Of a stretch of DNA of 64,000 bases, positions 1-64,000 are shown in pieces (position 1 is the first letter of the stretch; every line of letters begins with the position of its first letter). The notes beneath the pieces were generated by a model, which was not told the origin of the DNA, made no database searches, and saw only the letters and a program-made list of their open reading frames with translations. A program made the translations under genes and the position numbers. Source of the stretch: Lyophyllum atratum (Eukaryota; Basidiomycota; Agaricomycetes; Agaricales; Lyophyllaceae); contig JACGCN010000035.1 in assembly GCA_014905825.1 (NCBI GenBank), forward strand, positions 248,001 through 312,000. Direction: 5' to 3'.

Positions 1-736
1 TGGTCATTTTGCATCTGTGCTAAAGGACGTGGCACATATCCTTTGGGGACAACGGGGCATATCGGATTCTCCGGTGACCCGACAGGCACTGAACGTAGCT
101 TGATTAGAGATGTAAAGTTACTGGACGGCCATTACGCACGTCCAATTACTTTGAAGGACGCAGAACGTTCTTGTTGAACCCTGGTAGTCATGCTCTTCAA
201 CACCTTACAAGTGAGAGTATCGTCGGTGGACGCGGGAGAGACAGTGAAGCTGGTTGAATACTTCAGCAAGCTAGAAAGACTGAAACATCAACACGTACCC
301 GACGCAGCCAGTGAGGTTTGAACATTTGGATCGGCACGCCGCCACCCCGTTCTCTGTGGTAGTAGACTGACCGTTATCTGAATAGTAGTATCCCTCTTCT
401 GCCTAGAGGAAAATGACTAGGATGCATGCGAAAACGTTGGAGATACATACTGTGTACTTTAGTGCGTCACATGAACAGCCTTCGGTACTAATGCAAGTGT
501 AAGTCGTTGCCAGAACGGCGAACCTACAACCCACTTTATCTTATAACCTAGATAGCAGGTTAGCTACCAAGTGAGATTGTCAAATTATGGGAGAAGTACA
601 CAGTGACGAGCACCCGAGGAATCCACAGGCTTTGGCGCCGTCCTTAAACAGCCCTCGACAGCTAGAGGAACATGTGAGAATCCAACATCCTTCTAATGTT
701 TTGACTTACCTGTCATCGTAAACTTTCTCCCCTCCC
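1..736. other. intergenic, nothing recognised
   Basis: No reading frame with recognisable domains or exon structure was seen on either strand. The stretch lies downstream of the minus-strand LysM gene and may hold its 3' UTR. The very edge could belong to a gene outside the window. Confidence 0.4.
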
Positions 737-2529
737 TCAGAGCAATGGGATGACCAATGATTGCCTAAATTCCGTGAGCAGAATTACAAAACTTGAATAA
801 TGTAGCGCACCTAGAGCGGCACAAGAGGAGGAGTAGTACATATACGCAGAGCACTTGGGCTCAGGCTTCCCGCCTTCGCGATCCCAGAAAGTGATGTCCA
901 AGTAGTCCAGCAGTTCGCCTGCTTGTTGGCGACTCTTCTTTTCCATTTCTCCCATCATTGTTGCAAACGATGCGATGGCGAGAAGGCCTATAAGACCTAA
1001 GATGAGCAAAGGAATAATACCTAGGAAAGGACCGATTAGCTGCCGAAATGACTATTATACGTCTGTCCCTACGTTTCTGAGGATGACCAAGTTCCCGTTT
1101 TACTTGATTCCCAGTGATGGATGCCTCTGTGGTTGCTTGCTGGGCCTGTCCAACAGCGCTCATGTATTCATCCTCGCTGATTTTCCCGTCCCCTGATATC
1201 AAGTAAAATTTGCTACAAGTTGAATCGGCAAAAACCATACCATTTGTGTCGGATGAAGTCATGATGTGTTGAGCGAATTGTTCAGCATCGTTGATGCCCG
1301 TCACGCCGCGTGCGGAGGAGGGACTAACTGCAATCAAGGTGCGCAACTCATCGATGTCGAGTACCCCATCACCGTTGATATCGGCCTTTGAGAATGTAGA
1401 CTTGTGCGAAGAAGTATCTGCGAAAATATCGAGTCAGCGTCAATGATGGCAGGATACGAAAGAGCGAAACTACCGACGTTGGAATATAAGGTCTCCAGCG
1501 AATGTGTTTCGTGGATCATTTGAATTCAGATAAGCGGCGACCGGTGACTGAGGGATGTTATCACCTGGCGAGAATACGGGGTATGTGTCCCGTGGGGTAT
1601 AAGTCGGGGTAGAGTCGTCTGGGGCTATTTCATCCGGGGGTGCTACGCAAAGTGTTTGATCGGCCGCAAGGTCAGCACAAGAGAGTCCTGGATTCAGAGT
1701 GTCGAGTTGACCGCTTTGAAGAGAAAAATCCCCTTCAATCTTAGCACACCAGTCTCCGCTCTGAACCTAAGATTCGCGCCACGGTGATAAGTAACATATG
1801 TCAGGACTGATTCCCGGTCCCTCACCTTGTAAATGTTCCCGCATGCCGGAAGAACGCAAGCAATGTCGCCGGCTTGCAGATTTTCACACACAAGATTTCC
1901 ATTCATCGACGTAAACTGTGATAGTTGAATACCGTGTGCTACAGCAAGGCTGTAGCATGTATCGCCCTCCGTGATGGCTATTTTACCTTGGCACGCGATG
2001 GTGGGATAAGGGTCGGCTGGAAGGCTAATCGGGGGAGGTTCTGTCGAAGGGGGTGCAGGATCGGCGACAGGGGGCGCGATGCAAAGTCGTTGCCCAGCAA
2101 AGATCTCTCCACACGTAAATCCAGGGTTGAGCGACAACAAGTCGGCCTCAGCGATGTTTTGCTCATCCTCGATCTTCGCACACCAGTCACCAGACGCAAC
2201 GACATACGTTTTCGAGCACGGAAGAGCAAGGCAAAGACCCTGACCCACCGCGAGCGTGGCGCAGTCCAGCGAAGGGTTCAGTGCGGCGAGTTGCGCTTGA
2301 GTGATTCCTGCAGAGTCCGCGATCGCGAAGCAGCCATCTCCAGACACGACGGTATATAGTGTACCACAGTCTGACTGCAGCTTTGACACCTGCAGCGAAT
2401 GTGATGCCGCATGAACTGGGCAGAGATGTTAATCGGACGGATAGAATCAGAAGTTCGAAAATATGCACCAGTGAGCACCAGACCGCCGACGACCAAAAAA
2501 TGTTTCGCCAGTGTGACGACAAGAGCCAT
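737..2529 (-). CDS. LysM x4 - EF-hand x2 - transmembrane protein
   Basis: Predicted cell-surface chitin/peptidoglycan-type glycan binder. The start at 2529 gives a hydrophobic leader (MALVVTLAKHFLVVGGL), followed by an intron. The main exon (about 2390-1797) carries three LysM units, each opening with Cys and containing GD.C, NP or NG and a closing G..LC or G.IAC. A fourth LysM (VQSGDWCAKIEGD) follows a short intron at about 1797-1750. Two canonical EF-hand loops come next, DINGDGVLDIDE (about 1390-1355) and DTNGDGKISEDE, the second interrupted by an intron (about 1245-1197). After another intron comes a membrane helix (about 1035-960; IIPLLILGLIGLLAIASFA) and a charged tail. The last exon is uncertain: the frame can run to 737 or splice shortly before it. 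LysM domains bind chitin oligomers; Ca2+ binding by the EF-hands is inferred from the complete D/N/D/D/E ligands. It is divergent to the chitinase at 3930. Exon edges are approximate. Confidence 0.8.
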
Positions 2530-2639
2530 ATGAGTTTGTGGACAATTATTCGATAGGAAGCCGGAGTCCGAACTGGAGTCGCTGTCATTTTATGATTTAT
2601 CGGGAGGCACCAAAAACATCCACCAACTTGTAATTCCCA

Positions 2640-2960
2640 ACTTAGGCTTCTGACCAGTGCTTTCATCGTAGGGCAAGGGGACTTCGTTTCTCCGACGGAT
2701 CAGTCACCAATCTAGGGCAGAGGTTCTTCTTCCAGGCGAATCTGTTGTGCATGCGTAAGTTAACATGGGCATCGGTGGCAAACGGCTCGAATGGGACCAG
2801 TACCTCCGACGCGTAGGTACCTGACGCGTGCTATGATACATAGAAGTTCTTCAACATCAGAATGGCCTCCCGACGATCGCCGTGAGTTGTGCTGGGCAAC
2901 CTGCTTCGAGGGAGTCTTGGCTACATCGCGGACTGGCCTGACCAATTGTTAGCCTTTGAC
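2640..2960 (+). repeat. direct duplication, copy 1
   Basis: It aligns by eye with 3480-3800. Shared landmarks are AGGGCA..., ACTTCGTTTC, GACGGAT...TCACC, a later CTTCAACA and CTCCCGACGA.C..CGTGA. It is diverged with small indels, so the duplication is old. Confidence 0.5.
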
Positions 2961-3479
2961 TAGCCTTCAAATTGCTGCCTTGTCGCCAACCTCCTCTCAG
3001 GCCGAATGTTGTTTGTTCAAACTGCTGATACGGATAGGATAGAACAAATCAAAACATCATGTGGCACGGCACACAGCAGGCATGACGCACAAGTTCCTAT
3101 TTTTAGAGTTCCGTAGATCGCCGACGCTTCGCCAAGGTCAACCAGAGCAGACCAGAGCCAAGCACAGTTATTGTCCTCCAGCTCAGCGTTCAACTGTCTT
3201 CCAACCTCCAAACATGTGGTTAGCGCTACTTTCAATTTGGCCCTCTCCCACAACCTCCGAGGTCGACCGAGCTCTTGGCTGCTCTCAACCGCCTCCTGCT
3301 CCGCCTATCAGCAAAACATAATCTTCTTTGTGACCTTTGGGCGGTCTTCAAGGTCAACTATCCAAGAATCTGCAAAATGAATGGTATTTGAACTCGTTAC
3401 TTCGTGATTCGCTCAATCCGTGTAACAGCTTTTGGGAAGTGACGGATCTACTTTCAAGTCATCGCCAACTCATCACTTC

Positions 3480-3800
3480 TACGCCTTGTCCCATCTGTTA
3501 GGGCAGATTTCGTTTCGCGACGGATTCATCACCGGTCTATGATGAAAGTTCTTTGCGCCTAATTCTATGACTTGTGTTACAATGGCCATGCCCCATCATC
3601 ATCCGAAGATACTTAGCTTCACCAGGGTCCCCGGTCAACTTCAACACCAACCCAGACAGGCCGCTCTAGATCCAGGTTCAGGTTCTTCATCATAAATGGC
3701 ACCTGAGACTCCCGACGACCTCCGTGAAGTGTATTGCAGTGTATTGCATGGCACCCTGCTTCTGGATGGTCTTGGCCGTCTCCTGACCCTGCATGACCAT
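3480..3800 (+). repeat. direct duplication, copy 2
   Basis: Partner of 2640-2960, about 840 bp away in the same orientation. It lies just upstream of the chitinase start. It could be a segmental duplication of a promoter or of a lost exon; no protein-level conservation was recognised. Confidence 0.5.
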
Positions 3801-3929
3801 GTGCTTCAGGTCCTCGTAGTGTTCGACCACCGTCGCATCCCGCTGCCACCAATACAGCGAAAGAGCAATACATTTATACAATGCGACAGTCCAGGATTTG
3901 CAGCCCAACCCCACCAAGAAAGTGTGTAG

Positions 3930-6872
3930 ATGAAGCCCTGTCTTCTGCTTTCTGCCTTCGCGGGGATCCCCCTGCTGGCCATTGCGTCGAATCACATCCA
4001 GTTTTCGCACTATGGCAAGCGAGCAGATTGCAGATATATATCTGTCGCTTCTGGGGATGGATGTGCAAGTCTTGCGACTAAATGCGGCGTCACAGCAGCG
4101 GAGTTCACGTCCTTCAACCCGCAATTGTCTTGCTCGACTCTACAGGTGGACCAGGTAATTGAATCAAATACTCATTCCAACTCCATACTCATAAACCTGT
4201 AGTGGGTCTGCTGCAGTTCGGGAACGCTGCCATCCAAGTGATTCACGCCGCACAACGGTGCCATTCTTCATAGGCAGCGATCACTAATTTTCTGCCAACA
4301 GGCGCCCTTCGCCGAAGCCCGACGGCTCATGCTTCGCCGTGGACGTCGTCGACGGCTCCGATTGTTCTCAATTTTCCGTCAAATATGATGTCTCGCTGAC
4401 CGAAATCGATACTTGGAACCAGCAGACCTGGCGGTATGTCGTGACCTCTGCACCTCTTCCTGCACTCCTTAGGCATCACGCAGATGGACTGGCTGTTCTG
4501 GTCTCCAACCTGGCATGAAGATTTGCATGTCGGCGGGTACATCCCCCCTTCCTGCACAGAACAGCAGTGAGATGCATGATTCGTCCTAAAACTGAACATA
4601 TACTGATGTGGTTTGCCCCCTTAAAGCGATCCCGTGTGGACTTGAGAGTGTGGGCAACAAAGAATGCCCGCTCAGAGCGTGCTGTGGGAAGTAAGCTTAA
4701 CGATAATTCCGTGGAAATCTTGGAAGATTCATGCTCACGGATGCGTTCAATAGATGGGGCTACTGCGGTCTGACGTCAGGGAATTCAGATATCTCACGCT
4801 TTTAGATTTGCTGAGACGTTTACTAGTGACGACTTCTGCGAGACCAGCAACGGCGCACCCGGAACTGGCTGCCAATCTCACTGCGAGAAGATCAGTGAAT
4901 TCGATAACGTTGGACTTAGCACTGGTAAGTGTTTCTCTGCAAAGTACGAGGTCGGGAGACCTAATGCGCCCGAATTCAGCCAATCCCGGTCGCAACATCA
5001 TCGGGTACTACAGCAACTGTACGCGTCTACCTCTAATCATGACCCATTCTTTTCCCATTGTTTACATGTATAGTTTAGGGTCTGCCCACCGTTCTTGCAG
5101 TGGTGTTCCCAATACCGTCCTTCCCGCCGTGCGACCGAGCGAATTAGATGCAAACTCGTTCACACACATCGTCTATTCATTTGCATCAGTTTCGCGCGGA
5201 GACTTCAGGCTGATAGAAACGCAGGATGATGACAAAGACCTTATTGCTGAGCTCCAGGCGCTGAAACAGATCAATCCCAACCTTAAAACGATGTGGGCCG
5301 TCGGTGGTTGGGCTTTCAATGTAAGCTTTATTCGTCCTGTATTTTAGTCTCGCAGTAGGCTCAGGCTTTACTAGGATCCTCCCACCCAAGATATATTTTC
5401 TTTGGCGGTTCGCACGTCCTCCAGCCGAACAACATTCGTCAACAATATCATCAGCGGGTTGGCTTCCTACGGTTTCGACGGCATCGACATTGTACGTTCG
5501 TTCTTTATGGATCACAACGCTTGAACATGACTGGACTCTTACGCAGGACTGGGGTACGTCCTTCGTGTTCTGCCCTTGACTACATGCACTGATGACGGTT
5601 GCCACAGAATATCCGGGAACCGAACGGGGTGGCATCGAGGCTGACGGCCAAAACTTCCTTGCTTTGTTACAGGAACTCTACGCCGCGACTTCAAGTAGAG
5701 GTCTTCAGATCAGTTTTACCGTCCCTGCGTCTTTCTGGTGCGCTTAAACTTGACTGCACTGAATACATACTCACATCACCGCTTTAGGTACTTGCAACAG
5801 TTCCCAATAGTCGAAATGCAAGATTATACGAACTGGATTAACCTGATGACATACGTGAGCATCATAAGACTATATAAGAATCTGGCGGCGCTAAAATACC
5901 ACCTAGGACATTCACGGAAGGTTTGCAGGCCATAACCTACAGATTTGTCTATTTTATTGACGCTATGCGCAGCTGGGACATCAAATTCGGCACCGGCGTT
6001 CTTCCTCACACCGCCATCCCAGAGATCAACGCAGCAGTAAACATGCTTCTCAAAGCCGGTGTCAACATCGGCAAAATCAACCTCGGCATTGGCTTTTACG
6101 GTCGCTCGTTCACCCTCTCCGATCCTGGCTGTAAAGTTGCTGGATGCCCCTTCACTGGAGGCGGGACCGTGGGGCCATGTACAGGTAAGTCTGCCATGAT
6201 AGCCTCCGCAAACATTTGCCAATGGTGCGCTAGGCGGAGAAGGGTTCCTATCGTACGGAGAGATAGACTATCTCATTCAATCTAAAGGCCTTAAACCGAC
6301 ATACAACTCTACCAGCAAGACTATGACTTTGGGTGAGTTTCCACGTTATGTTCCATGACTCAAGAGGCTGATCAGATGGGGTTTCCAGTCTACGACGACC
6401 AGTGGATTGGGTATGTATCGTATTATCATTATGCAGGATATCATGGTGCTAACTGGCAATTTCGGAGCGTAGGTACGAGGACGCTTCAACATTGGCCACA
6501 AAACTGGAGTACGTTCTGAAGCGTACGATGCCCGGCGTCCTCATTTGGGCTGTCGATCTGGATAAAAACAATCAATTATTAAGCGCGGCAAGTACAAATC
6601 GTAGTGATGATACTGAGCACGTCTTATAACAACGTCATCTACAGGTCGTCGGTCACTCCCTGATTCCCGTGAAATCCGCAACGGATTGCCCCGCTGATGG
6701 CATATGGAAGACGACAAGAGCCGGCCAGACAGCGAACGTGCCGTGCTTCTCCTCCAGCGATAATCCACATCGCAGCCGGCGGTGTATTGGGCCAAATTGG
6801 GCAGATGAAGGTCAATCGTTCTGTGGAGCGAGCCAGATGATGCTGGCTGCATTTGGTCACTGTGGGTTGTAG
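3930..6872 (+). CDS. LysM-CBM18-GH18 chitinase (killer-toxin-like subgroup)
   Basis: Secreted endo-type chitinase of the fungal subgroup with LysM and CBM18 modules. The start at 3930 gives a clear signal peptide (MKPCLLLSAFAGIPLLAIAS). A LysM (RYISVASGDGCASLA...) is followed, after short introns, by a second LysM-like unit (CFAVDVVDGSDCSQFSVKYD, about 4340-4550). The CBM18 knot (CCGKWGYCGLTDDFCE) lies at about 4625-4880, spread over three exons. GH18 begins at IIGYYSNW (about 5000), includes MWAVGGWAFN (about 5300), and has the catalytic DGIDIDWEYP split across introns at about 5480-5620. It continues to the barrel end GVLIWAVDLD (about 6535-6570). A C-terminal Cys module (RRCIGPNWADEGQSFC) ends at stop 6870-6872. 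About 15 exons. One oddity is that the usual M.YD.HG.WD motif reads MTY...DAMRSWD around an unclear splice site near 5850-5970. It lies head-to-head with the LysM-EF-hand gene. Confidence 0.85.
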
Positions 6873-7156
6873 ATGGTAGAATAAGTAGTACTGGTCTTCA
6901 TACCATGTACTTAGTACATATGCAGGACCGACACAAATTGAGTACTTGCAGGATTGAGGTCAGAGGACATCATAGTTCCAACTTGTCTATAGATTAGTAC
7001 ATGCAGTAAGATCACTTGAGCATAGGGATATGGAAGGCTGTGAGTGACAAGTCTAGCTTTGCCAGCGCCGAGCAAAGTTCCAGTATCCTGTCTATACATT
7101 GTTCAAGCGACCCATACTTGGTAGGTAGATACAAAGCAAGCATTGGGACTTCAACG

Positions 7157-8981
7157 TCACGACAAGCCCTCCCACGCCGCCAGTCCCGCAAAGAACACTC
7201 CAAGCGAAACAAGCGAGGCGCTATACACCGCCGCCGGTGCACCGACACGTGGTAGAATTGGTGGAGTCTGCAGCAGGGCGAGACTAAGCTGAATGAGGAC
7301 ACAAAGCGGCACAGCGACCCCCAAAGCAACATTAGATCGGTCTGCAAACGCTCGGGGATTTGACGAGTATCGAGAGGTGACGGTAGTTGCGAGAGTAGAG
7401 CGAAGATAGGCCTGGGAAAGGAGGAGGTATATGCCGAGGGTGAGAAGCATGATGTTCATGCGTTGAAGGCAGGACAGGAACACCGGTATGTGCTGTTCGA
7501 AGCATAGTCAGTTCACATTTGGAGAGAGGAGGGAAGGCAAGGAAGTTGGAACGTACAATGATAGGCACACCATACGCCTCCTCTAACTCCTCCCGAGCAC
7601 GTATCGCAATGAGCGCCTCCAGCTCATCCTCCACCTGCATCTTGATCGCACTCCCATTTTCTCCATCCCTCCTACCATTAAGCAACGGCTCCCGCTCTCC
7701 CGCATCCTCCATGTCCTCCTCGCTGAATGTCCGTTGCGTGAACAGACCAGGCTCCACCACCCCTTCGAGCAACCCAACAACGCCCTGCCCGTTAGCAGAC
7801 GCCTTATCCCGTGCTCGTGGCGTCTGCGGGCTCCTAGAACCCGACCCCGACCCCGACCCCGACCCCGACACACCGATCGGGCCCAACGGCCGCGCTTCGG
7901 GCTTTGGTCCTCCATTCCCCACATTCGCCTCGGCCTCTATGTCAACATCTGTGTCGGGCTCGGCCGATGCGGAGCGGCGCACGGAGACCATGACATCGCG
8001 GTAAAGTGCACGGGCGGCGTAGCCCTGCGCCACGGCAACGACGGCTTCGGCGGCGGCCCATCCGAGGGCAAGCCACCATACGCGACGGAAGGCGGCGTCA
8101 TGCGTTTTTGGGTGCGGTGGGGCGTATCGGGCGATGAGCAAGATGGGGAGGGCTGATTGTTGGAGGGCGAGGGAGAGGACGGTATGGATGGCTGTGGAAA
8201 CTGCAGCAGGGACCGAGGAAGGGGAGTTGGAGAAGAGGTAGGTGGTGATGGTGGCTAGGGGTTCGCGGAGGAGGTGAGCTAGCGAGAATAATGCAGCTGA
8301 GGTGAGAAGTTCTGGAACGGGGTGGGGGAGGTACGGCACTGATGGGTATGGCCAAGGCTGTTTTAGAGGATATACGAAAGTGGGAAGTGCGGCGAGGAGT
8401 GCGAAGAATAGAAGAGATGTTATGGGCGTCAAAGTGTATAGGGCCATCAACCGATAGTAGGAGCCTATGGACATGTTAGACTGGACGACTTAGACAGATA
8501 TTACATACGTACCTCTGTATAGCCCACGCTCCTCCAGCTCCTCGTCCAGCTCCCATTCCTCTTCCTCCGAATCTGGTTCGTCATCATCACCGTGCATGGG
8601 GATACCACCCGTATACCGCGACGTCCGTACATCTTCGTCAGACGAGAATTCCATCATAATACGATCCTCTGGTACAACGTTCAAAACCGTACCGCTGTCC
8701 GAGCGGCGAAGACGCTCCGGACTCGCTGTGACACTGCCTCGAGGCGACCTAAAGGCGTCTGGGGAAGTCGAGCCGTAATCGTTCTGGCGGGGGCTTGAGT
8801 ATGGCCCTGGAGAGCCACTGTACAACGATGAGCGCTGTGGCGAATTCGAGTGAGAAACCAAGCACGAGACGCTGCGCCCGTCATTGGATTTGGAATTCGA
8901 GCTTGGTGGTGGCTCGTGCCGGCTTTGGTGATCGGCAGCCAAGGCGGAGCTGAGTACAACGTTCATTTCAAATCGACGCAC
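7157..8981 (-). CDS. multipass membrane protein, function unknown
   Basis: Three exons (about 8981-8514, 8465-7554 and 7492-7157) give a protein of about 570 residues. The first about 150 residues are hydrophilic, Ser/Pro-rich and acidic (SEEEEWELDEELEERG). After the first intron follow about four hydrophobic helices, beginning LYTLTPITSLLFFALLAAL. A long polar loop contains an (SG)n run and an acidic stretch (FSEEDMEDAGEREPLL), and after the second intron come two to three more helices. Both introns have clean GT...AG ends and restore frame. The topology suggests a polytopic endomembrane or vacuolar protein. I do not recognise the family and assign no function. The (SG)n loop is encoded by a CCCGAC-type repeat near 7840-7872. 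Confidence 0.75.
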
Positions 8982-9361
8982 TTGCAGTTCTGTTATTCAC
9001 GTCCGTTGTCGTTTCGTTTGTTCTATTGGAGGTTTCAGAGAGAGAGAGAGGATATGTCTGAGCCCCTCAACAATGGGCCTGGACCTGGTGCTCGGTCGGG
9101 AATTAGGGGCAGTGGAGGTAAAGGGACCTTCCATGCTCCGCCTTCTGAGAACCTACTAGGGCGCTTGCGGAGGCAGTTCTAACAACAGCTTCAGGCCTGG
9201 AATCCGAAGGAGGTCTCGTGGCTGCAAAGACGACATAGAAGTCATAGCTAGGTCATGTTTGGATCATATGTTGGCCGTGGCGCCATTGCTGTAGCCTGTT
9301 CCCAGGTAAGTGCCCTCGGCAGGACCCCAAGGAGACTCTTTCTTATTTTGCAAGTAAGGAT

Positions 9362-9405
9362 AGGATTTTCCTCTGACTCCACAAGGATTTTCCTCTGACT
9401 CCACA
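9362..9405 (+). repeat. 22-bp perfect tandem duplication
   Basis: The unit AGGATTTTCCTCTGACTCC plus ACA occurs twice back to back (9362-9383 and 9384-9405) without mismatch. No coding context. Confidence 0.9.
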
Positions 9406-11239
9406 GGCACTGTAAGCTGTCTACGACCGCATGCGCACTTGGCGATACGAGCAAACACGCCGCCTTTCCTGTTCTTAGTCAAAAATGTCTGTCCCACAAC
9501 TTGCTCTGCATCACATCTCTTGCACCCATCGCCCATGCGTTACATAGATCGAAGGAGAATGTTCTCCACCACTACCTTACACAATGTATCCAGGCCAAAA
9601 AGCGAACTGGCCCAGCATATCATTTCCTCTTTGCAAATCGCCGCGAAAGCCCAAAGTGCCTGTCATGGACGATACAACAGAGGACCGTACGATTAGAACA
9701 GAAACGAGGCATCACCCTTCAAAATGGCAGCCTTATCCCTGCGCCACATAGGGCGAGGGGTACATAGTGCGCTATCATGTCGATTCACGTGGGGTCGCTG
9801 ATGAAGTGGAACACCTGGGATCGCGATTGGGCGTCGCGTCAACTTGAACGACTCGCAGATCCTCGAGGAACCACAGTGCGACCGGCGGAGTACGAGTGAG
9901 TGGCAGATTACAACTCGCCGGCGAATCAGGATACCGTTACTGACGGCTTGCACACACAGAAGTCGCGGATGTCGATAGATGTTCGTACTAACGGCTCTGT
10001 AATCGACGTGGTGCTGGACGAAGTAGCTACTGCATTCATGCACGACAGAGATGCTCCACTCTGCGGACTCAGGCTCAACACTCAACCTGCATGACTAGTA
10101 GCTCGGAGTGAGATGGCAGAACAAGTGCAAAGGTGGATGCAAGTGTCAAGTAGATGAGCAGAACCCATGCGCCCCGCAACCGTACCGGCGTCCCATGTTC
10201 TAGGATGTTACCTCAAACGAGCCTACGTCAAACTGTATCTATTGGGGAGGCTACAGTTGAGGACAGTCAAAGGCATCCAAAAAAATTGGACGATTTTTTA
10301 TGCCTTCGGAATTGTTCGGGATAGAAAGCAGCTTCAAAACGCTATCGATTGATGCTGGTATCATGAAATTTGAACGAGCCGTTCTTCCTAAAAAGGCTGT
10401 TTACTTCGCCAAGGGGCCAAAAATATTGGCCACCCCCGAAAAAAATAGATAAATTCCCGAAAAAAGTGCCAATCGCTTCCTTTTGATTTACTGAACCATT
10501 TCCGAGAGTATCAGACAAATCTATCGAGCCCTTGTGCCGCAAAAAATCATTAAGTCTGGCACTGATGTCAACAAAATACTGCAAAATACTGCTTTGGGCA
10601 ACCAGAATGCCCATACTAAACTTGTCGATTGAGTTTCCCTCATCTCACTACATACTTGCTGCCACCTTTTGCAATTTTTTTCTAACATCCTGTTTATTGA
10701 TCTGCGGGTGAAGCCCGTGTCCTCTTGCCATTATTCTTGTCGTAAAATAACAAGGCCGCCGTCTTTCAAAGAAACAAAAACAAAACCTCTCTGGCCTTCA
10801 AATTAAATCCCCGGCCTCCCCAACGTCCCAGTGAAATGGTGAGGTGTCCATATTTCGCAAGAGACGCTAGTATTAGAGGTGCCAGTGGTGTAAATACCGC
10901 CATCCACAAGCTGACAAAAAACCTCCCGGAAGGCTAGATGGGACATGGTCAGGTAACTTGATGCATGCCCTGCCGAAGTTATTCACTCGTTCATCAATCA
11001 ATCACGGCATTGAATGAGCGTGAATGAGATAGGGTCGACCGGGAAGGCGGCAAGGCGGCACACTGGCTATGCGACGACAGGAACAGGTCGCTCTCTGTCA
11101 CAGTCGGCGATGATGGCGCTGAAAATTAGCGCAAGAAACCCCAAAAGGGGTACACACAATTCAATTTTTTCGCCTCAAAATATTGGCCAACCCGAAACCT
11201 CGTGGGAAAAACTTCGGAGGTGGTTTTTTGGACGCTTTC

Positions 11240-11265
11240 AAGGGTTTATGCATGGTTGTGCTGGG
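11240..11265 (+). repeat. dispersed 26-bp repeat, copy 1
   Basis: Identical, in reverse complement, to 22158-22183 (core GGGTTTATGCATGGTTGTGC). The sequences diverge on both sides. It is probably a remnant of the same repeat family whose other copy flanks the LTR retrotransposon. Confidence 0.7.
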
Positions 11266-11794
11266 TATATTACAAAGCAAAAGAAGGAAAAGAAAGGAGA
11301 AGGGGAGAGAATCCGGAAATCTCGTCAGATTTCCGATTTTTTTCTCTCAGAAGTGGGTAGGACCGTCGCCTGTATTATATGACCCGCGCAGCATCAGAGA
11401 AACGCGATTTGTGCATCCAGAATGCGGGCGCAAACGACGAGTTTTGGAGATGATCGAGAATTCGAAGTCCGACACGTCAGAGTCGCGTCGCACGCACCGT
11501 GCACGCGACGCGTTGACCATTGTTTTTCTCGATGAGAATGAGATGAGAAGCCTTTGGAACTTCAGTGCGCATTCCATAGACTCAAACCTTTTGTGTAATC
11601 AAATCTGGGCATTAATTGTGCACAAGTTCAGGCTGGGAAGGGCTGAGAAGATTTCAAGAAGGTCTCCACTGAATAGCATCCATTTTGCAACAGCAAAGCA
11701 CTGAATTTCCACCAGCTCAGAGATATGGCATCCAATAAGGAGTAGCTTATGTAGTTCTTTTTTGGGGGGGAGGGGAAGGTCCACAGAAGGCAGA

Positions 11795-11860
11795 GATAGC
11801 CCGTTGGCAGATAACATAGGGCTGTGGCAGATAACTTTTCAGGGTGGCAGATAACTCTTG
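11795..11860 (+). repeat. three GGCAGATAAC copies
   Basis: TGGCAGATAAC occurs three times in about 60 bp, each followed by different sequence. The same word forms the arms of the hairpin at 22124-22155, suggesting a shared terminal motif of an old mobile element. Confidence 0.6.
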
Positions 11861-13789
11861 GCAGGCTGTCTCCTTCCACGCAACCGAATATTCCCATTCA
11901 AAGGCATAGATACAATAGATGGGCTCCATTGAATGTCTACATACATTTATAGTCCCTTCAGAGCTTTTCTCGAGCTCAGGATTGACCAGAAAGACGACTG
12001 GGGTCCGTGGGCCGCTAAACGGCAGATCCGAGTTCTGAATTTTCTTCGCGCCATCTCAAGAATTGTGACACCACCCAACCAGCAGATTCTGCCCGAGACG
12101 AGGAAGGTGATCTTGACATCAAGTCAGGGGCAAGGGACTCGATGAATGGCCCAGACATTTGGTGAAACATGGAATAGGCCGGCATACGGCACAACGACGA
12201 ATTTGACAACTTCTTAACCTGGGTGAAGGGGGGTTATGGTCACTGTAGTCTTCCATAGATGTCGTCTCAGCTTTCAAGTGGGGGCCCAGGGATCTCTGGC
12301 ACGGGAAACGCTTGCAACTCTGTCATAGCTTCTCATCTCGGAGGAGCCTCAACTCGTAGAGGCCGGCTGTACACGATGGCGCGATCACAGGGGTCGGTAG
12401 CAGAATCATCCAGCAGCGGAGAGTTAATCAAAATAATGGAGATTGCAACGGAAGATGGCGGCTACTGGCAGGGGCGCCAGGACTTATTCTACGAGTACTA
12501 GTAGTAGACGGTCTGGATGGTGTCTGCAGGCCCAGAAACGAGGGTCGGGACTCGGCAGTTGCTCGGCCTCCGTCGGTTTCTACGGGCTCTTGGAGCAGTA
12601 GAACAAGCATTTGTGGTGTATATAAGTCTTTTCTAGATTTTGTCTCCATAAGAGGCGTCCCGGAGTGCAGGACACGAAGCAAAGACATACCAGTGCCCAC
12701 CTCGGGGTACCAACATCCAAACCAAGTACAAACTCTTCCTTTCAACTCCTGGCCTTGATTCATTGCAAACACGGTCTTCAGGGCGTAGGGAGGCATTCCT
12801 AGAAGCTGCGGCTGGCTGATAAGAGGGCAGAGATAGGGTCCACGGTGGCGGCGTATTGACGGGCGCAATCTTGATCCATTAGAAGTCACGCACTGGCGAT
12901 GCCCGACAATCGCTGCTCATGCACCGACAGCCTCAGCTCACTGAACCAGACACCACCACATCCTGCCCACACCAGAACTAGCTCCTGCAACTGAGAAGAC
13001 CTGCGATTGCGGGCTCCTTCGAGTACAGGAGCTGAATTATGGGGGACAGGGCTTGAAGAGCAAAAGCAAGGTCCCTGGAAATGGTGCAGGCTCGAACGGG
13101 AATTTCTTGCCACTGCAGTATTGAGGTAGTGGGAGTGGGGGCGAAGGCAGATGTGTCCGATACTGGCTGCTGGGGCTGGGTCTGGAATCGGCGGCGAATC
13201 CAGGGTGCGTACCACTTTGAGCCCTGCAAAATGATAAGGGCGGGTAGCAACCTGCAGGGACAGAGGTAAATTCTCCTTAAAATACATGATATTAGAAGGA
13301 CGATTGAAAATGAAGGAAAAGTAAAGCAGTACCTTGGGACATTAATTTGATTATATAACCGGTCCTAGTCCTACACCCACAAAATGGGATGACCGCCGCA
13401 GCTCTTGTCACCAGAAGATACAAACCTACACTAAAACACCTAGAAGTATTGCGATGAGTATATTCAAGAAGACTTCCTAAGACTTTGGGCACGTACCTTG
13501 TCAGCCCGAAGGTGAACTTGAGACGAAGGGTCATCGACGTATGAGGCATCCAAGAGTCCCGATATCTGCGCTGGGTAAGCCTTGGTGTGCACAAGACCAC
13601 AGTGGAAGCTCGAGTATATAGCTACTTCCAAGCACCTGCGAACTGGGTCAGAGGTCTCGCTCGCCGGGGAGATACAAAACAATGCTGGATCCACGCAGGG
13701 GCTAAGTTGTATACCTTCATGCATGAGCATGTGCCGTGCAGAGCAAAAGCAGACTCAAAATGAGGATCGTCGACATACGAGGCAATCCT

Positions 13790-14010
13790 CGGTTCGTGGG
13801 GTCCAGTCCAACCCATCCGGTTTTTGGCCCAATTTGGCGCTGACCGCGACCGCGACTGGTTGGGAAATTCACGATGGACCTGCGACTGACGACCGAACCG
13901 CACACGACCGGTCGTTATCAGTTGTACCAGCTTACAAGACCGGTTTGGACCGGTTCCGACTGAACCAGGTTCCAACCGGTTTTGCGACTGACTTGAAACC
14001 GGTCGCGACC
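13790..14010. repeat. CCGGT-rich MITE-like relic
   Basis: Dense degenerate GACCGGT/ACCGGTT words in both orientations, like the subterminal arrays of the hAT-like elements at 19416-20606 and 26097-26734. It begins near GGTCCAGTCC and contains a CCCAATTTGGCG stretch resembling the right end of the 26.1-kb element. No target duplication could be identified, so the limits are uncertain. Confidence 0.45.
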
Positions 14011-14781
14011 GACGACGTAGCCACAAAATCTCTTACAGATACACTAAAATCCTAGTCTAGTTCAACCTAAGTGTCGTTAGGTGAGGGTTCCATTCGGTTG
14101 AGACGGCCAAAAATTCCGATGGCGTGATCATCGGGTCTGAGCTCCGAACCACGTTTGAGCGCTGAAAAACAATCTCGGATGTCATCACATGAGCTCGACG
14201 CGTCGCGATAGCCCAGCATTTTCAAGGCTCACTGTCGAAGAACGGACGTGAATCCGGGGCATTGTTGAAGGACTCATTCTGTGATGGTCACACGGCAGGC
14301 GGAATCGGGTTCTTATATCAATCTTGCTCGCCGTCTTATCCCCCTTCCGGTAGTCGACGCGTCTGGCATTCTCATAGATAAGCTGGAGGATCTCTCCAAG
14401 TCGCGGCTTCGATGTGCCATTCATCATCGCTACTACCATTCGCTGATGCAGGGGCGTCGCGATTCTCGAGTCGGAAGAATTGATGGAGGAATTTTGAGAT
14501 GGACCAAACCGCCTCCCGGATTACATTGAGAACATCTTTCATTTTTTGTGTATCTGAGCGAGCAGCGCGACATTTTCCTGGTGTTTGAGCTTCTGTAGGC
14601 ATAGTGCATATAGAAATTGGAGAGAAGTTTGAGCTGTACAGTAGAGTCAGATGCATATTATCTCTAATCTTATCTGGCTGATAAGGTCACACGTCGTCAT
14701 GCCTTGTCTTTTTCTTCACTTAAAGCCGCCCTTAACGCCGAACGGAACCCTTCACCAAGCAGCGCCTAAGTAAGAGCAGAC

Positions 14782-14899
14782 CCAAGGGGCTCCCAGCGGC
14801 GAAATCCGTGAAATGATGTTGCTCGAGAATTTTGGCATCTGGTGCCATAGGTCCCACCCCGTTTAGGCAATACGCCCGGGGTCCTGGTCTCATATCGCA
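14782..14899 (+). repeat. left 118-bp terminal inverted repeat
   Basis: Runs from CCAAGGGGC to CTCATATCGCA. Its reverse complement is found at 20928-20996 plus 21811-21862. Confidence 0.9.
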
Positions 14900-14985
14900 A
14901 TTATCTTTTATCTCAACCTGTTGATCTATACCGTAGTCATCCGTGAGCTGCGTGTTAAGGATAAACGCTGTATTCCTACGGTGCA

Positions 14986-17900
14986 CTATTTCTTTTGCTG
15001 AGAAGGATTGCACGATGCTGTACTTGAGGCATATGAGATGCTCGAAAATGCCCTCTTTCTCACGGCTGATGTCTCCCTCTCGTGCTCCTCATCCTCGGAG
15101 TCTCCTTCGTCCTCCCGTTCTGCTTCCAAGTCGTCGTTTTCCTCGCTCTGCAGCTCGTCCAGGCCATCGCTCTGCGGGACTTGGTACATTTCTCGGTAAG
15201 CTTCCGTTTGTATGACTTCTATTCTCATGCGATCTTCCTCTTTCCGGCTAATATGTGTTGACTTCCACAGGGCAACCGGGATGCGCGGGAATGAGCCAGC
15301 ATTGGGATCATGGTGGCATTCAATCATATGTTGTATGAAGTTGTATTTCCAGAAGGAATTAGGCTGGTTGTTTCGGGTTTTGGAACACAGGGGACAGCCG
15401 AGAGGAATATTGGTGCACGGTGTGCCATCCGTCGAGTTTTTCGCCAGTGAGTACACCATTTTCGAATGATGATAATCACAATCTGACACCAGCGTCACCT
15501 TTTGCTTCGCACCCGTCCCTTTCAAGACAAGCTGTGTCCGACAGCCCTCCAAGCCGCACCACCCGCACGGATTTGCACACATCTCCGAGCCCGGCACCTG
15601 GATGGCTGTCAACACCGGATATTAGGTAGGTCGTTATACAACGTACATCAGCTTCGTTTGGGTAGTAATCTTGACTCTCAGAATACACCTTAAATTGTGC
15701 AATTCGCAGGGCTCGAAGAATATGTGTCCCAACGTGATTTCGCATTTTACTGAGCGGGAGTTGTGTTCCACAGAGTCGGCAGGGAAGCTTTTCACGTCCA
15801 TCACGTTTGGAGACGTTGATTTCTACAGGGAGGGCTGTAATGCAGAGCTCTGGGTCACCGGTGAGTGATTTATAGGGAAGGCCTGGCACGGCGGCTAATA
15901 TTTTCGGAAGTGCCTCGAGATTATCCACAATCTCATCACTATCGGGGTTCATGTCATCCCATGCGATCTTCAGTGTATCCTTCAGGTCGGAAGGCTTTAG
16001 CGCCCACACCGGTGAGGAATCTTGGGCAGACACAATGTCTGGACCAAGAGGCAGGAATGCCGAGCCTGGTATCCGCGTTGCAAGGTGGCGCTGATTAATT
16101 ACACCGTCTTTACTAGCTTGTTGCTGTACATAATCCTTTGTCCACCTATATGTCGGCTCATTAATCTGTCTATCCGGTACGTGCGCTTTCAAGTCAAGAA
16201 TTTGAACAGCCACTGACACAGCTTTTGATCCAGTGTTGTGTTCGAGGTCCTCAATGTCTACAGAGCTCATGGCAGACCTGGAATTCCCTCGACGGAAATT
16301 CAACGCCTCGCCAACTGCAAGGCATACTTGGTCTACCACGCGTAGGAGAAATCCTCCTAAGTCTCCGCTTTTTACCAAGTTTGTATCGTTATCGGGAGTT
16401 GGAGGATTATTGAGATTCCTAAGGCGGCGCATCGTCTCATCGACTGTCACACCTTGAGCTCGCAGTGTGCATGTAGTCAACTTCCGAGCCCTATCTGAGA
16501 TGAGCATGCGTGCAACGAGTGTGTCAATATGCTGCATCTTGCCATCTACCAGCAAGTAAGGTTCATCGAGTCGTTTTTTCTGCGTTGGATTGAGAATTTC
16601 CATTACAAAATCATGTCTCTCGTCCTCACAGCCTTCCTCCACAAATGTAGACTCGCTGTCTGCGATGCCAGATGGGCTGGGCTGTATCAACTCGTCCTGC
16701 ACTACACTATCTTCGTCCTCCTCATACAGAAAGTCGCGGGCATCGACGAAGTCATTGTTTAACGGCTGGGCTGCGTTCACTGCAAAACCACCAACCAGCT
16801 CCTGAGAGTCATCGTATTCAGGATCTTCGTCGATTGTACGACAACCAACATAGTCTCCATGTGGGCGAAGGTGATCACGTCTCGGCTGAGAAGACCAGGC
16901 ATCCCAGTTTACGGTAATTCCTTCAGCTCCAAGGAATTTTGCAAGCAACTGATTTGCACGATCCCGTCCAGCAAGATATGCTGCAATAATATCGACATTC
17001 CCGACGCGGACGTTACCCAGCCATGATTTTGGGTTGACATGATCCACACCTTGGGCACCTGAAAGGTTTCGTCGTATATGGCCTCGGTAAAGGTCAGGAT
17101 GGCGTTCAAATATTGCGTTGATCTCGGCCCTGATGGCAAGTTTGTGGGAAAGCTGAAGGATATCAAAGTTTCGTGCATGGTCCTGGGTACGTGCATGTGA
17201 GAAGACCCCTTCCAAGCGGTCTGTACCCTCAAAAAGAATGTAGTAGAGTAGATCAGGATCAGCGAGCTGGTAACGAGCAATCGTGAAGATGATGTTCTTC
17301 ACAATGGCTTGGGAATCTGCAAAAAGGGCACCATTCATAAATGCCGTACGATGCTTGAGAAACATCGCTGTGATCAAATGAGAGTAGGCAGACAGTGAAG
17401 TGATTTGTTCAGATAGTGACATGCCAACGTCGACAAAGGGCAAGAGAAAATAGCTGAAGATTGTTGCCAAGAAGTAAATCTTTTGGACACGCACTGCGAA
17501 CACAGGAACAGTTGCTGCTTCCATAGCACTGCTGGACTCGTGGAGTAAGGTTTGGAGTAAGCGTACAGCTTTGGGGACGTTCTGCTTATCTGCTGGATTA
17601 AGAAGGACTTCCGCCTGGTTGGGGGTGACTCTCTCCATGATTGTCAATGCATATATGAAGTCGTCACGTAGGATGGTGTTGCTTCCAATTTGTGTTCCTT
17701 TCGGGGATCTGATCATTGTTGCAAACCGCTTCACAATGTGTTTTGGATCACATGTTGTGAGCAGTGAATTAGCGCCTGTGTAGCAGTTGAAACCAGGTAA
17801 TCTGTAGAGAATACGCCCCAGGCCAGAGTCCTGATCAAGCGCTTCTTTAACTCCCAAAGTAAAGCGCATACTGCGGAAAGAGGATTCCCCATCAGTGGCA

Positions 17901-20842
17901 AGCGTCCGAATAGGACCATGGATCTTTTCACCATCAGGGTGCACGTGATATGTGTCGATAAATTTGCAAAGCCATTTTGCAAGCTCATCACCTTTTTCGA
18001 CTTTGCATGAGGATGAAAGGACAAGTGGAACAGGGAAGTAATTTTCGGCTGCTGTAACAGGAGCCAGGGCAACGACAGTCCCATCCTTTCCATGGTGGCA
18101 AGCCTTCTGCTCGAGAGAATTTGCGATGTTGTCGATGTCATGGACATCATCCACCAGGAGCTTGGCCACAGTGTGCGCGTGTTCGCGGCATATTCCAAGA
18201 ATGTGTCCCTGCCCGTGATCGTAGCGGCACGCCTCCTCCAGGGCTACACCATCTATCATCAAGGTCTGACCAACTATGGCATTTAGAGGAGGCTTTCGAC
18301 CTGTCTTTCCCAGAAGCGAAGTAATGTTTGCAGATATCTCATTTGTAGAAGGTACTCCACTTGTGACCATGAGCTCTTTTTTCGTTTCAGAGTTGTATAA
18401 GAAGGATATGCCTCAGCCTTCTGCAGGACATAGAGAAGACGTGTTCCACCTAAGGCTTTGGCCAGAAAAGCGATGTCATATTCACGATCGGTCCAACCTG
18501 ATCGTGGCGCATAGACGCCGTCAACTGCTTGGACCAATTTTTTGTGAAGTGCCTCAGGTGAGTCCCCATGTCGAAGACCAATAGCTAGAATGGTGGAGGC
18601 CCCAGCAATTTTCTGCTGCGATAGCATCATCACGAGCCTCTTATAGTCATTCAGCTTCCTCGTGACCGTAGCAAGTTTGCGATCCTTATTAGATATCTTC
18701 GGAATCGGTCACATTTAGCATACATGAACAATAGAAATTGATACATATGCTTACCTGGGTCTGAAGGCGTACAATCTTTTTTGCTGCTTTATCTAGGAGG
18801 CCTTGAGACTGATGGTAGTTGAGATAAATTCACAGAGTCCGGGGCGCCACTTCAGAAAAAGTAGCATGCCTCATGAAAGCCTGGAGTTTGGGGCTCTTCA
18901 AAAGATCAGCACAGGCTGGGCACACGGGATAATGATGGGCATCGTGCAGGACTTTCAGGCAGCTTTTAGCGCGTAGCCGCACGCGAGTTTCCCTCATCTC
19001 GATCAATATCCACGGCGTTGCCTTTTGCTCGTGTTGTCGGTATGCATATGTATCCCAACTTGTGCCTGGGTACCATTCCACCCACTGCCCTTGACAATCA
19101 GGAAGATGTAAAGTAGATGACGGAGGTGAATTTGCAGGAGGAGATTCAGAAAATGGATCTTGAGGTATCGAAGACGACGAAGAACCGCCTATGCTGGTGT
19201 TGAGATTGATCATTGACGCGCGTGGTGTTAAGTCTCGTGTCAGAGGTTCGGGTGACGGGGTTGGATTTGCAGAAAGTGTTCGCATGACTATATCTTCTTG
19301 CTATGCGATTGGATGTGAAATTTAATTGTATCTACCCACCTGATAATGTTCCAAAGCTCGTAGTCAGTGCCGCCTTTGCTTCTGCCCGTGCTACAGCTTC
19401 TACATGTCTCTCCCATAGGGTTGCCGAAGTTCGGTTCAGTCCGGTTCTCGGGCAATTTTCCGAGAACCAGAACCAGAACCGATAGGTCCTGGAGGGAACT
19501 GAACCAGAACCGGAACTGAACTGTCAGAACCGTTCTCAAACGGTTCTGGACGGTTCTGAACCCGGTTCGAACCGAGAACCAAAAGATTTCCAAGAAAATA
19601 TAAGAAAAACTTCAATTTTCCGCCTGCGCATGCATGGACACTGTCCTCCTCACCGGCCTATGACTGAAATAGCTCCTGGTGCTAAAATCACCTGCAAAGC
19701 AGGCATCTCGGCGGCCAGGAGCAATAAAAAATAAGGCAAAGATGAGAACGGGCCGAAGTCCGCGGGCGGGGAAAGAGAAGTCGACTCGGGGCACTGCTGT
19801 GTGAAATGCGAACGGGACGGAGGCGATGGCTACGATCACGCCAATGTCTGGGTCAATGTCGGGTGACTGGAGCTGACGGGTGAAGGTGGTGGTGGGTTTC
19901 AGCTGGTGAGAATGTGGCGGCGGGTGTGGTAGATGGCAAATCACCGGGCTGCCGTGCATCGAATACAGAGTTGCACCCAAGGGTGGAGAGGACATTATTC
20001 TGTTGTCATCCTTCAAAACCATGATTAGCACACTGTGGATGGCGTCGTTGACGCCACCCCAGGAAAGCTAAGCTGATTACATACCTGGAGGCCCAACCCA
20101 TATACTCGAAACCACGCAAAGAACATTCGTCACCCAGATCCTCCCACCATTCCAAGGCCGTCCCTAGGAGCTTGAAGAGTACACCTACCCTGAAGACAAA
20201 AAGGGAGAACAAAACCCGATTAGGAGGTGCTGTGAGCGATGGGTGACGGGCTTTCATGCGCGAAATGGCTGGAGGAGATTGCCAGATCAGCGGAAGGCAA
20301 CCTCCCGTTTGCCATTGTAATTTTCGAAGTCCGACCAGTCATGTGCGCCAACGCGTCAAGACAAGACGCGAAAAATCTTCGAAAATACAGTCGTTTTGCA
20401 CCCAATTTTGCACCAGACTCCAGACCACTTCAGTTCACAGTTCGAACCGGTTCTGGACCGGTTCTGAAGGTCTTAACAAATGAAGAACCAAGAACCGAAC
20501 TTTTGTGTGTAGCCCGAACCAGAACCAGAACTGGACCAGAACCGACGGTCCGGTTCGGCGGTTCTGGTTCCGAACCGCGGTTCCGGACTGAACTTCGGCA
20601 TCCCTACTCTCCCACCGCCTCTTGCATTTATCCTTCCCCCTATGATTCCCTAGACTGACCGTGGATCTTGTTCGGCCCAAGATATAGAATTTGCCGCACA
20701 AGTCACAGCATATCAACGTCCTGTCGGTGGTTGCGTCGAAATAGATCGGAAAAGTAAGTGATCTCCCTGTTTTTCCCTCGAGAAGGTGAGCAACTTCTGG
20801 TGGGTGAACAAGGACTGCATCCGAGTGGTCGTTCTCAGGCAT
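14986..20842 (-). pseudogene. putative transposase, multi-zinc-finger, interrupted
   Basis: The start at 20842 opens an exon with a BED-like C2HC finger (CDLCGKFY...NHRGKDKC). The hAT-like insertion lies in this exon, and the frame is continuous when the sequence at 20615 is joined to that at 19415. Further exons (about 19286-18830 and 18785-18283) include CPACADLL and lead into a 964-codon frame (18370-15476). That frame has possible RNase-H-like acidic positions: D40 (LMIDGVALEE), D160 (LATDGESS), D208 (CDPKHIVKR) and E387 (DRLEGVFSHAR). A C2H2 finger (CRLCGTQL...HVGTHIL) lies near 15790-15710. After a last intron (about 15645-15605) a Cys/His-rich tail (PCGWCGLEGC...CPLC...H...H) and an acidic end stop at 14986. 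A one-base deficit in an A-run at about 18383-18390 shifts frame between the 18633-18283 exon and the long frame. Transposase function is inferred from position between TIRs; catalytic residues are unproven. Confidence 0.7.
19416..20606. mobile_element. hAT-like non-autonomous element, 1,191 bp
   Basis: The ends are TAGGGTTGCCGAAGTTC and the inverted TAGGGATGCCGAAGTTC. The 8-bp target duplication CTCTCCCA lies at 19408-19415 and 20607-20614. Eight-bp duplications and TAGGG/CAGGG-type ends are typical of hAT. Subterminal zones are dense in GGTTC/GAACC words. No transposase is inside. The core (about 19620-20260, minus strand) contains exon-like sequence with plausible splice sites (LFKLLGTALEWWEDLGDE...), perhaps captured host DNA. 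Confidence 0.9.
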
Positions 20843-20927
20843 GTTGAACGAGAGACGCGAGGATTACGCTGGACAATGGATTGCGACAACAATGACTCAG
20901 ATCTGCCCCCGTCTGTTATCGTGTTGA

Positions 20928-20996
20928 TGCGATATGAGACCAGGACCCCGGGCGTATTGCCTAAACGGGGTGGGACCTATGGCACCAGATGCCAAA
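20928..20996 (-). repeat. right TIR, inner part
   Basis: Reverse complement of the inner 69 bp of the left TIR, without mismatch by eye. It is separated from the outer part by the 814-bp AT-rich insertion, flanked by AAA on both sides. Confidence 0.9.
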
Positions 20997-21810
20997 CACA
21001 GGGTGCAAGCGACAATATTTTCATAAAAGGTAACTTGAACAAATAGTGAAGAAATACCTTATATACTGAGATTATGCAAGGGCATCATACTGTAAATCAA
21101 ATATTTAGTTTTAGCTAAGAATATATAGTGAGCAAAATTGTGATCTTATGATAGAACATATTCTGAATAAATTCATCATATCTTCAGAAAAAGAGCAGGC
21201 ATTATATGGTAAACATAAGGTATATCCTTTCAAGATAATTTCATAGAAGAGATGGTGAAAATATACTTCATATTTGTAGCATATTACCCCTGATTAAATC
21301 CAAAATATCTTCACACTATTTTCACAATATGATTAGTGAAGATTTTAAAATACCTTCACCATACCTCAGGATCAAACAGCAACATGGTAAAAATATTCCA
21401 AATATATGGCAATATGGTGAAGATATTCTGAATATCTCACTATGTTGCAGATATATTTACAATTTCTCCGCTGATCATATTGTAAAAATCGTGTGATCAT
21501 ATTTTGAATTTCTTCAGGAGACATATGCTGCAAATATGAAGTATACTTTCACTTTGTCCTTCATACAATTATCTTGGAAGAATATGGCTTATATTCATCA
21601 TGTAATGCTTGCTTTTTTACTGAAAATACAGTGAATTTATTCAGAATACGTTCTCTGATAATATGATAACTTTGCTTACTATATTTTCTTGTATAAAATT
21701 CAATATTTGATTCACAATATAATACCTCTACATAATCTGAACATATAAGGTATTCCTTCACTATTTGTTCAAGATACCTTTCATGAAAATATTGTCCTTC
21801 GCACCCTGTG
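20997..21810. mobile_element. AT-rich fold-back MITE, CACTA-like
   Basis: Starts CACAGGGTGC and ends GCACCCTGTG. Inverted arms of roughly 200 bp or more are similar but not identical (for example TTGAACAAATAGTGAAG in both arms). It is flanked by AAA at 20994-20996 and 21811-21813, where the intact left TIR has a single AAAA, so a 3-bp target duplication is supported. CAC-starting TIRs plus a 3-bp duplication fit the CACTA/EnSpm superfamily. It is AT-rich throughout, unlike the GC-balanced surroundings, and has no coding capacity of note. Confidence 0.85.
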
Positions 21811-21862
21811 AAAATTCTCGAGCAACATCATTTCACGGATTTCGCCGCTGGGAGCCCCTTGG
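21811..21862 (-). repeat. right TIR, outer part
   Basis: Reverse complement of the outer 52 bp of the left TIR (14782-14833), ending CCCCTTGG at 21862. Confidence 0.9.
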
Positions 21863-22123
21863 AGTCAACAAAGATGTTCTCGAAGTTGATTCTGTTGTCG
21901 CCCGCGTGACTTGTGAACGGTTCGGACCAGTCACGACTGGTCCTGACCGGTTGTGGCAGGCCGGCGATTTCCGAGCAACCACCGCAACCACTGGCCTGAT
22001 GATCACGGGTCCCGAAGTCACGTGCTGATAAATTGATGCTATCACTTCGGAATGCGTAGTATCCCACGAGCCAGGCCATATACAAAAAAAACCTCGTTCT
22101 ATAAATAGAACTCGGGACCAAAA

Positions 22124-22155
22124 GTTATCTGCCCGGCAACTTCCGGGCAGATAAC
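22124..22155. repeat. perfect hairpin, 13-bp arms
   Basis: GTTATCTGCCCGG, a 6-base loop, then its exact reverse complement. The arm word GGCAGATAAC recurs three times near 11.8 kb. It is probably a terminal structure of an old element. Confidence 0.8.
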
Positions 22156-22157
22156 TG

Positions 22158-22183
22158 CCCAGCACAACCATGCATAAACCCTT
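22158..22183 (-). repeat. dispersed 26-bp repeat, copy 2
   Basis: Reverse complement of 11240-11265, directly beside the hairpin. The homology stops where the hairpin begins, as if the hairpin belongs to a separate insertion. Confidence 0.7.
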
Positions 22184-22209
22184 TCAAGGTCGCTGGTTTC
22201 GGATCTGAA

Positions 22210-22423
22210 TGTAATCCTGGATTACGTACACTATTGATACATGCTTGGCGGCGTCCTCATTTATACCCGCCGCCTTACCTCTTTCTTCCTTCCTTCCCTT
22301 TTTCCCCATCTTTCATACTGCTACGCGTATCTCTGCACAGACTCTCAACAAATAGAACTCGTTCCTGTTTTGGTGCGTGTCTGATTCAGTGTTGCTTGCC
22401 CCTTTGGTTGGGACAAGCTTCCA
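22210..22423 (+). repeat. 5' LTR
   Basis: Starts TGTAATCCTGGATTACG and ends AAGCTTCCA. It differs from the 3' LTR at about 22406 (TTTGGTTGGG against TTTGATTGGG). Confidence 0.95.
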
Positions 22424-22712
22424 CTTTTTTTTAAACAACAAACAAACGTTACCTACAACGACCGCCGCCGTCTAATCGCTCAACGCGATTTTTTTCTCCT
22501 TTCGTCGTTATCTCCATTGGCGAGTGCCTGGCGCATACTGAACACTCTTGGCATCGTAGAATCGCCTTTTAGAGAATTTCGGAACTTGGCGTGCGCATAC
22601 ACCCAGGCCTCCATCCGTCAAACTGTCCCGCCTGCCTTCGGTCCCTCTTCCGCTCACTACACGCAGCCGCGCGCGTATCTCGCTCCCACAGGGCGTTGCT
22701 GCCGGTGCTCCC

Positions 22713-23750
22713 TTGCCGCCGTTAGGCGCTTCTCCGGAGCCGTCTTCACCGTTGTCGTTGCCGCCCTCCAGATTGCCATCACCGTCGCCGTCACCGCCCC
22801 CGCCCCCGCCACCCTCGCCGCCGCCCCCGCCTGCACCACCACGCTCCCCGTCCCCGTCATCCTCTTCTTCCACCACATCTTCCGACTCCTTCACCTTCGT
22901 CATCACCGACCCAGATTTCAAGATGCCGTCCGTCGCAACGCTCGAATATAAGGATGGTAAACTGCCGTCCTTGCTTGATGGCGACCTTACACCTCGCCTG
23001 ATCAAGGACTGGGAGCGCGGGTGCATCGAATTCTTCAAACACAAGAAAGTCGAGGCCGTTGACCAGGTTTCTAGGTCCCACACAGGTCTTCGTGACCACC
23101 GCATTCGTGACTGGATGGATCTCTGGCGACCATGATCGTATCATGGCGCTCACATTTGCACAGTTCGTAGCCGAGGTCAGAACCAACTACCTTCCTAAGG
23201 ATTGGATCACCAAACTGCGCGTTCGCATCCTCTCCCATCGTCTCGATCCCGACAAGTCCAACTTCTGGGACTATTCCACCGAGATGCAGGCCCTAAACTC
23301 CCTCCTGGTCGGCACTCCCTCTCACTTCGTTGTCACTACCAAGCTCCGGGCTAAGATTGAGGCCGGTCTCGACGCCGACCTCTCTCTCAAGTATTTCGAT
23401 GAGAAATTGAACGAGATTGTCGATTGGCATGAATGGTTACACGCCGTTCGAAGGATTGACGATTCCCGCGTTCGGGCTGCAAAGCGTCAACGCGAAGTGG
23501 TGCAGAACGCGCAGCGAAGCGGCCCCTCTCCCAATCTCGTTTCCAGGACGCTAGTGGCCGCTCATCATCATCATCCAAGAAGCCGTCATCTCGCTCAAGC
23601 GCTGGAGGCTCCACCGACCGTACGAAGCCTCCCTCTCTTCTTGACGACGAAAAATCTCTCCTGCGTGAGCACGAGGGATGCTTCAAGTGTCGTCGCTTCT
23701 ACACCGACTGCACGTCCCTAACATGCACGACCGGATTCCCCAACGGCCGC
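22713..23750 (+). pseudogene. retrotransposon gag, frameshifted
   Basis: A long Pro/Ser-rich N-terminus leads into a capsid-like region (DGDLTPRLIKDWERGCIEFF). The frame shifts near 23060-23075 and continues (GWISGDHDRIMALTFAQF... through ERLHAVRR-like helical sequence). It shifts again near 23550 to reach a Cys cluster, CFKC-x6-C-x4-C, at about 23675-23725. That cluster resembles the retroviral-type nucleic-acid knuckle but has Cys where His is expected. Whether a shift is programmed or a lesion cannot be told from one copy. Confidence 0.75.
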
Positions 23751-25720
23751 ACTTACCGCACCCTCACTGCTGCTGATGCTGCTGTCGCTGCTGCTGCTAA
23801 GAAGACTCCGTCGTCTTCTTCGTCGTCCAAACCCCGTGCTGCGAAGCCTGTTGCCGCTGTCGTTCCCAGTGCTGGTTCCCCCTCGTTCACGTCATGGGGG
23901 GACTCCCCTCCTCCCTCTGGGTTCGTCGCCGCCGTACTGCCAGACTCCCCAATCACTGGCGCGTTGCTTGGCTCGGATACCGAGAGCAACGATTCGGGAG
24001 GTTCTGACGATGTAAGCATTGCTCCGTTTTCTGTCCCTCATCATCTATGGGACGGTCTGGTGACCGGACCGAACGTTGAACTTCCTGTTCATGTCTCTGC
24101 CTTGATCGACTGCGGCTCACATCTTGTTTTGATCAACGCAGGATTAGCAGATCATTTGGGCCTTCGCCGTTTCCGTTTGCACGAACCATTAGATGTCGGT
24201 CTCGCCATGTCACCATCCACGTCAAATTCATCAACGAAGGGGCCTCAGACCTCAAATGTCCTGACTGAATACTGCAAGCTCTCTCTTTCCTCGCTCGATC
24301 GTTCATGGACTTCAAATACTGTACGCGCTATTATTGCCCCTGGTCTCTGTTCACCCATTATTCTCGGACTACCGTTTCTTTCGCATAACCACCTTGTTAC
24401 CGATCACCATGCCCGTACTATCATCGATTCCCGTTGCGGTTACAACTTACTTGATCCTGCACCACCCATACCTGTACCTGCCCGTAAACGAACATCAATC
24501 CGTGCCGCTTTCAATAAAACTAAGGCGTATTGTAAAGCTATGGTCCAGGAGTTAAAGCTCGTGTGCAAGGCCCGTCGCGAGCGGATGGAAAGCGCATTTC
24601 TTTTTGAAACTGTGAAAGAAGTTAATGTTGTGGCTGCCGTGCGTACCCGTATTGAGGAGCTCTCCACGTTGGAAACCCTGAAGCGTTTCGAGAACAAAAT
24701 GAAGACGGAATTCCGGGACATCTTTGAGCCCATTCCTCATGTTAAAGACCTACCACGCGATGTGTTGGCTGAAATTCATGTGAAGAAGGCTGACCAGACT
24801 ATTCGTACACGAACATATCAATGTCCCCGCAAATACCGGGAGTCGTGGCAGACCCTGATCGGACAGCATCTTGACGCGGGTCGAATCCGACCGTCCTCAT
24901 CTCAATTTGCATCGCCGGCTTTTATCATTCCGAAAGCTGATCCTAAGGTTCTACCACGCTGGGTGAACGACTATCGCGAGTTGAACGCAAACACTATTCC
25001 TGACAACCATCCTCTGCCTCGTGTCGACGACATCCTGCACGACTGCGGTAAAGGCAAATACTTTTCGACCATAGATATGACAAACTCGTTTTTCCAAACG
25101 CCTATGCACCCGGATCATGTCCACCTCACGGCCGTTTCGACACCTTTCGGACTGTTTGAATGGTTGGTAATGCCTATGGGACTTCGCAATGCACCGGCTA
25201 TCCACCAACGGCGAGTCTCTACCGCTCTACGAGATTATATTGGGAAAATCTGCCACGTTTACTTGGATGACATCGTGATATATTCACAAACACTGGAAGA
25301 GCATCACATCAATGTCCGCAAGATTCTGGAGGCTCTTCGAACAGCTCATTTATATGTTAACCCTGCTAAGACCAACTTGTACTGCACTTCTATTGATTTC
25401 TTGGGTCATCACATCTCAGCTGCGGGTATCGAAGCCGATGGACGCAAGGTAGACCGGATTTTGAACTGGCCGACGCCGAAATCCTCGACGGATGTTCGTT
25501 CCTTCCTGGGCCTGGTTCGTTACATCGCAGCATTCTTGCCACATCTTGCAGACCATACAGACGTTCTGACCGAGTTGACGCGAAAAGAGTGCGACTCGTC
25601 TTTTCCACCATGGCTTCCTTGTCACCAATGCGCGCTAGATGCTATCAAAAAAATTGTCGTGGGGCGCGACTGCTTAACAACAATTGACCATGATGATAAG
25701 TCAAAGACGATTTTTGACTA
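23751..25720 (+). pseudogene. retrotransposon protease and reverse transcriptase
   Basis: The aspartic protease core ALIDCGSHLVLI lies near 24100, with Cys at the usual Ser/Thr position, and the partner strand IILGLPFL near 24360. The reverse transcriptase has YRELNANTIPDNHPLPR, FSTIDM, the MPMGLRNAP block and the active-site YLDD near 25260-25272, then the connection domain. The frame ends by a shift in a T-run near 25700, just before the RNase H catalytic region, so the polyprotein cannot be read through as written. Confidence 0.85.
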
Positions 25721-26106
25721 CCGACGCGAGCGACAGGCGTTCTGGCGCCGTCCTGTCCTTTGGCGACACTTGGGAGACTGCGCGCCCGGTCGTGTTCGAA
25801 TCTTCGACCTTCAAAGGCGCAGAATTAAACTATCCCGTGCATGAAAAGGAAATGCTCTCCATCATCCGAGCCCTTCGCAAATGGCGAGCAGACTTATTTG
25901 GCACTCAGTTCGTCGTTTTTACTGACCACCGCACACTCGAGAACTTCCACAAACAACGTGATCTGTCACGCAGGCAAGCTCGCTGGACTGAGTTTATGTC
26001 CCAGTTTGATTGCAAAATCGTGTATGTGAAAGGCGAGGACAATACAGTGGCAGACGCCTTGTCCCGCCTCCCCGACGATCCTCCTGACAGTGCTGCTAGT
26101 GTTTAA
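25684..26106 (+). pseudogene. retrotransposon RNase H domain
   Basis: Continues the polymerase in the +1 frame: TTDASD, YPVHEKEMLSIIRALR and TDHRTLENF are the usual Gypsy RNase H landmarks, ending at VADALSRLP. The stop comes from the MITE inserted at 26097; removal of the MITE and one target copy would restore the frame into the integrase. Confidence 0.9.
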
Positions 26107-26734
26107 AAGTCCAGTCACCGTGACTGAAAATGACTGGACTGTAACTGATCTGTGACTGGTAATGACCGGACTTCCAGTCCTGTCATCCTGGAATGACCGG
26201 TGCACCAGTCCAGTTATTTTCATAATCTGGAATTCTGCGTAACTGGAAATAACCAGTCGCAACCGGTTTGTGACCGGTCATTCCTACACATACTATATAC
26301 CTGATTATAGCCCCGTTATAGGGCTTCAAAATGACCCTTGGGTCAAATAAATCGGATGAGAACTGAATGTGCTATGGCCAAAACAATTTCGGAACACCGA
26401 GTTTGAGTGCAGACTGTACTAAGTATCTTAATCAGCTCATATCTCAGTCAGATCTTATCGGATTCTCACGACCCAGGGTTTATCCGAAAGTTGGAAGCAT
26501 ACTTTACATTATATATGACCTATATAACCGGTTATCACCGGTTATAACCGGCTTAGGACCGGTTTTTGTAAAACCGGTCAAAACTGGTCATAGGACTGAT
26601 TGTGACTGATGGTGACTGGTCGCCATCAGTTCAGTTCGGTTTTTTGGAGTTTTAAGCGTCACATGTGACCGGTTACGGTCCGGTCTTGCCTAATTTGGCG
26701 AAAAAACCGGACTTGACCTGACTTTAAATCACTA
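26097..26734. mobile_element. hAT-like MITE inside pol, 638 bp
   Basis: The ends are TAGTGTTTAAAAGTC and the inverted TAGTGATTTAAAGTC. The 8-bp target duplication AGTGCTGC lies at 26089-26096 and 26735-26742. The interior is full of CCGGT/ACTGG words in both orientations and has no coding capacity. It must be younger than the retrotransposon insertion or have moved with a parental copy. Confidence 0.9.
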
Positions 26735-26742
26735 AGTGCTGC

Positions 26743-28462
26743 TGCTGTTGCCGAAGCGGCGCTGTTCGCTGACATGCACGACGATGACTTGGTTTCACGC
26801 TGCATTAATGCCGTCCTGCCTGTCTCCCGTTCATCTTCACCTTTCGCCTCTGCATTTGCTATGGCACACCGGGTTGCTGCGCTGGAACCGCCCGTGATCT
26901 CCGTTACGCCTACTGTCGATCCCGCTATCTTGAAGGAAATCATTGCAGGTTATACGACGGACCCCTGGTGCAAAAATCTAATTGCTGCTGCACCTGGCAT
27001 GACTTCCCTCACATGTCGAAATAAACTTTGGTTTTTGGGGTCACGTATGATTGTTCCCCGTGTTGGGAAGGTGCGCGAGACGATATTTCAGCTGGCGCAT
27101 GATTCCCTGGGCCATTTTGGCTTCAAAAAGTCATATGCCGCTGTCCGGGCAGCTTATTACTGGCCGAAGATGAGACGTGATCTGGAATTTGGCTACATCC
27201 CTTCATGCCGCGAGTGCCAGCGCTTTAAATCGACGACGTCTGCGCCCCTCGGTCCGTTGCATCCGTTGCCCATTCCTGACGGTCGCGGTGAATCCGTGGC
27301 TATGGATTTCGTGGGCCCGCTGCCCATCGATGACGGCTGCGACTACTTACTGACAATCACAGACCGCTTGCACTCTGACATACGTCTGGTGCCGACAACA
27401 ACTACTGTGACAGCTTCGGCGCTCGCTGAACTGTTTTTCGAACACTGGTATTGTGAAAACGGGCTACCATCCAACATCGTTTGCGACCGGGATAGACTCT
27501 TTGTGTCAAAGTTTTGGAGACATCTTTCGAAGCTTATTGGAGTTAAAGTGAAAATGTCGTCTTCATACCACCCAGAAACCGACGGCACAAGCGAGCGTAC
27601 GAACAAAACAATTAATCAGGCGCTGCGTTTTCACGTCAACCGTAACCAACATGGTTGGCGTCGGGCACTGAATCGTGTCCAGTTCGATCTTATGAACACC
27701 GTGAACAAATCCACAGGTTTCTCGCCATTTCATCTTCGCATGGGCCGTAGCCCACGCATCATTCCGCCCCTTGTTCCTGTAACTGCTGGTGCTGACGCCG
27801 AGGAAATTTCGGCGCGCGAAGTCATTGAAAGGCTGCGTACTGATACCATGACTGCACAGGACAATCTCGCACAAGCAAAAATTCAACAGGCTGCACAAGC
27901 AAACGCCGGCCGCCGGAATCTGTTCCCATTCAAAGTCGGACAACGCGTGCGCCTCTCAACCGAAGACCGTCGCAAGGCGTATAAAAAACAAGGCGAAGAC
28001 AGGGTGGCGAAATTTATGCCTCGCTTTGATGGACCATATACAATTACGGCAATTCACCCTGAAGCGTCGACGGTCACGATTGACATGCCTAATTCACCAA
28101 AAACTTACAACACTTTTCATACTTCACAGGTGCTTCCCTTCAAAGAAAACGACAAAGATCTTTTCCCTTCACGCGAATTCGCTCAACCGGACCCGGTGTT
28201 CACCAAAGACGGTCAAGAGGAATGGCTCGTCGACAGCATCGTGGACGGACGAGCGAAAACGCGGCAGGGGTGTTCAATACCTCGTCCGGTACAGCGGGTA
28301 CGGCCCGGAACACGACAGATGGCTCGCGGGCACCGAAATGCGCGAAAACGCCGCTCTGACGACCTGGTTGGCAAGGAATGGTTCGGGTTAACATGTACTT
28401 TTCCCTTCGCCATGTCCCTGCCACCGGTAGCTTTCCCACAGGGTTTTGATGCACCCGTGTGA
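26743..28462 (+). pseudogene. retrotransposon integrase with chromodomain
   Basis: The zinc-binding HHCC region (AHDSLGHFG ... CRECQ) lies near 27090-27220. The DDE core follows: D in AMDFVGPLP, D in CDRDRLFVSKFW and E in TDGTSERTNKTINQ. A C-terminal SH3-like part (FKVGQRVRLSTEDRR) comes next. The chromodomain (YLVRYSGYGPEHDRWL) is encoded near 28285-28340 in another frame from the integrase; the shift is near 28260. The main frame therefore ends in unrelated residues at 28462. Confidence 0.9.
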
Positions 28463-28545
28463 GCAGATTTTTTAACACTATGTCACATTCCCTATTCCCT
28501 TTCCCTTCGACTTCGTCTACTGGCTTTTTTTTGAGTGGGGGAGGG

Positions 28546-28759
28546 TGTAATCCTGGATTACGTACACTATTGATACATGCTTGGCGGCGTCCTCATTTAT
28601 ACCCGCCGCCTTACCTCTTTCTTCCTTCCTTCCCTTTTTCCCCATCTTTCATACTGCTACGCGTATCTCTGCACAGACTCTCAACAAATAGAACTCGTTC
28701 CTGTTTTGGTGCGTGTCTGATTCAGTGTTGCTTGCCCCTTTGATTGGGACAAGCTTCCA
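28546..28759 (+). repeat. 3' LTR
   Basis: Same 214 bp as the 5' LTR with one substitution, followed directly by CTGAA. It lies about 60 bp past the stop codon of the F-box gene on the other strand. Confidence 0.95.
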
Positions 28760-28825
28760 CTGAACTCGGTTTGTCCTCAAAAATTCTCATTACGGCGCTA
28801 CATGAATTGCTGCTTTTGACTGTCC

Positions 28826-30526
28826 TCAACTGTACGGCCATCCCGATGTGCCCGTCAAACCTTGAGGTTGCCAGGCATCGTCATGTAGGTGGTCAGAAAT
28901 ATGGATATACCTCAACGGCGTGAAGATGGGCATAACGCTAGAAGCAGACAACGGTTCGTCGTATTTGAGATGGAGCTTGAAACCCATCTCGAGGACAGGC
29001 GCCAGATCGGGATAAATGTCGCGTTGCAGGTAGCGTCGGAAAGTGAAACTTGCGCGTCTGAGACGCACAACGCCCTCGGGCGCGAGGGTCGTTCTGGATA
29101 GAATGAATCGAAGTATGTCGTCGTCCGTCACGTTGGTACTAGGAGGGAATAGAAGTTCCACTTCCTCCAACAAAGGGCATAAGGTCGTCTCTGTCGTCGG
29201 AGAAGCTGGGTGAAGACGGCTGATGAAGGTCGCAGAAAGGCTAGGTAGGGCCTCCGGAGGATCCTCCTCACTCATGAATGAGGAGTTGAGGTATATCCTC
29301 TTGAGGGAAGGGGCCATATGGAGACATTCCGACAGGTCGTCTACAGTGCTTGCCGTGACATCAAATGCCATGGTGTCGATTCTGTTCTGGGGGCAAAGTA
29401 GGGGTAGGAAGGGTGGCCGACGAATGTAGGAAGCTTCCGTCAATTCTATGTGTCGAAGCTGAGGAAGATCCAGGCTCGCAAAAAACCTTCTGAGCTGTTC
29501 CTCGGTAATCTGCCAGGTTGTTAGTTTGACCCTCAATTCTTGTAGATGGGGAAGGCTGATAGAATGTGTAGATACGCTGCCTGCTTCATCTGCTGAGACT
29601 TCACAGACGAGTATAGAGAGATGTGAACACTTGTTCAAGATGTTCAAGATGTCGTTTAGGGTCCAGCGAGAACTGTTGTACGAGTACAGTGACTGTATGA
29701 AATAAAGTGAGGTGAGAACTTCCCATCGCACGTGAAGGGTAGACAATGCCTGGGACAGATAATCCCAAAGAAAAAGTTTGCGGATGGACGGAGAATGCAA
29801 GAAGGATAAGAATGGGAAGGCTGATCCGGGCGGAGCATTTACGAGCTCGAGTTGGACAGTTTCGAGGACCGGAACATCATTTTCAGTCAGACGGATAAAA
29901 GCAACCCTATATTCCTGGAGGATCCTAGAATTGAAATGCTTCCAGCGGTGTGAGAACCGGAGCATAACGTCAAGAAGGTGACGCGCATCCGTCGACACTG
30001 GGCTGTCCGGATCAGGGGGGTACTGATCTTCCACGAATGAGATGGAAATGGGAAGGCTAGCAGAGCGACTTAACCATGCCTCGATTGCTTCACCATATCG
30101 CACCTGCAAGCCGTGTTTGTCTGGTCCATGACCGTAGGGAGGGGAAATGTGGAGGGATGACCATAGTTGCGGGGTAGAAAAGCTGATCTGCCGCCACGTA
30201 CTACATACACGACCGAGTGACAAGGGAGGCTCTCCGGAGCTCATCGCACAGTTCCTTGAAGGAAGACACCAGCGGAATATTGTTTGCATCACTTCCACTG
30301 GCAGTTTACGGATTCCAGAAATGAGAGCGCGATGGTTGTGGATGTGCTCATCCAGTTTTTCCAACTGGAGATGGAGATCGTCGATGAGAGCGGAGAAGCG
30401 TGATATCCTCTCTTCGATACGCTGGCGTTCTTCCAAGGAGTCGGAGACGATCAGACGAATCTCGGGAACCTCAACATCTGTGGCATAATAGTTGGTTTTG
30501 ATTCGATTCATAAAAGGAGACTGCAA
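28826..30526 (-). CDS. F-box protein with coiled coil and LRR-like tail
   Basis: One uninterrupted exon of 566 codons. A leading coiled coil (about residues 28-68, RQRIEERISRFSALIDDLHL) precedes an F-box (about 70-115: IRKLPVEVMQTIFRWCLP ... LGRVCSTWRQI). A long leucine-rich, degenerate LRR-type region follows to the C-terminus. F-box proteins recruit substrates to SCF ubiquitin ligases through Skp1; the agaricomycete lineage is greatly expanded and individual substrates are unknown. The gene is intact although the LTR retrotransposon inserted only about 60 bp beyond its stop, so its 3' UTR is probably altered. Confidence 0.9.
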   Translation of the reverse strand: MQSPFMNRIKTNYYATDVEVPEIRLIVSDSLEERQRIEERISRFSALIDDLHLQLEKLDEHIHNHRALISGIRKLPVEVMQTIFRWCLPSRNCAMSSGEPPLSLGRVCSTWRQISFSTPQLWSSLHISPPYGHGPDKHGLQVRYGEAIEAWLSRSASLPISISFVEDQYPPDPDSPVSTDARHLLDVMLRFSHRWKHFNSRILQEYRVAFIRLTENDVPVLETVQLELVNAPPGSAFPFLSFLHSPSIRKLFLWDYLSQALSTLHVRWEVLTSLYFIQSLYSYNSSRWTLNDILNILNKCSHLSILVCEVSADEAGSVSTHSISLPHLQELRVKLTTWQITEEQLRRFFASLDLPQLRHIELTEASYIRRPPFLPLLCPQNRIDTMAFDVTASTVDDLSECLHMAPSLKRIYLNSSFMSEEDPPEALPSLSATFISRLHPASPTTETTLCPLLEEVELLFPPSTNVTDDDILRFILSRTTLAPEGVVRLRRASFTFRRYLQRDIYPDLAPVLEMGFKLHLKYDEPLSASSVMPIFTPLRYIHISDHLHDDAWQPQGLTGTSGWPYS

Positions 30527-31430
30527 ATTCTTGTGTGTAATGTGATTCAGTGTTAAATTAGTCGTCAGATTGATCGTCTGCGTACATTTCCGCCCATGGC
30601 TGGGTAATGAGGAGGCTGGAAGGGCAAGATGACTGACGCCCTGATCAGGAGCTTGCTCAGCCTTCTTTAAAGTTGCTCGCCCATTGTGATGATGGTTGTC
30701 ATTTGTGTATGCTTCTGCTTGGCAAAAACCCTACTTGCGCACTCGGAAGAAGTGCAATGAACTTGTTTGACCGCAGACGCAGCCTACTAGGATTGGTACA
30801 ATAGCCGCGGAGGATTCACGTAAATTACGCCAATGACCTACCCACAAACTCACTAGTCTGTGGAATTCAACCCCATCGGCTCCTCATGCTTCCCTCCCAC
30901 CAAAAGAGTCCAAGACCACCAGAACTAACATTATACAATTCACATCAGCATTCTTCATTTCAACCACCACAACACACTCTTCAAACGCACGAGTATGCAT
31001 GTACAATATGTACGATCCACAAATATCAAAACATAAAAAAAACTCGAAGAAAAGAAACACAAAGCGTGCGTCGAGCAGAGTCAGAGTGGAGGTATATAAA
31101 TAAAACGTGCGTGAAGTGGAATCGAGTCTATACGTGTATCAATATGCAGACGGAGGGGAGGAGGGAGGAGGGTGGGTGGAATTCGAGTACATGTTGAATT
31201 CGGCAACGGCGGTGGATGGCAGGGCAACAGCGGGGAGGGAGGTGGGACTTGTATGCGCAAGATATATAGCGGGGAAACGAAGTATGTGCAGCAAAGCACA
31301 AGAATCTATGAGAGCCACGCAAAATCAGGAGGAAAAGAAAGGGAAAGCACAACAAGAAACGAAAAGCATGAGGACCAAAAATCCCAACCATCCCCCTCCC
31401 CCCCCAAAAAAGCCTCCCCCCCCCCCGAAC
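30527..31430. other. intergenic
   Basis: Upstream of the F-box gene and downstream of the 31.4-34.1 kb gene, both minus strand. A C-rich homopolymer zone lies at about 31390-31430. No gene was recognised. Confidence 0.5.
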
Positions 31431-34127
31431 TCACGCCCGTATCCGCCACCCATCCCCCTTCCTACTAACCTTCCCAATCCCCCCAAACCCCTCCCTCACA
31501 ACGAGCCACATCGCCGTGCTGCACACCACGTCCTTGATCTCCTCCGCCGTGAGCGTCAGCCCGCCCCACTGTACCGCGGGGGGGTTGGGGTTGGGTGGGC
31601 CTGTTGGGGGGAAGGGGAGTGTTAGTATAAGGGCGTATGAGGGGGGAAGGGAAGGGGAGGAAAGGAGCCAAGGCAACCAGGCACAGGGAGGGAGGGACGT
31701 GGGTATTGAAGGGAAAGACCACGCGACGCGTCATGGCGTCATGATCATCATCCCATCACCCCCCACTCGCGCCCACACCTCATCTTTCACGATAAAGATA
31801 AAGGCAGGCACAACTGCAAACGCGCCAGCCACCATACAACCAAGAAACACCACCAACACACCCACATCCCCAACCCCTCACATGAACAAAACACAGGAGA
31901 GGGAGAGCGCGAGAGAGAGGGAAAGAGAGAAAAGAAGAAACAACTCACCACCACCTCCAAGCCTCCTCACAACCCCCATCCTCTCCACCTCCACATCCGG
32001 CAACGGGAACGGCACCTTCAACATCGCCACCACCTTCGGATGATGCGGCGTCGGCGACAGCGTCCCCACCTTCACCCTCAGCACCTGCGCCGCTTGTGGT
32101 AGCACGCCCATCTCCCCCTCCCCGCCGTACCCGTTCCCCTCGGTCCCCTCGGTCGGCTGGCGTGATCGTGCAGACCGCGTAGTGAACCCCGAACCGGAAG
32201 AGGTGGTCCCAGCGCCCGTGCGCCGAAGCTTGAGCGTACACACCCAAGGCGTCTCCGAATCCTCCGCATCGCTCTCCTCAGCCTCAGCCTCATCCTCCTC
32301 CCCCCGGTACGATCCCCTCCTCTCCCTCTCCCTCTCCCGCGTGGGCGTCCCAGCCCGATGCCCATCCTCCGACGCACTAACACTCGTGCTCACACTCTGA
32401 TGCGAAATAATCGACAGCCTATTCTCCGCCGCCCCCCTCCCACTCCCCCTCCTCTCCTTCCCCTCCCCCTCCCTCCCCTCCCTCCCCCTCCTCTCCCTTT
32501 CCCTATCCTTCCCCCTCCGTCCCTTCCCCTTCCCCCCTCCCCTCTTCCACTCAAACCGCACCTCAACCCCCTCCCCCGCCCCTCCCTGCCCACCCCCACC
32601 ACCACCCCCAAACCCACTCCCCACCCGCGCATGCACGATCCCCAACAACCCCCCCTCCCCCCCCTCATCCGCCCTCTTCTTCAGCCACCTCCGGACGAAC
32701 CACACGTACATCAGTGCCCTCGCGCTTTTCCCCAGCCCCGAAAGTGGTATCGGCTCGGGTAGAGAAACCCCGCCCCCGGGCCCGGGGGTGAAGGAGAAGG
32801 AGAGGGTGGGTTGGATGCCTAGGACGGGCGGGCGGAGGATCTTTTCGTCCCCCCCTGTCTGCGGCTGTGCGAAGCCAGAGGACGTGGGTGTACCCGCGCC
32901 CCCACCCCCGTGCGCGAGGTCAGAAGAGCTCCCGCCCCCCGTGGTGGAGCTATGTCCGTCGTCCCCCGAGGCAGACGGAACCTTCAGGAGCCCCAGACCA
33001 AGCCCGAGCCCCCGCGCGTTCGGGTTGGGCGAGCTCGAGCGCCCGCGGAGCTTGAGCCCGGGGGAGAGGGCGCCGGAGAGGGTGCGCGCGTGGGACTTTG
33101 TGGCGGCGCGGCCGGTGGGGGTGGTGGAGGGGTCTTGGGAGGGGGAGAGGATGGGCGGGGAGGGGTATCCTGGGGCTGAGGCGGGGGAGGGGGAGGGCGG
33201 GGGGGAGAGGAGGGAGGTGGGGTCTTTCTTTTTGAACATTTTGCCGAAGAGGTTGCGTTTTGATGTGGGTGGAGGGATGGGCTGGGGATGGGATTGGGAG
33301 GTGGGGGTTGTGGATGTGACGGAGGACAGAGGGTGCGGCGTTTGGTTGGGGTGGAAGGTGGTGACGGAGAGGGAGACGAGGGAGGAGTCTGCGGTGGTGG
33401 AGCTGTAAGCGCTCGGGTCTGGTGTGACCGGGCGGCTGCCCCGCATGATCCCACCCGTGGTATTAGCATTAACAGCCCTCGGTCGTTCGCTCCACACCTC
33501 CACAGGCTCAAGTACAGCCAGGTCGATAAGCTCGATCCCGCGTTTCTGGAATTTAGCAATCTTGGCGTCCGTACCTGCGTCGACGATGGTGTTGGTCATG
33601 ACATTGTGGGCTTGGAGGTTGTACAAAGGGATGATGGTGCGGCGCGTGGAGGTGACGGAGGTGGTGGAGGAGAAGGAGGCGGTGGAGCCGTAGGAGGAGG
33701 TGTCGGAGCGGTTGGATGCGGTGCGGGTGAGGGAGACGGAGGTGCCGCCGTCGCTGCTGTCGTCGAGGGACTGCCGGGGACCGCGCGTCGCGGGGGGCAC
33801 GAGTTGGACTTGGAGATTGAGCGGGTGGTTCGATTTCGCGGGGGGTGGTCGTACGACAATGAATGTCTGATGGGGGTGTTAGCCCATAGGTCGTACGATG
33901 ATAAATAGAATGGAACATACCTCGTTGACGGTCTTTGTCTTGCCTTTCTTTGCGCTGGTGTCGTCTTCGGCGGGCTGGGTCTTGTACGCCTCTTCTTCTG
34001 CGGCGTTGTCAGTGGGATCGGGCGGGTGGGCGAGGTTGCTGCTGCTGCGGATGTTGCTGAGGGGCAGGGAGGGCAAGAACGACGCAATGGACGAGAACAT
34101 GGTGCTCGTGGGCGGTGTTGAGGACAA
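31431..34127 (-). CDS. low-complexity basidiomycete protein, unknown function
   Basis: Exon 1 (34127 to about 33920) reads MSSTPPTSTMFSSIASFLPS... to KTKTVNE. After a 55-bp intron a long exon (33867 to about 31955) starts TFIVVRPPPAKSNHPLNLQV. It contains a conserved-looking block (RRTIIPLYNLQAHNVMTN ... IAKFQKRGIELIDLAVLEPV), a basic stretch (KRNLFGKMFKKKD) and long Ser/Pro/Gly and Arg/Glu low-complexity tracts. The last exon (about 31600-31431) reads LTLTAEEIKDVVCSTAMWLV... and stops at 31431; the splice path between 31955 and 31600 is unclear. The early block looks like a defined domain, but I cannot name the family. The charged tracts are encoded by strongly purine-rich coding-strand sequence. 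Confidence 0.7.
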
Positions 34128-36099
34128 ACCTGCAAAAAATAAAAGGGCTAGGTTGCTATTCGCATAACCAGGCGCTAGAGATCAGCGCGGTTATTTGAAT
34201 TGTATGTCGGTTGGCTTGGCGTCCGCAGGCGATGCGCAGTCGTGATGTGATGTGCTGCTGGGCAGGTGAGACGATGATGAGGGTGTGCTCGTCGTCGTCG
34301 CTGCAGACCTGAGAAAAAGAATGTTGAGGGCTGGGAGAGCTGACCTCGGAAGCTCTTTCCACTGTACTGATTTTTCGTCATTGCTTATGTCACCACGGCA
34401 CCTTACTCGCCTCGGCCCCCGTCTCTGTCCATCGCGCACTATCCTTCCCATTCGAGCAGCAACAGACCGTACTGATTATCTCCCTCGTTATACGAAATCA
34501 GTCACGCCCTCCGCCCTCCCGGATGCTTTGTCTCCTCCTCCCTCGCAGGACGATCGCGATCTCATGCCAAGCCCCATCTCGACCCCCAATCCACCATCGA
34601 TCATCGACACGCCGTCATCGATTGCGCATCATCCGATCCCCAGCACCAATCATAACCCTCCAATCCCCCGATATGGCACCATCTCGGCGATCGGCTTTCG
34701 TACCTCCCGGCGCCGGGTTTTCCTCTTTGTTGCATCCGCATCTAATTATAGCTGCCCACATGCTGCAAAGGCGTGTCTTACGACAGGTTTTGGAGGTAAG
34801 AGGGGATTTATGACATTATGGTGAGTTCACATGGATTTATCACAAGACCCCGTCCGGCCGCAGTATTTGAGGATCAGAAAGGCATTCATGTAACCCTGCC
34901 CCGCGCAATTGCATACATTCCAAATGTCAATGTCATGGTCATTAATACCTATGACGGTGATCTAGATGCTAATACGCATAAACACTGCAGCCAATCTGGT
35001 GCCTGGACTCGAAACGCACGAACCCGCTCTTGCGATTAGATCCTACCGCCAACATGGAACCGACAATTCGGACATGCCACTGCGACGTATAGCGACACAC
35101 GGAGGCGCGGCCAACACCGAAAACGCGTCGTACCCGAACTTAAACGATACATATCGACTACCTCCTCCTCAAGCCCTGCGACCCCAGAACTCCAGCCTCT
35201 CTCCTCGAGGCTCAACCCCGCTATCCACGGGCCACCCGTCATCCCTACTCCATATACTCAAGCACAACCGGCAGGATGGCTAGACGCCTTGCAGGAATTC
35301 TCGTCATCCCAATCACTATCCCACTTTCCTCGGACTTACCCTCTCCACAACCCCGACGCAACCGTCCTCCTTATGCGCATGGGCTCCGTGTAAGGGCGAT
35401 TTGGAGGCACGAACGCTGCGGTCGCGAATGACATGCCTCCGGCAGGCTTAAGATGCGCCTAGGGCTTCTTGTGCAGGGCGTGTGATAGAGGGCGGTTGAC
35501 AAAATCGGCGAACAAGGGAGGTTCGTGTACTGGCCCGAATGCGGCGTCCCAACGCCCGTGTTTTCTGATATATGGATGGACGTAGGCGCTCGAGTTCACG
35601 TTGCGGGGGTGGTGCGCCACTAGGACCACCATCGGAGACCAGCAGCGCCACGAGCTCGCGTAGACTGTCTGTACGCACCGGATGAAACCATAAAAGCAGT
35701 ATTCGACAAGTGGAAATACATATCTACATGCGATGGTCTATCCCGTTCCCTCGCAACGTGGACGCCTGGCTCCGTGTGCAGCGACTCTTCACCCAGAGCT
35801 CCCCGGCGGTCCATCCTTATACGCAGGCGGACACGGAGAGACGCAGGACGAGCGGTCTCACCAACATACAGGGTAAACCGGACGCATCACATTTCCCAGC
35901 GTGTTGCGGTCAGGTGCCCAACAAGCTTCGCCATCGATTCAGAATCCTGATCCATTGGCATATTCTCATGCCTGTGCATGTGCAACGCCCACCACGAACG
36001 TTCGCTCCCCCGTCCACGTGCTCGACATGGACGGTGCGGGGGTATAAACCGCCAGCATCGAGCTTCGACCTTCTAGTCATCGCATCTTCGGTTCCAACC
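34128..36099. other. intergenic, possible unrecognised exons
   Basis: Several open plus-strand stretches (about 34380-34800, 34990-35390 and 35850-36060) have protein-like composition, but no consistent splice path, no start and no recognisable domain were found. A gene relic or long 5' region is possible; I do not call a gene. Confidence 0.3.
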
Positions 36100-37518
36100 A
36101 TGGCTCTCGCCGCCTCCGCTGGGTTGTCGACACTCTCAGGCTTTCACGGCCTAGTAGGAATCCGAAATTACACAGTCAGTACCCAAGCCCTTCCCCCAGG
36201 CCGTTCAGTCTCCTCACCACCCTCCCACCATCCCGCCACGATAGTACGTCCCCGGTTTCTTCGCGCAAGACAACCTCACCGCCACCGGAATCCCCGCTGT
36301 ACGTCCTTCCGCCCAACCTCCCCTCCCCTCCCATCCCATCAACGGTGGTAATGGGATCTAAATGCGAGGCTCCGTACAGATTCCGCCCCGTTTCGGACTC
36401 CTCGATGATTCGGAGGACAGATGGAGCCGGTTCTTCGACCATATTAAGGGTATGAACGTACGCGCGGATCGGTTCACGTCGTATAAGGCGTTTTTCATTG
36501 CGAGGCACGGGGAGGGGCTCCGTAAGTGTGCAGCTGGGGATGTTGAAGCCGTGTGTGTTGACTGGAGCGTAGATAATGTTGCGGAAGCGAAGTATGGGAC
36601 TCCAGCTTGGAATGAGTGCGTCTCTCCTTCGCCTACCTAGGAAGGAGGTGTTGAAGGCTTGTGGTATTTTCGCAGCGTCTGGTCCAAGCTCGACGGAGAC
36701 GGTGTTCTGGTGTGGGGCCGTACGTCGTCTTCCCTCCCCTCCCTCTGCCCCCAAGTCTCACGCGCTTTTATTGTACGCATACAGCTGACGCGGAACTGAC
36801 CCCCAATGGAGAAGCCCAAGCGGCCGTGGCGCGTGACGCGTGGAAGAGGGAGAGGGAGGCGGGGATTCCGATCCCCGGGAGGTTTTATGTTAGTCCTCTG
36901 TCTCGCGCGCTGAAGACGCTGGAGATTACGATGGAGGGTCTGGTGTCCGAGCATACCGCAAAGCCTATAGTTACAGAGGTGGGTACATAGAAGTGACCCG
37001 CGCCCCCCCATTCAACTGACGAGGATGTGTGAGGAAGAACTGCCGCGAGGTGTACGGCGTGCACACGTGCGATCAGCGACGGAGCAGGGCGTTCATCGGG
37101 GCGACGTACCCCGGCTTCCTCATCGAGCGTGGGTTTGCGGAGACGGACGAGCTATGGACGTCTGATGTGCGCGAGACGGATGCGCATGTTGCTAAACGTG
37201 CGAGGGAGGTGTTGGATTCGGTGTTTGGGGGGGACAATGAGGAGGAGATGTGTGAGTACTAAGCCTTGTCGTTGTATGTTGATTGGGGAGTGGATGCTGA
37301 CTCGGACTGGTGCAGTTATTTCGGTTACGGGGCATGGAGGGATTACGAATGGGTTTATGGCGTCTGTGGGGCGGCCGAGTTATAGTTTGCCTACGGGGGG
37401 TGAGTGTTTCTTTTTTTGTTGGGGGGGATGAGATTGGGGCTTGTGGCTGATGATGCGACTAGGGATCTTGCCGGTCGTTGTGAAATCGGTGTACACCCCG
37501 CGTCGTAGTAAGCCTTGA
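36100..37518 (+). CDS. histidine phosphatase (phosphoglycerate-mutase-like)
   Basis: Member of the fungal PGM-like branch of the histidine phosphatase superfamily; probably a small-molecule or sugar-phosphate phosphatase, substrate unknown. About nine exons. The start at 36100 gives MALAASAGLSTLSGF, then YVPGFFAQDNLTATGIPA, then PPRFGLLDDSEDRW. The catalytic RHGEG lies at about 36500-36514, followed across an intron by HNVAEAKYGT. Downstream come LDGDGVLVWGP, ELTPNGEAQA, the SPLSRALKT block, NCREVYGVHTCDQRRS, and the second catalytic His in VTGHGGITNGF (about 37325-37350). It ends GGILPVVVKSVYTPRRSKP with stop 37516-37518. All expected blocks are present and frames join at GT...AG introns. 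It is the intact member of a three-copy series with 38486-39696 and 42950-43640. No secretion signal was seen. Confidence 0.85.
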
Positions 37519-38485
37519 TCAGGAAGAGTTTGAGGGGGTGGCGAAGGGGCGTTCGGCTGTCGTGCGTGAAGTCAGTCGATGTGCCCTCTACTAGGTGGAG
37601 GAGAATGTTCGAAATGTTGCTACGCGGCGACCTCTATGGCGAACGAGAGGGAAACTTTGGGAAAGTTGATGAAGCATAGAATTGGCAAAGAATTTTTCAG
37701 ATGTTGTGTATTATGCTTGCAATTGAGATCGGCTACACAGGCCTAGCGATAGTTCTCCAACCGCCCGGGCGGTATCATCACCCAGACTTTCACTGCGATA
37801 AACCGTAAACGGGAGTCGACAATGCCAGTTCCTCCGCTGGAAGACCTTCCTTCCTAGCGGCGCCTCATTTTCGCGAAGGAGAACTCGCTGCAATTCTCGA
37901 GGTCGAATTCGATGAGGGGAGCATCTCTTGGACCGCTGGGTTGTGCATGCATTCCAAGAACAAGTGGGTCCAGCGCCGCATTTTTAATCGGGCGAGAGCT
38001 GCTTTTGATTAATGGGTAGTCTGAGACACGCTACGATGGTGATATATCATAGAGGCCCTGACAGTGACGTGAGCTGGGGTAACTGCTGACGATTGGTATA
38101 TAGCTTCCGTCACCAAGCGATGGTTCGTAGGAATTCACGCACCACGATTTGTCTACGGAGGACGGTGCTCTCCACCTAATGATCCTTAAAGCTATGATTA
38201 GTAGTAAGTCCAGGATACGGTCGACAAAGTCCAATCAACTGCATTTTGCTGGAGTTGATTCTTGACAATGAGAGAGAGGTACATTGTGTGGCACGTGGCA
38301 AACGCGTCGCGCAATTTGATTTTCAAGCTCCGCGGTTTGTTCCTTTCACGCTTGCACGTCCATGGTCGACGATACGGTGTTACCCATTTCCGATACCCCC
38401 GCTTCCCTTCACGACAAGCAGAAAAGATTATACACCGTCGGTCTCAAATAATAGACTGACAACTCATCATTAATATTACAAAATC
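37519..38485. other. intergenic
   Basis: Spacer between the first two histidine-phosphatase copies. No coding sequence was recognised. The missing first exon of the second copy may lie near its right end. Confidence 0.45.
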
Positions 38486-39696
38486 ATGCAGACCGTTCCT
38501 GGTTTTTTCGCACAGGATGATCCAACCGCCTCTGCAATCCCTGCTGTAAGTGCTCCTGAGCCAATTTGTCCAATGGAAACAATTGAGACCATGTCTCGAA
38601 TTAGATCCCACCACGATTTGGGCTCCTGGACGATTCCTCTGACAGGTGGAACAAGTTCTTCGCTAAGCTTGAAAAGCTCAACAGGGACGGTGATCGGCGT
38701 ACTTCGTACAAGCTCTTTTTCTTTGCAAGACATGGACAAGGCTTCCGTCGGTGTATATCGCTTTCTTTCAGTCTCTATTCCTCAAAGGACATCACAGATA
38801 ACGTCGCGGAAGCGAAGTATGGTACACAGGCATGGGATGAGTGAGTTTTATCAGTAAGCTGTTCTAACTCCCGGATCCTCAATTGTTTGCTTCCCTAGTT
38901 ATTGGTCAAAGCTAAATGGTGACGGGGAGCTTGTCTGGGGCCGTACGTACATGGCTTCATATTCCGCAGAGGCACGCACCAACGAACACTACAGCTGACC
39001 CGGATCTTACCACCTTTGGAAAAGGCCAAGCGGTCGATGCGCATGACGCTTGGGAGGCTGAATTGGCCTTTGGTATTCCCCTCCCACAGAAACTTTATTC
39101 GAGTCCAATGACACGTGCATTGAAGACCTGTGAGGTGACGTTCAATGGACTTCTGTCCGATGAAAACAGGAGACCCACAGTACTCGAAGTAACTTCCTTT
39201 TTTTGTCATCCTTCGCCTTATCCCTAACCAAGAATTCTTCTCACTCAGAACTGCCGTGAGGAGAACGGTGTCCATACATGCGACAAGCGACGGTCGCGAT
39301 CTTACATAGAGAAGATGTTCCCTCACTTTCAAATCGAACAAGGTTTCACAGAGGAAGACTCGTTATGGGATCCTGATCTCCGCGAGACCAAGGCGCTACT
39401 CGCTGACCGCGCGAAGCTAGTCCTCGATCGCATCTTCGAGAACGATGAAGAAACCTGTAAGTGAAATTATACCTAGGTCTTCTCGGTGTATATCTTAAAC
39501 TTGTTCCTGGAGTCATATGCGTAACAGCCCATGGAGGAATTATCAATGCATTTCTGGCCTCGGTAGGACGTCCCAATTAAGTCCTACCCACTGGAGGTGG
39601 GTCTGCCAATTGCGAATTGAACCGAGCTTACCAAACGTCGACGCAGGGATCCTGCCGATCGTCATTAAATCAACGTATACCCCAGAGAGATCTTAG
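38486..39696 (+). pseudogene. histidine phosphatase copy 2, nonsense-truncated
   Basis: Paralogue of the gene at 36100-37518 with the same exon order: TVPGFFAQDDPTASAIPA, PPRFGLLDDSSDRWNKFF, catalytic RHGQG (about 38730), HNVAEAKYGTQAWD, LNGDGELVWGP, SPMTRALKTCEVTF, NCREENGVHTCDKRRS, and the second His in VTAHGGIINAF (about 39525-39555). A TAA at 39578-39580 replaces the conserved Tyr of GRPNY, about 25 codons before the family end. The final exon (ILPIVIKSTYTPERS, stop 39694-39696) is still recognisable. A start codon upstream of the first clear exon was not identified. Both catalytic His residues precede the stop, so a shortened product is conceivable, but decay is the simpler reading. Confidence 0.75.
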
Positions 39697-39879
39697 ATAC
39701 ATAGTTCGAAGCTGGCAGGATGGGACGCAACATATCATCACTTTTTGCTTCCACTTGTTTAGGTTTGTTCATACCGCTGACGGAATAGATATTATTTCAT
39801 TGTTCGTACTATTGTATGGCATGGATCGGGCCGCCTCATTATCGTATCACACTATCATTTCAACCGAGGTCTCCAATGC

Positions 39880-42329
39880 CTACCCTCCCCGTCCGTCAAC
39901 TTTATATTCCATCTCGAGAGGTGCTCCGAGAATTTGATCCAGTTGGCTTTCTGAGTATTTGATATCTCGCGCCTGAATGGGATCACCATACAGTGAACAA
40001 GAACGGAAACTGCAGGTAAAATAAACGCACTCTGTGGTGGGCCACTCGCATTGATGCGCCTGAAGTTCCTGCAACGCCGGGTACCGTCCTCCGAAATCGA
40101 CTTCCCCAAGCTCTCTGAATCTTGACTTGTATTTCTCGCCGCGAGAATAGCTAGAAGAGGGCCACGGTTTTCAACCCTGTCTGAAAATGAATGTTTCAAC
40201 TGAGCACTCACGTCGTGACATCGGTCAACACGATCTTAGTAAGTGTTGCGTGCGGTTCAAAGGATGATGGGATCTGTAAATGGATGTTGTGTGCTATGGT
40301 ACTGAAGCTGGTTGTAGGAGCTCACATCCGATAGGTGTAAAACAGACAGCGCAGGGCAAAGGGCAAACCAATGTCCACTAGCACTATTGGCCGTGAAAGT
40401 CTTCAATTTCGCTCCATGGATTCCGAGAAATTCGTTCGTTGCCGCCGTTCTTGCAGCCTCGTACGAAAGCGTGACCTGTCGTAGTGCGGGAAGCCTTAAG
40501 TGCTCATTATCGTCAATAGCAGAAACTGTGGTATAAAAACAATAGAGAACTCACTCCATACATCTCAGGAGTCGTATGAACGAGTCATCGTTAGAAGCAT
40601 ATGAAAGACTCTCTAGGTTCGCCAAGGCGCCGGGAGGGACTTCCGCCTTTTTGAACCGCAAAGTCATAGGGCTGTTCCACTCCAAGGACCGAAGGGAAGT
40701 GAAGGCATAGAGCGGGGTAGCTATACCAAAGGACCCCTTTGTGCCAATTGTCAAGCCATCGAGGATCAAAAGCGAGCGGCTTGCGACAGTGGCCAAGGTC
40801 TCTATGCTATGGAAGTCTACAGCAACATGCCAGGGCCAGCCCGCACTCAATCTTTGGAGACGGTACAAATAAGGAAGGATTTTGGGTAGGTGACTTGATA
40901 GCACGCGATCTGTGAGTTGATGGTACCCGACTGGGTCGATAACCAGCGAGAGTACATAGGCTCCCAGGGAGAGATCTTCTTTCAAGTGATTCGTAAGGTG
41001 TTTGAGCTGGAGGCGCGTCTCAATGATTGTATGTCTGTATAAGTGTTGTAGTGCGAGTTTCTAGGGGCGGCAGCAATGAATAATGCTTGACATCAGAACG
41101 GAAACATTCGATAAACAGGGGAAAAATACCCGGAAACGTTTCGACACCAAGAGGATGTTTCTCCTCACCACCTTGTCCCGATCCTCCGCCACAAATCCTA
41201 TCCGATCATCATGCCGCAGGGCAGCACGCCTCGGAGTCTGAACGACTTCATGAGGATCTCTAATTAGGCTGAAGTAGATGACAAGGCTGAATAGGGTGTC
41301 CTTTATTTCATCTGGTGTCGACTGCAAGGCAACGAATGACGGGTCGAAGGCCGGTGCAGGATTGTTCCATAGGCGTATCGGACCGGCAAGCGAGTCCCTG
41401 TACACATTCAGGATATAAACAAGTCAGGCATGCTAGGACAAGGACAGTCGTGATAAAATTCCACTGACTCAAGGTCGGATATTGGGTCCTCGAAATGCAC
41501 AAGTTTCTTCAGTAACGTATCCCTTTGTAATAAAGACTCCAAAGCCTTATACCCATCACTTCGCCCCACAACACAGACACGCTGCAAAACGGGGTTCTTT
41601 GTCACCATTCGTATACCAGTCACTGAAATTTGCGGATTTTGCAAAATGAGAGTCTTCAGACTGGGGGCCCTTCTCAGAGCTTGTAATATGCCGCGATCTC
41701 TAGCGCATGGGCGCGCGATGTCTCCATTAGAATATGGCAGGGTAAGGGTCTCCTGTAAATAAATTGATTCAGCGATATCATGGCGGGGGCAAGTCGTTCC
41801 GGCCTACCATATTTTTCCAGGTTTTGATGCATGTGGACAGGGTGTCGGCGAGCTGGCGTACGGACGCGTTCTCCTTTGGGAAGTCCTTTCGGATGCAGAT
41901 GATGACTCGCCGTGGGTCTAACTTGGGCAGGCCACGACACAAGCCCGCGACATTGTCTAAGGACCAGAGGTTGAACGTCATCCAGAGGTCATTGATGTTC
42001 GGTGACATCTGTAGGATTGAGGCCATGACTGCTCCAAAGCCTCCTTCGACACGCAGTTTGCGGACAAAGGTCCCAAGCAACTTGTTTCCACGCAGTGTGC
42101 GGTCAAGAGCCTGTGCTTGAGCTTTAGAGCGAAGCACTACAACATTGTAAAGGAGTGGGGTAGTGACGCGGAGCCAACTTTTGCAAACCACAAGGATGGT
42201 AGAAGTGGATTCCGAGTAACGGCAGAACGGGGAGGTGGGCGCCGATATATCGCGGAAGGCTCCATCGGACACCTTAAGGATAGGGGAAAGAATCTCTTTG
42301 AGTATTTCATCGGGAAGACGTGTCGACAT
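39880..42329 (-). pseudogene. F-box protein gene, probably damaged
   Basis: Starts at 42329 with an F-box (MSTRLPDEILKEILSPILKV ... TSTILVVCKSWLRVTTPLLY), followed by the KAQAQALDRTLR...FVRKLRVEGGFG region and, after an intron at about 41815-41755, an LRR-like part (APSLKTLILQNPQISVTGIR). Further downstream are IPLW-type and LVSKRF segments, ILPYLYRLQRLSAGWPWHVA (about 40900) and a C-terminal region near 40100-39880 (RYPALQELQAHQCEW). To follow the family-like sequence the frame must change without an acceptable intron near 41410, 40270 and 40110. This suggests lesions, though mis-splicing on my part is possible. It sits between copies 2 and 3 of the phosphatase series. Confidence 0.6.
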
Positions 42330-42949
42330 GGCGGAAGAGCTTACAGGTGGGCGCCACTCGACGCGTCTTTATCCAGTCAGGAGTGGCCACCCTCGGCAGG
42401 CAGCGGCAGGCTTGCTCGCATTTGTGTGCACGTGGTTGACGCGTTGACGCGTCGCGACTCCTGACTCCGACTTGAGATTCCGACTCGCCCCCTTTCAACT
42501 TCAAGTACTCCAACAATGAATGGCAGACAGAGCGTCCGGCCGCGTCTGAATTCATACTGTCCATTACCGTATGTTTTTCTCAACCAGAAAAGACGAATCT
42601 CAGTTTTGAACAGATCCTACCCTGGTTTAGATTCGCTGATAGGTCGCGAGATCGGTGGCACAGATCAGGACGGCTGATCGATATATCGCGTACAAGGTAT
42701 ATTTTCTCGAAAGACGTGGAGAGGGAATACGGGCGTGTACATTGCTGTTTTGTAAGCATCACCAGGCGCTTCGTAGAATTGGTACTAAAGCGGGACCGCG
42801 ATGAGATAGGTTCATTACATCCTCAGCATTTCTGCACGATCCTCAACCTTGTTTCATCTGAAGTAATGGTTGGGCAGTGCTAAACTGAGATCGTCAACTG
42901 TGGGCGCTTCATGTCACTTTTGTCCTCGTAAGTAACGAGAACGACTGCG
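42330..42949. other. intergenic
   Basis: Upstream of the F-box gene. No recognisable features. Confidence 0.4.
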
Positions 42950-43640
42950 ACAAGGGCCGAAACCAACAGCTGATCTGGAGCTTACAGCGACTTGCAAAAA
43001 GACCAAGCTATAGACGCCCCAGATGCCTGGGAGGCCGAACTGGCCTTTGTACTCCTGTTCTCTGGGGAGCTTTATGCCGGTCCCTTGATACGCGCCTGCC
43101 AGACCTGCGAGATCACCTTCGAAGGTCTTTGTCTGACCAAAATAGGCTCGCGTCGTCCCTCTTTCGCGCTGTACACAGCAGACCCGTCATGAATACATCA
43201 GGCTTCATACTTGCGACGGACGACGGACGCGATGGTGCTAGAAAAGACTCAGACGTTCCGTCAATGTCAGACTAAACAGTGCCCCCCAGAGGAAGACTAC
43301 CTATGGGATTCTGAGCCTTGATAACCGCGAAACAGAAGCACACACACCCGATTGCCCAAAGCTGGGTCGTAACCACATTTTCGGACATGAATAAGACACA
43401 TGCGAGTGTGTCTCGTTCGGCCTGGCATGTCTTTCCGATCCCAATCACCTCGTAAATGCAGCATTCTGTATGACATGGCATAGCGGAAGTCATCAATGAA
43501 TTTTGACTTCGGTACATGGTTTCAGTTACGCATCGCCTACTGGTGATGAGCCGTGAAATTATGCGCGCGACCAAACGAATCACTGAACGAGAATGCAGGG
43601 ATTCTCCCGATCGTCGTTAAAGCAGTATATGCTTAGAGTA
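42950..43640 (+). pseudogene. histidine phosphatase copy 3, relic
   Basis: Fragments matching the family: ADLELT (about 42970), DAPDAWEAELAF, ELYAGPLIRACQTCEITFEG (about 43060-43130), a degenerate EEDYLWDSE (about 43290-43315) and GILPIVVKAVYA (about 43597-43635). The RHG exon and the second catalytic His are not seen, and stops and shifts lie between the fragments. It is clearly derived from the same family as 36100-37518. Confidence 0.75.
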
Positions 43641-43819
43641 GATCTCGGGATTTCATGTATGTATTATATGAAAATCTCTTGTTGATCGCACGAGACCTAC
43701 TCAAAGTCTTGCGACACGGGTATTCCAAAATGACGTTCGATGATTAAAACCCTGCTTCACATTCTCCTATTGACGTGATATAAAATCAACTATAGTTCAT
43801 TTCACCTCCTGCAATATGA

Positions 43820-44743
43820 TCAACAGCTATCGCCACCATCATTGTTCAAGCCGGCAGGAAGCTGAGAGGCGATGCATGATCGAGGAACGAAGAACCAGAT
43901 GACCTGGCCCCATTCCGCGACATTAGCACGCACCATGCTCGCGGCCCCGTCTCTCGTCGTGTACCTGTACCCTGCATTCGATGTCGTTGCCATATTGAAC
44001 GGCACCCGATCCTGGAACGCGCCGCTTTGGAAATTGGAGTCCTTCATAAAGAAAAGATCAGGCGAAGAAACCCACGACAGGTGTTTGAACGTACCACGAA
44101 GTAGTTATAATACCCGGGGCATGCCGAAAGATTTAACGGGACCACCACAGCGCCGTTACCCTGGTGGGGCGGAGAGTCAAAGTCTTTGCCGAATGCCTGG
44201 CGATTACACATGGAGGCGGCAGTATCGGTTGAGCAGGACGTCGCAACAGAAGTCGCGGAATTGAGATCGAGAGCCTAACAGACATTCCGGATTTAGAGAA
44301 GAAGTTCTATCACAAGCGAGCTGATTTTCTTACCGAAGGAACGAGCCAGGTGCAAAAGTTCCCGCCTGTGCCACGGTATCGACCATAGTGGTAGTTGGTA
44401 CTATCAGTCGAATGGACATCGAATTTTTGACCCGCCATAGCAGTACCTGCAATCAATACAAGGTTAGTTATGGCATGCCAAACTTGAATGGTGCTAGCGA
44501 TGTTCGACTAACCCATGATATAACCACATCTCTTATTAGCTATCCAACCTCCCGACGGAAGCGTGCCCGAGTTACCACAGGTTCCCGGCTTCGGAACGTT
44601 GCCTGTGAAGCTATTAAGCGGCGACCAGAATCGAATGTCAATTATAGCTGACCTATTGTCGTATATTGATTGATAGCGTTGGCGCCAGAAGGAGCCATTG
44701 CGAGGAGGCATAGTACCGCAGAGGAAACGGTAGCGAAAAGCAT
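43820..44743 (-). CDS. small secreted protein, unknown family
   Basis: Five exons with clean GT...AG introns give about 200 residues. The start at 44743 opens a signal peptide (MLFATVSSAVLCLLAMAPSG, ending ANA). The mature part begins INQYTTIG, then NVPKPGTCGNSGTLPSGGW, then (after an intron) AGQKFDVHSTDSTNYHYGRY with GGNFCTWLVPS. The next exon holds NSATSVATSCSTDTAASMC and NGAVVVPLNLSACPGYYNYF, and the last exon DSNFQSGAFQDRVPFNM ... WFFVPRSC, stopping at 43820 after a terminal DSC. Several Cys suggest disulfides. The family was not recognised; an extracellular effector-like or structural role is only a guess from secretion and size. Confidence 0.65.
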
Positions 44744-45998
44744 ACTTGCTAGAATGGCCACTGGAATGTATGGCCGAGTGAGCAAGGTTGCAATTTATAT
44801 AGCTCCTCGGCTGATATCCATCTGTATTTTGCGGTCCATTTGAATCCTACCGAGACAGGTGAAGCATACGAACAACATAGGAAGCCATCGTGACAAGCAC
44901 GGATCCAGAAGCCAGCCGGTCAGCGTGATGGGGCCATCGTGGCGACGCACGTCATGGTTTCCTAGAGAGAATGGGAAGCGCGCGATTCAGATAGTGGTTT
45001 CTTACCATATACTTCGGTGCAAACATGCTGTAGAATTGCGACTAGTTCCAAGGTTGTTTTTCGACATGGTCATTCTACCTTCACGGTTTTCCAAAAATGC
45101 TCATGATGGTGGTTTGGCCCGTTTGGGTCGAAAATCGTGGGAACGATCTTGCCAAATTGAATGGCCGCCTTCAATCACCCTTGATGAAATTGCCCAGTTT
45201 TTCAGACCTGGTCCACCACTCTGTCATCGTGCATCGACACTTCATAGTCTTCGAGACTCATTAGAAGCCCTCATCAAAACATTCGAGCGCGCGGCAGACG
45301 TAGCATCTGACCTGCAACCATGCCCCTCCTTCTGTCAACTGCGCGGCCCACTTCTCTCGTGACTCGTCGACTCTGATTCAAGTGGAGTTCGGTTAGATGA
45401 CAATGTCTGCATAGGACTGTCATAAATAGATTTCTACGTCCATCCTCTGACATCTGTTCAGCGAGATTTTCATGACATCTGCGAACGTCTGTCGCTTGTG
45501 GGGACACCTCGCCAACCATGGTCCATTCCGCGCCGTGACTTATCGTGTATTTAGAGTCAAGGAATTCCTGTCAGATTCCCAAGACCAATGCACCCACTCC
45601 TTCGCAGCAATCTACCAGATTGAGCTTCGAGCGATGAGTCCATTAACTTAGTGATGGCACTAATGGGAAGGATCTTCCCTTGCGTCTGTTATCATCAAGA
45701 ACGCGAGATGGTATGAACTGCATCCTTTGATTCTAGTAAGTAATCTGGACGCACAACATCGAAAGGACGCGTCAACTTGGCGCGGGCCGTTCAGCAGGAT
45801 TTCTCGTTCATCCTCAATTTGAATTTGACCGGATAGGCATTCCGACTTGGCCCACATGACGCGTCTTCCCTAAACTTCATACTTCTCGACCCCTATGGGT
45901 ACCGGTCTTCTTCATGCACAACCACATGCGAGCTTGATCAAAAGCTCAGCGTCCGGGAGGAGCATATTACTTCACTCATTCCTAACGTCCCAACACAA
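44744..45998. other. intergenic between divergent secreted-protein genes
   Basis: Shared upstream region of the 44743 minus-strand and 45999 plus-strand genes. No coding sequence was recognised. Confidence 0.45.
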
Positions 45999-47380
45999 AT
46001 GCAGCTCAAAAGCCTTTTACTGTTCGTGGCGCTCAGCGTATCCCCGTCCGTCGCGTCTATCCTTGACAGCACAAAATTCATTTTCACGTTGTAAGCATTC
46101 CACCGCGTCTTAAGCAAAGTTAAAGATATCTAATCTACGTATCTTCCAACAGCGGAGACAGGTAATCAAGGCAGCCCTAGTTTCTTTACGTGCACTCTTT
46201 GCTGAATATGGGGCATTCTTGATTTTTCAGTTACAGTCAGTCAATATTTTGATATCCGTAATATACAGTGACCTAACTCCAGTGTGGGACATAGCTACGG
46301 AAGGATGGAACGGCGCAGGAGACCCTCTTTTGTCCACTCCGACGTGGTGCTCGAGCGCAGGACCGAATTGGGCCCGACAATTCACGACTCTAACCAACAA
46401 CACACGGCTTGTTGACGTACGTGGTCTTATTTCTGCATCATAGTAATGTCTAATAACCACGGCCTGACCTTAGCTTGCTGTCAGTGGCGCGACCTCAAAT
46501 AAGGATATTGTCTTTGCCTCTCCTCCTGATTTCAGGAGTCAAGTGACTTCCTTCACCACCTTTGTGGCTCCCTTCCCGGATAAGGTTGCTTGGACCGCGG
46601 GTAACTCCATCTTCACCGTGTCTTTTGGCAGTAAGCTCTTGATACGATTTCTTGTACATTCATTTAACGACGGATACTCCAGCCAATGATGTGAACAATT
46701 CTTATAAGAATACTGTCGGCAATGGAACGTCCCTGTATTCTCAAGATCTCGATTCATACTTCGCGACAGTCGACAAGCTATACGTCGCAGGGGCTCGTCG
46801 CTTTTTATTCAACAATGTTGTCCCGTTCGATCGCGCACAAGCCGGCGTCAGCCAGGGCGCCACACTTCAAGCCAAGTTGAAAGTACGTGTTACCTGTGTT
46901 TGCGGAGCGTTATAGCAGACCATCTGATAACTTGCGTCAATAGGGCAGCATTCTCGACTTCAACTCTCAGTTGTCGGCGAAAGCTAAAATTTACTGCGCA
47001 TCGAAGGCTGGGATCACCTGCGCTGTATTTGACACCCGTTCGTCTATTCCTTGCTTAAACTTGATTATCTGCACATTGCTGAGTGACTCGATGGGCAGAT
47101 GCGCTGTTCACCATCGTGATGGACAACTTCCGCAGCTTTGGCTTCGCGACTCCTGATGGCGTATGCAACTCGTATGCCAGCCGCGGTGGTTGCACAGCTG
47201 ACCCAACAGCTGACCCGACGTGTCTCGGGCCTTTGTCAGCCTGTAAGTTTGACCAGGTATTACCCAGGGTTGTAACTAATGTAATTCCTAGATGTTTGGA
47301 AGGACGGCCTGCACCCATCGTGGGCCGCAGATACGCTTTGGGCTAAAGGGGTGATAGCTCAACTATCCACGATTAACTAG
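45999..47380 (+). CDS. secreted SGNH/GDSL esterase, CE16-like
   Basis: Predicted extracellular carbohydrate or acetyl esterase. The start at 45999 gives a signal peptide (MQLKSLLLFVALSVSPSVAS). Block I FGDSY spans three tiny exons (about 46085-46235), with the nucleophile Ser. GPNWARQFTT and LAVSGATSNKDIVFA follow. Block III GTNDVNN is split at the intron near 46630-46682. Block V DGLHPSW carries the Asp/His pair (about 47300-47322), and the protein ends at stop 47378-47380. CE16 enzymes (acetylesterases on hemicellulose oligomers) share the FGDSY and DGLHPSW arrangement and a comparable length of about 310 residues; the family assignment is by motif only. Many small introns, all GT...AG, restore frame. 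Confidence 0.85.
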
Positions 47381-47555
47381 AGGATCCCTGCTTCCATATT
47401 TTATTTCTTTCTCTTTTTTTGGCATATCTCCTTACTCTGTGTAAATCGGATGCGAAATGTTGAATAATAATATTGTTCATCGATCGGTTCATGAAAAGAA
47501 ATTTGACTTTGTCCGTATTCTAAATCTCGGTATTCTTTGTACCACCAAGAAGAAT

Positions 47556-48338
47556 CTAGAATGACCCTTCCAATGCCGCTCTCACTTTACCCAATACAAC
47601 CTCATTCCTCCTCTCGTCTCCTGGAAGTCCAGCTTCATCTCGTGCTTCCAAGACGAGCCCCGTAAGCTCCCACAAAGTCTCAGGTAGTTCCGTGATCCCC
47701 TCCACTGGCCGCTTCAACTCCCTCGTCGTCTTCGAGAATCCCTGGACGCTAACTTCGTGCAGCCCAGTGGCTGAACCCGAAGACGGTATGAGCAGCCTAT
47801 CAATAGGCTGGCTTGTGAAGGGATGTTTGATGGACCATGTGTTCCGGAACTGTTCAGTTGGTGGTAATGCTAAAACTTCTTTCGCTAGTCCCAGGATGCC
47901 AGCAGCGTCTTTCTCAGACACGATAAGCACGCGGCCGAGAGCGTCAACTGCTACTGTTTCGCTGTCATAGCCATCGCCGGTCGGTTGGGAGAACAAGGTG
48001 AGGGTTATGCCTTCATTCTCAATAGGGGCGTTCAGAAGAACGGCTAATTGAAGATTGTGGCGGGTTGGTGTGAAAGCATCGGGGGATGGGTGGGGGGTTT
48101 GGAGCGCTCGTTTGTGCCATGAAGCAAAGGGTGATGACCAGGATTGCGTCGCCATCGTCGTCAAGCTCGAATGATGTGTGGGATCGTGGTAGTAATAGAA
48201 GAGGGTGACTGCACCGAGGATAACTGAAAAGAACAGGGTTCGGAGCATCGATGAGCGACGTATGAGATCTGGAGCCTTATCAAGCCTTGAAGAGTGCTGC
48301 ACAGTGCGCAGTCGAGGTAGCGTGACCTTCGTCATCAT
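47556..48338 (-). CDS. single-pass membrane protein, unknown function
   Basis: One exon, 260 codons, stop at 47556. It has an N-terminal basic segment (the start could also be the internal Met of SSMLRTLFF) and one hydrophobic helix (MLRTLFFSVILGAVTLFYYY), followed by a soluble domain. That domain has alternating hydrophobic strands and polar loops (LQLAVLLNAPIENEGITL; VLIVSEKDAAGILGLAKEVL). It resembles a type II anchored protein. The frame is long and its composition coherent, so it is probably real; the family was not recognised. Convergent with the esterase gene, 175 bp apart. Confidence 0.6.
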   Translation of the reverse strand: MMTKVTLPRLRTVQHSSRLDKAPDLIRRSSMLRTLFFSVILGAVTLFYYYHDPTHHSSLTTMATQSWSSPFASWHKRALQTPHPSPDAFTPTRHNLQLAVLLNAPIENEGITLTLFSQPTGDGYDSETVAVDALGRVLIVSEKDAAGILGLAKEVLALPPTEQFRNTWSIKHPFTSQPIDRLLIPSSGSATGLHEVSVQGFSKTTRELKRPVEGITELPETLWELTGLVLEARDEAGLPGDERRNEVVLGKVRAALEGSF

Positions 48339-51300
48339 TTTGAATCAGAACACCCGGACCATGCTGCCATCACAGAACCACATGGATTCACCCTTTGGAG
48401 CATGACAAGTCAGAGGGTGTCTACAGAGTAGAACACCGTTAAAATCCAAAGAGGCCGACACGAGAAGAGGGTCAATAAATCGCTCCTGAGGCTCGAGTAC
48501 GTACTGGGTGCAACCGTAATACCATCAACTTCAAGGACTACAGGGCCCGCGGGAATCGGGGTACCTTATTTGAATGACAAGACGATGCCAAATATGGGTG
48601 GATGCTGCTGTGTTCACAGTACTTGTTGAACTTGTTAACACGTCCTTCCAATTTGTTCCAAATCTCGGTCCTACTCAGATCATCGACCAAGTGAATTCAC
48701 AGTGCTGCGCATAAGCTCTTGTCTCGACCGAGTTCAGGTTTCCCGCAGGCGCTAGACTCTTGTCACTGTTTTGGACTCATCACGGAAGGTTTCCTGAAGA
48801 TAGCTTTATGCGAATTTCGACAGTCACTTTTCGAATCCCATCCCATTGTCGTGATCTCCCAGGAATTCTCCATGTCTCCCCCATTCGATGGAACATCGGC
48901 GGCTTTCGAAACAGTCTCAAGTCAGCGCTTCACGCTCATGTCCAAAGATCTACTCAAATAGATCTGGGAGTGACAGTCTTGAAGAGTAGCAAGCATCTCT
49001 CCGGACCGCTGCTGCGTACAGGAACATGTGAATTAATTTCCAGCTGCATCGGCAAATCAACTAGCCTCCAACCACTGGTACGACATCCACGGAGGAACCA
49101 TGAGCCTAATCAAGTTGGGCTCATCCCCTGGATCTTTATTGCAGTTGCAAACTATCGCGGACAGGATCTATCAAGGCCACCGGAATCCAAGTAGGCATAG
49201 TCCTCAAGGGGACCGTAATTCTTAAACCTTCAGGCATGGACCGCCCGAACTACCAGACACAAGTTGATAAACCCTCGTAGGATCTACGTCAACTTCATGA
49301 ACAGGGCGGCATACTAGGGTCACCGTATACCGGCCTCCTTCCCTCTACATCTGGCAGGCTTAAGGGCTTACGTGGATAACTGCATGCCAACTTATCTCGC
49401 TGGGGTTCTCTTCTATGTAATCAACCAGACCGCAACCATCGCTTGATATGATTGGCGACATGATACCAGAAGCCGACAGAACCTTTTCGAACAATGGGTC
49501 CGCCACAGTGCGCCGCTTTAGACCCTTCACTCTGCCCACTGTTCGCGGGATTGTTTACGGTCTTTACAGGTTTAGCGGCCTAGAGTTCTTAATCCATGCT
49601 CCTCTTGCGCATTGGCGGCCTTTTCCGATGATCATTTTCAAAGATCCCAGCGATCAGACACGAGGCGATCTCTTGATTACGCAGCCCATCGATGAGATAT
49701 CTTGTCCACGCTATTTCTTGTTGTTCCTCTCCCACCCTCATACCAAAAATTTGCTCCCTCGAAGGTGCGTCTCTAGACCGACCCTAGCATGATACGGGGC
49801 ATGCACTAAGCGTTTTGACATTTGGCAGTGACATCTTTAAAATGGCCTTTGTATGTTTTATGTGTATGTGCTAGGCCTTTCGCTTTTATCTGCCTCGAGG
49901 CTAAGATGACGGACGCCGCCACGAGGAACAGGTCGACGTAAACTGGTCTTTTGTTCGGGCGCTATATTTCGGAGTCCGCGAGAACATCTGAACCCTGCCT
50001 TGTCCCCACCGCCCAGCACGCCGCGACTAGAGTAAGCAAGACAACGCGTAACTCTAATATATCCTTTCTTGGTGTGTTATCCAGGCTGCTCTTGCCCTCG
50101 CGAACTGCTCATTGAGATTGTAGATTTTTTATCGTTTTATCGACCCTGGTCGATGCTTTCATAACCCACCTCACCCACAGTCAGGCTCGAATACTGCATG
50201 TCATCCTTTTACTCGGCAGGAATTATGCATTTTGGAGAGGGCCCGATGTCGGCCTCGACGGATCTCATTCCTCGCCGTCCGAATTACGCACCTGGACACA
50301 CTACAGGGTCGATACGACGTGCCTGCCCTCCATTTTCTCCTTTCTTTCCTTAATCTGCGGCATTATTCAGGAAAACCCGTATGGCTGTGTATCACATTAT
50401 CTGATTTCTCGCTATTCCCCTTGGTGCATCCAAGGAGAGATACCCTCGTCTATTTTTCTTATTATTCATGGCATTGTCGTACCCGTCTACTACGTCATTC
50501 GGCATACCAGTGGGGACACGGCGCTCCAATATTTTTTCCATGCACAACCCCGCTTATTTTTGCCTTCTGGAGGCCCCTCCTTTACGGGGTACGGTGGTTA
50601 CGGGCAGAGAATCTCGCTTCGCTTCGAAGCTTTTACCCTGTCTCGCACGTTGCCCGAAAGTTCGAGAAAGGCCTCTCATGAATTCCTTGTTTCCCCTCCT
50701 ACCTTCACTCCCCACAAATTTGTCCATACCGCCACTGGACCGAGGAAATCGCCCAGTCCTCGAAACGGCATCTTCCACTTGGTAGACCCTACACTGATCG
50801 TGTAGCGAGCTAATCAATTCCGAGTCGGCCTTCCTTCCCGCGAGCGCCTCAACAAGGCCGAACCTCCGTTCTACCTGGCGGTCTCCGAATTTCACAGCCC
50901 GTGCAATGAGGCACTGTGGATGGGATCAAGTCATGCGTATTACCATGACCGGGGTGACTGGTGTTATCTAAGATGTCAAGGAGCATAATGAAGTGGCGGT
51001 GCCAAGGTAAAGGACTTTATTTCGCAATTCCCAAACCCCGTTGACGGTGTGGTATGATGCCGGAAATTTAGTGGCAGGTGGGGCGGAGGACAAAGAGAGG
51101 ATCCTCATTCAAATTCGAAATCCACTGGTTGAAGTCTTGCTGGGCCGATCAAGGACACGATCATTAACCAAGAACCAGTTCTGTGGCCTGCGATCGTCTT
51201 TCACCATAGATTGAAATTCATGGCCGAATCATTCCATGCCTCGGACTCCGTATCGAGGTCGGGCTACGCCTAAAGTTTATATGTTTTTGGCCACCCTTCG

Positions 51301-51568
51301 CGGTCGAACTTCCCGCGACCTTCTGGAAGTCCGGATACTAGGAGCAGCAGCACCGCGTCATTTCTATCAGAATGATGACGTTCACTTTCTTCCTTTGACT
51401 GTCGACATGAATCCCTGAACCACTCAGGTTTGAAATTCGAAAGGGTTGTGGCGGGTCGCTCCTACAGGTTTCATGCGTACGCCGTTTTCACTTCCGGAGA
51501 CGAGTATAAAGTGCTCGTTGCTCACAAGTGTCCAGGCCAACTCCCTCTCCTCCCCAATCGCCACTAAC
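48339..51568. other. 3.2 kb without a convincing gene
   Basis: Several open frames of 80-150 codons on the plus strand have no recognisable domain. A weak F-box-like string (CPRELLIEIVDFLS) occurs near 50095-50135 but no matching tail follows, so at most it is a relic. Confidence 0.4.
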
Positions 51569-51923
51569 ATGTCGACATACTCTTCACAAGTGAGTTTTCA
51601 CTTCCTGTTTCGTGACATATTCTTATCCACCATAATAGTCCAGCGCTCCGAACGCCCAGAACCTCCCAGATTACCCTAGGACGCCGCGAAGGACCCCGAT
51701 GGCTTGTCAATTCTGTCGAGGTAACACCAATAACACCTTTGACATTGCCCTACTGATGCTACATAATGTACAGGTCGCAAGTTGAAATGCGACGGACTTA
51801 GACCATCTTGCTCCAATTGCAATAAGCGCGGATACCCTTGCCAGTATATTCCTGTGTACGTTTGGTCACACTGCCCTTGGCCCTTGTTCATATCCCGATT
51901 ACAGGAACGCACCTCCAAGTTAA
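51569..51923 (+). CDS. miniature Zn2Cys6 protein or truncated transcription factor
   Basis: Four short exons: MSTYSSQ (51569-51589), then 51639-51720, 51774-51855 and 51905-51923. Together they encode a Zn(II)2Cys6 cluster with exact spacing C-x2-C-x6-C-x6-C-x2-C-x6-C (from CQFC to the Cys of YPCQY) and then VNAPPS and a stop. The whole product is about 65 residues, whereas fungal Zn2Cys6 regulators usually run to many hundreds with a middle homology region. Either the rest was lost, or the last exon is mis-spliced and the gene continues; no continuation was recognised downstream. The DNA-binding module itself looks intact. Confidence 0.55.
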
Positions 51924-53362
51924 CGTTTCTACCCTATAAGTTCGCATCTCCGTTCAGGGATTGGATGTCCGTCGGGACCCTCCAAGCTTCCAAGCTTGAC
52001 ATATAGATTATTATACTTGATTATCAATACTTACTTTTGTAGAGCTCGTCGCCCTTGTGCCATTACTGATTCAGGACTTCTTGATGTTGGATGTTGTATA
52101 CCTGTCATATCCGCTATCGCATAATTTATAGATGTCTTCCGTACGGGAAAACGTTCATTATCAGATTGGTTCTTCAAGAAGATTAAGGTAACATCTCCAC
52201 CACTTCGCTCTACCTAGCCAGGGCAGCATGCCGGAGTCGCAGGGTTGTGAGAAAGAATGTCAGATTTAGCTCTGATCGTCCAATCGGAAATGATCGGTAA
52301 GACTTGTCGTGAAGCAGGGATGAGGGGGAATACCGAGAGAGGATCTCAAAGGAAGGCTCGCATGCAGTTTTTCGAGGGCACGAGATCGCGAACAAGGAAA
52401 CGGATGTTCCTTTCTTCACCAGAATTCCAGGGCAGCGCCCCTCCAGGCAAAAGCGAGTGCTACACGTTTTATCCGCGCTACCACTCGCAATTAGGGTTGT
52501 TTCTGCTGGAGCGGCTCAAGGCTCAATGGTGAAGCCTTTCAAGTCCTGAAGGGGCTAACCACCGAGAGATTGGCGACAGTATTCTGACTGACGAATCTCT
52601 ATCGCAGTCGCCCATTTTTTCAGCCGCGGTTATCTCACACTGAAATATAATACTATGCCGTATGCGCGACCGCGTTCTTCTTGTCGTCTGGGCGCTGTGC
52701 CGATTCATCTCCGCATTCCAAGGCAATTTTGGGATAGAAGGGTCTGACTTTATATACCTTTACACTCGTGATCTAAGTCAGTGGGCGCGGTAAGACCCTG
52801 GTGGCGACTGAGCTGTTAGGCGATCGCAACTCATCTTGAAGTCAGTCAAATTAAAATTTCAAAACTTATTAACTAAAATTTGCAGCAGCCCTCATGAAAT
52901 AAGAGATACCGCTGTCTGTCAGTTTGGACATTAGACATCGCCTATCGGTAATAACGGCAGATGGCCAACTTTATGGTTCATTAACATTACTGTACGCGGC
53001 GATGTTATAATGAAGCTTTAGATGTTGATAACGATATGATAGCGATTGGTAGCAAGTTTCAACTGGGTCAATTTCAGCCTTGTTAAGAGTTATAACGTTG
53101 ATGGTAGCCTGTGCCAGTGATGACATCACCTTGAAATCCTTTCTCCGTTCTATAACCGTAAACGACCTCAGATGGCCACCAGCAGTTCGCCCTGAGATAC
53201 ATCTCCCCTGTCTGCTGAACATTTCCCTCGGACGCCTTATTCAAGCACACTCGTTTGTTTGGTTCATCACGACCATACTTGGACGGCCACTTTGACTCGT
53301 ATCACTAGTACAGCGGTGGTGTTCGAGCCAAAGGCCACCTTCGGATCCTCGAAAACCTTGCG
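51924..53362. other. intergenic
   Basis: No recognisable coding sequence or repeat. It could hold lost exons of the Zn2Cys6 gene. Confidence 0.4.
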
Positions 53363-54599
53363 ATGAAAACACCTGAATTGTCGCGACACGGTGTAGCAGG
53401 ACATGAAGCATTCTATATCCCGGATTTTGTCACGGTAGATGCGCACCTTCACTGATTGTTGATCGGTGGTCTCTGATCTACTAGTTGGATGGTGATAAAG
53501 CCAGATGAAGAACGATACCTGTTTCGAAAGGTGAATGGCTTACGGATTATAGACCGTGATTTGTCAATATCGCTCGCAGATAACTGAAACCCCTCAACAA
53601 AAATGGAAACAATTGGCGAATCGTCGGTGAGTACTTAGTATCACAACCACTGAAGGCTGGACTCTCAGAATCAGCTTCACGGTTCATTTAATAGCCTACA
53701 GCTATGGGGTAAGTCAGAAGCGAATATGCACGGACTTAATTTGATGCTTGACAGGGGGCGAAATTACATCCAACAATGTTCTCTTTACCCAAACAATGCC
53801 CCCATTTCTTGGAGTATAGTAAGCACAGCTTTGGCCTTCCTCGCCAGATTATTTGTTGACAGCAGCCCTCTAGCCCCGATATTATTACACGTCTTAAGGA
53901 TACGCGGGTATTCGCCTCCTCCCCTCATGGGGGGCCAAATCACGTCATTCTGAATGAAGTACGCGATTTCCCCGCCGAGGCTGTCCTCGCAAATGCTAAT
54001 CCGTTCCCTACAGTATCTTCCTGGTCAAGGAATCATGGTACCCACACACCGTCTGACACCTTGCGCAACTGATCGCTCACCAAAGCCTGGCAGCCGCATG
54101 AGGATGGACCGACCTATCATCCTGTGGTTGCAACGATTTCCCTTGGCTCTCATTCGCTATTCCATTACTACCAATATAAACCTACAGACGATCAACAGTG
54201 GGACGGAACAGCAGTACCTCGAAACCAAGGGGGACGAACTATTGACCCAACGCCAGTCCTAACGCTGTTCTTGGAACCGCGCAGTCTCGTTATCTCAAGG
54301 GGACATATGTATACGTCCCATCTCCACGGGTGAGCACTTTCACTATTACGAGGATGCCGTTCACTGAAGGAAGTAGCATCCGAGAAATCTCTGAAGACCG
54401 AATTTCCCGGAGCGATATAACGAAGCCACCGACCGTCACGGATCTTAACGTACATGTCGCTAACTGGGAAATGCTCTCGGGAAAGGAGGCCAAGAAGGTT
54501 ATGCAGGAAGGGGGGGTTCTACAGCGAGGTGTTAGGTATAGCCTGACGTGCCGCGATGTTGAACGCGTCTCGAGCGCAAAGTCTTTTGTGCGTCGATAG
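53363..54599 (+). CDS. ALKBH6: ALKBH6-type AlkB-family dioxygenase
   Basis: 2-oxoglutarate/Fe(II) oxygenase of the AlkB family, closest in motif layout to ALKBH6. The start at 53363 gives MKTPELSRHGVAGHEAFYIP. Exons then give DEERYLFRK, ITETPQQKWKQLANRR (about 53580-53632) and EITSNNVLF. They are followed by NHVILNE, YLPGQGIM, and the iron-binding HxD in PHEDGP (about 54093-54110). VVATISLGSHSLFHYY comes next. The C-terminal strand LEPRSLVISRG carries the Arg that binds 2-oxoglutarate. The distal His is in LHG, split by an intron near 54330-54371. The stop is at 54599. Iron ligands and Arg are present, so it should be active. The substrate of ALKBH6 is not firmly established. One acceptor (53483-53500 region) had to be chosen by frame. 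Confidence 0.88.
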
Positions 54600-56265
54600 A
54601 AGACGCAATAGAAGAATTTGAATATGGCATGAACTTATTATCATTCCATACACGACAGGGTCCAAGGAGGTTAATTTTATATCACACTGAACGACGCAGA
54701 CAGATATAGATATGTGTCATAACCCCTCGACAACTCAGGAAATGGTAAAACGCTGGTTGGCCGTCAGCGAGATACGAGGGGTTTCTGAGTGAACATGACC
54801 CTCACCACCTGTTCAGATAACTGTTGATCTGCTTGGGTATGATAGTGCTCGATCATCGCGTCACTGACCTTGATACACTTGAAGCCGATGCCCATTGGAT
54901 CCCAGTGGAATATCTGATGCTGTCTCAGGCTGATACACTTACACCAATGGATGCTATTACAGATCATCAGCACTTGCGTGTTGGATCTTTGCCAACACTC
55001 ACCGTCTCCTACGTAGTTTTGCGCAAGCGAAGCCTGCCCTCGTGGTCCTCAAAACAAATATGTCTGCGCCGTTGACTTTGGGAACCTGACGATGGGCGAT
55101 GGCCTCCTGCGCCGTGCTGGCCATTCCTGCTTCTGGCCACCTCCATGGCGTATTCGACTGGGCTGCGCCGTTGAGCCTTCCTAGAAAGGGTATCTGACTG
55201 GGCTGCGCCATTGAGCCTTCCTAGAAAGGGTATCTAGGGCACCGTTCGAAAGTTGATTTGCCCTCGAAATGGACAAGCGGGTGATCTCTCTGCTCTGCGG
55301 CGGTTGATTACACGTTGGACGAAGTCCGCTTGAACCTGCGGCTTGGAAGAGAAAGCCTTGCCACCGGAAACATTAAAAGCTGCCAGCAATTCAGCATACA
55401 TCGAGACAGTCTTGTCCGCAGTCCTTAAAAGCCTCGTCGCAGAGGGGTGCTGGTGTTGAACCCAGAACTGATGGCTCTCTCCATCTCCACGATCACAGAG
55501 CCCAGGGTGATACCATAAACAACTGTCAGAGCACATCACAAGATGATAACGTTCCATTCACAGAAGTTCATGTCTCGTCTCCTGACCATCGATGCGGCGT
55601 CGATTATTCACGCTGTGTGAGAGCTGAGATTCCTTCGACATTGCCCGCTGGCTCTGATTCGACGTTCTGAACTGAGTCCTGGGCTCGTAGTGGATTCGAA
55701 GATACTCGTGGTTGTTGATCAAAGCGTGAGCGGCGTTGGGATGTTCAAACTATGTATACCGTGACAAACAAGTCGCGTCAAGCCTTGTCTAACCTTGTCA
55801 AGGCATACTTGTACATACGTTGCTGCGCGGTGTCTCCTCGTTCCGCATCACTTGTTAACGTTGAGTGTGGTTCGGGGGACTGAGGAGAATTGTCACGTCC
55901 TGCACCTCTGCGACTCTGTCGGACTCGCAACCTTGATACTCAGTAGGCTACTAAGATTGGTCAAGGTTCACAGCGATCACGTCGCACTATTTTTCTGATA
56001 CTTCGGTTCCAGGGTGTTCAGATTTGCAACATTTGTAGATATATACCGTGCTGACGGTGGTCGCTATTTACGTAGAGGGTGCCGGTGATCGACGATTCAA
56101 GCTCAAGCTCCACCACGAGGGTCAACAGTGCGCTTCGCGAATGCTGCCACATGCTCCTGCCATGAACGCTGCTTCCTTCTCACGAGAACCACATATATAC
56201 TTTGGCACAGATCATAGCATTGCACAGCTCTGATTTTGAACGTTCGCAGCCATAGTGTTGGCACG
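54600..56265. other. intergenic with 40-bp tandem repeat
   Basis: No gene was recognised on either strand. Open minus-strand frames near 55000-55560 have no domain. Confidence 0.4.
55156..55235 (+). repeat. 40-bp unit repeated twice
   Basis: The unit starts GACTGGGCTGCGCC and ends GGGTATCT; copies 55156-55195 and 55196-55235 differ by one base (CCGTTG against CCATTG). Confidence 0.9.
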
Positions 56266-58521
56266 ATGAAGGCATCAGGGGTACACTTCCTCGTGTTCTT
56301 AGTTGGTCATTTGGCAGTTGGTACAACTGCGCAGACATGGTGAGTGTTCCCGCCATGGTGGCATCTATTGAGCTTAAAGGATGCCCAACGCTGAATTTTA
56401 GGTGCGGCAAAAACTATATGTCTACCTCGCCAGTCGTACCGCCCGGTAAGTACACACGCAAAACGTCCTTCGAATACCGACTGATAGCTTCTGTCCGCAG
56501 GTGGTCAATTTCCCATCCCGACCAAGTCAGATACGCCCCTCCTATCTCTCAGATGCTCCCCAGCTATTCGACCATATCTGTTGGAAGATGCAGCCTCTAC
56601 CGACGCGTCGTTTGTTTCGATTATAGTCGATGCTCCAATGACTTTCTTTCAAATCGCGAATGCAGTCCCAATCAACTCTCATCCCGCGTCTGGTATCCTT
56701 GATGTGACCGTGTCTGTTGACGGGAGACCACTCACACACGGCGCGGTAAGACTGAACTCTACCAAGACCTTGCTTCCGTTCTCCCTTCGCTCCTTGCAGC
56801 CACGCACAACTCCGTACACTATCTCATGCGCAGCGACCTTCGCAACGCAGACTTTCCATGCAACAGGTTCCCTTTCGTATCTCCCTAATCCTCCTTCCAG
56901 CATTGGATCCGTCACCAAAATGGACCTGAGGACCGGAGCACTACTAGCGCGACCTGCAGATGGAAAGGGAGGTCCCTATGCTCCGGTCCTTCCAATCGGG
57001 TTTTACACACAGTTTGACGGTTATCTGGCCAAGAATTTATCGATCTCTGCTGAACTTGCAGCACAAGGGTGTTTATCCTCCTTGACTCTTGTCAATTTAC
57101 CCCAAGGCTAATGACTACGCCTAGATTCACAATTGTCAGTAACGATGGCTTGCTCTGACACTTCTATCGATGTTGATATTGCGCGCGTTGAAAGGTTCAT
57201 CCGATACCGTCCTTTGGCAACTTGACGGCCCTGGATTTAGTGCTCGACAACATGCAGGAGGCAGGTTTATACCTCATGTATGACATGCGAGGGTATATGC
57301 TCCACGGAAATAGGTTTTTCACCATCTAATGTCTTCGAATTAGCACATATCAGAACAAGACATCGGTCACGGAACAAGTCAACCGGATCAAGTCCCGACC
57401 TAATCTCCTACTTTGGTATACCGCTGACGAACCGGACGGGACGACTGACCCCCTCGATGCGACTACCATCTCCTCTAATCTCATCACATCCTTGGATGGC
57501 GGAGATGGCAATGGAGGTGCCGGTTACCATCCTGTTTCGCTAGTCCTGAACTGCCAGGATTTCTTCTTCACGCAAGTCTTTTAACCTGGACTTCCCGGCT
57601 TCTGCTAATGCAACACGACATCCAGTGAGTACACGAGCGGTTCAGATATCGTCATGCAAGATGCCTACATAATTGGCAACAATGTTACGTTCTCCAGTCA
57701 ATGGGATACGGTGTGCACTAAGGATTACGGCGACTGCGGGTACGGACTTATGTGTGCAGGACTTTGCCAGACGGAAGTGGCTGATAGACAGATGCTCTGT
57801 CTAGGTGTGACAACTGTTTGGGCAAGTTCGAGGATATATCCACCAGGATGGACGAGTTCCACGAGAGGTTATTTATCAATGGGTGGGACAGGACCAAAGC
57901 GGTTTGGACTGTTCCCCAAGGATTTGGGAATGAAACGTCAGTAGAGAATTTCCGACGCTTTCAAACACGATATTAACCTGTACTTCCTCAAAGATACTGG
58001 AAGGTATTTATCTCCCGACACGATTTACAAGGGTGTCATACGACTCATACACCTTTCTTCAGCGGTTCCCCACAGGCAAAGAATTCGTCGTTGAGAGTAT
58101 TCTTGGTATAAACCACGGTGGGCTAGGTGAATACTCTGCATGTCTTATATTCCTCCCACCTCATCTCCCAATGTCAGGCGTAGTCTCATGGGACGACCCC
58201 ACCTCGCCGGACATCAAATCTTCCGCATCCCTGCTCGCCCTTTCCTTGCCCAAAATGACACGCTTCATCCTCAGTCCAGCCGCATCTTTCCGTCAGGTGA
58301 CAGTCAACAGAGTTGACATCGGCCTCTGGACCGTTGGTCCGGAGACACTGGTCCTGGCTAGCAATATGAACTACGCAGCCGTGACCATTCGCCTGACGGA
58401 TATATCCCTCAAATCGAAGGGTGTAGAACAGGTGCTGGATAGTGGGGCAGTCGTGAATCATGACAAGACGGGATTCACTTTCGAATCGGTTGGCTCTGGG
58501 GCGTTCGTCGTGAAGAAGTAA
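56266..58521 (+). CDS. secreted TIM-barrel glycoside-hydrolase-like protein
   Basis: The start at 56266 gives a signal peptide (MKASGVHFLVFLVGHLAVGT). A Cys-containing N-terminus (WCGKNYMSTSPVVPPG) and a beta-rich domain follow (VSIIVDAPMTFFQIANAVP to TFHATGSLSYLP, about 56600-56890). The next part looks like a (beta/alpha)8 barrel: MDLRTGALLAR, PVLPIGFYTQFDGYL, AGLYLMYDMRG, LLLWYTADEPDG (possible acid in DEPD, about 57410-57440), a CGCDNC loop and WTVPQGFGNE. It closes with a beta-rich C-terminal domain ending FVVKK, stop 58519-58521. About ten exons. The overall plan is that of secreted fungal glycosidase-like proteins; the family number and substrate cannot be assigned by eye. Convergent with the PX-GH18 gene. 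Confidence 0.7.
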
Positions 58522-58898
58522 GTGCACTTTATGCATCTAGGACGTCCATGCAATGCTGCGTCGGAATATATGGGGTGCATCGGAAGCTCATTCTTTCCCT
58601 TTTCTTTCGCTTCCTTTACGGTACTGCTATGTGCTGTCAAGATAGTGAATCCGAATCCGGGTCGCCAAATACGGAATCTGCGAGCGGCGCCATGATAGCA
58701 CAGCCATTGTGGATACTGGCATTTATTGCAAGAAAGCTAGGTATGTAGGCGGGCACTGCAGCTGGGAATTACTACGATGAGTATCAGATAAACGTTGTGG
58801 ATCGTGGATGTGGCTCATGAAAAGGTCGTAAAATCGAAATATAGCAGGGTCGTCGGATCGTTGAGAGAATATTGGAAATGGGTCATGAAAAACCGCAT
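58522..58898. other. convergent intergenic spacer
   Basis: Lies between two converging 3' ends. No gene seen; presumably 3' UTRs. Confidence 0.5.
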
Positions 58899-61382
58899 CT
58901 ATTTACCAAGGCTCTTGCGGATCGCATTCTGCAACGTCAAGCCATCATCCTATTGGACAGACTGTTAAATGACATTGAAATTGTAAGGCGGATTTGGACG
59001 AACTTGATCAAGAGACCAGGTGAAACATCCGGCCATGCCGTTCTTCTTCGCGAACGCTGCTTTGCTCGCAACGGAATATGTATCTGATCAGCAGAGCGAT
59101 TAGGTGGGCCAATCAAATCATAGAGCATAGCTCAATTACCATCGTATGTTACAACGGTCTTTTGCGCAGTGTTGAACAAGAACTGGTGTAGAAACAGGTA
59201 AGCTGGAGTACATGAGCACCACATAAGAGGATATCGTACCGGTGTATCACTGCAGTTGTCCCACCCTTCAAATAGAACAGGTCGTTCGATGATACTTCAA
59301 ATGCCACAAAATAAGACGCATACCCATTGTGAAACCGCCACCCTCTCCGTAATTGCCATCAGCATGCTTAACGAGCGCGCCGGATTTGACGATGACGCTG
59401 AAAGGTATCTGTTGTCCCCACCATGATTGCAGATTCGCATTGGCAGCAGCCGTCTTCAGCTCCGTCGGACGAGCATGGGAGCCATTGAGGAAGTGCATAT
59501 CAGGTTCGGATGCAGAGACCTCTGGTGCGCCATCTTCCGTTGAGTCAAGGACAGATGCGAGCTCCGTCTGTTGCAGGAGGAGCATGTCAGACGATGGGAG
59601 TAAACTGCCGGTGAGGACCTTCTTGGTGCTCTGTGAAACGTAGCCGTAGAGCGGCAGGCCGAGCAGCAACTTATCATAACAACCGCAGTAAGCAAAGCGG
59701 AGAAGTCCTGGAGTAAGCTATGTACAGACCTTTGAGGCAGGGAAGCCAGCCGCTTTCCATTGAGCGAGACCAGCCTGGGCACTTGCCTGGGGTTGTCTGG
59801 AAGTTCCGCACAAGTTTCCTTTGGGACGAACATTTTCAGCTGACTATGCTGTCATTGAATATTGAGTTTAACATACCGAGAGGTGCATTGGGACCAGGAT
59901 TGGCTGATGCGCCCCATACGTCGTAGTTCCTGCGCAACATGAGTGATTTGTTGATAATTTATCGCGGCGTTACAACACTTACATGATGTTAGCGTATGTC
60001 ATCTGCGCCGCATACGCAGAGACGTCTTTGAGGGGGCTTCCGTTTGAACCCAGCCACGGAAGATGAGGAACCGCGGCGGAGATGATCTTGGAAGGACCTG
60101 GAAAGGTAAGAGACTTTTAAGTTACCGCACGAGGCTTAGGGAAAGTCCTCGATACCTAGCGCCGTTCGGAGAGCCTTCAGCAGGCTGAGAAGATTCGCAG
60201 CATCTGCAGACGAAAATGGTTGTCCAGCTCCAGGTGAGTTGGGATATTCCTGGAATCGCGTGGTTCAATTCCTGATGATTCGTATAGCCAATCGACTTCT
60301 TACCCAATCAAGATCGATTCCTGGGACCATGAACTGAGCCGCGAACATCAACGACCGCTATATGGAGTACTCACCATCCAAACCATTGTTACTAATAGCG
60401 CTCTTGATCGAGTTGACCAACTTTGTACGGTTGGCAGACGATGAACATGAAGAGCTGAAATACTGACAGCCTCCCCATCCACCTAACATGAGAATTTGAT
60501 CAATCATCCGCCCCAATCTGACAGAAACATTGACCACAGACCAATAGACAGCACGACCTTGGTACCTTTGCCACTGTTATGCGCAGCAGTAGCAAGTCGC
60601 TTCAAGATAGCCTGGCTTCCTGATCCAAATGAGAGTGCGGAGGAAGAATTGGGTGTGGCGAAGGCTGTTACGTACAGGCATGCCGTTAGTCAAGACCGCC
60701 ACAGAAGGAATTTTTAGGTGGCGACATACCGAAGAAGAGGATATCGAACTTGGAGAAATTGACTTTCTCCGGGGGGAAACTGCCAGCAGCCCAGTCGACG
60801 TAATATGCCGCAGCGATGGGCGTCGCGGCTGCTTCCACGTCCCCATTAGTAGATGTGATGCCGAGGTCTAGCGCCGCCTTCCTTGAGAGCGTCGACGGAA
60901 CCGCATCCTCCACATCAAACTTATGCGGCATGGGGGCATCGTCTGGCGAGAGGAACTTCAGGAGGGCTGGGGCGTCTTTGTAGTCCGGTGACCTGAGGAG
61001 GTCAGAGAGGTACTGCGTGAGTCCAGCTTTGCGTTCAGCGATGAGAGTGTCGTCAACCCATGCTGATGGGATGAAGGTCGTAGCGAGCAGACGCTTCGGT
61101 GGGAGAGTGAAGCGGTCTTTCAATGCATCTAAATGGGTGGTGAGTCGCCATTGTACCCTAAAGTTGGAGGACTATCTTTACCATGAAGACTGGAGAACTG
61201 CGTCATGGCCTATGTCAGCGCGATGTCCAGAGTCAGCTAAGTACAATGATTTCACTAACCTCGGAATATCGCTTGGGCAGAACGGTATGTTTACCATTGA
61301 GAGTTACCTGGACATTGTAAAGGATGTGGGGGCGGGGGGACGAGGCAGTCGTGTGGTTATTGATAGTAATGAGGGGAGCCAT
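58899..61382 (-). CDS. PX domain-GH18 chitinase fusion
   Basis: The start at 61382 (MAPLITINNHTTASSPRP) has no signal peptide. A PX (Phox homology) domain follows over three exons: HILYNVQVTLNGKHTVLPKR, the RYSE signature, FSSLHDALKDRF, the LPPKR loop and the FIPSAWVDDTLIAERKAGL...YLSDLL helices. The exon at about 61130-60690 continues without a break from PX into GH18 (AAAYYVDWAAGSFPPEKVNF ... FDILFFG), so the fusion lies within one exon. The GH18 catalytic motif DGIDLDWEYP spans introns at about 60390-60215. Later blocks are MNYDVWGA-type sequence, CGTSRQPQASAQ, LLLGLPLYGYVS and MAGCFTWSLDQ, ending DDGLTLQNAIRKSLGK with stop at 58899. GH18 enzymes hydrolyse chitin; PX binds phosphoinositides on cytosolic membranes. 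A chitinase without a leader but with a PX domain is odd and suggests intracellular membrane association or unconventional export. Confidence 0.85.
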
Positions 61383-62278
61383 AATCAGCGATGTGGCCGA
61401 TGAATAACAAGTTCAGAAGAGGCGAACTAGGCAATGAAGCGCATGCTATAGTTATAACCGCGGTAAGTGTTGCCTCTTCAAGGCTTCTCGGTGCTCGAGA
61501 TGCACGTAGGGCATCATACGACTACCGCCGAATGCACAGGCATCCGCATGTCGCATGATATGTCGCTCCAACAGAACTCAATCGCTATCTCGATTCTCAT
61601 TTGGAGCAATACAACGATCGCCAAGTCCCGTATCAATACTGACGTGTCAACAGGATGTCGCGGGAGAAACATCAGATTTGGATGACGTCGATCCCGGGAA
61701 GCAATGGGAATTCGAAGGATTAGCAGGCCAGGACGCGTGGTGTCGTGGTTTGGGATCGTGATGGCAAGTACATTCTTGAATTGGAAGCAAAGTACGCCAC
61801 ACGTGATTGATGAAGAAGCAACGAATGTCCACGGGTCCGCCAAGGTCCGCTGGGGACCACGCAAGATTCTGATCATATCAAGAGAAACTGAGTTGAAGAC
61901 GTCGTCGTCTTTCTGAGGAGCACATGATAATCGTTCAAACGATACTGAAAGTAGCCACGTCACCTTGAAAAGCGCCGTATGTAGTGGGTACCCGAACAGC
62001 ACGTAATATGGGACTGCGCCATGTCAGTGAATGATGACAATCCAGAGATACCCTGACAGCACGGAGGTGCAAAAGTCCCGGTTCTAAAAAGCTCGACCAA
62101 GAACGATTTGGGTCGCGTCTCGAGAGGGTTGCTGAGCGTCATTGTTGACATGTTTGTATAGTATCCAGGTAGTTACGACCCACAAAGATCCATTACGGCC
62201 TCCCTCCATGTACAGATAACCGCCGGGTAAATGAGATGCGAAAAACATCAGACAAGGGCGAAGAACGTCATCCCCGGC
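61383..62278. other. intergenic between two GH18 paralogues
   Basis: Upstream region of the PX-GH18 gene and downstream of its paralogue. No coding sequence was recognised. Confidence 0.5.
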
Positions 62279-64000
62279 CTAAGCTTTACCCAGGTTCGCA
62301 CGAATAACGTTCTGCAATGCCAGGTCGTCATCCTAGCCAGACAGGTTCCACCAGAAGGATATGATGAGCGCTGGTACGAGGCGGGAGAAAAGTCCCATAA
62401 ATGAGTGAAAAATTCACCTGATCAAGGGACCACGTAAAGCAACCAGCCATCCCAGCTTTTTTCGCGAACTGGGTTTTCTTAGCAATGCTTGAAGTATCGC
62501 CATACGTGACCACAGTCGTCCGGGCTATATTGAACAAAAACTGAACCAAGACAAAGGGAGAAGGAGGGTGATGACATGTCAGCTGCGTGACTAGACATTT
62601 CAATACGGCTGGATAATCACCGGAGTATCACTGCAGTCGTCCCAACCTATCGCCACACCACAATAAGCCTAAAGTCAACAACAACGAAAGTATGAGGGCC
62701 CTACCACGAGTATATCCATTTGCACCAGCATAACTGCCATCGGCGGCTTTCTTCAGCGCTCCAGTCCGCACGAGCTCCTTGAAGGCAATCTGCTCCCCCC
62801 ACATGCTGCTGAGGTCACCAGCTGGGGCAAATGACAGGTCCTGAGGAGGGTCCCGTGGATGTGCGGCAGGGCTTGCGCACGGATCAGGCATGAGACTTCC
62901 TGAGAGCTTCTTTGAAGTGCTCTTGGAGACATAGCCATAGAGGGCAAGTCCAAGGAGAAGCTTGGCTGCTGGGAAGCCGGCCTTCGTCCACTGAGCTAAT
63001 GCAGCTTGGGCAGTCGCTTGTGGCTGTTTAGATGTTCCGCAACGGTTTCCTGGAAAGAACCTCAGTTCCATGGTTTCGTGAGACATATTGACAAAGAAGC
63101 GTACCAAGCGGTGCGTTGGGTCCAGGCTTTGATGATGCGCTGTAGACATCATAGTTCCTGTTGTTATTATGTGAATATGAGCGCTCCCTTTGGATAGAAT
63201 CACTTTCTCACATTATGTTGACGTAGGTCATTAACGCAGCATATTGGGAGACGTCGGCCAATGGTCTGCCATCAGCGCCGCGCCAGGGCATATGGGCGAC
63301 CGCCGCAGAAATAATCTTCGAGGGTCCTAATCGAATGGTAAGTGACGTCTTAAATCCATTAGATTGAAGAACCCCACCCAGGGAAGCGCGGAGAAGCTTG
63401 AGAAGAGAGAGAAAATTCGCAGAGTCGGCTGGTGAGTGCGGACTACCTGCACCTGTCGAGTTCGGGTACTCCTGAAAGGGGATTATGCTAAAGCGCAGCG
63501 GGGTTGTGACATATCCTTACCCAATCGATATCAACGCCTAAAAGCTCGTTATGTCATTCTGAGATACATCCATTGAGGTGTGTTGAGCGTACCATCGAGC
63601 CCAAACGAGTTGATGGCTGCAACCAAAGCGTTACTGAATTTGGTACGGTTGGTGGCCGTGCTTGTTGCGTTGCTAAACCAATGGCTACCCGCCCAACCGC
63701 CTAGTCATCTAGATTAACGGCGGATAGGAATTTTCGAAGAAATAGTTTACCAACGGATAATACAACCTTTGTCTTCTTACCGCTTTGGCGGGCACTGGAC
63801 ACGAGTTTCCTCAGCGTATCTTGGCTACCACTGTCCCAGTTAAGGGTAGAGGAAGCGTTTGGTGTTACAAAAGCTGGTGGACGCGACTCCATTAGTGTCG
63901 TTGACTCGAAGAAGCGATGTGCATACCAAAGAAGAGAATATCGAATTTGCCAAAGTCGAGTTTATTCGGAGGGTGACTCCAAGTACACCAAGCCGGATAG
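62279..64000 (-). CDS. GH18 chitinase paralogue, 5' part outside window
   Basis: Same exon order as the GH18 part of 58899-61382. The window edge is at YPAWCTWSHPPNKLDFGKF and FDILFF. AFVTPNASSTLNWDSGSQ and KTKVVLSVG follow. The catalytic DGVDIDWEYP is split by introns at about 63600-63465. Next come CGTSKQPQATAQAALAQW, LLLGLALYGYVS, WGEQIAFKELVRTGALKKAA and MAGCFTWSLDQ. It ends DDDLALQNVIRANLGKA with stop at 62279. Catalytic residues are intact. Whether it also begins with a PX domain cannot be seen. A tandem duplication is the likely origin, since both copies are in the same orientation about 0.9 kb apart. Confidence 0.85.

Follow-up and report, generated by a model that had tools for sequence, protein, structure and literature searches.

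The agaric Lyophyllum atratum carries a gene in which a PX phosphoinositide-binding domain is fused to a glycoside hydrolase family 18 (GH18) chitinase, and we could confirm that this fusion is genuine. The encoded protein of 560 residues, referred to as copy A, has the order PX domain, short linker and GH18 chitinase barrel. Our preferred reading is that it is a leaderless chitinase, derived from a secreted GH18 enzyme and tethered by its own PX domain to endosomes or vacuoles that carry PI3P, on their cytosolic face, and we give this reading a probability of roughly 0.5. The architecture as such is already known in print; the L. atratum gene adds a member to it. The gene lies in the window, i.e., the whole stretch of 64,000 nucleotides that was analysed (C81:248001-312000, in an assembly of 64.8 Mb), where the following features were identified:

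61382..58899, minus strand: PX-GH18 gene, copy A, with 15 exons, 14 GT-AG introns and 560 aa
61382-61260 and 61197-61182, minus strand: exons 1 and 2, PX strands b1-b3 with the lipid residues R38 and Y39 (RYSEF)
61128-60730, minus strand: exon 3, the remaining PX (K58 of PPKR, R79 of ERKAGL), the linker and the start of the GH18 barrel in one frame
60881..60910, minus strand: linker motif EDAVPSTLSR, residues 120-129, within exon 3
60304..60482, minus strand: exons 5 and 6, the GGWGG strand and DGIDLDW
60249, minus strand: catalytic Glu263, first codon of exon 7
58899..60249, minus strand: exons 7-15, the remainder of GH18 including MNYDVWG, Cys353, Cys499 and Trp540
62285..64000, minus strand: copy B, a second PX-GH18 gene cut by the window edge, with homology to ≈64526 in contig C81

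The limits of copy A given in the first-pass annotation, 61382 and 58899, hold, with start and stop codons at the two ends. An alternative acceptor for exon 2, which leads to an AMTQ insertion and 564 residues, was rejected by comparison with the NCBI model P0001 of L. atratum, and a shift by 12 bases gives RYSEF and 560 residues. A 96% identical allele in which all 15 exons are matched is present on contig C24, which represents the other haplotype, and its translation is identical to P0001. Exon 3 is a single open frame in which the first PX helix is followed by LPPKR, ERKAGL and finally YYVDWAAGSFPPE. As one open exon spans both domains, the fusion cannot be a product of exon joining, just as had been claimed from the window alone, and the second haplotype agrees. 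It is thus highly improbable that two adjacent genes were misjoined or that the PX match arose by chance. Automatic gene models of the family do vary, and several of them start inside the PX domain, but the single open exon covers both domains in both haplotypes as well as in the tandem copy. Furthermore, PX (PF00787) and GH18 (PF00704) occur together in one predicted protein in 117 of the 120 homologues listed (best 120 of 455), which excludes a chance match.

These homologues came from a search in which 7997 candidates were scored and 455 were retained at E ≤0.001; the homologues listed here and below are the best 120 of 455, the best 120 of 1185 and the best 120 of 587. The co-occurrence of both domains across Agaricomycetes, which had been put forward as a check, spans at least eight orders (Agaricales, Polyporales, Russulales, Auriculariales, Gomphales, Atheliales, Gloeophyllales, and Amylocorticiales), where order assignment was checked on one example species each. 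A ninth order, Corticiales, is represented by Punctularia P0304, in which PX is recognised by its residues and not in the Pfam column. The homologue from Hypsizygus marmoreus (P0004) is publicly named "Oviduct-specific glycoprotein", which is misleading. Between the two alleles the overall dN/dS is 0.14 (50.5 synonymous and 23.5 other changes), with 0.10 for GH18 and 0.27 for PX, the latter from only 11 changes (6 synonymous, 5 other). The PX-GH18 architecture is widespread and under constraint.

When the 564-residue model was analysed with Pfam, PX scored 29.8 bits against a cut-off of 21.6 and GH18 scored 178.9 bits against 29.6; the only other match was a sub-threshold EndoS barrel. In the allele P0001, PX reached 40.6 bits against the same cut-off. 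In alignment A1, whose last 10 of 56 members were picked as PX-less relatives, GH18 was scored by Pfam in 56/56 members and PX in 46/56. PX domains have three strands followed by helices. The elements predicted for P0001 (E4-11, E21-28, E31-37, H39-49, H69-92, and H100-105) come in this PX-like order, and a PX sequence search of the PDB had SGK3/CISK, SNX22, and SNX24 as best matches. The AlphaFold model of P0001 has a mean pLDDT of 82 and contains a GH18 TIM barrel whose best fold match in the PDB is RmChi1 (E 1.3e-26), which was also the best match of the whole protein in a sequence search of the PDB. RmChi1 of Rhizomucor miehei (5XWF, 5YUQ, and 7FBT) shares the barrel and the active site with PX-GH18 but has no PX match and, in the alignment, has neither Cys residue of the 353/499 pair described below. 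An endo-β-N-acetylglucosaminidase of the EndoS or EndoH type was rejected, as the EndoS barrel scored 15.7 bits against a cut-off of 27 in Pfam and Endoglyc_H scored 33.2 against 300 in NCBIfam (P0001). The NCBIfam chitinase ChiD model likewise stayed below its cut-off in P0001 (102 vs. 750).

The catalytic motif DGIDLDWE (residues 256-263) is complete and satisfies DxxDxDxE with its catalytic Glu. The first-pass annotation had called the motif intact, to which we can add that it is pieced together from exons 5, 6, and 7. Among the window protein and 120 homologues, E263 and W540 are invariant (121/121 each), and Asp occupies positions 259 and 261 in 119/121 rows each. The full DxxDxDxE expression is missing in 13/120 homologues, nine of which have Ala or Ser in place of its first Asp. 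An invariant catalytic Glu together with near-invariant Asp residues would imply strong pressure for catalysis.

The PX domain carries R38, Y39, K58, and R79, a combination of R, Y/F, K, and R that we take to be the PI3P pocket motif of p40phox. Arg58 of p40phox also appears in a passage of PMC3025985. Far from being absent in all orthologues, these phosphoinositide residues are near-invariant in the homologues examined: R38 is kept in 119/121 rows (two gaps), position 39 is Y in 115 and F in four (two gaps), position 58 is K in 119 and R in two, and R79 is found in 121/121. PI3P recruitment of PX-GH18 is well supported as a prediction from the sequence. The Pfam score is modest (29.8 bits on the 564-residue model) and loop 61-67 of the P0001 model has a pLDDT <50, which would fit a PX domain that has lost lipid binding and has a structural or protein-binding role instead. 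We consider this improbable, as the four pocket residues are kept in almost every row, more strictly than the domain overall, which has a mean identity of 59% to the window protein across the rows.

The linker between the two domains contains a conserved motif of its own. The mean identity of the linker region to the window protein is 50%, yet residues 120-129 are mostly near-invariant (E120 in 120, D121 in 119, P124 in 120, S125 in 119, T126 in 119, and R129 in 117 of 121 rows). Expressed as ED-x-LPST-x-S/T-R, the motif was found in 121/127 PX rows and in 4/178 others. Of these four, P0087 is without the RYS stretch, and the other three are models whose start lies within PX. The six PX rows without the motif are P0032, P0070, and P0078 (with a visible variant form) and the copy-B-type rows P0131, P0132, and P0143. 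No Pfam or NCBIfam match was obtained over the motif.

The N-terminus of copy A is low in hydropathy (best 10-mer mean 0.83 by a home-made measure, which is not a trained predictor), in line with the earlier statement that the protein has no signal peptide. A crude leader rule was positive in 17/127 PX rows, and the 11 of these that were inspected have brief hydrophobic stretches immediately before PX. Within the barrel, 285/297 aligned rows have a Cys at the positions of both Cys353 and Cys499. The exceptions comprise three rows without both residues and nine that are gapped at one of the two sites, and no row has a Cys facing another letter. Such paired conservation suggests a putative disulphide bond and hence an oxidising destination, and it also fits a disulphide retained from a secreted ancestor. 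N-glycosylation sequons were counted as well, with means of 4.63 in PX rows and 2.86 in the others; they were set aside as a topology test, as the higher count in PX rows had no interpretable meaning.

The origin of the family was investigated with a careful tree of 77 barrels based on the GH18 columns only. One clade of 43 rows (support 100/100, stem 0.84) brings together all 30 PX rows, two models whose truncation falls within PX and 11 rows without PX. Its sister consists of Agaricomycete GH18s (18 rows + 3) and the outgroup of Ustilaginomycotina (13). Sister and outgroup rows were deliberately picked for leader-like N-termini, and the crude leader rule applies to 16/18 and 13/13 of them, respectively; across all 178 PX-less rows it applies to 55, while 82 start at a Met at the barrel head. 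One of the sister GH18s is encoded by L. atratum itself (C64:2023673-2027626). Its NCBI model, P0302, starts at the barrel-head Met and has an in-frame hydrophobic leader upstream, so that starts at this Met are doubtful and secretion predictions from such models unreliable. The nearest GH18 relatives outside the clade are leader-bearing proteins of Agaricomycetes and Ustilaginomycotina (e.g., P0218, P0229, and P0246), which have a leader and a linker where PX-GH18 has the PX domain. The simplest reading of the tree is that a secreted chitinase probably swapped its leader for PX on the stem of the clade or soon after.

The 11 PX-less rows within the clade are eight brown-rot polypore rows and three nested ones; at least P0127 looks like a truncated model. 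The PX-less brown-rot polypore GH18s include P0126, P0128, P0134, P0141, P0196, and P0129. In the 77-row tree the brown-rot rows have no resolved position at the base of the clade, and in a quick 162-row tree they branch off immediately outside the PX rows. PX may have been lost from them or, given this placement, may never have been present. Rhodonia P0129, one of these PX-less proteins, has a leader-like start; it could have gone back to the secretory route or have kept the ancestral state. The careful tree needs a minimum of five changes for PX and the quick tree a minimum of 11, a part of which is due to gene models.

Beyond copies A and B, the closest other PX domain found in the same genome belongs to a Vam7-like PX-SNARE gene (27% identity, E 1.6e-7); the name Vam7 is our own assignment. 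Its SNARE stretch matches syntaxin 8 in the PDB (5.1e-10). Vam7 (PX + Qc-SNARE) resembles PX-GH18 in its PX domain but is a SNARE and not an enzyme. Pfam detected no C-terminal SNARE in PX-GH18, although it also gave no SNARE match for the SNARE piece of the Vam7-like gene, which makes this a weak test.

Copy B is located on the same strand as copy A and starts beyond the window edge, and the tandem is present on both haplotypes. In a frame-by-frame reading it keeps RYSQ, PPKR, ERKAGL, and DGVDIDWEYP, the last of these spread over three frames, and it has the same PX-GH18 fusion but lacks the linker motif. Proteins of the A and B types also have consecutive locus tags in Tricholomella (P0003/P0123) and Termitomyces (P0032/P0143), which suggests that the pair is old in the PX-GH18 family. 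Elsewhere in the window, the plus strand carries another series of GH18 exons at 5138-6300 (C81:253138-254300), for which C24 has a counterpart. A convergent neighbour gene shows up as exon-like open frames on the plus strand at 56488-58521, where no Pfam match was obtained in six frames.

The first-pass annotation knew of no function described for this architecture. The architecture itself turned out to be in print already, and the part of the statement that concerns function stands for the passages in question. The chitinolytic inactivity of one such protein reportedly goes back to Karlsson et al. of 2016. In the passages on PX chitinases in PMC8097845, a PX-carrying chitinase of Phanerochaete chrysosporium is described as "expressed but chitinolytically inactive", and another, from Ganoderma boninense, as up-regulated in its host, the oil palm; no function is given there for either. 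By this verbal description only, both Agaricomycete proteins have the same architecture as the one from L. atratum; the first is said to be inactive and the second host-induced. Our literature searches pairing PX with GH18, by domain names or Pfam ids, found nothing, and PX with chitinase led to this passage in PMC8097845 alone. Nothing was found in print on PX-GH18 of L. atratum in these searches, which were made by domain and not by name. The statement on inactivity counts against a plain chitinase role for PX-GH18. Loss of the motif may not explain inactivity in Phanerochaete, since P0120 from Phanerochaete sordida keeps the catalytic motif.

If PX-GH18 is indeed a tethered chitinase derived from a secreted one, an ancestor of the mushroom-forming fungi would have exchanged the signal peptide of a secreted GH18 for PX together with the conserved motif of the linker. 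The PX domain would bind PI3P and thereby recruit the cytosolic enzyme to endosomes or the vacuole, from which it would be delivered to chitin. The destination might be the vacuole or multivesicular bodies, where the enzyme would serve autolysis and the recycling of wall material, or the outside of the cell, which it would reach unconventionally at septa and tips. Action at vesicles, septa or the vacuole and unconventional secretion, as proposed from the window alone, are both compatible with our results.

A narrower explanation, possible but on the unlikely side, is that export takes place at the septum: PX would park the enzyme on endosomes that gather there, as a Cts1-like system with a built-in anchor. 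The precedent comes from Ustilago maydis, where, according to the relevant passages of PMC12167484, the PI(4,5)P2 binder Jps1 assists the export of Cts1, a leaderless GH18, and binding was also seen for Cts1 itself. Endosomes with PI3P and the FYVE protein Don1 gather at the septum of this fungus (passages in PMC12167484 and PMC6386918), and a leaderless GH18 is mentioned for the mushroom Hebeloma cylindrosporum (PMC12167484). The conserved Cys353/Cys499 pair would also suit septal export. As in PX-GH18, a leaderless GH18 is coupled to phosphoinositide binding in the Cts1/Jps1 system, but there the lipid binder is a second protein, Jps1, which has no canonical PIP-binding domain and shows a preference for PI(4,5)P2, whereas PX-GH18 is one chain. 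Moreover, the authors of the U. maydis work did not see Cts1 or Jps1 on motile endosomes, according to a passage in PMC7358432. The Ustilaginomycotina relatives with full N-termini all have leaders (13/13 chosen) and are thus not of the Cts1 type in appearance, and identity with Cts1 via these relatives was dropped. No U. maydis name occurs among the relatives listed (best 120 of 587); Cts1 is UMAG_10419.

A PX domain faces the cytosol, and PX-GH18 might accordingly be a membrane-bound enzyme or lectin at chitosomes that trims or binds chito-oligosaccharide fragments or nascent chains, handling or sensing them in the cytosol, and not a wall chitinase. This explanation, which we regard as rather unlikely, would agree with the inactivity stated for a relative in the above passage of PMC8097845. 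It sits poorly with the conservation of Glu263 and W540 (121/121) and of D259 and D261 (119/121 each), and with the fact that RmChi1, the nearest solved relative, is a chitinase. To return to the tethered chitinase, a more specific version of it can be proposed tentatively, as an idea that is somewhat unlikely in its full form. It holds that PX-GH18 is a single-chain, self-anchoring export system, in which a secreted chitinase left the ER route, gained a Vam7-like PI3P domain plus the linker motif, and travels on endosomes to the septa or vacuoles of mushroom hyphae, and which was acquired once in Agaricomycetes, with some brown-rot lineages having lost PX or never having had it. If this is true, cargo and lipid anchor, which are separate in Ustilago as Cts1 and Jps1, would be united in one protein.

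Chitinases act on the cell wall, while PX domains operate at internal membranes, from the cytosolic side. The presence of PX together with a chitinase across at least eight orders implies that there is a route on which either a leaderless hydrolase reaches chitin or chitin fragments reach the cytosolic face. This one enzyme family thereby offers an evolutionary contrast between a leader and a PX domain, together with a linker motif.
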